Made by a program: the position numbers and the translations under genes
Assembly (NCBI GenBank): GCA_002085155.1
Contig: NASX01000024.1
Location: 33,456-72,646 of the forward strand
Length of the DNA: 39,191 bases
Reading direction: 5' to 3'
Origin: Sorangiineae bacterium NIC37A_2
GTDB taxonomy: Bacteria > Myxococcota_A > Polyangia > Polyangiales > Polyangiaceae
Shown: in pieces, positions 1-39,191 of the stretch
Layout of the letters: each line of letters opens with the position of its first letter
Position numbering within the stretch: position 1 is the first letter of the stretch
The notes under the pieces: generated by a model
What the model saw: the letters and a program-made list of their open reading frames with translations, nothing else
Database searches by the model: none
Told to the model about the DNA's origin: nothing

Positions 1-1381
1 CCTCGGGGGCGATAGGGAGCGTGATGACAAACCGAGCGCCGGGGCTGTAGCTCTGATCGAGCACAATGTCCCCGTCCGACGCCTGCACGATGCGCCGCGC
101 GATCGGCAGACCGAGACCGGTTCCCGGCCGGCCTTTCCCTTGGTCGGCGGCCGCGCGATAAAAAGGTTCGAAAATGCCAGAGATGTCCTGGGGAGCGACG
201 CCAGGGCCCCGGTCTTCCACGCTGATCTGGAGGTTCTCGCCTCGCTTTTGTACGTCGATGCGGACCGTTCCTCCCGGGGGACTATGCTCAATTGCGTTGT
301 CGACCAGGTTGCGGAGGGCACGGGCGAGATCGCCTTCGGCGCCACGGACCTTGACTCCCATAAGGTCGGGAGGAACCTGAGCTTCGACGATCACCTGGCC
401 CAGCTCGGCGAGTCCGCGGGCGGCGTGGATCGCGCGACTCACTAGCACCTGAGTGTCGACTGTGCGCTCTGTGGCGGGCGCTTCGGCGCGTGCGAGCGCG
501 AGGAGGTCCTCAGCGAGGCCGATCAGCGATTCGACGTCTTCGGTGATGCGCGCGATCGTCGTGCGGTACTCCTCGGACGTACGGGGTCGTCGGAGCGCGA
601 GCTGGAGCTCGCCGCGCAAGCTGGTGAGTGGAGAACGCAGCTCGTGGGCCGCGTGGGACACAAAGACTCGTTGGATGTCGATGAGCTGACCGAGCTGTTC
701 GATCATGGCGTCGAGGTCTCGCGCCAAAGCGGCCGTCTCTTCGCTTCCCTGGGCCGACGCGCCCACCCGGGCTCGCAGGTCTCCTGTCGCGACCTCTCGC
801 GCGACGCTCGCGATCCTGTGCACGTCCCGCGCCAGGCGTCCCCCGAGCCAGCGTGAAAAGAGCCAGGTGATGAGCACCGCGGCGAAGAAGAGCAGCGCAA
901 AGGTGCGCCGGAGAAACTCGGCGTCCTTGTCGATGGATCGGCTGGGCACGGCGTAGACGAGGGTCTCGGCGCGCTTCGGCAAACGCACGGCGACAGCGCG
1001 GAGCGCCACATCCCCAATCGTCATGTTGAAGGTCTCACCTTCTTCCGGCACAGGCAGGACGAGATCGAACGCCGCGGGGGAGGGGACAGCGTCGCCGAGG
1101 TTTCTGGTCGAGGCGATGACCTCGCCTTGCTCCGAGTAGATGGCGACGTAATAAGGGTATTGTTTGAGGCTCTCGGGAACGCTCGCGGTTCCGTCGATGA
1201 CTCGAACACCTCCGCCGCCGAGGCTTTGCTCGGCGAGCCCCCGCGCCTGGACGAGCAGGGCCAAGTCGAGCTCCCGCCGCTCATCAAAATCCACGGAAAA
1301 ATAGGCGGTGACGAAGCTCGCGAGCAGGACGACGGCGCTGACGCCGGTCACCACGAGGCTGAGACGGCTACTGAGCTTCAT
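1..1381 (-). CDS. Sensor histidine kinase of a metal-responsive two-component system (3' end cut by window edge)
   Basis: Membrane sensor kinase that would phosphorylate the regulator encoded just upstream. Translating the minus strand from the ATG at 1381 gives 460 residues with no stop before the window edge. An N-terminal membrane segment (about 9-28) precedes a periplasmic sensor region, a second membrane segment (about 160-180) and a HAMP-like linker. The phosphoacceptor is His246 in HELRSPLTSL. The ATPase domain shows NLVDNAIEHSP (N box), DRGPGV (G1) and GTGLGLPIARR (G2). Only the last few residues are missing. The start overlaps the regulator's 3' end by 14 bp, so the two are translationally coupled. 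The domain order matches CusS/CzcS/QseC-type kinases. The metal-sensing role is inferred from the adjacent czc-like operon, since no metal-binding motif is evident in the sensor region. Confidence 0.9.
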   Translation of the reverse strand, partial: MKLSSRLSLVVTGVSAVVLLASFVTAYFSVDFDERRELDLALLVQARGLAEQSLGGGGVRVIDGTASVPESLKQYPYYVAIYSEQGEVIASTRNLGDAVPSPAAFDLVLPVPEEGETFNMTIGDVALRAVAVRLPKRAETLVYAVPSRSIDKDAEFLRRTFALLFFAAVLITWLFSRWLGGRLARDVHRIASVAREVATGDLRARVGASAQGSEETAALARDLDAMIEQLGQLIDIQRVFVSHAAHELRSPLTSLRGELQLALRRPRTSEEYRTTIARITEDVESLIGLAEDLLALARAEAPATERTVDTQVLVSRAIHAARGLAELGQVIVEAQVPPDLMGVKVRGAEGDLARALRNLVDNAIEHSPPGGTVRIDVQKRGENLQISVEDRGPGVAPQDISGIFEPFYRAAADQGKGRPGTGLGLPIARRIVQASDGDIVLDQSYSPGARFVITLPIAPE

Positions 1382-2045
1382 GGCTCACCTGAGGCGACAG
1401 CCGGTAGCCGACACCTCGCACCGTTTCGAGCATCGTCGCCTTCGGGCCGAGCTTCTCTCGGAGGTTTCTGATGTGCACGTCAATGACGTTCGAGCCGGGA
1501 TCAAAATTCGCTTCCCAGATCTTGGAGAGCAGCTCGCTGCGCGGAACGATGCGTCCTGCCTCGCGCATCAGATAAAAGAGGAGCGAGAACTCACGGGGGG
1601 TCAAATCGAGGGGGTGGCCCTCGAGGCGCGCTGAGCGCTGGGATCTGTCGAGGACGAGGGGGCCGATGCGCAGTACGTTCTCTGATCCTCTGCGCCGCGT
1701 GCAAGCGCGGATGCGCGCGAGCAGTTCGCTCAAGTCGAAGGGCTTTGCGAGGTAGTCGTCCGCGCCCGCGTCGAGCCCAAGGACTTTCTCTTGGGTTTCT
1801 CCTCGCGCTGTCAAAAGCAGGATGGGCGTGGTGCAGCCGGCGCTCCGCAGCACGCGGCAGACGTGGATTCCGTCGAACTGAGGGAGCATCCAGTCGAGAA
1901 CGATGGTGTCGTAGGCGATGGCTTGCGCCTGCTCGATCGCCGTCGCTCCGTCGGTGACCTGATCGACCTGGTAACCCTCTTCGGACAGCGCCCGGGTGAG
2001 GAAGCTGGCGAGCTTGGCGTTGTCTTCGACGACCAAGATCTTCAT
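1368..2045 (-). CDS. OmpR/PhoB-family response regulator (CzcR/CusR-like)
   Basis: Transcription factor of 225 aa with a receiver domain (about 1-115) and a C-terminal winged helix (about 125-220). Receiver residues are all present: acidic pair E7/D8, phosphoacceptor D51 in VLDWML, T79 in LLLTARG and K101 in AKPF. The winged helix has the LTPREFSLL and VIDVHIRNLREKLG signatures of this family. It is divergent from the efflux operon and shares its 219-bp intergenic region, where a PhoB-family type direct repeat is visible, so it probably activates the operon when its kinase senses metal excess. Its last 14 bp overlap the kinase start. Whether the metal is zinc, cadmium, cobalt or copper cannot be told from this gene. 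Confidence 0.93.
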   Translation of the reverse strand: MKILVVEDNAKLASFLTRALSEEGYQVDQVTDGATAIEQAQAIAYDTIVLDWMLPQFDGIHVCRVLRSAGCTTPILLLTARGETQEKVLGLDAGADDYLAKPFDLSELLARIRACTRRRGSENVLRIGPLVLDRSQRSARLEGHPLDLTPREFSLLFYLMREAGRIVPRSELLSKIWEANFDPGSNVIDVHIRNLREKLGPKATMLETVRGVGYRLSPQVSHEAQ

Positions 2046-2110
2046 AGGCCCACTCTACAGCGCCTCTTGAAAAATGAGAGTGCGCTCCGACTGGAAAGGC
2101 TCCTGAAAAA

Positions 2111-2125
2111 ACTCCCGTTGGGAGT
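2111..2125. promoter_or_regulatory. Short perfect inverted repeat in the divergent promoter region
   Basis: ACTCCC and GGGAGT flank GTT, giving a perfect 6-bp inverted repeat in the region shared by the regulator and the efflux operon. It lies about 65 bp upstream of the regulator start and could be an operator or a 5'-UTR hairpin of the regulator mRNA. A chance occurrence is possible at this GC content. Confidence 0.3.
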
Positions 2126-2204
2126 GGACAAAAGGCGTCCGCGACAAGACGGAGCCCGCCCGTCAGCGCTCGGAGCAGGGGAGGCGGGGTCCGGATGCCT
2201 TTCG

Positions 2205-2232
2205 ATGAAGAAAACTTCATGTGCTCTTCATG
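2205..2232 (+). promoter_or_regulatory. Probable response-regulator operator upstream of the efflux operon
   Basis: CTTCATG occurs at 2215-2221 and again at 2226-2232, an exact 7-bp direct repeat with an 11-bp period, the helical phasing typical of OmpR/PhoB-family dimer sites. The first copy also pairs with ATGAAG at 2205-2210 across AAAA, making a perfect 6-bp inverted repeat. The site ends 32 bp before the start codon of the outer-membrane factor and faces the regulator gene. No convincing sigma70 hexamers were found around it, which fits activator dependence. Confidence 0.55.
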
Positions 2233-2264
2233 CAAGGGCACGAGGGGGCAGCTAGTCCTTCAGG

Positions 2265-3596
2265 ATGACCCTGAAGGCACATCTTTGGCTAGCGCTCTCG
2301 CTCGCCTTCGCTGCCTTCACCGCTTTCACCGCTCAGGCCGAGCCGGCCGGAAGAAGCAGCGAAAGAGGTGGGGAGGGAGTTGTCCTCTCGGCCGCGCCGG
2401 AGCTCGATCTGGGGGCGCTCGAACGGTGGGTCCAAGAGCACGCCCCGGAGATCGAAGCGCGCACTCTCGACGTGAGCCTGGCAAGCGCGGAGGTCGACAA
2501 GAGCGGACGGTTGCCGAACCCGGAGCTCGAGCTCGAGTGGGGCACGATCCCTTTGGGGACGTCGAATCCTCCGGACCTCGAGGAGCCCTACGCGAACATT
2601 CCCTACTACGCCGTGAGCATCTCCTACACGCCGCCCATCGGGAAGCGGAAGGCGCGCATGAAACACGCTGAGGCGCGTCGCATCGCGTCGAGTCGAACCC
2701 TGAAGGCGGAAGTGCGTGAAAGAGCTCTCGACGTAGCGGAGCTGCTGGGGGAGCTGGCGACGACAGAGCTCCGTCTCACGGGGCTCGGGGAGCTTTGGAG
2801 CGCGGGCAAGGAGCTCGTTGAGGTGGCGAGAGTGCAAGTCAAAGCTCAGTCTTTGCCGGGGATTGAGCTCGACAGGCTGGAGCTCGATCTCGCGCGCCTC
2901 GAGCAACAGCTTTTGGCCGCTCGGGCGGCGAAGTCCGCGCTCCTCTCCGAATGTGCGGCGATTGTGGGAGTGCGCTGCGAGGCGTTTCGAGATGAAAACG
3001 CCGCACGGGCGTTCCTCAGTCGTTGGATCTCGAGCTCGCCTCTAGGGAGCGAGCCTGACGAACGCCCTGACCTTGCAGCGCTTGGCGCTGAGCTCAATGC
3101 GGCCCACGCAGAGTCTGAGTGGGCTCGGGCCCTCAAGATCCCCGATCCAACCATCCGCTTCGGCTACGTCCACGACCGCTTCCTCGTCTCCGGCAACCAG
3201 CAGAACAGCTTCAACCTGAGCGTCAGTTTCCCTCTGATGATTTCGGATTCTGGCCAAGCGGAGAGGAAGGCGGCTCTTGCTCGCGCTTCTCATCTCCGCG
3301 CGGAGCTCGGCAAGCGCCGAGCGCGAGCCGAGGCGCGGGCGCCCCGCCTGCGAGAGACGCTGATTCGAGAGAAAGCTCGCCAAGAGAAACTCCACAAGGA
3401 GATCCTACCCAAGGCGCGCGCCGTGCTCAGCGAGCTGTCTTCCGCTGCGGACAGGCGGCTCGTGCCCATGACCGACGTCATTTTGGCGCGCCGCGCCGTG
3501 AGCGAATCATTGTTCGATGAGGTGGAGAGCCTCGGCGTCGCCTACGGAGCGGCCCTCGAGCTGATCCGAGAGCTCGGCAAGCCGAAGTCCCTTTAG
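2265..3596 (+). CDS. czcC: Outer-membrane factor of RND metal efflux pump (CzcC/TolC family)
   Basis: Forms the outer-membrane/periplasmic channel of a tripartite metal exporter. The 443-aa product starts with a signal peptide ending near AFTAQA/EP (about residue 25). Two TolC-type repeats rich in long amphipathic helices follow (about 130-240 and 330-430, with many Leu/Ala/Arg/Glu heptads), plus strand segments such as NPELELEWG and DPTIRFGYVHDRF. The length is normal for CzcC-like proteins. It is the first gene of a three-gene operon, 19 bp ahead of the adaptor gene. The ATG at 2265 is chosen because it directly precedes the basic and hydrophobic signal peptide; the ribosome site is weak (CAGG). 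Confidence 0.9.
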   Translation: MTLKAHLWLALSLAFAAFTAFTAQAEPAGRSSERGGEGVVLSAAPELDLGALERWVQEHAPEIEARTLDVSLASAEVDKSGRLPNPELELEWGTIPLGTSNPPDLEEPYANIPYYAVSISYTPPIGKRKARMKHAEARRIASSRTLKAEVRERALDVAELLGELATTELRLTGLGELWSAGKELVEVARVQVKAQSLPGIELDRLELDLARLEQQLLAARAAKSALLSECAAIVGVRCEAFRDENAARAFLSRWISSSPLGSEPDERPDLAALGAELNAAHAESEWARALKIPDPTIRFGYVHDRFLVSGNQQNSFNLSVSFPLMISDSGQAERKAALARASHLRAELGKRRARAEARAPRLRETLIREKARQEKLHKEILPKARAVLSELSSAADRRLVPMTDVILARRAVSESLFDEVESLGVAYGAALELIRELGKPKSL

Positions 3597-3615
3597 AGAA
3601 GATCCGATCAAAGAG

Positions 3616-4761
3616 ATGCAACCGTCCCGATTGTTCCCTGTGATGCCCGCGTGGGCCTCTTGCTTCTTGGCGCTCTGCGCCTTGGGTTGTCAGGAGCCGT
3701 CTGGAAAGAGTGAGGCGGTCGCGCCTCAAATCGCCTCCGAAGAAACAGTGCGCTTGAGCTCGGCTCAGCTCGATGGACCCGTGAAGTTTCAGGTGGCCCC
3801 GGTCACCGTCCAGTCCGCGCTCCCTCTGCCGCCGGTGACCGGACGCGTGACCACCGTTGCGACCCTCACCTCGCCGACGTTTGCGCCGCTTTCTGGCCGT
3901 GTCGCGAGTGTGGCTGTGCGACTTGGCTCCAAGGTGGAGAAGGGGGAGTGCCTGGTCGAGATCCGCGCCGCGGAGCTCTCAACGCTCCGGCGCGACGTCG
4001 AGTCGGCGCGCCTCGCCGTGCAGACGAAACAAGCGCTCGTCGAGCGTCTCGAGCAACTCGTGGCCTCGCGCATCGCGGCCGAGAGCGATCTGCTCGTGGC
4101 CCGGAGCGAGCTCAAGGAAGCTCGCCTGGCGGCTACCACGGCGGCCGAGCGGCTTGCGGCGCTGGCCCTCGAGCCCTCAGGGCAAACGACCTACTGGCTG
4201 AAGGCCGCGCGGGCAGGGACGGTGGTCGCGCTCAGCGCGGTCCCGGGGCAGCACGTCGCGCCCGAAGATGCGGCGCCTCTCGTGGTGATCGCCGATCTGG
4301 ACCAGGTGCTCGTGGAGGCGGACGTGGCGCCGCGAGACGCAGGCGAGATCGTGATCGGTCAAACGGCCCAGATTCTTGGGACCAGCGGCGCGAGCGTGAA
4401 GGTGGAAGGGCGCGTCGAGAGCGTCTCGGAGGTGGTGGATCCGGTTCGGCAGGTCGTGCCTGTCCGCATCGCCGTGCAGAACGAGGCGCGCGTGCTGCGT
4501 CCGAATGCCTTTGTCAACGTCGTATTCGAGGGAACGCGGAACCGTGAGGTGGTCATCGTGCCGAGCGCTGCGGTGGTGAGCGACGGGGCGCGTGCAGTGG
4601 TGTTCGTCGAGCGAGAGCCGGGAGTGTTCGAGAGACGGACTGTGGAGCTGGGGCGGAGGACGCGGGATGCCGTCGAGGTGATCTCGGGGCTCTTGCCGGT
4701 CGAGCGCGTGGTGACGAGCGGCGCGCTCCTGCTCCTCAACGCCCTCGACATGAATCACTGA
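3616..4761 (+). CDS. czcB: RND efflux periplasmic adaptor lipoprotein (CzcB/CusB-like membrane fusion protein)
   Basis: Links the inner-membrane pump to the outer-membrane channel. The 381-aa product begins with a lipoprotein signal ending in CALGC, so Cys25 would be lipidated. The order is typical for membrane fusion proteins: a barrel-sandwich (lipoyl-like) half near 70-105 (GRVASVAVRLGSKVEKGECL), a helical hairpin (about 105-175) with Glu/Arg heptads, the second lipoyl half (RAGTVVALSAVPGQHV), then beta-barrel and membrane-proximal domains (NAFVNVVFEG, VIVPSAAVV). It sits 19 bp after the channel gene and 11 bp before the pump gene. No His-rich or Met-rich extra metal domain is visible. Confidence 0.92.
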   Translation: MQPSRLFPVMPAWASCFLALCALGCQEPSGKSEAVAPQIASEETVRLSSAQLDGPVKFQVAPVTVQSALPLPPVTGRVTTVATLTSPTFAPLSGRVASVAVRLGSKVEKGECLVEIRAAELSTLRRDVESARLAVQTKQALVERLEQLVASRIAAESDLLVARSELKEARLAATTAAERLAALALEPSGQTTYWLKAARAGTVVALSAVPGQHVAPEDAAPLVVIADLDQVLVEADVAPRDAGEIVIGQTAQILGTSGASVKVEGRVESVSEVVDPVRQVVPVRIAVQNEARVLRPNAFVNVVFEGTRNREVVIVPSAAVVSDGARAVVFVEREPGVFERRTVELGRRTRDAVEVISGLLPVERVVTSGALLLLNALDMNH

Positions 4762-4772
4762 GAGCCCCCGGG

Positions 4773-7700
4773 ATGCTCGAACGCCTCGTTTCCTTCTCGC
4801 TCAATCACCGCGGCGCGATCTTGCTGGTCGCGTTCGTGACGCTTGTCTTTGGTGTCTTTTCCCTCTCGAAGCTGACCATCGAGGCCTTTCCGGATCCGAC
4901 GGACACTCAGGTCAACATCATCACCCGCTTCCAGGGACAGCCTGCTGAAGAGGTGGAGCGCCAGGTTTCGATTCCGCTCGAACGCGCGGTGAACGGCATG
5001 CCGGGACTCGTGCGGGTTCGATCGGTGAACCTGTTCGGGTTGTCCTATGTCACGCTCACCTTTGCAGATGACATTGATGCGCTCTTCGCCCGGGCGCAGA
5101 CCCTCGAGCGTCTCCGCACAGCGGAGCTTCCGGCGAGCGTGCTTCCAGAGCTCGGCAGCTTCTCGACGCCGATCGGTGAAATCTACCGGTATACCTTGCG
5201 AGCGCCGGACAGCGATCCGCTCAAGCTTCGCACCATCCAGGACTGGGAGGTGCGGCCCAGACTCATGCGGGTCCCGGGGGTCGCGGAGGTGGTCAGTTTC
5301 GGAGGCCTCGTCAAAGAGATCCAAATCCACCCCGACCCCAAGGCGCTCGCCGCGATCGGCCTGACCATGAGTGAGTTGGTCGATGCGCTCGAGGGTGCCT
5401 CGGAGAATGCCTCGGGGGGCATCGTGGAGCGAGGGGCCGAGGCGCTCATCGTCCGGAGCGAGGGCCTGTTCCGCGACGTGGAAGACATCGCGCGGGTGGT
5501 GGTGGCCTCTCGAGGAGGGACACCGATTCCGCTCTCGGAAGTGGCCAGCGTTCGGGAAGGCTGGACGCCTCGTCAGGGTGTTGTCGGACGCGGGGACGAT
5601 CCGGATGTCGTCGAAGGCATCGTGCTGATGCGCCGGGGGGAGAATCCAAGCGAGGTGCTGGCCCGGCTCCGCGAGAAGGTGGACGAGATCAACAGCGGGG
5701 TGCTCGAAGGAGGCGCGAAGATTTGGCCCTTTTACGACCGGACGGAGCTCGTCGGTGAGACGCTCACGACGGTCGCGCGCAACTTGATCGAAGGGGCGAT
5801 CTTAGTCTTCTTGGTCCTGCTTGTGGTCCTCTTGGACTTTCGCGCAGCCCTCATCGTCTGCGCGATTATCCCGCTCTCCCTTTGTTCGGCGTTCATTTAT
5901 CTCCGCGCGCGGGGCATGGGCGCGAACCTGATTTCGATGGGCGCGGTGGACTTCGGGATCATCGTCGACGGAGCCGTGGTGATCGTCGAGGCCATCGTTC
6001 ACCGCCTTTCGGGGGCCCCTCTAAGTCCCGCGGAGACCCCTGCGGAGCGGATTCGCCGCGCGATCCGGACCGTGGCCCGCCCGACCGTGTTCGCCTTGAT
6101 GATCATCATCGCGGCTTATTTGCCGATTTTTTTGCTGGAGCGTGTCGAAGGCAGAATGTTCGCGCCGCTCGCCCACACGGTCGTCGCCGCGCTCATGGGC
6201 AGCCTCGTCTTCTCGGTGACGCTCGTCCCTGTGCTCGCCGCTTTCGCCTATCGAAGGCCCACCCAGCATCGTGACTCTCCTGTGCTCCGCGCGGCGAGCC
6301 GCCTGTACGCGCCGACCTTGCGCTTTGCGCTCAGGCGCCCGACGCTTGTCCTTTCGCTCGCCATTATGCTTCTGGTGGGCAGTGGGATGATCTTGGAGCG
6401 TCGAGGGAGCGAGTTCCTTCCTGAGCTCAACGAAGGCGCTCTCTACGTGTCGTTCACGCTGCCTTCGAATATTTCGATCAGCGAAGGGAGGCGTCTCGCG
6501 CCGCGTCTCGCCGCCATCATCGACGAGTTCCCGGAGGTCGAAGCGCGCATGAGCCAGCTCGGCCGTCCGGAAGATGGAACGGACCCGAAGCTCTCGAACA
6601 ACCTCGAGATGTTCATCAAATTGAAGCCCGCTTCTGAGTGGGGCCCGGAGGTGCCGAACCTGAGCGCGCTCATCACGAAGATGTCGGAGGCGCTGTCGAT
6701 TGTCCCCGGCCTCGACATCAACTTCTCCCAGCCGATCCGGGACAACGTGAGCGAGAACATCTCGGGCCAATCGGGGCAGGTGGCCCTCAAGATCTACGGG
6801 CACGACATGGCCGAGCTCCAGGCCGCGGCCGTCCGCGCCAAAGCTGCGCTCGAAGGGGTCATGGGCATCGCCGATCTCGGGATCGTCAAGAGCGGAAGTG
6901 TTCCTCAGCTCCGCTTCAGCCCGAGCCGAGAAGCGATGGGCCGCTTTGGGCTCAGCATGGACGCGGTGCAGGAGTTCCTCGCGACCGCGCTGGGGGGGAA
7001 GGCGGTGGGCGAGCTCTGGGAAGGGGAGCGCTCCTTTGACGTTGTGGTGCGCTTCCCTGAATCAGAGCGGGACTCGATGGAGGCCATCGAGCGGCTGCGG
7101 GTCCCCACCTCTTCGGGAGACTTGATTCCGCTGAGCTCGCTCGGTGACCTTTCGGTCGGTTACGGACGCTCCTCGATTCAGCGGGAAAATGGCCAAAGGT
7201 ACGTCGGCGTCCGCATGAATGTGCGGGGGCGTGACCTTGGGTCATTTGTCGACGAGGCAAGAGCAGTTGTCGATGAGCGAGTCATGCTTGGTCCGGGGAT
7301 GAGCCTCGAGTGGGGCGGGGAATTCGAGTCGAAGGAGCGAGCTATGCAGCGGCTCTTGCTTGTGCTCCCTGTCGCGCTGCTCTTGACCTTGGGACTCCTT
7401 TTTCACACGTTTGGCTCATTGGCCTTGGCGCTCTTGGTGCTGGGGAGCATCCCATTTGCCCTGGTAGGAGGTGCGCTAGGGCTCTGGGCCTTGGAAATGC
7501 CGATCTCGATCGCCGCGGCGGTCGGGTTCATCGCTCTGATCGGTCAAGCGGCCCTCAATGGGGTACTTGTGGTGTCAGCCATTGAGGAGCGGCGTTCGCT
7601 CGGAGCTTCCCTCGAAGACGCCGTCTATGCCGGCTCCCTTGAGCGGTTGCGTGCCGTGCTCATGACGGCGGCCCTGGCGGCCCTCGGTCTCCTGCCTGCG

Positions 7701-7886
7701 GCGCTGTCCCGGGCGATGGGCGCGGAGACGCAGAGGCCGATCGCTGTCGTGATTGTTGGGGGGACCGTCTCCGCTGCGCTCCTCTCCCTCATCGTCTTAC
7801 CTGTCCTCTATCGTGTGAGCGCACAGCTTTTCCCTCGCCTTTTCCCGAACAGAACAGCTTCCATGCTTGGACCCACGACATCATAG
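4773..7886 (+). CDS. czcA: Heavy-metal RND efflux pump, inner-membrane subunit (CzcA family)
   Basis: Proton-driven exporter of 1037 aa, the usual length for HME-RND pumps. It has the duplicated RND layout: TM1 near the N terminus, a large periplasmic loop, a TM block at about 340-500, a second periplasmic loop and a C-terminal TM block at about 865-1025. The TM4 motif DFGIIVDGAVVIVE carries D393, D399 and E406, with the 6 and 7 residue spacings of the CzcA residues D402, D408 and E415. As I recall, Cu/Ag-type CusA lacks the first of these Asp residues, so a divalent cation (Zn, Co, Cd or Ni) is more likely than copper or silver. Last gene of the operon that starts at 2265. Confidence 0.93.
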   Translation: MLERLVSFSLNHRGAILLVAFVTLVFGVFSLSKLTIEAFPDPTDTQVNIITRFQGQPAEEVERQVSIPLERAVNGMPGLVRVRSVNLFGLSYVTLTFADDIDALFARAQTLERLRTAELPASVLPELGSFSTPIGEIYRYTLRAPDSDPLKLRTIQDWEVRPRLMRVPGVAEVVSFGGLVKEIQIHPDPKALAAIGLTMSELVDALEGASENASGGIVERGAEALIVRSEGLFRDVEDIARVVVASRGGTPIPLSEVASVREGWTPRQGVVGRGDDPDVVEGIVLMRRGENPSEVLARLREKVDEINSGVLEGGAKIWPFYDRTELVGETLTTVARNLIEGAILVFLVLLVVLLDFRAALIVCAIIPLSLCSAFIYLRARGMGANLISMGAVDFGIIVDGAVVIVEAIVHRLSGAPLSPAETPAERIRRAIRTVARPTVFALMIIIAAYLPIFLLERVEGRMFAPLAHTVVAALMGSLVFSVTLVPVLAAFAYRRPTQHRDSPVLRAASRLYAPTLRFALRRPTLVLSLAIMLLVGSGMILERRGSEFLPELNEGALYVSFTLPSNISISEGRRLAPRLAAIIDEFPEVEARMSQLGRPEDGTDPKLSNNLEMFIKLKPASEWGPEVPNLSALITKMSEALSIVPGLDINFSQPIRDNVSENISGQSGQVALKIYGHDMAELQAAAVRAKAALEGVMGIADLGIVKSGSVPQLRFSPSREAMGRFGLSMDAVQEFLATALGGKAVGELWEGERSFDVVVRFPESERDSMEAIERLRVPTSSGDLIPLSSLGDLSVGYGRSSIQRENGQRYVGVRMNVRGRDLGSFVDEARAVVDERVMLGPGMSLEWGGEFESKERAMQRLLLVLPVALLLTLGLLFHTFGSLALALLVLGSIPFALVGGALGLWALEMPISIAAAVGFIALIGQAALNGVLVVSAIEERRSLGASLEDAVYAGSLERLRAVLMTAALAALGLLPAALSRAMGAETQRPIAVVIVGGTVSAALLSLIVLPVLYRVSAQLFPRLFPNRTASMLGPTTS

Positions 7887-8001
7887 AGACCCCGCGAAGG
7901 CCCCCCGAGAGAGGGAATCCCATCACGCTCACGAGCTTCAGTCGTTGTGAGACGAGGCGTGGCTTGTGTTGACGTGCCCTCTCTGCAATGATGAGCCTCA
8001 T

Positions 8002-8910
8002 ATGGTGGGAAATCAGAACTTAGGTGGACTTATCGCTGATTGGGGAAAAGCAGCAGGGCGCGGGACGGCGCTCACACTGGGACTCACATGGGCCCTTTTG
8101 GTCTCTTCGGTGACTGCGCACGCACAAGAGGCGTCTCGGCCTCAGGCCTCGTTTGACACGCAAGGTCAAGCCCCCGCTCCAGCACCAACATCAGCGACGG
8201 CCCCAGCGCCGGCCCCCGCTCCAGCACCAACATCAGCGACGGCCCCAGCGCCGGCCCCCGCTCCAGCACCAACATCAGCGACGGCACCGGCCCCAGCGCC
8301 GGCCCCCGCTCAAGGACCGGCCCCAGCGGGAGCACCGGCCCCCGAGCAGAGCGCAGTCCAGCCGGCAGCGGAGCCGGCGCCTGCCGCGACAACGCCTCCT
8401 CCAGCAGAGGAGCCGCCGCCTCCGTCTCCCTCCGTGCCCCCTCCGCCTCCGCCGTCGGGACCTGTCGGCGAACTCGCCAGAAATAGCGTGTTTGCGGAGC
8501 TAATGGGACCCGGTGTCGCTTACTCGCTGAACTATGAGAGGATCGTGGGCAACGCAGTCGGGCTTCGCGTGGGATTGAGTGGCTGGGGCGGAACGAATCA
8601 GACAAACTCGTCGATGGTGGTGACGGTTCCCGTGATGATTTCGTTCCTCGGGATTCGGGACACCAAGAATGTTTTCGAGGTGGGCGGCGGCGGCGTGTTC
8701 CTTTACAGCGGGACCCAAGACAATAGCGTGAACGTCGTCTCCTTCTCCGGTACGGGAGGGATCGCCGCGCTCTACGGTGGCTACCGGCTACATCCCGTGG
8801 ACAAGGTTGGTTTCCAGTTCCGCGTGGGCTTCGGAATTCAGGCGATGTTCATCAACAACCAATCCATCATCTACCCCTGGCCCTACTTGAGCTTCGGCGC
8901 CGGGTTCTAG
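8002..8910 (+). CDS. Outer-membrane beta-barrel protein with Pro/Ala-rich linker, function unknown
   Basis: Has a signal peptide (hydrophobic stretch then SSVTAHAQ/EA), a linker of about 100 residues made almost only of Ala, Pro, Thr and Gln, and a C-terminal domain of about 150 residues with alternating hydrophobic strands ending in Phe (LSFGAGF), as expected for a small barrel assembled by BAM. The barrel part (NSVFAELMGPGVAYSLNYE) resembles small barrels common in myxobacteria. A GTG at 7966 would add 12 residues (MLTCPLCND...) that do not look like a signal peptide, so the ATG at 8002 is preferred; neither start has a clear ribosome site. It lies 115 bp after the efflux operon and is probably separate from it. 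Confidence 0.7.
   Translation: MVGNQNLGGLIADWGKAAGRGTALTLGLTWALLVSSVTAHAQEASRPQASFDTQGQAPAPAPTSATAPAPAPAPAPTSATAPAPAPAPAPTSATAPAPAPAPAQGPAPAGAPAPEQSAVQPAAEPAPAATTPPPAEEPPPPSPSVPPPPPPSGPVGELARNSVFAELMGPGVAYSLNYERIVGNAVGLRVGLSGWGGTNQTNSSMVVTVPVMISFLGIRDTKNVFEVGGGGVFLYSGTQDNSVNVVSFSGTGGIAALYGGYRLHPVDKVGFQFRVGFGIQAMFINNQSIIYPWPYLSFGAGF
8176..8307 (+). repeat. Three in-frame tandem repeats of 42 bp in the barrel-protein linker
   Basis: A 42-bp unit encoding a 14-residue block (APAPTSATAPAPAP) starts at 8176, 8218 and 8260. The first two copies are essentially identical at the DNA level. The third carries a 6-bp in-frame insertion (48 bp). The near identity indicates recent expansion. Copy-number change would alter linker length without breaking the frame. 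Confidence 0.9.
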
Positions 8911-9110
8911 GCGCTGATGACGGTCCGGCTCTTCTCCTCCTTCGGCAAGAGGGGGCCGGATCCGGAGTTGTCCCACCGAGCAGCCGCCGACGAACCGCAC
9001 CGCTGCAGCAAAAAATACCATTCGAACTAAAAGGACAGCGGCTCGACCGTCGCTTTTCCGCGGTTTCGAAATGAAGTCCGCCGCCGATTGCATCTTACGA
9101 TGTGCAACGG

Positions 9111-11246
9111 ATGACCTCGCTCTCTCCCCGGATTTTCCGCGGTCTCACGCTGACGTTCCTCGCCTATGGGTTTCAGGTCGCTTGTTCTCCGAGCGCCTCG
9201 GACAGCGGCGAGTCCTCCGGGGGCTCGCCGAGCTCGGGAGCGGGAGGGACTGCGGCGAGCAGTGATAACGGCGGCGCCTCGGGGGGCGCACTGCCCGGGG
9301 CCGGTGCGGCGCCTGCTGTGGGAGGAGCCACGCCGAGCGGGGGAGGGCCTGGAGTCGGGGGCGCCTCAGGCGGCGGTACTCCTGGTGGAGGATCGGGCGG
9401 CCTAGCCGCCGCGGGCGGGAGCGCAGGTGGAATCGGCACGGGAGGTTCAGGTCCCCTCGGGCCTGAGGACCCGAAAGGCTTCGCGCAAGTGGAGCGCTTG
9501 GATCGCGGCGTCGTCGCCGTCCCGACCCCAGGCGGCGGGAACCTCGTGACCTGGCGCCTATTTGGATACGAACCTCGTGACCTGCCCTTCGTCGTTTATC
9601 GCGATGGCCAAGAGGTGACCCCCGAACCCATCACCGACAGCACGAACTTCCTCGACCGGAGCGGCGGGATGGGCTCGAAATATTCGGTGGCCGCGGTCTA
9701 CGGCGGGGTCGAAGACACCCCGAGCGAACCTGCCCCGGTTTGGACCTCCGGATACCGAGAGATCCCGACGCCGCCTCCGCCGGGCGGAAGCAACGCGGAC
9801 GGCTCCTATACCTACACGAGCGGCGACGGAAGTGCGGGGGATCTGGATGGTGATGGGCGGTATGAGCTCATTGTGAAGTGGGATCCCTCGAACGCTCAAG
9901 ATAACTCGAAAGCCGGCCGAACCGGCAACGTCTACATCGACGCTTATACGCTCGACGGCGAGCACCTTTGGCGCATCGACCTCGGCGTGAACATCCGCGC
10001 AGGCGCCCACTATACACAGTTTGTCGTCTATGACTTCGACGGTGATGGCCGGGCCGAGGTAGCGATGCGCACCGCGCCGGGAACCAAAGACGGGACCGGA
10101 AAATTCTTGAGCACCGGCCCTGCGGCGAACGACGATGATAGCGCTGACTATCGGAACGCGAGCGGATACATCCTCACGGGCCCCGAGTACCTTACGGTTT
10201 TCGAAGGGCTCACAGGCAAAGAGCTCGCGACGGTTCCCTTCCAGGTCGCCCGCGGCAATGTCAGCGATTGGGGGGACAACTACGGCAACCGTGTCGATCG
10301 TTTCCTCGCCAGCGTGGCCTTCGTCCACCCCTCGGGTCGACCGAGCATCATCATGGGCCGAGGCATGTACACCCGGACGACCTTCAGCTCCTGGTACTTC
10401 GATGGCTCAAAGCTCGAGCTCGAATGGATCAGCGACAATCCGTCGGACGGGCCTTACGCGGGTAAGGGCGCCCATAGCATCAGCATCGCAAATGTTGATG
10501 ACGATCCGATGCAGGAGATTGTGAACGGCGGCGCGACCTTCGACCACGACGGCAAGCCCATCTGCGCCGTTCCCTTCTACGCCCACGGCGACGCACTCCA
10601 CGTCACGGATCTGATCCCTTCGCGTCCAGGGCTCGAGGTGTTTATGCCTTATGAGGCCGACAAGGTTCCCGCCTACTCGATGCGCGACGCGCGCACCTGC
10701 GAGATCCTTTGGAAAGGTCCCGATACCCCGTCCGGCGGCGAAGGTCCTGGACGCGGAGTTGCTGCAGACGTCGATCCCCGCTCTCCGGGAGCCGAGGCCT
10801 GGGTCAGCGGGAGCAGCATGATGCGCGGTGACACCGGCGCAAACATTGGACAGAAGCCCCGCTTCGACAACTTCCTCGTGTGGTGGGACGGGGACCTGTC
10901 ACGAGAGATCCTCGACTCGAACACTGTGCGTCAGGTGGATCCGGAGGGCGGCGAGCTGACGGCCCAGGGGTGCTCCTCGAACAACGGTACGAAATCGACT
11001 CCGACGTTGAGCGCCGACCTGATCGGGGACTTCCGGGAAGAGATCGTGTTTCGCTGCGGCAATACGATCCGCATCTACTCAACGCCGGAGCCCACGAGCC
11101 ACCGCATCTACACGCTGATGCACGATCCCCAGTATCGCGCGGCCATCTCCTGGCAGAACACCGCGTACAATCAGCCTCCGCACCCGAGCTTCCATATCGG
11201 TGAGGGCATGGCTGAGCCCCCGGTTCCGGACATTCGGCTTCCCTGA
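9111..11246 (+). CDS. Rhamnogalacturonan lyase, polysaccharide lyase family 11, as a lipoprotein
   Basis: Cleaves the rhamnogalacturonan I backbone of pectin by beta-elimination. From the ATG at 9111 the product is 711 aa; a GTG at 9102 would add three residues. A lipoprotein signal ends in FQVAC (Cys25), followed by about 80 residues of Gly/Ser/Ala-rich linker. The enzyme part starts at about residue 120 (VERLDRGVVAVP, LVTWRLFGYEP, TNFLDRSG) and continues as a beta-propeller with calcium-type loops DLDGDGRYE and DFDGDGRAE and further repeats (NVDDDPMQE), the pattern of YesW/YesX-type lyases. The linker would hold the enzyme away from the outer membrane. No other pectin genes are nearby. Confidence 0.9.
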   Translation: MTSLSPRIFRGLTLTFLAYGFQVACSPSASDSGESSGGSPSSGAGGTAASSDNGGASGGALPGAGAAPAVGGATPSGGGPGVGGASGGGTPGGGSGGLAAAGGSAGGIGTGGSGPLGPEDPKGFAQVERLDRGVVAVPTPGGGNLVTWRLFGYEPRDLPFVVYRDGQEVTPEPITDSTNFLDRSGGMGSKYSVAAVYGGVEDTPSEPAPVWTSGYREIPTPPPPGGSNADGSYTYTSGDGSAGDLDGDGRYELIVKWDPSNAQDNSKAGRTGNVYIDAYTLDGEHLWRIDLGVNIRAGAHYTQFVVYDFDGDGRAEVAMRTAPGTKDGTGKFLSTGPAANDDDSADYRNASGYILTGPEYLTVFEGLTGKELATVPFQVARGNVSDWGDNYGNRVDRFLASVAFVHPSGRPSIIMGRGMYTRTTFSSWYFDGSKLELEWISDNPSDGPYAGKGAHSISIANVDDDPMQEIVNGGATFDHDGKPICAVPFYAHGDALHVTDLIPSRPGLEVFMPYEADKVPAYSMRDARTCEILWKGPDTPSGGEGPGRGVAADVDPRSPGAEAWVSGSSMMRGDTGANIGQKPRFDNFLVWWDGDLSREILDSNTVRQVDPEGGELTAQGCSSNNGTKSTPTLSADLIGDFREEIVFRCGNTIRIYSTPEPTSHRIYTLMHDPQYRAAISWQNTAYNQPPHPSFHIGEGMAEPPVPDIRLP

Positions 11247-11291
11247 AGGAGTCCCCTCCGCCGAAGGCCGTGGTAGACCCGAGGGGTCCTC

Positions 11292-11927
11292 ATGTTCGTG
11301 CGCACTTTTCCGACCGGACCCCTCGGCTGCAACTGCTCGATCGTCGGTGATCTCGAGTCCAAACAGGCGATCGTCATCGATCCCGGGGGAGACTTGCCCC
11401 TCATCGAGCGGGAGCTCGAGGCGGCCGAACTCCAGGTTGTCGCCATCGTTCACACGCACACGCACATCGACCATGTGGGCGCGACGGCGCCGCTCCAGCG
11501 CAAGTCCGGGGCGGAGGCGATGATCCACGAAGCTGATCGCTTCCTCTACGACATGCTTCCGGTGCAGGCGGCGCTCCTCCGTATCGACTTGCCTGAAAAG
11601 TGCGAGATGGTTGGGAAACTGAACGACGGCTTCAGCATCTCGCTGGGCGGCTTCGAGCTCGGTGTGCTTCATACTCCGGGCCACACGCCGGGGAGCGTCT
11701 GTTTCCATTGTCGGGCGGGTTCCGACTCCATCGTGTTCTCCGGCGATACGCTGTTTCAACGCAGCATTGGCAGGACCGATCTTTGGGGGGGCGATAGCGC
11801 GCTCATCCTGCGCTCGATCCGCGAGCGCCTGCTCACCCTCGACGATGACGTGCCCGTCATTCCGGGGCACGGCGGAGCGACCTCGATCGGTGCTGAACGA
11901 GCCCACAATCCTTTCCTGCGTCGATGA
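11292..11927 (+). CDS. MBL-fold metallohydrolase (glyoxalase II-like)
   Basis: 211-aa hydrolase with a complete dinuclear metal site: H56, H58, D60 and H61 in HTHTHIDH, H131 in HTPGHTPGS, bridging D152 in SGDTLF, and H193 in PGHG. The phrase SGDTLFQRSIGRTDL is typical of the YcbL/glyoxalase II-like subgroup that hydrolyses small thioesters such as S-lactoylglutathione. The length matches this subgroup, which lacks the long C-terminal glyoxalase II domain. An AGGGG ribosome site lies 6 nt upstream of the ATG. It follows the lyase by 45 bp in the same direction, but no functional link is evident. The true substrate cannot be told from sequence. Confidence 0.88.
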   Translation: MFVRTFPTGPLGCNCSIVGDLESKQAIVIDPGGDLPLIERELEAAELQVVAIVHTHTHIDHVGATAPLQRKSGAEAMIHEADRFLYDMLPVQAALLRIDLPEKCEMVGKLNDGFSISLGGFELGVLHTPGHTPGSVCFHCRAGSDSIVFSGDTLFQRSIGRTDLWGGDSALILRSIRERLLTLDDDVPVIPGHGGATSIGAERAHNPFLRR

Positions 11928-12043
11928 GCGACGCTCTGCTCGCGAGAGCTCTGCGGCTGCGCCTCCGCGACGACCGGCGGGCGCCATCAGGTTGTGACCG
12001 AAGTGTGACGGGCGCCCTCGGTTCGCGCGCGTCATGCTGAGTT

Positions 12044-13138
12044 ATGGTCGACGAATCTTTCGAGAGACTCGAGAGCAAGCTTCGACGTTTGCTTCCGAGT
12101 GAAGTGTTTCAACCCGCCGAGAGCCGCCTTTTGTGGCTCCCGTTCCATTACTCCGTCATTGCGCTCGGTGTCCTTGCGATTGTCTGGACCGACGCGCTCT
12201 GGGTGAAGTTCCTCATCTCGTTTTTCCTCGGGCTCTCCTTCGCGGGCCTCGCCTTTGTAGGACACGAAGCGCTCCACGGCGCGCTCACCAAACGGCGGCA
12301 CTTGCGACGCATCGCCGGGGTGCTTGGCTTTCTCCCCTTCAGCCTGCCTCCGCGGCTCTGGATCGCTTGGCACAACCGCGTCCATCACGGAAACGCCAAC
12401 ATCGCCGGCCTTGACCCGGATGCGCTCGCGACCCTGGAGGAATACCAAGGAAGCAAAAAAGCCCGCGCTATCACGAACGTTCAGGCGAAAACCCGCGGGA
12501 TCGTGACGCTTCTAATCGGGTTCACGGTCCAAAGTCTCCAGGTCCTCCTGAGCTCGGTGCGTTATGGCCTCTTGGACGCGAGGGGGCGTCGATTGGCCCT
12601 ACTCGAGACCCTCGCCATGTTTGGATTCTGGGTTGGACTCGGCGCGCTGATTGGCTTTGGCAATTGGCTGTTCGCGTTCGTGGTTCCGCTCCTCATCGGC
12701 AACGGGATCGTGATGATGCACATCGTGACCAATCACGGCTTGTCCCGCCTCGTCGATCACAACGACACTCTCGCCTCGTCTCTCTCGGTGACGGTGCCTC
12801 GCTTCTTCAGCTTCTACACGCTCGACTTTGGCTACCACACCGAGCACCACCTGCTCCCCGGGGTCAGTCTGCGGCACGGACCAGCGATTCGCGAAAAAAT
12901 CCTCGAGCTCGCTCCCGACCGCTACCAGAGCCTTCCCCTGAGCCACGCGCTCCTCCGCTTCTTCGAGCAACTCCGGGTCTACCGTGACCCCAAAACCCTG
13001 CTCGATCCGACCACCGGAAGAACGCGGAAAGCCCTCGGCGGACGTCGGGAAGGCCCGGCGCCTCCTTCCTCGAAGTCGCGCCCGAGGAGAGCTCCCGCTC
13101 CCCGGATCCGACCGGCGCTTCACCCGGTCCGCGGCTGA
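12044..13138 (+). CDS. Membrane fatty acid desaturase / hydroxylase-type di-iron enzyme
   Basis: 364-aa integral membrane enzyme with three histidine boxes that bind the di-iron centre: HEALH (H74-H78), HNRVHH (H110-H115) and HTEHH in YHTEHHLLPGVS. Hydrophobic segments lie at about 32-75, 95-110 and 180-235, as in fatty acid desaturases and carotenoid ketolase/hydroxylase relatives. The HTEHHLLPG box is typical of acyl-lipid desaturases. The last 40 residues are Pro/Arg-rich and probably disordered. The substrate (acyl chain or another lipid) cannot be fixed. The plasmalogen desaturase homologue further right suggests active lipid modification in this organism. Confidence 0.85.
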   Translation: MVDESFERLESKLRRLLPSEVFQPAESRLLWLPFHYSVIALGVLAIVWTDALWVKFLISFFLGLSFAGLAFVGHEALHGALTKRRHLRRIAGVLGFLPFSLPPRLWIAWHNRVHHGNANIAGLDPDALATLEEYQGSKKARAITNVQAKTRGIVTLLIGFTVQSLQVLLSSVRYGLLDARGRRLALLETLAMFGFWVGLGALIGFGNWLFAFVVPLLIGNGIVMMHIVTNHGLSRLVDHNDTLASSLSVTVPRFFSFYTLDFGYHTEHHLLPGVSLRHGPAIREKILELAPDRYQSLPLSHALLRFFEQLRVYRDPKTLLDPTTGRTRKALGGRREGPAPPSSKSRPRRAPAPRIRPALHPVRG

Positions 13139-13213
13139 ACTCCGGCGACCTTTTGGGGCTGTGCGCGCTACCTTGCGCGAGGGTCCTGAAGCGGGGATCG
13201 TTGCCCCCTGAAC

Positions 13214-13708
13214 ATGACCGAAGCGTTTCGAGTGTGCAGCACCTGCCGGACTCCCATCGCCTACGGAGCGAAGTACTTTCGCTGCAGCGTCTCTACCTGC
13301 AATCAGAAGCGGACGGCTCTCTACTTCTGTTCGGTGCCTTGCTGGGACGCGCACGTGCCCGACGCTCGTCATCGAGATGCTTGGGCGGAGGAGGTGGTCG
13401 CGCCGAGCGGTCCTTCGCCGGAGACTCCCGCTGTGAGAAAGATCGTAGGAGCGAAGCCCGCGGAGACTGCAGCTGCGGCCCCTTCGGCCGAAGACGACGC
13501 AGACATTCTCGTCGTGGTGAGCAGGTTCAAGAAATATGTGGCCGACCGCAGCGGCATGAACACTTCTGCAGGAGTGATGCCCCTCCTCTCGAAACACCTG
13601 CGCGCGCTTGCGGATCGGGCGATCCGGGAAGCGGAAGCGAATGGCCGAAAGACGGTGCTCGATCGAGATGTCGAAGAGGCTGTGCGTCGGTTCGGGCGCG
13701 CGCCCTGA
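13214..13708 (+). CDS. Zinc-finger protein with C-terminal histone fold (bacterial histone-like)
   Basis: 164 aa in two parts. Residues 1-55 hold C8-x2-C11, C24-x4-C29, C39-x3-C43, H47 and H53, a likely treble-clef or MYND/ZZ-like zinc module (YFCSVPCW). After an Ala/Pro linker (60-95), residues 97-161 look like a histone fold: helix 1 (SRFKKYVADRSG), a long central helix (MPLLSKHLRALADRAIREAE), then NGRKTVLDRDVEEAVRRF. The last segment closely parallels the end of archaeal histone HMfB (AGRKTIKAEDIELAVRRF), including the R/D pair seven residues apart (R145, D152; HMfB R52, D59) and T147. DNA binding or chromosome organisation is therefore likely, but inferred. It lies 75 bp after the desaturase and its stop is 7 bp from the end of the convergent radical SAM gene. 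Confidence 0.8.
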   Translation: MTEAFRVCSTCRTPIAYGAKYFRCSVSTCNQKRTALYFCSVPCWDAHVPDARHRDAWAEEVVAPSGPSPETPAVRKIVGAKPAETAAAAPSAEDDADILVVVSRFKKYVADRSGMNTSAGVMPLLSKHLRALADRAIREAEANGRKTVLDRDVEEAVRRFGRAP

Positions 13709-13715
13709 GCCGCAG

Positions 13716-14744
13716 TCAGAAAAGAGAGAGCTGACGGCGCCGGTCGCGAGGCCGCTCAAAGGTCCCTGTTCGGGGCTCAGGGAACTCTTCGAAGCCGAGG
13801 CGCTCCTTTGTCTTGTCGAAGACGGTCGCGAGCGCGCGCGCGTAGGTCCCCTCGGCGCGAAAGCGGGAGAAAAAGCGCGGATCGTTCATCTTCCCGCTGC
13901 GCATCTCCCCGACGCGCCGGAGAATTTTCTCTGCTCGCTCGGGAAAATCGCGGAGAAGTCTCTCGACGAACACGTCGCGGCTCGCTCCCGGCAGACGCAG
14001 AGGAATGCTCAAAGCTGAGCGCGCGCCCGCAGCTCGGGCCGCTTCCAGGATCGGGATGATGTCGACGTCCGAAAGGCCGGGGATGAGCGGCGCGATGTGG
14101 ACCATGACCGGGATGCCGCGCTCGGAGAGGCGTCGAATCGCCTCGATGCGCCTTTGGGGCGAGGGAGCATAGGGCTCGACCTTCCGCGCCGCGTTCGCGT
14201 CCCAGAAGGTCACACTGACGGACACCCCCACAAAAGCGACCTCGTTTAGCTTCTCGAGAAGATCGATGTCCCGCTCGATGAGGGCGGACTTGGTGATGAT
14301 GTGGACGGGGTTTTTGTACTCGAGGCAGACCTCGAGGCAGCTGCGCGTGAGGCCCAGCTTTGCTTCGAGGGGCTGGTAGGCGTCGGTATTTCCGCTCAGG
14401 ACGAGGAGCTCCCCGGGCCAGCTCTTCTTCTCGAAGGTTTCTCGGAGGAGCTCCGCCGCGCGCGGCTTGTAAAAGAGCACTCGCTCGAAATCGGTCCCTG
14501 CGCCATAGCCGAGGTACTCGTGGGATGGTCGCGCGTAACAATAGGAGCAGCCGTGCAGGCAGCCGCGGTACGCGTTGAGGCTGAAGCGGAAGGGGAGATC
14601 GGGACTTCGATTCTCGCTGACGATACTGCGGCTCACGTCCTCGATGAGCTGGACCTCTTGGTCAGGCGTCTCTCCCTCGTCGTAGTCGACCGAGAAGCGC
14701 TCGAAGCGGCTCGTCGGGTTCGCCAAGGGGAGGGGCCTCGCCAT
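13716..14744 (-). CDS. Radical SAM protein, PA0069/Rv2578c-like (SplB-related)
   Basis: 342-aa iron-sulfur protein. The radical SAM cluster motif is C62-x3-C66-x2-C69 in GCLHGCSYCYARPSHEY, followed by a TIM-barrel half. The CxxxCxxCYARxxHEY phrase and LFYKP motif are typical of the PA0069/Rv2578c family, related to spore photoproduct lyase, whose substrate is unknown. Later motifs SGNTDAYQPLE and HIITKSALIERDIDLL match the family. The C terminus is basic (RPRDRRRQLSLF), compatible with nucleic acid contact. It is convergent with the histone-fold gene (7 bp apart) and divergent from nhaA (71 bp apart). Confidence 0.88.
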   Translation of the reverse strand: MARPLPLANPTSRFERFSVDYDEGETPDQEVQLIEDVSRSIVSENRSPDLPFRFSLNAYRGCLHGCSYCYARPSHEYLGYGAGTDFERVLFYKPRAAELLRETFEKKSWPGELLVLSGNTDAYQPLEAKLGLTRSCLEVCLEYKNPVHIITKSALIERDIDLLEKLNEVAFVGVSVSVTFWDANAARKVEPYAPSPQRRIEAIRRLSERGIPVMVHIAPLIPGLSDVDIIPILEAARAAGARSALSIPLRLPGASRDVFVERLLRDFPERAEKILRRVGEMRSGKMNDPRFFSRFRAEGTYARALATVFDKTKERLGFEEFPEPRTGTFERPRDRRRQLSLF

Positions 14745-14815
14745 GCCGCGAGTTTAGCTACGCGGATGTTCAGTGACAATTCAGCTTCTTGACCCGTGGG
14801 AGGAAGTAGGTTCGG

Positions 14816-16291
14816 GTGTACGGGGGACGGCGCTTTGTTCTAGAAAACCGCGAGTTTCCCCGGTCCCCCGAAAAGGAGTTCCCCCTGCAGTCTGTCGAAA
14901 AGCCCGCTACCCCCCCGCCTGAAGCTTGGGCCGGTCTCGTTCAAGTCGCCGACCTGGTCAAGCGCCCTCTGGAGCGCTTCCTGGCCATCCAGGCCGCGAG
15001 CGGCATCTTACTCCTCGTTTGTGCCGCGCTTGCCATCACCGCAGCAAACTCTGCGTGGGCTGATGGTTATGAGCACTTTTGGAGCACGACCCTGGGGATC
15101 AAGGTGGGCTCCTTCGTTTTCGAGCGCTCCCTCGAGTGGATCGTCAACGATGGCTTGATGGTGATCTTCTTCTTCGTGGTGGGGCTCGAGATCCGCCGCG
15201 AGATTGCTTATGGGGAACTCTCCGAGTGGCGCCGCGCGCTCCTCCCGCTGGCTGGAGCTCTCGGCGGCATGGTGGCCCCTGCCCTTCTTTACCTAGCATT
15301 CGCTGGAGAGCCTTCGACGCGGGCGGGGTGGGGTGTGCCGATGGCGACGGATATCGCCTTTGCCGTCGGCGTCTTGGCCTTGCTCGGGGACCGGGTGCCG
15401 CCAGCGCTGCGCGTCCTGCTCTTGGCCCTCGCTGTGATCGACGATCTCGGAGCGATCTGTGTGATCGCTTTCTTCTACTCGAGCGGCATCGAGGCCTATG
15501 GCCTCTTGGTCGCGGCACTCGGCTCCTTCGTGATCCTCTTCATGCAGAGGCTCGCTATCCGCCAGAAGCTCGCCTACGTCCCTCCTGGACTCGTGGCCTG
15601 GGCTGGCATCTACGCGGCCGGGGTGCACCCGACGATCGCGGGGGTGATTGTTGGCTTACTCACGCCGGTCCGGGCGTGGCTCGGGCCCGAAGGGTTCCAA
15701 GGACGAGTCAGTCGCGAGCTCAGTCGCCTCGAGGAGGCGGGAGTGAAAGATCCAGACCCGGAGGTCCTGCACGCAACGCTGCGGGGCGTCGAATTTGCCG
15801 GGCGCGAAGCCGTCTCGCCCGCCGAAGCCCTCATCGAACGGCTCCATCCCTGGGTTGCTTTCGGCGTCATGCCGATCTTCGCTCTGGCGAACGCGGGTGT
15901 GAGCCTTTCGGTGGAGAGCCTGGACGCGTCGGCGTGGAAGGTGATCACCGGGACGGGCGCGGGCCTCTTCCTCGGTAAGCCGATCGGCATTTTCCTTACC
16001 TGCTGGCTGCTCCTGAAGCTCAAGATTTCGACGCTCCCGCTCGGTCTGGGGCTCCGTCACCTCGTCATCCTCGGAACGGTGGCGGGCGTGGGGTTCACGA
16101 TGGCGCTCTTCGTCGCGCAGCTCGCTTTCTCAGATCCTACGCTGCTCGGCGCCGCCAAGCTGGGCATCTTAGGGGCGAGCTTGGTGAGCGGAATCGTGGG
16201 ACTCATTTTAGGACGACTCTTGCCCGTCGCGCCTCGGGTTCCCGGCCAAGCCCGCACTGTCGACGAAGCGGAGCGCTCCACGGAAGCCTGA
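14816..16291 (+). CDS. nhaA: Na+/H+ antiporter NhaA
   Basis: Exchanges cytoplasmic Na+ (or Li+) for H+ at the inner membrane. Twelve hydrophobic segments are visible over residues 60-475. The ion site is intact: D179 in ATDIAFAVG (E. coli D133), D209/D210 in LAVIDDLGAI (E. coli D163/D164) and K388 in FLGKPIGI (E. coli K300). The 491-aa length includes about 45 extra N-terminal residues relative to E. coli NhaA, rich in Pro and charge. The GTG at 14816 follows GGGAGG at 14798-14803 and GTAGG just upstream, so the long N terminus may be real. The next genes (Dps, GST) also have stress roles, but 187 bp separate them. Confidence 0.93.
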   Translation: MYGGRRFVLENREFPRSPEKEFPLQSVEKPATPPPEAWAGLVQVADLVKRPLERFLAIQAASGILLLVCAALAITAANSAWADGYEHFWSTTLGIKVGSFVFERSLEWIVNDGLMVIFFFVVGLEIRREIAYGELSEWRRALLPLAGALGGMVAPALLYLAFAGEPSTRAGWGVPMATDIAFAVGVLALLGDRVPPALRVLLLALAVIDDLGAICVIAFFYSSGIEAYGLLVAALGSFVILFMQRLAIRQKLAYVPPGLVAWAGIYAAGVHPTIAGVIVGLLTPVRAWLGPEGFQGRVSRELSRLEEAGVKDPDPEVLHATLRGVEFAGREAVSPAEALIERLHPWVAFGVMPIFALANAGVSLSVESLDASAWKVITGTGAGLFLGKPIGIFLTCWLLLKLKISTLPLGLGLRHLVILGTVAGVGFTMALFVAQLAFSDPTLLGAAKLGILGASLVSGIVGLILGRLLPVAPRVPGQARTVDEAERSTEA

Positions 16292-16478
16292 CCCCATGTC
16301 GCCGCCGCCGCGGCTGTCAAAACGGGACTCACGGAGTGCTCCTTGAGCTCAAGGCGCGACGATCGGGAAGAAGACACGTCGGTCAGCTGTCGATAAAGTG
16401 GCACCCCGTGAGCGGGGCCGAGCCGTCGCTTGCTTTCGGCTCCAGAGGGCCTAAATCAAAGGGAAAGGAGCGGAAACA

Positions 16479-16949
16479 ATGAACATTGACATTGGAATCG
16501 AGGCGGGTAAGCGGGAAGAAATTGCGGCTGGGCTCTCCAAGGTACTTGCGGATACCTATACCCTCTACCTCAAGACTCACAATTACCACTGGAACGTGAC
16601 GGGCCCGATGTTCCAGACGCTGCATCTCATGTTCGAGACGCAATACAACGAGCTCGCTTTGGCGGTAGACCTAGTGGCGGAACGTATCCGCGCTCTTGGC
16701 TTCCCCGCTCCTGGGACCTACGCGGACTTCAGCCGTCTCTCGGCGATCCCCGAAGAGCCCGGTGTCCCGAAGGCGGAGGAAATGGTCGCGAAGCTCGTCG
16801 CCGGGCACGAGACCGTCGCGCGTACGGCGCGTCAGGTCTTCAAGCTCGCTGAATCCGTGAGCGATCAGCCGACCTGCGATCTCTTGACCCAGCGCATGCA
16901 GACCCACGAGAAAACCGCCTGGATGCTGCGGAGCCTGCTCGAGAAATAA
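16479..16949 (+). CDS. dps: Dps-family DNA-protecting ferritin
   Basis: 156-aa subunit of a dodecameric mini-ferritin that oxidises and stores iron using peroxide and can shield DNA. The intersubunit ferroxidase ligands are present with exact Dps spacing: H37 (NYHWNVTG), H49, E53, D64 and E68, corresponding to E. coli H51, H63, D67, D78 and E82. The only change is the conservative Glu at 53. The N-terminal tail is short and not Lys-rich, so strong Dps-type DNA binding is less certain. An AAAGGAG ribosome site precedes the ATG. The 187-bp upstream region holds a small perfect hairpin (CCCCG TGAG CGGGG at 16404-16417) of unknown role. Confidence 0.93.
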
Positions 16950-16994
16950 GGGCGAAAAGCCCGGCTGCCGCCTCAGGGGAGGACGAAAAAGGTT

Positions 16995-17684
16995 ATGGAT
17001 CTCTCATCATTTCCCATCACGAAAAAGTGGCCTCCGTCCTTCCCTGACCGGCTCCAGCTCTATTCCTTCCCGACCCCGAACGGCGTGAAGGCCTCGATCT
17101 TCCTCGAGGAGGTCGGGCTGCCCTACGAGGCACACCGGGTCGACTTCGGTTCTCAAGAGCAGAAGAGCGAGGAGTTTCTCTCCTTGAACCCGAACGGCCG
17201 GATTCCCGCGATCCTCGACCCGAACGGTCCTGGCGGGAAACCGATCGCCCTCTTCGAGTCCGGGGCGATCCTTCTCTACCTCGCCGAGAAAACTGGCCAG
17301 CTCCTGCCTCGGGAAAAGTACTACGAAGGTCTCGAGTGGCTCATGTTCCAGATGGCCGGAATTGGCCCGATGTTTGGACAGCTCGGGTTCTTCTACAAGT
17401 TCGCGGGGCGTGAGATCGAAGACAAACGACCTCTCGACCGTTACGCGGCCGAATCGCGCCGTTTGATCTCGGTCCTGAACGGACACCTCCGGGGCCGAAA
17501 GTACATGCTGGGAGATGAGTTCTCCCTCGTCGACATCGCGATCTTCCCTTGGGTGAGGGGACTGCTCTCCTTCTATCAGGCCGGGGATCTCGTCGGCTTT
17601 TCGGACTTCCCTGAGGTCGAGCGAGTGCTCGAGTCCTTCTTGGCGCGTCCGGCGGTGCAGCGCGGTCTGCTCATTCCTGAGTGA
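16995..17684 (+). CDS. Glutathione S-transferase, Nu class (YfcG/YghU-like)
   Basis: 229 aa with a thioredoxin-like N-terminal domain (about 20-105) and an all-helical C-terminal domain. TPNG at 27-30 followed by KASIFLEE is the Nu-class active site signature, where Asn/Thr replace the usual Ser/Tyr. ESGAILLYLAEKTG is the glutathione-contacting segment. NPNGRIPAI carries the cis-Pro. Overall it follows E. coli YfcG closely, a class known for disulfide-bond reductase activity on glutathionyl substrates. The gene is 45 bp after dps with its own GGAGG site at about 16979, so the two may be cotranscribed as an oxidative-stress pair. A shared terminator follows. Confidence 0.92.
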   Translation: MDLSSFPITKKWPPSFPDRLQLYSFPTPNGVKASIFLEEVGLPYEAHRVDFGSQEQKSEEFLSLNPNGRIPAILDPNGPGGKPIALFESGAILLYLAEKTGQLLPREKYYEGLEWLMFQMAGIGPMFGQLGFFYKFAGREIEDKRPLDRYAAESRRLISVLNGHLRGRKYMLGDEFSLVDIAIFPWVRGLLSFYQAGDLVGFSDFPEVERVLESFLARPAVQRGLLIPE

Positions 17685-17747
17685 GGGAGGCTGTCCGCCC
17701 TAGGGCTCGCCCGAGTTTTTGTCCCCGAGTGACCCCTAGAAAGATCT

Positions 17748-17785
17748 GAGCCCCGGGGCCACCAGAGCGGCGGAGGCCGGGGCTC
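17748..17785. terminator. Hairpin terminator between convergent GST and SulP-carbonic anhydrase genes
   Basis: GAGCCCCGG at 17748-17756 pairs perfectly with CCGGGGCTC at 17777-17785 over a 20-nt loop, followed by TTCTCG. The GC-rich stem sits midway between the two stop codons (17684 and 17811) and could act in both directions. The T tract is weak, so the efficiency is uncertain. Confidence 0.55.
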
Positions 17786-17810
17786 TTCTCGTCTGGCGCC
17801 AAGAGCTCGG

Positions 17811-20066
17811 TCAGGAGGCCTGCGCTTGGAAGGTGTGCGGGACGTCGGCGACGGGCAGGTGCTCGTTGAGCTCACCGAACTCAACAGTGCCACTCGCGAC
17901 GTCATACATCGCGCAGACAATCGCGATCTTTCCTTGGTCCATGAGCTCCTTGAGCTTCGGACTCTTGGTGACGAGATTGTCCATCGTGCGGTTGACGTTG
18001 CGACGGGCGACCTGATCGACGAACTGAGCCCGATCCTCGCCTTGAATCTGGAGAGCGAGGTCGTCATCGATCGACTTTTGGATCTCGTCGACGAGGACGT
18101 CGATGTGCTTGCAGCCGAGCTTGGTTCCGACGCTGGTCGTCTCTCCGAGATCTTCGACGGCAGCCGTGACAGCGCCACAGCGCGTATGGCCCATGATCAC
18201 GACGAGCTTCGCGCCAGCAGCGGCGCAAGCATACTCGACGCTGCCCATGACCTTCTCGCGAGCGACGTTGCCCGCGACGCGGACGCTGAAGATGTCGCCG
18301 ATACTGGCGTCAAACAGGATCTCCGCCGGCGCGCGGCTGTCGATACAACCGACGACCACGGCGAGCGGTGACTGAGCGGCCGCGGTACCGGCGATCTGAC
18401 GCGCAGCGTCGTGGCGGAAGTTCTCACCGCGCAGGAAGCGCTCGTTGCCTTGCTTGAGGAGCTCGAGCACCTGGGCGGGGTTCATCGTGCGCTGCACACC
18501 GCGGGTGACGTGCTCCTGGAACAGGATGACGTCGGCCAAATCGGAGCGATACCGCTCGAGTCCAACCATACTGACCTTGAGGTCGTGGGCGGGGGCGTGA
18601 TGGTGCACGAAGTCCGAGAGGTAAGTCAGGATGTCGGGATCGATGTAGTCGGCCGACCGGGCGTCGAGGAGCACGTGGCTGCCGCGCGGGACCTCATCGA
18701 GGGCGCGTTCCAGGACGGAGCGTCCGAGGAAGCTGACTTGCTCGACGAACTCGATGCGCACAAGCTCGTAACCTGCGCGCTTCTCCACGAGTCTACGTAC
18801 GGGACGGCGGGAGTTGCTGTAGAGAATGAAGGTGATCGAGATAACGAGGCCGATCACGATGCCCTTGAGCATGTCCGTGAGAACGATCGCGGCGACGGTC
18901 GCGAGGAAGGGCAAGAGCTGAGCCTTTCCGCCACGGGCCATGCTGACGAAGAGGCTCGGGCTGGCGAGTTTGAAGCCTGTGACCACCAGGATGGCTGCGA
19001 GAGCCGAGAGCGGGATGGTGTTCAAAAGCGTGGGCAAGAAGAGCACGCAGAGCAGGAGGAGGATGCCGTGAATGATGGCGCTCATCTTCGTCTCTGCGCC
19101 TGCGCCTACGTTGACGCTTCCGCGGACGACGACGCTCGTTACGGGCAGGCCACCGAGCAGGCCCGAGGTCATATTCCCGATGCCTTGAGCCACGAGCTCA
19201 CGGCTGGCCGGTGAACGGCGCTGTTTCGGATCGAGGGCATCGACAGCTTCGAGATTCAAGAGGGTCTCGAGGGAAGCGACGATGGCGAGCGTCACCGCGG
19301 CCATGTAGGTTGCTCCGTTGGCGAGGGCGCTGAAGTCAGGGGTCGTCAGGAGCTCAAAGAACGCGGACTTGTCCTCGAGGACGGGCACCTGGACCAGGTG
19401 GCTGGTGGCGAGCTCAAAGGGCCCTCCGAGGGACGAAAGCGCCTTGGTGAGAAGGACACCAATGGCGACGACCGCGAGCGGAGCCGGGATCTTCGTTCGC
19501 TTGAGCAGGGCTACCTTGTCCCAGACAAGCAAGAGCCCGATCGAGACGAGGCCGATGATGAGCGCGGTGTATTGAACGTCGAAGAATGATGCGAGCACCT
19601 CGGTGAAGGTGTTCTCGCGATCCGCCTGTTCGAAAGCCATGTCCCCGATCGGGTCCGGATCGTGACCGATCACGTGGGGAACCTGCTTGAGGATCAGGAT
19701 GACGCCGATGGCAGCGAGCAGACCTTTGACGACCGCGGACGGGAAGAAGTGCGCAATGAACCCGGCGCGCACCAGACCGAGCACGAGCTGGAAGACTCCT
19801 GCGATCACGGTGGCGGCGAGGAAGGCGCGGAACGAGCCGAGGGTGGCGATCTGGGTCGCGACGATAGCGGTCAGACCGGCAGCAGGGCCGCTGACGCTCG
19901 TATGGGATCCGCTGAGCGCGCCGACGACCACACCGCCGACGATGCCCGCGAGCAGGCCGGAGAAGAGGGGGGCCCCGGATGCCAATGCGATGCCGAGGCA
20001 CAAGGGGAGCGCAACCAGGAAGGTCACGCTTCCAGCGGGGAAGTCTTTCGAAAGGGTCTTGAACAT
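17811..20066 (-). CDS. SulP-family anion transporter fused to beta-carbonic anhydrase (probable bicarbonate importer)
   Basis: 751 aa from the ATG at 20066. Residues 1-400 form a SulP transporter (KDFPAGSVTFLVALPLCLGIA; SGPAAGLTAIV). A STAS-like domain follows (about 425-520, SFLGRSVLERALDEVPRG), then a complete beta-carbonic anhydrase (about 545-745) with C574 and D576/R578 (GCIDSRA) and H627/C630 (GHTRCGAV) as zinc and catalytic residues. SulP-carbonic anhydrase fusions are known and fit CO2/bicarbonate uptake with interconversion at the exit site; sulfate is less likely. An in-frame ATG at 20213 would add 49 Arg/Pro-rich residues with no family similarity, so 20066 is preferred. It is convergent with the GST gene. 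Confidence 0.9.
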   Translation of the reverse strand: MFKTLSKDFPAGSVTFLVALPLCLGIALASGAPLFSGLLAGIVGGVVVGALSGSHTSVSGPAAGLTAIVATQIATLGSFRAFLAATVIAGVFQLVLGLVRAGFIAHFFPSAVVKGLLAAIGVILILKQVPHVIGHDPDPIGDMAFEQADRENTFTEVLASFFDVQYTALIIGLVSIGLLLVWDKVALLKRTKIPAPLAVVAIGVLLTKALSSLGGPFELATSHLVQVPVLEDKSAFFELLTTPDFSALANGATYMAAVTLAIVASLETLLNLEAVDALDPKQRRSPASRELVAQGIGNMTSGLLGGLPVTSVVVRGSVNVGAGAETKMSAIIHGILLLLCVLFLPTLLNTIPLSALAAILVVTGFKLASPSLFVSMARGGKAQLLPFLATVAAIVLTDMLKGIVIGLVISITFILYSNSRRPVRRLVEKRAGYELVRIEFVEQVSFLGRSVLERALDEVPRGSHVLLDARSADYIDPDILTYLSDFVHHHAPAHDLKVSMVGLERYRSDLADVILFQEHVTRGVQRTMNPAQVLELLKQGNERFLRGENFRHDAARQIAGTAAAQSPLAVVVGCIDSRAPAEILFDASIGDIFSVRVAGNVAREKVMGSVEYACAAAGAKLVVIMGHTRCGAVTAAVEDLGETTSVGTKLGCKHIDVLVDEIQKSIDDDLALQIQGEDRAQFVDQVARRNVNRTMDNLVTKSPKLKELMDQGKIAIVCAMYDVASGTVEFGELNEHLPVADVPHTFQAQAS

Positions 20067-20630
20067 CGGGTAGATTCTCGGTTCAGAAGGGTCGGTGGAC
20101 GACTGCCTGTGAGCGAAGGGAGAGCGTGAGGTCGACCAGAATGCGATGGGAGCTCTCTCTGGATCGCGAACTGGTCCGCGAGGTCTTCGTGATACGAATC
20201 TCGTCGCGCTCATCGCTGTGCACGTCGCGCATCACCAATGCTCAGGATATCCCCACAGATCCAAGGTCGCGCAAGGAGGAAGCAACACAACGTGAACGAT
20301 TCTCGCTGCGGGATCGAAATGTGTTCCTGATTGGTGACTCTCAAATAGCTCAGTTGTCGGAATCTCCAGACGCCGCATCAGGTGCTGTGCGGAATTTCCG
20401 ACACGTGCCTAGGGCGACCGTCGGTCGCTCGGGTCGGCGGGGGCTGCCGGCGGCGCTAGCCAGCAAGTCCCTGAGAATCCGGAGCTTTTCGGCGCGATCC
20501 TGCGCGCATTGTCGTAGTGGAGCGCGTTCTGGCCCGGGGGCCTGCGCCTCCCGAAACGTTGGAGAGGCGGGCGCGCGCCTCATGTTTCGTGATTTCGAGA
20601 CCGCATTTCGAGACCGCACCTGAGCGCGAT
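20067..20630. other. 564-bp intergenic region, no convincing gene
   Basis: Lies between the CarF-like gene and the SulP-carbonic anhydrase gene (both minus) and must hold the promoter of the latter. Open frames here, such as 20126-20623 on the plus strand, have Arg/Ser-rich translations without recognisable domains. The first half is less GC-rich than its neighbours. TGTCGGAA (20355-20362) and TTCCGACA (20396-20403) form an 8-bp inverted repeat with a 33-nt spacer. No clear sigma70 hexamers were identified. Confidence 0.6.
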
Positions 20631-21293
20631 CTAGCTCCACTCCGGCTCGGGCTTGTTTTCAGTGGGACTGCTTTGCCCAGAGAGACCTCCGAAGACGGCC
20701 CGATCCCAAAAACCACTTGTGATGCAATAGTGGCTTCGGTGGGCGCCCGTGTGGTGGCATGCGTGCTGCTCGGGGGAGAGCAAGATACCTATGCGCTGCG
20801 CCCTGCGCACCCAGACTGGAACGACTCGTTGATGAGCCCAGACGTGAATCTGGCCAGTGAGCACAACCCAAAACGAAAGGCTCACTAGGAAAAACGCGAC
20901 TCCGACATGGAGCCCGGTCACCGAGACTGGCGCGGAAGCGTCACCAACGACGAGCGCTCCTGCCAGGAAAGGAATCGTCCCGATGGCGTGGGATCCTATG
21001 CGTTCGCAGAGTCCGTGGCTCAGGATCGCGTCGGGGAAGCTGTGGTGCTCGCGGAAGGGAGCAATGAAGCCGGGACCTAAGATCGGCCAAGCCGAATGCC
21101 CGATGCGGTCGCCGGCGAAATGAATGAGGCCACTCAGCAGGTCGGAGAGGAGCCAAGCTAAGAAGAAGCTGAGCGCCCCGAGGGTGAGCGTTTCCTCGAT
21201 CGGAAGCGCGCTCGATAGAATCACGGTGCGCATCACTGCCCATGACAAGAGGAGAGTGAACGCAAGCACGCCCAGGGTCTCAAGAGCCCGCAC
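20631..21293 (-). CDS. carF: CarF/TMEM189 (PEDS1)-type plasmanylethanolamine desaturase
   Basis: Membrane enzyme that introduces the vinyl-ether bond of plasmalogens; in Myxococcus the homologue CarF is needed for the singlet-oxygen carotenoid response. With the GTG at 21293 the product is 220 aa. It has four or so hydrophobic segments and the family's histidine pattern: H58 and H66 (LIHFAGDRIGHS), H83/H84 (REHHSFP), H93, H150/H154 (GQIHVWAH), and H177, H180, H181, H185, H188 (QHACHHTGAHRSHYCITSG). The same frame stays open to 21665, but the extra 124 residues are hydrophilic, unlike the family, and antisense to the next gene. The start could also be the ATG at 21233. The assignment is firm at domain level; CarF itself is longer (about 280 aa). 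Confidence 0.82.
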   Translation of the reverse strand: MRALETLGVLAFTLLLSWAVMRTVILSSALPIEETLTLGALSFFLAWLLSDLLSGLIHFAGDRIGHSAWPILGPGFIAPFREHHSFPDAILSHGLCERIGSHAIGTIPFLAGALVVGDASAPVSVTGLHVGVAFFLVSLSFWVVLTGQIHVWAHQRVVPVWVRRAQRIGILLSPEQHACHHTGAHRSHYCITSGFWDRAVFGGLSGQSSPTENKPEPEWS

Positions 21294-21377
21294 CCAGGAC
21301 GCCTGAACCCCGGCTCGTTCCTCTTCGTGACACAATGCTCCTTGTTTCTCGCGGCCCGGCGATGGACGCTCGCTCTG

Positions 21378-22943
21378 ATGTTCCAAGAGTTCTACGGGAG
21401 CTTCTTTCAGCACCCCGTGATGCTGTGGGCGATCCCGCTTCTTTACGTCGGGCTCCGTTTTCGCGCGCTGTCCGGGCTCGAGCGACCGAGTTTCCTCGCG
21501 CCTTACTTGAAGCTGGTGACGGTCGGAACCCTGCTCGACGCGACCCTCACGACCGAAAGCATCATCGAATGGGCTTCCGTCTCCCCCGGGCTTGCCCAAG
21601 CGATCGCGATCGTTTTTGTCATCTTGGGTGACTTTCGCGTTCTCTATCTTGTTCTTCGCCTGCACGGTTCTCCCTATCAGACAGGGATCGCGGCTCTCGC
21701 GATGAGTCTAGTCGTACCACTCCTTCAAGGTCTCCTCACGCAGATTTTCCCGGAGTGGTTCGCAAACGTGCGTCACACGTTTTTGGTCTATGAGCTCTTG
21801 TTCATCGCGCTCCTCGTCGCGCTCCTCTTGCGACAGAGAAAGCTGGAAAATGAACCGGGCGTCCAGCTCGCGCGCGATGTGCTTGTGTATGCGCTCACTT
21901 ACTACTGCCTATGGGCCACTGCCGATATCATCATTGTCGCCGGCTTCGACGTCGGCTACCTGATCCGCGTCATCCCTAACGTGCTTTACTACGGTGTGTT
22001 CGTCGTGTTCGTCGACTATCGGGCCTCTGTCCGTCCCCTGGGGACGCGGAGTCTAAAGGCGACGCTTGTCGTTTCCTTGATTGCTCTTCTGGGGCTCCCC
22101 TTGGGATGTTCTCGCGCCGATGGCAGCCCGGCTCCCTGTGGGGAGACGCGGCCCGTCAGCACAGAGGCGCCGCGAGTTGCCCCAGAGAGCGCGCGCATCA
22201 GACTCGGAGACCCAAAAGGCGAGGGCCGTGAGGTGACCCTCGCCGAGGTGGAGAAGGCGCTCGGCGCCGGCAAGAAAGTCGAGACGTTCGATCCATATTA
22301 CTCGGCTCACAAAGCCTTTTGGGGATGGCCCGCGTCGGAGTTTTTGGCTTGGGCATTTCCCGGGCAGGGCGAAGGAGGCGAAGTGGAGCTCCGAGCGGTG
22401 GACGGATATGAAGTGCGGCTTTCTCTGAGCCAGCTCGCGCGCGATCGAGCTTTTTTCGTCTACGCGGACGCGGAGCTTCCCTCCTGGGCTCCGATTGGGC
22501 CGCGGGCCGCTGACCCGGGGCCCCTCTACCTCGTCTGGCCCGGTGAAAAGCACACGGACCTCACGACGCACCCGCGCCCCTACAGCGTCGTCGCGCTCAG
22601 AAAGGTGAGCGAAGAAAAAGTGCGCTTCGGGCCTCCCGAAGGGTTCGCTGAAGGGACGCCCGAGCGGCGGGGGGAGGAGCTCTTTGAAAGTCGCTGCATT
22701 CGCTGCCACGCCATGAACCAAGTGGGCGGGAAGGTCGGCCCCGATCTCAACGTTCCGCGGAATATCCTCGAGTACCGCGCCGAGGCCGATGTCGTCGCCT
22801 ACATCCGCGATCCCGGGGCTTTCCGCTACGGGACCATGCCCTCTCACCCGGATCTTTCGGAGGAAGATCTCTCAGCGCTCACTCAATTTTTGCGTGCGAT
22901 GCAGAAGTTCAAACACGACCCCGGTTCGAAAGGAGCCCATTGA
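21378..22943 (+). CDS. Fusion of a multi-pass membrane domain, a molybdopterin-oxidoreductase-like domain and cytochrome c
   Basis: 521 aa from the ATG at 21378 (a GTG at 21327 would add 17). Residues 1-225 hold about seven hydrophobic segments with no recognised family. A further hydrophobic stretch ends in LGLPLGCS, which looks like a lipoprotein signal inside the protein. A domain of about 150 residues follows (FDPYYSAHKAFWGWPASEFL; PGPLYLVWPGEKH) that resembles the molybdopterin-binding-like domains often found before cytochromes c. The C terminus is a class I cytochrome c: CIRCH heme site, GPDLN, and the likely axial Met in YGTMPSH. It is probably a periplasm-facing electron-transfer protein. 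It is divergent from carF (84 bp apart) and its stop overlaps the next start (TTGA). Confidence 0.7.
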   Translation: MFQEFYGSFFQHPVMLWAIPLLYVGLRFRALSGLERPSFLAPYLKLVTVGTLLDATLTTESIIEWASVSPGLAQAIAIVFVILGDFRVLYLVLRLHGSPYQTGIAALAMSLVVPLLQGLLTQIFPEWFANVRHTFLVYELLFIALLVALLLRQRKLENEPGVQLARDVLVYALTYYCLWATADIIIVAGFDVGYLIRVIPNVLYYGVFVVFVDYRASVRPLGTRSLKATLVVSLIALLGLPLGCSRADGSPAPCGETRPVSTEAPRVAPESARIRLGDPKGEGREVTLAEVEKALGAGKKVETFDPYYSAHKAFWGWPASEFLAWAFPGQGEGGEVELRAVDGYEVRLSLSQLARDRAFFVYADAELPSWAPIGPRAADPGPLYLVWPGEKHTDLTTHPRPYSVVALRKVSEEKVRFGPPEGFAEGTPERRGEELFESRCIRCHAMNQVGGKVGPDLNVPRNILEYRAEADVVAYIRDPGAFRYGTMPSHPDLSEEDLSALTQFLRAMQKFKHDPGSKGAH

Positions 22944-23994
22944 TCTTGGTTGCAAGGAGCTCAAAGCATCAGTTTCAAGCGGCCTGTGCGGCTCTGCCTT
23001 CGGCCCTCGAAGGACTCCGGCTCGGCGAAAGCGTCGCTCTTGAGCCCATAGTGCGCGCGCTCGCGCGCGGCGCCGCGGTCGATGTTGCGGGAGTGGGGGG
23101 CTCGGAGGGGCCCGCGCGGTTTCTGACCGCCGTTCTCGCTGAGCTTTGTGTGCCATCGACGTATCGCCCCGTCACGCATTTCCTCGAGCGGAGAGAAGCG
23201 TCAAGCCGAGTGCTCGTTGTCTTTTCCCAAGGGCTCTCGCCCAACGCGCGCCTGATGCTCTCCCGCGCGAGCGAATACGCATGCGCGCTTCTGGTCACGA
23301 GTGCCTCTTCGGTAGAAGGGGAAGAGGGGACAGAGCTCCGGACAAAAGGCGTCACGCTCTTGCCGCTCGAAGTGCCCTTTGAACCTCGTGCGCTCGTACG
23401 CTTGACCGGACCGACGCTGTTCCGGGCGCTCGCATTCCTTCTGGGGATTGAGCTCGGAAGGCGAATGGGGCGGCCCGAGCCATCCTTTGCCGTGAGCCCG
23501 AAGGAGCTCGCCCGCGTCTACCAGGCGGGAGTCAGGCTCAGGGGCGCGAGCTTTCGCGCCTTTTGCCGCAAAGTGGTCTCGAAGGCATCATCGTAGGGGA
23601 GCCGATTGTCGACCTTGTGCAAGTCGAAGCGGCCAAATGGCGAGAAGCGCTGTGGTGCGCTCCTCCGCCGGTCTTCGACGCTCTCGGCTTCGCTCATGGG
23701 CCGCTTCAGACCCTCGAGAAGGGAGAAGCACCTCTGCTCGTGGTGCATGGCGCGGGGGAGCGCGGACTCTCGCTGTTCGCGCGCGTGCGAGCGTGCCTGG
23801 AGCGCGCCGGTCGGCGCTCGGTGAGTGTCCCGTTGGCTCTCCCGGCCCCGCTCTCGGCCCTCGAGGTGGACGCAGTGATCAATGAGATTCTGCTGGAGCG
23901 CATGCCGGAATGCCCCGAAGAGTGGCCGGGACAGGGCTGGGACGGACCGCTTTACGGGCTCGGCGATCCCGAGGACTGCTCAGCGCTCGCGTGA
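22940..23994 (+). pseudogene. SIS-domain sugar isomerase-like gene split by a frameshift
   Basis: Two overlapping frames together make one double-SIS protein of about 350 aa. The first (22940-23596) starts at a TTG overlapping the upstream stop (TTGA) with AAGGAG just before it. It holds the first SIS domain (VDVAGVGGSEGPARFL; VLVVFSQGLSPNARLML). The second (open at 23563-23994, one base back) continues with the second SIS domain: EGIIVGEPIVDLVQVEAAKW and the ALGFAHGP motif equivalent to ELKHGP in GlmS-type isomerases. The break lies at about 23555-23597. It could be a real mutation, a consensus base deletion, programmed -1 shifting, or two separately translated halves. Its 3' end overlaps the convergent hydrolase gene by 15 bp. 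The substrate is unknown. Confidence 0.65.
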
Positions 23995-24849
23995 GCTGAC
24001 CGCGTCGTCCTGCCTCGAGAGCTGAAGCAAGAAGCTCGCGATGTGCTCTTGGATGGTCGGGTCAGCGAGCACGCGCCCGTGGCCGAGGCCTTCGGTTTCG
24101 ACGTATTGGCTGCTTGGGATACGCCTTGAGAGGTCGCGGCTCACTTCGACGGGAATGTGACGATCTCTTCGATCGTGGATGAGGAGGGCTCGCTCGGCAG
24201 CCAAGAGGGCGGGCTCGACGCGGCTGCCCTTCGGCTCCACCTTGGCCCTCTGGATGACTTCTTCGAGGAGGCGCGCTCTGACGACGTCGCTAAAGCCGAC
24301 CTTCCGCTGGAAGTTGTCGAGAGCGAAGTCGAGGGAGGGCATCGGCGCAACGAGCACGAGGGCGCGCGGACGGACGCGCTCGGCTGCCAGGGCGCAGGCG
24401 AGGCCGCCTAACGAATGACCGACGAGGGCGATGGCGGGACCGTATCGCTCGGAGAGGAGCTCGATGAACCGAGCGAACTCGAGGGCGTGGGTCGACCGCC
24501 CGGAGGCCGAGCCGTGGGCAGGGGCGTCAAAGACAGCAGCGCGGAAACCTCGCTCGGCGATGGTGCGCCCGAGCTCGAGGAGCTGGGCTCCTGAGCCGGC
24601 CCAGCCATGACAGAGGATGACCAGGGGACCTTGGCCAAAGACGTGGGCGACGGCGCGCCGGCCATCCAGAGTGAGCGTCTCGAGGGGACCATGGTCAGCC
24701 TCAAGCCCAGGAATCTTTGTCCAGGGGACGAGGAACCTGTCGGCCAAGAAGCGGGCGCTGAGCCTGGGAAACGCGTCGAAGAGCGCCGCGACGAGGCGAG
24801 CCGGCTGAAGCCAGGGGCGCGCGACGACATCATGAGCAGGGGAAGACAT
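23980..24849 (-). CDS. Alpha/beta hydrolase
   Basis: 289-aa serine hydrolase with the triad visible: S146 in GHSLGG, Asp 226 or 229 in LIHDRRDRHIP, and H257 in GLGHGRVL. HGW in LCHGWAGSG supplies the oxyanion hole. The ATG at 24849 is chosen because AGGAG lies 9 nt upstream. Earlier in-frame starts (to 25011) would run antisense-free through the upstream regulator gene in another frame and add a Ser/Thr-rich stretch. The start overlaps the TetR gene's end by 20 bp, so the two are cotranscribed and the regulator probably responds to a substrate or product of this enzyme. The substrate (ester, thioester or lactone) is not predictable. Confidence 0.87.
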   Translation of the reverse strand: MSSPAHDVVARPWLQPARLVAALFDAFPRLSARFLADRFLVPWTKIPGLEADHGPLETLTLDGRRAVAHVFGQGPLVILCHGWAGSGAQLLELGRTIAERGFRAAVFDAPAHGSASGRSTHALEFARFIELLSERYGPAIALVGHSLGGLACALAAERVRPRALVLVAPMPSLDFALDNFQRKVGFSDVVRARLLEEVIQRAKVEPKGSRVEPALLAAERALLIHDRRDRHIPVEVSRDLSRRIPSSQYVETEGLGHGRVLADPTIQEHIASFLLQLSRQDDAVSSRER

Positions 24850-25489
24850 GCGAGAGAACTCCTGGGCTTGTGACATGGTGAGAGAAAAGAGAGCGGAGGG
24901 CTGCTCGCGCTCGAACGCGTCCGTCTGGCCGTCGCGAGAGGCGACTGGCGAGGTGGTATTTGAGGAGGATGCCGTGAAACTCGAAGGCGAGCTGGGCTGG
25001 GTCGGCGTCACAGCCGAGCTGACCTTCTCTCTGGGCGAGGGTCATCGCCAGGGTGATCATGGCGTCGGCCTTGCCGAACCAGTCGGCGATCGCGTCGCGC
25101 ACGGGGCCCTCGCGATCGTCGAAATCGATTGCAGCGGAGAGGAAGACACAGCCGCGTCGCTCGTGCCCATCGATCCAATCGAGCCAGTCCTCAAAGAGCG
25201 CGACAAGGCGCGGCAGACCGCGCGGGTGCGACAGGGCGGGCCGAAATACTTGCTGCTCGAACTGTCCTGCGGCGTACTCGAGGACGGCGAGCTGGAGCTT
25301 TTCCTTGGAGCCGAAGTGGGCGAAGAGGCCGCTCTTCGACAGCCCGAGATCTGCGGCGAGCTCCCCGATCGTGAGGCTCGGCAGGCCGGATGCGCCGGCC
25401 CAGGCAAAGGCCCGCTCGAGGACCTTCTGGCGCGTGAGCTCGCCTTTGCTGCGCGCGCGCTTCGCTTGGGTCACCTCTGCCGATTCCAC
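24830..25489 (-). CDS. TetR-family transcriptional regulator
   Basis: About 219 aa from the GTG at 25489; a GTG at 25474 is also possible. An N-terminal helix-turn-helix (LTIGELAADLGLSKSGLFAHF, then GSKEKL) is typical of TetR proteins, followed by a helical ligand-binding domain. An ATG at 25543 lies in the same frame but upstream of a good promoter, so translation from there is unlikely. The promoter's spacer holds a near-palindrome that looks like its own operator, implying autorepression. It forms an operon with the alpha/beta hydrolase gene (20-bp overlap). The ligand is unknown. Confidence 0.87.
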   Translation of the reverse strand: MESAEVTQAKRARSKGELTRQKVLERAFAWAGASGLPSLTIGELAADLGLSKSGLFAHFGSKEKLQLAVLEYAAGQFEQQVFRPALSHPRGLPRLVALFEDWLDWIDGHERRGCVFLSAAIDFDDREGPVRDAIADWFGKADAMITLAMTLAQREGQLGCDADPAQLAFEFHGILLKYHLASRLSRRPDGRVRARAALRSLFSHHVTSPGVLSHVFPCS

Positions 25490-25496
25490 GCTTCTA

Positions 25497-25525
25497 AAAA
25501 TAGAACGACCGTTCGTGCTTTTCAA
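25497..25525 (-). promoter_or_regulatory. Sigma70-type promoter with TetR operator in the spacer
   Basis: On the minus strand TTGAAA (25520-25525) and TATTTT (25497-25502) are separated by exactly 17 bp, a near-consensus housekeeping promoter. Inside the spacer GAACGGTCGTTC (about 25503-25514) is a near-perfect palindrome of the kind bound by many TetR repressors. Transcription would start near 25490, just before the regulator's GTG codons at 25489 and 25474. Confidence 0.7.
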
Positions 25526-25586
25526 CAGGCGGAAAAATCTCAAAGAAATTCAAACGCTTATTGGAAGCGCGCGGGTGCTCGGGCGC

Positions 25587-27833
25587 TCAGCGGGGGTCGA
25601 CTGCTCCGCTGCGGGACACGAGCTGGGTCGTCTTCTTGGAGCTCTTTAGACCATCACGAAATCGCTCAATGACGGCTCGCTCTTCGCGGCGGAGCCCATA
25701 GAGGTCGAAGACGAGCGCATCGAGGGCCTGCCACGCGCTCGAAGAGAGCTCTCCTTGACCGCTCATATCTTCAGTGAACCGCGTGAGCTCGGAGGCGCGT
25801 GTGCCGAGACCCTGGGGCGGCGCTGGGATACTCCTCAGATGAGAGATTTTGACCTGGGGCAGGATCGGCTGTCGCGCCTCTCGGTAGCGTTGATAATGAA
25901 TCCAACGAACGAAGCTCGAGTTGAGCAGGGCCACGAGCGCAGAAGCCGGCCACTCAGGGAGCTCGAAGCCGGCGAGCAGCGAGTTGCGGAAGGGAAGCCC
26001 GTCGGAGAGCGTCGCGATCGGAAAGCGCGCCGTTTGACGGATCAGGATGCGGACTTCTTGGAACTCGACTCTGGGGCGTAGGCGGCCCTCGAGGACGCTC
26101 GGATCGGCGAAGAGGCGCGGCGGGCCGAGCCAGAATTCGCGGATGTCGCTCCCCTCCCTGAGGGGCACGGTGAAGCGTCCTTTAGGGGCGTTGGCCTTCA
26201 GGAAATGCTCGCGCAACGCTCGATCGGACTGGAGGCCTCGCTCTCCGAACAGCGCCTTGGGCAGGGGCTCGAGCGCACACGCCTTTTCGAGCAGAGCTCG
26301 CTCGACGGGTCCGAGCTCTGGGCGCGCCACGGGCCAAGGGGCTCCGGCGTCCTCGCCGCGACCGCCCAAGGTGCGCACGGAGACGAGAGCCATGCAGGGC
26401 TGCGTTACGCCGGGGAACTTGCCTTCCCCAAAATCGAGTAGCTCTCCCTCGAAGGCATTATAGCGATCGTGAGCGCGGCGGGTGGGCAGATAGCCTGCGA
26501 GCTCGGACACGGAGGTCGGCAGGACGAGGCCGAGGCGTCCGCCCGGGCGAAGCATGGGCGGTAACGTCCCGGCGAATACGCCGTGAGTGGTGGGGTAGCC
26601 GGCGAAAGCTTCGCTCCAGCGTTCGTAGTGGGCGCGGAGGGGCGGCGCGAGGCGCTGTGCCGCGCGACCGGCGTGGGCGATCCAAGGGGGATTGCCGATG
26701 ATGGCGTCGAATCCGCCGCGCGCCATGACGTCGGGGAACTCCGCGTGCCAGTCGAAGTAGGCGAGGGACTTGTCATGGCCGCTCGGGGGCGGGAGCAAGA
26801 CCGAGTTGCCGACCTGGATGCGGAGAGCTCCGAGGGGCGGCGCGTTCTTCGCTCGAGCGATCTCGAGCCAGAGGCCGAGCCGACAAATCTCCCGGGCGAG
26901 GGGATCGAGATCGATGCCGAAGATGCAGGAGCTGAGGACGCGCGCGAGGCGCTCGGGCATGTCTTCGGGGCCGCTTGAAGGTAAACGCGCTGCGATGCGC
27001 TCGGCGGCGGCGGCGAGAAAATCGCCGGAACCACAAGAAGGGTCGAGGATCTTTAGGCTGAGGAGATCGGGATGCGGCTCTTTCAGCTTTTCTTCGATGA
27101 GCGGCTCGAGGGCGCGATCGAGGACCTCGGAGATGAGGGGCAAAGGTGTGTAATAACTTCCGAGCTTGCGCCGGGAGTGCTCGCCCGCCGAAGGGCGGAG
27201 CGTCAATTGGTTGCCCTCGAGCCGAGCTTCGAGCTCCAGGAGCCCTTCGTAGAGCCCGCCCAACAGAGCGCGCGGCGGTCGGAGCGGGTCAACAGTGAGC
27301 TCTTGGAAAAACAGGAGGAGCGCGCGGAGCGTCGGGCCTGACTGCCTGGGCAGCTTCCCATCCTCTCCGAGGAGGTGCTGCATGAGGCTGCCGTCGTAGA
27401 GGCCTCCTTGGGCCGCGACGCCGGCCTCAGGATCCCCCGCGCGGGCGCTCCTCAAGGCGCATTCGACGCCTTTCAGCAGTGGAGCGTCGTCGCGATTCGT
27501 CGCGTCCGCTTGAGTGAGGAGAGGGATGAGCTCGCGACGCACGAGGGTCCCGAGGGGAGCGCCCGCGTTTTGAGCGGCGAGGAGCAATCCGAGCAAGGCG
27601 TAAGAGAAGGCACAGAGCTCTCGGGCCAGCTCTTCCGGCGGGAGCGAGCGGAGAGTTTTGCTCTCTGTGCTCTTGAGGAGAGAGGTGCCGAGGGCTCCCA
27701 GGAGCTCTCCGAGAGCGTCGCGCGCGAGCGTCCCGTCGCGACTCGGGCCGCGGTCGGCAGCGGAAGTCCGATCGATCGGGAGAGATGGGGGACGAGGCAC
27801 GATCGCGGGAGGGCATGAGGCTAATGGACCCAT
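25587..27833 (-). CDS. Type IIG-like N6-adenine DNA methyltransferase, no nuclease motif seen
   Basis: 748 aa. The central methylase has motif X (GSYYTPLPLI), motif I for S-adenosylmethionine (LDPSCGSGDFL, D264) and motif IV (NPPW, N381), the gamma-class layout of Eco57I/TaqI/PglX-like enzymes. The C-terminal third (FPIATLSDGLPFRNSLL; LLNSSFVRWIHYQ) resembles TaqI-type target recognition domains. Residues 1-215 are helical (ELCAFSYALLGLLLAAQ) and resemble the leading part of type IIG/PglX proteins, but no PD-(D/E)xK nuclease motif stands out. No restriction, BREX or helicase genes lie nearby. It may be an orphan methylase. It is divergent from the allophanate hydrolase gene (69 bp). Confidence 0.82.
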   Translation of the reverse strand: MGPLASCPPAIVPRPPSLPIDRTSAADRGPSRDGTLARDALGELLGALGTSLLKSTESKTLRSLPPEELARELCAFSYALLGLLLAAQNAGAPLGTLVRRELIPLLTQADATNRDDAPLLKGVECALRSARAGDPEAGVAAQGGLYDGSLMQHLLGEDGKLPRQSGPTLRALLLFFQELTVDPLRPPRALLGGLYEGLLELEARLEGNQLTLRPSAGEHSRRKLGSYYTPLPLISEVLDRALEPLIEEKLKEPHPDLLSLKILDPSCGSGDFLAAAAERIAARLPSSGPEDMPERLARVLSSCIFGIDLDPLAREICRLGLWLEIARAKNAPPLGALRIQVGNSVLLPPPSGHDKSLAYFDWHAEFPDVMARGGFDAIIGNPPWIAHAGRAAQRLAPPLRAHYERWSEAFAGYPTTHGVFAGTLPPMLRPGGRLGLVLPTSVSELAGYLPTRRAHDRYNAFEGELLDFGEGKFPGVTQPCMALVSVRTLGGRGEDAGAPWPVARPELGPVERALLEKACALEPLPKALFGERGLQSDRALREHFLKANAPKGRFTVPLREGSDIREFWLGPPRLFADPSVLEGRLRPRVEFQEVRILIRQTARFPIATLSDGLPFRNSLLAGFELPEWPASALVALLNSSFVRWIHYQRYREARQPILPQVKISHLRSIPAPPQGLGTRASELTRFTEDMSGQGELSSSAWQALDALVFDLYGLRREERAVIERFRDGLKSSKKTTQLVSRSGAVDPR

Positions 27834-27902
27834 GGGATGGACTCAACCTAGGTCCGTAACCATCCCGAAACGTGCGTCTGGTTAGAAGCAAGTCGAGCTT
27901 CG

Positions 27903-29741
27903 ATGCGCCCTGCTCTTGGTTGGACCCTTCGCGACTGGACCGTCGCCTACCGCAGCGGGCGGATGAGCGAAGCCTCCGTCATCGACTTCATCGACACCTT
28001 CGACAAGACAGATCCTGCTTGGATCAGTCTCGCCTCTCGCGCCTCCTTGGAGGAGGAAATGCGCTCGCTCCGCGAGCGTCTGGAGGCGGCGGGTGGAGAT
28101 TACGAAAAACTGCCGCTCTATGGGGTGCCCGTCGCGGTCAAAGACAACATCGACGCCTTCGGTTTCCCGACCACCAACGCCTGTCCCGCGTTCTCGCGGG
28201 TTCCGAGCGCGGACGCTGAAGTGGTGCGTCTGCTCAAGGAAGCGGGCGCGCTCATCGTCGGCAAGACCAACTTGGACCAATTTGCGACGGGCTTAGTCGG
28301 AACACGCTCGCCCTACGGGGCCGTCCCGAACGCCTTCGATGAGGCCTATATCGGCGGAGGCTCGAGCTCGGGTTCGGCCTCGGTGGTCGCGCGCGGCTTG
28401 GTCCCGATCGCGCTCGGCACGGACACTGCGGGTTCGGGGCGAGTGCCGGCGGCGCTCCAGAACATTGTCGGGCTGAAGCCGAGCAGGGGGCGGCTCAGCA
28501 CTCGGGGCGTTGTCCCCGCTTGCCGGACTCTCGACTGTGTCTCTGTGTTTTCGCTCGTCAGTGAGGACGCCTGGTTCGTCCTCGATCTCCTTGCGAAATA
28601 CGATGCCGAGGATCCTTACACACGCAAGAGCCCAAGGGGGAGGCCGCCCGCCGTCTCGCCGGGGCGAGCGCGGATCGGAGTTCCCGCCGCGCCGCGTTTT
28701 TTCGGCGACGATCTGGCCGAGCGCGCGTTCGAACATGCAGTGCGCGCTGCTGAAGGTCTGGGGGCCGAGATCGTGCCCACGGACATGAGTGCGTTCCATG
28801 AGCTCGCGGAGCTCCTCTACGCACAGAGCTGGGTCGCGGAGCGGGCTCTCTCGGTGGGTGAGCTCTTGAAGACGCCGGAGCTGCTCGATCCCGTCGTCGG
28901 CCCCATCATTCAAAGGGGCACTGAGTTCACCGCCCAGGATGCTTATCGCGCTGAGTACCGCCGGGCAGAGCTCGCTCGCGCCATCGACTTGGTCATGGCG
29001 CATCTCGACGCGCTGATGGTGCCCACTGTGCCGACCATCTTCAAACGGGACGAAATTGCTCAGGACCCGGTTCGACTGAACGGAGTCCTCGGGACCTATA
29101 CCAACTTCACGAACCTCGCCGATTTGGCGGGGATCGTCGTGCCGGCTCCTTTTCGAACCGATGGATTGCCCTTTGGCGTGACGTTCCTCTGCCCAGCCTT
29201 CGAGGAGGAGCGCCTCCAGGAACTCGCGGGCGCGTTCCACCGCTGTGCTGGGGTGCCGCTCGGAGCGACGTCCCGGCCCATGCCGCTCGGGCAGCCTGTG
29301 AGCGCGGCTCGACCGCTTCAGGGCATTGGGCTCGTGGTGGTTGGAGCTCACATGCGGAGCATGCCGCTCAATCACGAGCTCCGAGAGCTCGGCGCGGAGT
29401 TCGTTTGCGAAGCGCGCACGGCCGGAGAATATCGGCTGTTTGCGCTGAGGGGCACGAAGCCCGAAAAGCCGGGCCTCTGTCGAACGCCGGGGCAAAAGGG
29501 CCCCGGCATCGAAGTGGAGCTGTGGGACGTCCCGCACGATAGCTTCGGCCCTCTCCTTGAGAAGGTCAGCTCACCTCTCGGTCTCGGTAGCGTCCAGCTC
29601 GAAGATGGAAGCTGGCAAAAAGGCTTCATCTGCGAGCCCTACGGCATCGGTGACGCCGTCGACATCAGCTCCTTTGGCGGGTTTCGCGCTTACGTGGCGA
29701 GTCAGAAAGAAGCCCGCGCCATGAAACGTCCCGAAACATAA
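27903..29741 (+). CDS. atzF: Allophanate hydrolase (AtzF type)
   Basis: Cytoplasmic enzyme that hydrolyses allophanate (carboxyurea) on the way to two ammonia and CO2, the last step of biuret and cyanuric acid use. The 612-aa length matches AtzF. Residues 1-450 are an amidase-signature domain with the catalytic triad K80 (VAVKDNID), S154 (GGGSSSGSAS) and S178 (GTDTAGSGR). Residues 470-605 are the C-terminal domain specific to allophanate hydrolases (HMRSMPLNHELRELGA; EVELWDVP; CEPYGIGDAVDIS). No urea carboxylase gene is adjacent, so allophanate probably comes from biuret made available by the genes 1.3 kb downstream. It is followed by the LysR gene after 69 bp. Confidence 0.93.
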   Translation: MRPALGWTLRDWTVAYRSGRMSEASVIDFIDTFDKTDPAWISLASRASLEEEMRSLRERLEAAGGDYEKLPLYGVPVAVKDNIDAFGFPTTNACPAFSRVPSADAEVVRLLKEAGALIVGKTNLDQFATGLVGTRSPYGAVPNAFDEAYIGGGSSSGSASVVARGLVPIALGTDTAGSGRVPAALQNIVGLKPSRGRLSTRGVVPACRTLDCVSVFSLVSEDAWFVLDLLAKYDAEDPYTRKSPRGRPPAVSPGRARIGVPAAPRFFGDDLAERAFEHAVRAAEGLGAEIVPTDMSAFHELAELLYAQSWVAERALSVGELLKTPELLDPVVGPIIQRGTEFTAQDAYRAEYRRAELARAIDLVMAHLDALMVPTVPTIFKRDEIAQDPVRLNGVLGTYTNFTNLADLAGIVVPAPFRTDGLPFGVTFLCPAFEEERLQELAGAFHRCAGVPLGATSRPMPLGQPVSAARPLQGIGLVVVGAHMRSMPLNHELRELGAEFVCEARTAGEYRLFALRGTKPEKPGLCRTPGQKGPGIEVELWDVPHDSFGPLLEKVSSPLGLGSVQLEDGSWQKGFICEPYGIGDAVDISSFGGFRAYVASQKEARAMKRPET

Positions 29742-29810
29742 GGGAGACATGGGCGACGTAGGAGCATGGTGAACTCACTGTCAGTGAGGCAAAGGTAAGC
29801 CTCCGCTGCA

Positions 29811-30812
29811 TTGAGGGAAAAGAGGGCGCGAGTGGAGAAGGTGACCGAGATTCAACGCCACCGGGAGGGTCGAGAGGTGGGACGGCCGAGGAAATTGCGC
29901 CCTTCGGAGAATCATCTCTACTTCGACGCGGTGGTCCGGCACGGCTCGATCCGGCGAGCGGCCGACGCGCTCCACATCGCCTCCTCCGCGCTCAATCGGC
30001 GCATCCTGGACCTCGAGCATGAGGTCGGCACCGCTCTCTTTGAGCGTTTGCCTCGAGGGATGCGGCTGACGACGGCTGGCGAAATTTTGCTCGGATTTGT
30101 CCGTAAGTCCATGAAAGAGCTGCGCCGTGCGGAGCTCGAAATTGAGCAGCTGCGCGGGGAGGTGCGCGGCGTTGTCAGGATCGCTGTCGCAGAGTCGGTG
30201 ACTCCGAGCTTCTTGCCGGAGGCGATTTCTTCCTACCAAGCGACTCACTCCGGCGTCGGGTTTCACGTCGAGGTCGATGGTCCGGACGCGCTCGTTGATG
30301 CGCTGAGCAAGGACAGTGTTGACCTGATTTTGACCCACGAGGCGCCGAGTATGCCGAGTGTGACTGTGCTCGCGGAGGTGCGGCACGAGCTGTGCGCGCT
30401 GGTGGCTCCGGATCATCCTCTCGCGCGCTTCGAGCGCGTAGCGCTCTCGGATTGTGTTGAATATCCCTTGGCGATCCCTGATCAGAGCCTCGCGGCAAGG
30501 GCGCTCATTGAGCTTGTTGCGGAGGAGACGGCCTTGACTTTGCGCCCCGCGCTCGAGTCAGATTCCATCGAAACGCTGAAGTCCTATGCGCGCCTCGGAC
30601 GCGCGGTGTGTCTGAGTTTTCGCGTCGGTCCCGACGATGAGTCGCCGGGGCTCGTGATGATTCCGCTGAGCGATCCCCCCTGTTCGGAGGCCTCTTTGTA
30701 TCTAGCGGCGAGGCGAGGTCGCGTGCTCCCGGTGCCTGCGGCGAGCTTCGTTGAGGTGCTATTGCCCTTGTTCGCGAGACACCCTTCGAACGCGCGTTCC
30801 GTTGTGGCTTGA
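29811..30812 (+). CDS. LysR-family regulator of the biuret/triuret locus (inferred)
   Basis: 333 aa. The winged helix-turn-helix lies at about 33-92 (FDAVVRHGSIRRAADALHIA; ALFERLPRGMRLTTAGEILL) and is followed by a linker helix and a periplasmic-binding-protein-like effector domain (VRIAVAESVTPSFLPEAI; LCALVAPDHPLARFE). The TTG at 29811 gives a basic 30-residue N-terminal extension before the helix-turn-helix; GTG codons at 29832 or 29841 are alternatives. It lies between allophanate hydrolase and biuret hydrolase, all on the same strand, so control of this locus by a pathway intermediate is likely. No clear T-N11-A box was identified upstream. Confidence 0.88.
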   Translation: MREKRARVEKVTEIQRHREGREVGRPRKLRPSENHLYFDAVVRHGSIRRAADALHIASSALNRRILDLEHEVGTALFERLPRGMRLTTAGEILLGFVRKSMKELRRAELEIEQLRGEVRGVVRIAVAESVTPSFLPEAISSYQATHSGVGFHVEVDGPDALVDALSKDSVDLILTHEAPSMPSVTVLAEVRHELCALVAPDHPLARFERVALSDCVEYPLAIPDQSLAARALIELVAEETALTLRPALESDSIETLKSYARLGRAVCLSFRVGPDDESPGLVMIPLSDPPCSEASLYLAARRGRVLPVPAASFVEVLLPLFARHPSNARSVVA

Positions 30813-31026
30813 GTTCAAGCGTGGGACCGATGCGATGCGAGGGAGAGACGCGTGGCAGTGAGGGGAGGGTATGTTTTCCTGTCGGAGGGAGCCCCGGGAC
30901 CATCCTCAACGGAGCAGCGCTCTGCTCGCGATTTGGTGCTGGTAATGTGTGAGCGAATTGTGGATAAGGGGAGCAGAGAGTGAGCGGTGAACGTTCCCTC
31001 GTTTGGCTGTGTTTTTGGGTAAAGGC
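30813..31026. other. Intergenic region upstream of the biuret hydrolase gene
   Basis: 214 bp between the LysR gene and the hydrolase/permease operon, the likely place for the operon promoter. It holds a perfect 6-bp inverted repeat with a 4-nt loop (GAGCAG CGCT CTGCTC, 30912-30927) without a T tract, which could end the LysR transcript or act as an operator. No sigma70 hexamers with good spacing were found. Confidence 0.4.
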
Positions 31027-31728
31027 ATGATAGGAAACACAATCGACAGCGTCCCGTATCGGTGGCCTTACAATGGCGACCTGCGCCGGGAGAACACCGC
31101 CCTCATCATCATCGACATGCAGTTCGATTTTTGCGGGGAAGGCGGATACGTCGATCTCATGGGCTACGACATCTCCCTGACCCGCGCCTGTATTGAGCCG
31201 ATCGGTCGCCTCTTGCACGCGATGCGCGCCCTCGGGTTCCCGATCTTCCACACCCGCGAAGGACACCGACCGGACCTCGGCGACCTTCCTGCGAATAAAC
31301 GCTGGCGCTCTCGCCAGATTGGCGCTGGGATCGGTGACGAGGGCCCTTCGGGCAAGGTGCTCGTTCGCGGCGAAAAGGGCTGGAACATCATCCCGGAGCT
31401 CGCGCCGATCGAGGGTGAGTACATCATCGACAAACCCGGAAAGGGGTCCTTCTACGCGACGGACCTCGAAATGCTGCTTCGCCTCCGCCGCATCGACAAC
31501 CTGATCCTGACGGGGATCACGACGGACGTGTGCGTGCATACGACGATGCGCGAGGCCAACGATCGTGGTTTTGAGTGCGTGATCGTCTCGGACTGTTGCG
31601 CGGCGACGGATCCGAACAACCACAAGGCCGCTCTTGAAATGGTGAAGATGCAGGGAGGGGTCTTCGGTGCAGTGGCGAGCTCGGATGCCCTCCTGGCAGA
31701 GCTCTCGAAGATGGAGGGGCGCGGGTGA
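31027..31728 (+). CDS. biuH: Biuret amidohydrolase (isochorismatase-like cysteine hydrolase)
   Basis: Hydrolyses biuret to allophanate and ammonia. The 233-aa product follows Rhizobium BiuH along its length ([54 protein letters not shown]). The cysteine-hydrolase triad D30, K136 and C169 has the same spacing as D36, K142 and C175 of BiuH. The start is uncertain: ATG 31027 aligns best with the family, but AAAGG lies only 1 nt before it; TTG 31003 and GTG 31009 are in frame upstream. Its stop overlaps the cupin start (GTGA), so the genes are translationally coupled. With AtzF it forms the biuret pathway. Confidence 0.9.
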
Positions 31729-32096
31729 TCGAGCAACGGCTGGTGCTCCGCGACCTGCTTGACGGCCCTCTGCCGGCCGAGCTCGGTACCTTCGTGCCGC
31801 TCTGGCCGGGCGTCGAGATCTTGCCCCTCTACGGCATTGGGGACAACGGGAAACCGGTCGACCCGACGCGTCCGTCCGCAGCTTTCTTGCGCTACGCGCC
31901 TGGAGCGAGTGTCCCAGAGCATCGCCATCCCGGCTACGAACACATCTTCGTTCTCCGCGGATCGCAGTCCGATCGTCATGGGAAGTACCCGGCGGGGACC
32001 TGCGTGATGAGCCCGCCTGGCACGACCCACGCTGTCTCGAGCGAAGAGGGCTGCCTTGTGCTCGCTGTTTGGAACCAATCAGTGGAGGTCTTGTGA
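31725..32096 (+). CDS. Small cupin protein between two cysteine hydrolases
   Basis: 123 aa with both cupin motifs at exact spacing: motif 1 G60-x5-H66-x-H68-x3-E72-x6-G79 ([16 protein letters not shown]) and motif 2 G91-x5-P97-x-G99-x2-H102 (SPPGTTHAV). H66, H68, E72 and H102 should bind a metal. It resembles single-domain ChrR-like cupins. The GTG start overlaps the biuret hydrolase stop and its own stop overlaps the next GTG, so it is locked into the operon by two 4-nt overlaps. Its role is unknown: it might bind an intermediate, act as a small enzyme on an unstable carboxylated compound, or regulate. Confidence 0.85.
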
Positions 32097-32770
32097 GGTC
32101 GAAGCAAGTGACCGTAGACGCGGAGCCGAGCCCGCTCTCCTTCGACACAGCCACGACGGCCGCGATCTTCATCGATATGCAGCGCGATTTCCTCGAGCCG
32201 GGGGGCTTCGGGGAGGCGCTGGGCAACGACGTTTCTCATCTGCGCGCGGCCATCGAGCCCTGTCAGCGGCTCCTCTCTGGCCTCAGGGAGCGGGGAATCT
32301 TTGTCCTGCATACGCGCGAAGGTCACCGGCCCGACCTCTCGGACGCGCCGAGCGCGAAGGTGCTCCGCGGCGCGCCGAAGGCGCGCATCGGCGATGTGGG
32401 CCCGATGGGTCGAATCTTGATTCGCGGTGAACCAGGCCACGACGTGATCCCCGAGCTTGCGCCGAGGCCTTCAGAACCTGTGATCGACAAACCCGGCAAG
32501 GGTGCTTTTTATGCGACGGACCTCGGTCCGATCCTCGCTCATCGCGGCATCAAGACGCTCATCGTCTGCGGTGTGACCACGGAGGTGTGTGTGCACACCA
32601 CGGTGCGCGAAGCCAATGACCGAGGATTTGTGTGCGTCGTGCCGAGCGACTGTACGGCTTCTTATTTTCCGGAGTTCAAAGAAGTCGCGCTCCGAATGGT
32701 GAGCGCGCAGGGGGGGATCTTCGGCTGGGTGAGTGACTCGGCGCGCATCCTGCGCGCCCTCGAGGTGTGA
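32093..32770 (+). CDS. trtA: Isochorismatase-like cysteine hydrolase, probable triuret hydrolase
   Basis: 225 aa, a clear paralogue of the biuret hydrolase two genes upstream, sharing [46 protein letters not shown] and [18 protein letters not shown]. The triad is D28, K133 and C166. Known triuret hydrolase (TrtA) belongs to this family and yields carboxybiuret, which loses CO2 to give biuret; the presence of BiuH and AtzF beside it makes this the best assignment. It could instead act on another carbamoyl amide such as a ureide, or be a second biuret hydrolase. The GTG start overlaps the cupin stop (GTGA). The upstream in-frame extension to 32069 is unlikely. Confidence 0.75.
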   Translation: MRSKQVTVDAEPSPLSFDTATTAAIFIDMQRDFLEPGGFGEALGNDVSHLRAAIEPCQRLLSGLRERGIFVLHTREGHRPDLSDAPSAKVLRGAPKARIGDVGPMGRILIRGEPGHDVIPELAPRPSEPVIDKPGKGAFYATDLGPILAHRGIKTLIVCGVTTEVCVHTTVREANDRGFVCVVPSDCTASYFPEFKEVALRMVSAQGGIFGWVSDSARILRALEV

Positions 32771-32798
32771 ACAAGGAACAACAGGGGACGTTAGAGCG

Positions 32799-34403
32799 AT
32801 GACGAAAGCGAATGGACCTAAATTCTGGACGCCCGGGGACTACAATGCATTCTTTGGTTTCGGGACGAACATCCTCGTCAACCTCTTGGTTCTGACGGGC
32901 CTCTTGCGGTTTGTCCTCGGCATGCCGGACGAGCTCGTGTTTTCTCGAGTTCTTCCCGCGGCTGGCTTCATGCTCCTGTTGAGCACCTGTTATTACGCCT
33001 GGCTCGCGTACAAACTCGCCAAGGAGACAGGGCGCTCCGACGTGTGTGCGCTGCCTTCCGGGATCAGCGTTCCTCACATGTTCGTCGTGGTCTTCGTGAT
33101 CATGATGCCGATCAAGGCAAAAACAGGGGATCCGATGAAGGCCTGGGAGGCGGGGCTCGCCTGGGTCTTCATTCAGGGCTGTCTCCTTTCGATCGGCGGA
33201 TTCATCGCGCCCTTGATCCGAAAAGTGACGCCCCGCGCGGCCCTGCTCGGTACCCTGGCGGGCGTTTCCGTCGCGTTCATCTCAGTGCGCCCTGCGCTCG
33301 AGATGTATATGAATCCGCTCATCGGTGTGACCTGCTTCGCGATTATCCTCGCGAGCTGGTTCGGGAACGTCCGATACTTCCGCGGTATCCCGGCGGGCCT
33401 CGTGGCTATCTTCGTGGGCAGCGTGATCGCCTGGGGCTCGACGCTCTTTGGCTACAGCCTCGGGGGGATGTCACTCGCTTCTCTCGCCGAATCGGTCGCT
33501 GGCTTCGGTTTCAGTCTCCCGATCCCCGCGCTCAACCACACGTTCGCCGGCTTCGAGTTCCTCGGCATGATCCTCGTCACCGCGATCCCCTTCGGCATCT
33601 ATGACCTGGTCGAGGCCATGGACAACGTCGAAAGCGCCTCGGCGGCCGGCGATAATTTCCCCACGACGCGCGTCCTGACCGCCGATGGCATCATCAGCCT
33701 CATCGGCTGCACGATGGGCAATCCCTTCATCCTCGCCGTCTACATCGGTCATCCGGGATGGAAGGCTATGGGCGGGCGCATCGGCTACTCAGCGGTGACG
33801 GGTATTGTGATCGCGACGCTCGCTTTCACGGGAATTCTGCCAGTGCTCGTCGCGCTCATCCCCGTCGTCGCTATCTCGCCCATCTTGCTCTACATCGGCA
33901 TGTTGATCGGCGCTCAAGCGTTCCAAGAGACACCCCGGCGCCACGCTCCCGCCATCGTGCTCGCCCTCGTTCCTCACTTGGCAGCTTGGGGCAAGATGCT
34001 GATCGACGGCGCGCTCGGCGCTGCTGGAACCAACGCCGCGGCCGTTGGGTTCGACAAGCTGGTCCAGGTCGGCGTGCTCTACGAAGGCCTCACCATCCTC
34101 GGGGGCGGCTCGATCCTCGGTGGTCTCGTGCTCGGCGCGATCGGAGCCTTCATCGTCGACCGCAAGTTCGAGAAAGCGGCGCTGTTCTCGGTGGCTGGTG
34201 CGGCCCTGACCTTCCTCGGTTTCATGCACGGTGAGGCGATTGGGTTCGCGGTGTCTCCGCTCGTTGCGACCTCGTACTTGATGGTTTCAGTGCTCCTCTA
34301 TGGGTGCGCGAAGTTCGGGGCAGTCGAGGGGAAGCCGACGGAAGCTGAAGAAGAGGGAGAGCTGCTCCACGGTCACGCCGAAGCACCGGCCGCAGCAGAG
34401 TAA
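32799..34403 (+). CDS. NCS2/AzgA-type permease, probable biuret/triuret importer
   Basis: 534-aa inner-membrane transporter with about 12-14 hydrophobic segments. GISVPHMFVVVFVIM, the loop with IPFGIYDLVEAMDNVESASA and GCTMGNPFI are typical of the AzgA/xanthine-uracil (NCS2) superfamily. The C-terminal tail is acidic and His-containing (EEEGELLHGHAEAP). The ATG at 32799 is preceded by GGGGAC with good spacing and lies 28 bp after the hydrolase gene, so it belongs to the operon. Cytosine/uracil-like ring substrates are usual for the family; here the neighbours argue for biuret, triuret or a related nitrogen compound. Confidence 0.82.
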   Translation: MTKANGPKFWTPGDYNAFFGFGTNILVNLLVLTGLLRFVLGMPDELVFSRVLPAAGFMLLLSTCYYAWLAYKLAKETGRSDVCALPSGISVPHMFVVVFVIMMPIKAKTGDPMKAWEAGLAWVFIQGCLLSIGGFIAPLIRKVTPRAALLGTLAGVSVAFISVRPALEMYMNPLIGVTCFAIILASWFGNVRYFRGIPAGLVAIFVGSVIAWGSTLFGYSLGGMSLASLAESVAGFGFSLPIPALNHTFAGFEFLGMILVTAIPFGIYDLVEAMDNVESASAAGDNFPTTRVLTADGIISLIGCTMGNPFILAVYIGHPGWKAMGGRIGYSAVTGIVIATLAFTGILPVLVALIPVVAISPILLYIGMLIGAQAFQETPRRHAPAIVLALVPHLAAWGKMLIDGALGAAGTNAAAVGFDKLVQVGVLYEGLTILGGGSILGGLVLGAIGAFIVDRKFEKAALFSVAGAALTFLGFMHGEAIGFAVSPLVATSYLMVSVLLYGCAKFGAVEGKPTEAEEEGELLHGHAEAPAAAE

Positions 34404-34428
34404 GAGGGAGCAAAGGAGAAGAAAGATC

Positions 34429-34473
34429 ATGCTCGAATATTCGAGAAGTCCCTTGCAAGAGGAAAGCCCATGA
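34429..34473 (+). CDS. Possible 14-residue leader ORF coupled to the porin gene
   Basis: An ATG at 34429 preceded by AAAGGAG at 34412-34418, the strongest ribosome site in this stretch, opens a frame for MLEYSRSPLQEESP, ending in a TGA whose first bases overlap the porin ATG (ATGA at 34470-34473). This is the arrangement of a translationally coupled leader. A perfect 14-bp palindrome, CTCGAATATTCGAG (34432-34445), sits at its start and could be an operator or a hairpin. It may also be chance. Confidence 0.4.
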   Translation: MLEYSRSPLQEESP

Positions 34474-35767
34474 GTAAAGCCCGTAGTCTATTACCCATCA
34501 CGTTCAGTAAACCCAAATACATCACAGTCCTGTCCTCCCTCCTCGCTCTGACCGCTGCTTCGGCGGCCCAGGCGCAGGAGGCAGAGGCGCAGCCAGAGGC
34601 TGCTCCGGCAGAAGCCGCGCCGGAAGCAGAGCCTGAACCGGCGGAAGCTCCGGTAGAGGCCACTGTCACCATGACGGCGGCGCCGTCGAAGAGGAGATCG
34701 AGAAAGTCGAGGAGCCTGCTCCCTTTTCTCCTCACCTCACCGTCGGCGCTGGCATGAGGACGGGCCTGAGTCTCGATCCGAGCTCTGGCACGCTCAGCTT
34801 GAACGACGGCTTGGTCGACCAGCTCCAGGTCCGTCCCTTCATCGGTGGTAGCCTCACTCCGCACGTCGGATTCTGGCTCCAGTTCGAGATTGGTGCGGGG
34901 TCGAATCCCTCTGGTCTGCCGTCGTTCGCAATCTTGGATGCAATTGCGCAGATCAAGTTCGTCGACGAGTTCCAGCTCTGGGTCGGGCAGCATATCCCCG
35001 CTCAGGATCGGAACAACATGAACGGTCCATTCTTCGGAAACACCTGGAACTTTGCCGTGGCGGCTGGTGGTTATCCGTTTGATATGGGCGCACGCGATCG
35101 CGGGTTTACGTTCTGGGGCCTCGTGGCGGGGGGCCGCTTTAAGTATCACCTGTCCGTTGTGGACCTTCAGCCCACCCAGAGCATCGAGCACGCTCGCCTG
35201 GCGGGGCGTATCAACTTCCACTTTTGGGAGCCTGAGAACTTTTACTACAGCTCAGGAACCTACTTCGGCACTCAGGATATCCTGACGATCGGCGCAGCAT
35301 TCCAGACCCAGAAGGGCGAGGACGGTGTGTCCGACGACGATCTGCTCGGGTTCTCGATCGACGGTATGATCGAGAAGAACCTCGGCGGAGCCGGAACGTG
35401 GACGGCGGAAGCCAGCTACTTCAACTTCGACAACACCGGGGCCAACTACGTCGGCAACCAGGGAACTCTCGACAGCGGCTACGGTGTCTGGGGACCCTAT
35501 CCCGGCGAAGGTTTCCTCGGTGTGGTCTCGTGGCTGACCCCCGAGAAGATCGGCGTCGGAAAGCTGCAGCCGAACGTTCGAGTCCAATACGGCGACTACG
35601 CGGACGTGACGTCCATCGTGTTCGACGCTGGGCTCGCCTACGTGGTGGACGGCTTCAACCACAAGTATCACCTCAACTATCGGCACACCGAAGCGGGGCC
35701 GAATGGTGGGGACAAAACGGGATCCGATGCGATTCAGGTCGGCTTCCAGTACATGATGGCAAACTGA
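34470..35767 (+). pseudogene. Outer-membrane porin with signal peptide and barrel in different frames
   Basis: The first frame (34470-34757) encodes a signal peptide (LLALTAASAAQA/QEA) and an Ala/Pro/Glu-rich linker. The barrel continues one base back: just before the internal ATG at 34754 this frame reads VEEEIEKVEEPAPF...LTVGAG, then RTGLSLDPSSGT through about 330 residues of strand-rich porin (QLWVGQHIPAQDRNN; FWLQFEIGAG; ending QVGFQYMMAN). The break lies at about 34670-34690 in a GGCGGCG run. Translation from 34754 alone would make a barrel without a signal peptide. A lost base in the sequence or the gene is the simplest explanation. The barrel is otherwise intact, so the porin was probably functional recently and served uptake for the upstream permease. 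Confidence 0.75.
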
Positions 35768-35810
35768 ACCAAGGGGCAAAAATTTGAAGCCGGTACCGGG
35801 CACCGGCGGG

Positions 35811-35848
35811 AAACGGTTGGATCCAAAAGATCCAACCGTTTCTTTTTT
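35811..35848 (+). terminator. Strong intrinsic terminator after the biuret/triuret operon and porin
   Basis: AAACGGTTGGATC (35811-35823) pairs perfectly with GATCCAACCGTTT (35829-35841) over a 5-nt loop CAAAA, followed by C and six T residues (35843-35848). A 13-bp perfect stem plus T tract is a textbook rho-independent terminator, 43 bp after the porin stop. Confidence 0.95.
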
Positions 35849-36054
35849 GTGAGGTATGGAGCCGATCTCGGGGAGCGCCCTCTAGAAGGCAAGGGCGTTC
35901 CACCGGGCGCGGCGGGCGCTCACTGCGGCGGGTTTCGCTCGCATTGCAGCCTCGAGAGGGCCGAGAGACGACGTGGTCTTGGGAGGGCTCACCCCCTCGC
36001 CCGCGGGCGGGCCTAAGTGGGACCCGAGAGGCAGTTTCTGGGAGTCGGATGCCG

Positions 36055-39000
36055 TCAAGCCGCCGTTGTCGTGTGTCCCTCGGGCGGCCGCCCTTCATTT
36101 TGGGCTGCTGCGGCGGCGGCGCGGGTCGTCGGACTGCCCGCGAAGGCGATCCTCAGAATTCCCGGCAACACGATCAGGGAGAGGAAGGTTCCGAAGAACA
36201 TGCCGACCACGACGGCCGTCGCGAGAGGACGCTGCACCTCCGCGCCTGCACCCGTGGCCGTGGCCATCGGTAAGAAGCCGAGCGCCGCGACCACAGCTGT
36301 CGTGAGCACCGCGCGTAAGGAGTGCGTCGCGCCACTCTGAACGGCGTCGTCAAGGGAGAGGCCCTCCTGGAGGCGGGCGCGAATCTCATTGGCCACCACG
36401 ACGCCGTTCAAGACGCCGATGCCGCCCAGGGCGATAAAGCCGACGGCCGCCGGAAGACTGAACGAAAGCCCGCGCATGACAAGCCCCAGCATCCCGCCCG
36501 TCAGCGCCAAGGGCACGAGCGCGAAGACCGCGAGCGCTAGCCGGATGTCTGCGAACATCCAGAGCAGCATGCCGAAAATGACGGCGAGAGCCGCTGGGAC
36601 GACGAGGGCGAGTCGCGCCTGGGCCCGCTCGAAGTTCTCGAACTGCCCGCCCCATTTGACCGCGAAGTCGCTCGGGAACTGGATCTTTTCGTTCACCTTC
36701 TGCTGAGCTTCCGTGACCCAGCTCACGAGATCGCGACCGCGCAGGTTCACGTCGACGCGCACGGCGCGCTTTCGATCTTCCCGCCGGATCGCCGTCGGTC
36801 CGTCGCCTTCGCTCAGCGTGACCACTTCTCGCAAGGGGATCGAGATCCCGGTCGCCGTTTCGATGAAGAGGTCCCCGATGGCGGCTGCGGTCGGCGTCGC
36901 GGGAGGCTGGAGCACGCGCAGATCGAAGCGGCGCTCTTGTTCGTAGATGTCGCCTGCGGGGATACCCTCACGAGCCGCCGCGAGCACGTGGAAGGCGTCT
37001 TCAAGGCGCACGCCATAGCGGGCCATGCGCGCGCGGTCGACGACAGCATTGATCATCGAAGCGCCCAAGATGCGTTCAACGCGGACGTCACCGGTACCGG
37101 GAACTGTCTTGACGATCTCTCCGACCTTGTTCGAGTACTTCGTGAGGTCGTCGAGGTTCGTGCCGAAGAGCTGGATCTGGACGTCAGCGCGGGAGCCGCT
37201 GATCATCTCGTTCGTCCGATCTTCGATCGGCTGGGAGACGGAGACGAAAGTTCCCGGCACCTCGGACTCGATGGCGGTCTTGAAGGCGGTCGAGAGATCG
37301 TCGAAGTCATGGGCCGTGGTCCACTCCTTGAGCGGCTTGAGGTTGACCATGATGTCGGTGTTATCGTTGCCGACAGGATCCGTGGCGACCTCAGCGCGGC
37401 CTGTTTGGGCCAGACTGCGCTCGACCTCGGGGAATCGAGCCAAGACCTCGCCGGCCTTGAGGTCAAGCCGCTTGGCCTCCTCCAGGGAGATGCTCGGGGA
37501 GCGTCGGATTGTGACAACTGCGTCGCCTTCGAAAATGCGGGGGACGAACTCGGCTCCGGTCTGCATAAAGAGCCAGCCGGTGATACCGAGCAGGACCGTT
37601 GAAGCGGCCCAAAGCGGGATGCGCTTTTGCACGAACCAGGGGAGCAGGCTGGCGTATTGGTTCGTAAGCCAGGTGATCCAGCGAGGATCGTGCCCCTTTT
37701 GCGGGGGAACAAACGTCACGAGCACCGCCGGGAAAAAGACGATGGCGTAGACGAGGGCACCGAAGAGTGCGCAGGCCATCGTGATCGCCATGGGCCGGAA
37801 CATCTTGCCTTCGACCCCCTCGAGGGAAACGAGCGGAAGGTACACGAGCATGATGATGGCGACGGCGAATGCGACGGGGCGCGCCACCATACTTGCCACC
37901 TTGGCGTACTGTTCGCTGCGCGCTTCCCCAGCGAGCACCTTGCCCGCGGTTTTCGCGATGACGGCTTCGGCGATGACGATGGGTCCGTCGACCAAGAAAC
38001 CAAAGTCGATGGCCCCGAGAGACATCAGGTCGCCGGTGACTCCGAAGAGATGCATGCCAAACAAGGCGATCGCCATGGAGGCGGGGACGCCGATGACCAC
38101 GGCCATGCCCGCACGGAAGCTACCGAGAAAGAGCGTGAGGACGATCGCGACGACGAGAACGCCCTCGATCAGGTTCTTCATCACCGTGCTCAGGGTCGCG
38201 CCGACGAAGTCCGAGCGGTCGTAGATGGTCTCGATGCGGACGCCGGCAGGGAGCTCCGTCTGGATCTGGGCAACACGGTTGACCACCGCGGCGGTGACGT
38301 CCTTACTGTTCGCGCCGAGGATCATCATGACGATGCCGGTGACGGCTTCGTCTTTTCCATCGAGGGTGATCGCCCCGTAGGGGAGCGCAGGTCCGACTTT
38401 GACTTCGGCGATGTGTCGCACGAGGACGGGCGTTCCTTCGCGGTTCGTGCGCAGCACGACCTCACCGATCTCATTGAGGTTCTCGAGCAGGCCTTGGCCG
38501 CGGACCGTGTAGGACTCCTGGAGGCGCTCGACGTAGCCGCCACCGACGTTCACGTTCGCGGTCTTGAGCGCCTGGACGACGTCATCCAGCGTGAGGTCCG
38601 CCGTCTTGAGCCGAGTCGGATCGACGACAACCTGGAACTGCTTCAGATCGCCGCCCATCGTGTTCACCTCAACGACGCCGGGCACGTTGCGGAGCTTCGG
38701 GACGATCTCCCAGTCGAGCAGCGTTCGGAGCTGCATCGGGCTGTGGTGATCGGAGCGCACCACGAACTGATAGATTTCTCCCAGGCCGGTGCTGACCGGT
38801 GCCAGCTCCGGCTCACTCGTGCCCGGTGGCAGCGTGACGCCGCGCAAGCGCTCGAGGACAAGCTGACGACCGAACCAGACGTCCATATCGTCTTGGAAGA
38901 CGACGGTGACGACGCTGAGACCCGAGCGCGATACGCTGCGGAGCTCGACGCCTTTCGGGATACCGTTTAAGGCATTTTCGATCGGCGTCGTGACGGCGCG

Positions 39001-39186
39001 CTCCATCTCGAGAGGTGTCAGGCCTGCCGAGGTGGTCAGGACCGAGACCTGGATGGTCGAGACGTCCGGCATGGCGTCGATGGGGAGTCGCCGGGCGGCC
39101 CAAATGCCGCAGAGGAGCAAGACGACGAGCCCCGCGAGGGTGAGCCGGCGGTTACGAATCGATGCGATGACGATGGAACTGAGCAC
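36055..39186 (-). CDS. Second heavy-metal RND efflux pump (CzcA family)
   Basis: 1043-aa inner-membrane proton/metal antiporter with duplicated RND architecture. The TM4 motif DFGFLVDGPIVIAE has D394, D400 and E407 with CzcA-type spacing, so a divalent metal is again likely. The N terminus (LSSIVIASIRNRRLTLAGLV) and PIDAMPDVSTIQVSVLT are standard for HME-RND pumps. The GTG at 39186 must be the start because an in-frame TGA lies immediately upstream (39187-39189). The C terminus is Ala-rich and hydrophilic. The channel and adaptor genes are not in the window; if present they would lie to the right. The protein is clearly distinct from the pump at 4773-7886, so it is not a recent duplicate. Confidence 0.92.
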   Translation of the reverse strand: MLSSIVIASIRNRRLTLAGLVVLLLCGIWAARRLPIDAMPDVSTIQVSVLTTSAGLTPLEMERAVTTPIENALNGIPKGVELRSVSRSGLSVVTVVFQDDMDVWFGRQLVLERLRGVTLPPGTSEPELAPVSTGLGEIYQFVVRSDHHSPMQLRTLLDWEIVPKLRNVPGVVEVNTMGGDLKQFQVVVDPTRLKTADLTLDDVVQALKTANVNVGGGYVERLQESYTVRGQGLLENLNEIGEVVLRTNREGTPVLVRHIAEVKVGPALPYGAITLDGKDEAVTGIVMMILGANSKDVTAAVVNRVAQIQTELPAGVRIETIYDRSDFVGATLSTVMKNLIEGVLVVAIVLTLFLGSFRAGMAVVIGVPASMAIALFGMHLFGVTGDLMSLGAIDFGFLVDGPIVIAEAVIAKTAGKVLAGEARSEQYAKVASMVARPVAFAVAIIMLVYLPLVSLEGVEGKMFRPMAITMACALFGALVYAIVFFPAVLVTFVPPQKGHDPRWITWLTNQYASLLPWFVQKRIPLWAASTVLLGITGWLFMQTGAEFVPRIFEGDAVVTIRRSPSISLEEAKRLDLKAGEVLARFPEVERSLAQTGRAEVATDPVGNDNTDIMVNLKPLKEWTTAHDFDDLSTAFKTAIESEVPGTFVSVSQPIEDRTNEMISGSRADVQIQLFGTNLDDLTKYSNKVGEIVKTVPGTGDVRVERILGASMINAVVDRARMARYGVRLEDAFHVLAAAREGIPAGDIYEQERRFDLRVLQPPATPTAAAIGDLFIETATGISIPLREVVTLSEGDGPTAIRREDRKRAVRVDVNLRGRDLVSWVTEAQQKVNEKIQFPSDFAVKWGGQFENFERAQARLALVVPAALAVIFGMLLWMFADIRLALAVFALVPLALTGGMLGLVMRGLSFSLPAAVGFIALGGIGVLNGVVVANEIRARLQEGLSLDDAVQSGATHSLRAVLTTAVVAALGFLPMATATGAGAEVQRPLATAVVVGMFFGTFLSLIVLPGILRIAFAGSPTTRAAAAAAQNEGRPPEGHTTTAA

Positions 39187-39191
39187 TCAGA

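Follow-up and report, generated by a model that had tools for sequence, protein, structure and literature searches.

The fused gene and its junction

The window, i.e., the whole stretch of 39,191 nucleotides that was analysed, stems from a genome in 150 contigs (~98% complete) and carries on its forward strand a gene at 21378..22943 in which a 7TM domain, an internal signal, a PruR-like domain, and a cytochrome c domain are joined. The frame extends from an ATG at 21378 to a stop codon at 22941-22943 over 521 codons with no internal stop, which bears out the frame and positions given in the initial annotation. All four unlike segments that had been proposed to share it were found (7TM, signal-like stretch, SUOX-fold domain, and cytochrome c), the cytochrome c domain being the sole Pfam match of the protein. 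An upstream in-frame GTG (21327) would extend the product by 17 amino acids; in the alignment, the starts of homologues cluster near the ATG instead. The same segments form an open frame of 538 amino acids in a second species of the genus (genome G330, locus L031; 40% identity to the window protein), and a further, apparently separate fusion was detected in Polyangia bacterium Co_bin.371 (locus L150).

Divergent from the fusion lies a gene for a Lipid_desat/CarF-like membrane protein (20631..21356, reverse strand; PF10520, E 2e-35; family match 20697-21269), the start of which is uncertain. On the other side, the stop codon of the fusion is overlapped by a homologue of SIS-type sugar isomerases (22940..23994, forward strand). 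Near 23533-23566, this isomerase gene changes from one frame to another (family HMM 4-191, then 201-336), which marks either a pseudogene or an assembly error; hence, whether genuine or an artefact, at least one frameshift is present in the contig. Farther away on the reverse strand, an ORF of 800 amino acids (17811-20213) looks by eye like a SulP-type transporter fused to a carbonic anhydrase.

The two halves of the fusion meet in a signal-like stretch (RSLKATLVVSLIALLGLPLGC). Codon inspection and a lipobox scan placed its helix (TRSLKATLVVSLIALLGLPLGC; 22044..22109, forward strand) such that it ends at Cys244 (codon 22107-22109), and a counterpart is present in L031. The initial annotation described this junction as looking exactly like a lipoprotein signal. 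A signal-like stretch with a Cys is indeed there, but the Pro at -3 fails the strict lipobox pattern of the PROSITE type. In the second species, Cys244 is matched by the Cys of a lipobox (GISGC) that passes this pattern. By a conservative automatic rule, at least 46 of 104 distinct cytochrome halves have a lipobox (34 strict), among them the window and L031 but not L150; this number is a lower bound because the rule missed visible lipoboxes (e.g., L057, L062, and L071). Where a GTP cyclohydrolase II-like gene lies nearby, two of 13 cytochrome halves passed the rule (L159 and L160) and 11 failed. The Cys is thus shared by the two genus members and many unfused halves. L150 lacks it, as do, by this rule, those 11 loci, so that lipidation appears not to be essential to the design; L150 suggests that even a fusion can do without it.

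In neither of the two fused genus members does the second half have a plausible start codon of its own. Between the end of helix 7 and Cys244 in the window, TTG 22077 is the sole in-frame ATG, GTG, or TTG, and three GTGs (21981, 21996, and 22005) all lie within helix 7. Translation from TTG 22077 would leave 10 residues ahead of Cys244, none of them positively charged, and no Shine-Dalgarno-like sequence was seen by eye for this codon. Given the split isomerase gene next to it, the fusion could be merely apparent and stem from an assembly error. We consider this very improbable, as the second half lacks a usable start in both genomes and the same fusion was recovered at 40% identity from another species' assembly, on which ground we rejected a chance open frame or an assembly join. 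The fusion of the 7TM protein and the cytochrome is real.

Domain architecture

The 7TM half (21405..22031, residues 10-218) was modelled with AlphaFold from 49 sequences (mean pLDDT 91.5), and seven TM helices were predicted. Twelve columns are invariant in the 49 rows (D54, G84, D85, R87, E139, Y176, W179, D183, R197, P200, Y204, and Y205), of which D54, D85, R87, E139, D183, and R197 lie inside predicted helices. In 48 of the 49 rows, Lys and Arg are more frequent on the side predicted to face inwards, and the remaining row is a tie; this points to an N-out/C-in orientation. With this orientation, the following signal-like helix can run outwards, and Cys244 would reach the periplasmic face.

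What kind of membrane protein this is was addressed by residue conservation and fold searches. No heme-ligand His is conserved within the membrane in the 49 rows; His exceeds 30% in only two columns, 11 (49%) and 12 (51%), both located where TM1 meets the outside. A b-type heme membrane cytochrome was therefore rejected, there being no conserved intramembrane His pairs. Likewise, a microbial rhodopsin was rejected because the retinal Lys of helix 7 is missing: columns 192-216 contain none in 49 rows, and columns 217 and 218, at the helix end, have Lys in 1 and 9 rows. Fold searches were not diagnostic (best Foldseek E 0.027; VIA Z up to 13.2 with rhodopsins and GPCRs mixed), a predicted-structure match of Z ≤13.2 being within the range given by unrelated helical bundles. 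Pfam matches among the 49 7TM halves were scattered over families, none of which matched more than two members (the best, DUF4401, at E 0.00074 in a single member), and a profile of this half found no match among the PDB sequences.

The predicted topology, by setting the Cys on the periplasmic side, is also what would be expected if the gene product were a polyprotein. Its internal signal would then be cut, by LspA at Cys244 or by signal peptidase I in L150, to yield the 7TM protein and a separate lipoprotein cytochrome. Both genus members have the Cys and a positive charge before the hydrophobic stretch, and there is a precedent in Bradyrhizobium fbcH, where one precursor is cut into cytochromes b and c1. 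Like the fbcH product, the window protein joins a membrane protein and a cytochrome c through an internal signal; unlike it, the membrane half lacks heme b ligands and the putative cleavage site is of the Lsp type. Cleavage fits less well with the off-pattern Pro at -3 in the window, with the L150 fusion that lacks the lipobox Cys, and with the leftover helix that the mature N-terminal half would retain. We regard such processing as a serious possibility that falls somewhat short of probable. If it takes place, the fusion would be a matter of expression and stoichiometry only, and the maturation of the protein would change while its redox reading stays.

The middle domain (22185..22607, approximately residues 270-410) was modelled from 54 sequences with AlphaFold (pLDDT 92.1). 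In structural alignments with VIA, the top five entries were all PruR (7KOM, 7KP2, 7KOS, 7KOU, and 7RKB; Z 15.3-16.5, rmsd 2.4-2.7 over 129-131 residues). The best was 7KOM (Z 16.5, rmsd 2.4 Å, 129 residues), followed by the other four at Z 15.3-15.6 and then by sulfite oxidases at Z ≤13.0. The first seven chains returned by Foldseek were PruR as well (E 1.4e-6), and a family profile searched against the PDB sequences (E up to 10) gave three matches, all PruR (E 0.00099, 0.015, and 0.053).

PruR contains no Mo-ligating Cys and prefers tetrahydromonapterin over dihydromonapterin (PMC13259868). Its pterin site includes Tyr104 and Trp160, together with Asn102, which is an Asp in some groups (PMC13259868). 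PruR is described as a signalling protein for which evidence of pterin chemistry is lacking (PMC13259868). In the window protein, D342-G343-Y344 and Y402 align with these pterin-site residues, with NDY of 7KOM opposite the family DGY and WQL opposite YQL/WQL; the equivalences to Tyr104 and Trp160 derive from the 7KOM alignment and residue offsets. The DG of this DG(Y) motif is invariant, and a Tyr occupies the Tyr104 position in 50 of 54 rows (Y344 in the window). At the Trp160 position all 54 rows are aromatic (W 30, Y 23, and F 1), the window having Y402. The window protein resembles PruR in its SUOX-type fold, its similar size, its predicted export, the lack of a Mo-ligating Cys, and the Tyr at the putative Tyr104 equivalent. 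It differs from PruR in having Tyr instead of Trp at the putative Trp160 equivalent and in carrying a cytochrome c domain and, as in all three fused loci, a 7TM protein as well.

The initial annotation called this domain molybdopterin-like, a label that we would correct. The middle domain of the window contains no Cys and hence no Mo ligand, and no Mo-ligating Cys is conserved across the 54 rows. The residue two before DG(Y) is mostly Ala (42 rows, Ala340 in the window), with Thr and Ser in one row each and Cys in 10 (L063, L064, L065, L093, L096, L099, L101, L102, L103, and L104), four of which belong to the clade with a neighbouring GTP cyclohydrolase I (FolE). This is the commonest Cys column within the domain; another column with 11 is the edge of the lipobox. 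Judging from YedY and sulfite oxidase, we presume that a Cys at this place could be the Mo-ligand position. Such a Cys raises the option of Moco binding in some relatives, including four from the FolE clade, so that the family may be a mixture of Moco and plain-pterin proteins.

Alternatively, the fusion itself could be a Moco enzyme akin to sulfite oxidase that sits on a membrane anchor and, like SorAB, includes a heme c domain. SorAB pairs a SUOX fold with heme c, and sulfite oxidase, MsrP (YedY), and SorAB belong to the same fold superfamily as the middle domain. The Cys of the 10 rows would fit, as would the Pfam family Oxidored_molyb, which matched 4 of the 54 members (best E 1.6e-4). However, the window protein gave no Oxidored_molyb match at E up to 1, has no Cys in this domain, and matches these enzymes structurally less well than PruR. 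Even the 10 Cys rows, used alone as a profile against the PDB, matched only PruR. We hold a Moco enzyme to be improbable for the window protein and reject it less firmly for the 10 Cys-bearing relatives. The middle domain of the window is better read as a PruR-type domain that would bind a pterin without molybdenum. NCBIfam models matched the 54 middle domains in four families, the commonest being 'GEGP motif-containing diheme protein' with 3 members (best E 0.0043).

The C-terminal domain (22665..22901) is a class I cytochrome c (PF13442, E 5e-8; PF00034, E 2e-6). The heme-binding motif CIRCH comprises residues 440-444 (22695-22709), and the axial Met487 (codon 22836-22838) is followed by a Pro. 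Both CxxCH and MP are invariant in the 54 rows, as expected for class I. A profile of the whole cytochrome half had 231 matches in the PDB, and the 60 listed were cytochromes c matched via the heme domain. One heme c is predicted per fusion.

Separate genes and recurring neighbours in relatives

To what extent the two halves occur together was followed in 282 genomes of the phylum, with scoring limited to five candidates per genome, which makes absences soft. The whole window protein was matched in 88 of these genomes, many of them through the cytochrome c domain only. By hand count, the 7TM half is present in 38 genomes, 37 of which also carry the cytochrome half (the weak matches of G275 and G079 were counted after profile confirmation); the exception, G215, is 76% complete. 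The cytochrome half was hand-counted in 47 genomes, ten of which gave no 7TM match; weak matches reaching the middle domain (G025, G118, G181, and G224) were excluded from this number. A family search of 108 genomes found both halves in 25 (hand count) and a single open frame in two, the window genome and G330. Within the genus, both members having the halves have them fused, and a third member (G329) lacks both, with generic cytochrome c matches only. A first scan of genome contigs with the single window protein as query had found no relative.

For gene neighbourhoods, we combined 60 stretches from 55 genomes with the window and 80 loci of named relatives (80 kept of 112); 12 further genomes with a half lie outside this set. 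Dropping 31 duplicates of the cytochrome half left 110 distinct loci. These were searched with profiles in six frames, because the gene caller was crude and made antisense errors at high GC.

The halves are separate genes in 66 of the 69 distinct loci that have both, and they are fused in the window, L031, and L150. This bears out the suggestion in the initial annotation that two genes had become one: relatives encode the membrane protein and an exported cytochrome separately, and the junction coincides with the signal sequence of the second protein. The annotation had also allowed for halves that are always separate, with a start codon near 22070, and the three fused loci show otherwise. In 45 of the 69 loci, these three included, both domains lie on one strand with the 7TM domain first and fewer than 700 bases between them. 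The others comprise 7 loci with the domains near each other on opposite strands, 5 that begin with the cytochrome, and 12 in which the distance is greater. In G355, the halves are contiguous and in the same frame with a TGA between them.

A tree of 68 concatenated pairs placed the window and L031 as sisters (support 0.99). L150 grouped in another clade, with the unfused L161 (0.88) and then L155 (0.92), so that, on the present data, the fusion arose at least twice. The linker of L150 contains no ATG, GTG, or TTG and no lipobox Cys; its evidence is weaker because the contig name states a coverage of 2.7.

The 110 loci contained the 7TM half in 74 cases, the cytochrome half in 105, an SIS-type gene in 60, a GTP cyclohydrolase II-like gene (PF00925) in 14, a creatininase homologue (PF02633) in 13, FolE (PF01227) in 9, and Lipid_desat in 14, counts in which relatedness is ignored and absences are soft, as contigs are unequal in length. 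The SIS assignment comes from profile matches in the PDB: among 11 matches in all, tagatose-6-phosphate and related sugar isomerases scored E 0.0003 to 0.06, and unrelated phosphatases and others appeared from E 0.24 up. SIS stands without GTP cyclohydrolase II-like and creatininase genes in 46 of its 60 loci. Conversely, SIS accompanies the GTP cyclohydrolase II-like gene in 13 of its 14 loci, and the remaining one (L159) ends at a contig edge. GTP cyclohydrolase II-like, SIS, and creatininase genes form a tight set in L089, L110, L112, L113, L154, L156, L158, L160, L166, L168, L173, and L177, and the crude gene caller placed isomerase and creatininase in one ORF in L089, L110, L112, and L113. 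The record of L168 is titled as a Klebsiella pneumoniae MAG and has a myxococcal-type cluster, a label that looks wrong.

In a different set of loci (L093-L098, L100, L101, and L104), a divergent GTP cyclohydrolase I (FolE) stands beside the pair of PruR-cytochrome and 7TM genes. A search for FolE in 28 genomes revealed a second, stronger FolE elsewhere in all seven genomes that have this cluster; the other 21 have one FolE (eighteen genomes), two (G330), or none (G120 and G292). FolE and SIS were never found in one locus (0/110). This mutual exclusion would suggest that both gene sets make a pterin for the PruR-like cytochrome. FolE alone carries out GTP ring opening, formate removal, an Amadori rearrangement, and pterin ring closure, and the archaeal deformylase ArfB belongs to the creatininase family. 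The ring-opening enzyme and the homologues of creatininase and sugar isomerases could together cover the FolE steps in pieces, making this set a candidate split pterin route.

The desaturase homologue lies near the 7TM gene in other clades too, and all 14 desaturase loci have the 7TM gene. Compared with CarF/PEDS1 plasmanylethanolamine desaturases, the window neighbour shares the Lipid_desat family and scores 104 bits with the NCBIfam CarF model against a cut-off of 500.

The neighbours also bear on whether the protein signals or respires. If it were a pterin/redox sensor, pterin binding would alter contacts with the 7TM half and the heme would merely report oxidation, giving a signal rather than a current. 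The nearest fold is that of PruR, which is described as a signalling protein (PMC13259868), and the 7TM half is a receptor- or rhodopsin-like bundle. However, the window fusion is flanked by a desaturase and an isomerase gene with no signalling output and, unlike the two-gene operon of PruR, no DcpA- or DTB-type regulator; the recurrent neighbours in relatives are enzyme families, and a heme c with invariant His and Met would be costly for a pure sensor. We consider a sensor rather unlikely.

A putative pterin-linked redox protein

The pair and its neighbours suggest a redox unit at the cell surface that is linked to pterins and, to our knowledge, undescribed. We judge it on balance probable that the fusion is a membrane-tethered, periplasm-facing pterin/heme c redox protein with a 7TM partner and a pterin made by neighbouring genes. 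Its first half would have the N-terminus outside and the C-terminus inside, and the former signal sequence would serve as an eighth membrane helix running from inside to outside, delivering the second half to the periplasm. There, the PruR-like domain may bind a small reduced pterin rather than Moco, and the class I cytochrome c would exchange electrons with it, most likely from a tetrahydropterin to heme c and on to the respiratory chain. Invariant Asp, Glu, Arg, Tyr, and Trp residues lie within the membrane in the 7TM half, which could be the cognate membrane partner, perhaps a pterin carrier. The pterin would be made from GTP by the neighbours: in one clade by a dedicated second GTP cyclohydrolase I, and elsewhere with the sugar-isomerase homologue, alone or together with GTP cyclohydrolase II-like and creatininase-family proteins.

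The electron-transfer unit is not self-contained, as the initial annotation had imagined, because the membrane half conserves no His inside the membrane that could ligate heme b, a single heme c is predicted, and genes for partners are found repeatedly. Counting against the redox unit, Trp160 of PruR is Tyr402 in the window, the isomerase gene of the window is interrupted, and many records labelled as other phyla have the cytochrome half with no 7TM half nearby. Nor is it obvious where a lipid desaturase would fit into a chain from pterin to cytochrome.

A wider reading, which we find doubtful, would place the locus in a new system of Myxococcota that uses a pterin for respiration or lipid redox chemistry. 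In it, the 7TM protein would carry a dedicated pterin across the membrane, the pterin-binding cytochrome c would oxidize it, and the process would be coupled to the desaturase. The pterin might be made from GTP by a second GTP cyclohydrolase I or, in place of that enzyme, along a split route in the order of GTP cyclohydrolase II-like ring opening, creatininase-type deformylation, an isomerase-type Amadori step, and closure. Were this true, no earlier pterin carrier would be of the same kind as the 7TM protein.

Both PruR-type binding proteins and cytochromes c with several domains are already known. Among open-licence full texts, which cover the literature in part, we found no report of a PruR-like domain combined with cytochrome c or fused to a 7TM protein; the open-licence texts listed for GTP cyclohydrolase with plasmanylethanolamine desaturase or for pterin export likewise showed nothing on such a protein, and for PruR itself only the review PMC13259868 was found. 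The candidates offered here, namely a pterin carrier, periplasmic electron transfer from pterin to cytochrome, and a second genetic route to pterins, can each be tested with one protein or one deletion.

Lone cytochrome halves in records of other phyla had no consistent neighbour by eye in 12 loci. In two records, labelled Dadabacteria and Thermodesulfobacteriales (L178 and L182), the lone PruR-cytochrome gene adjoins, by eye, a cytochrome P450-like gene.
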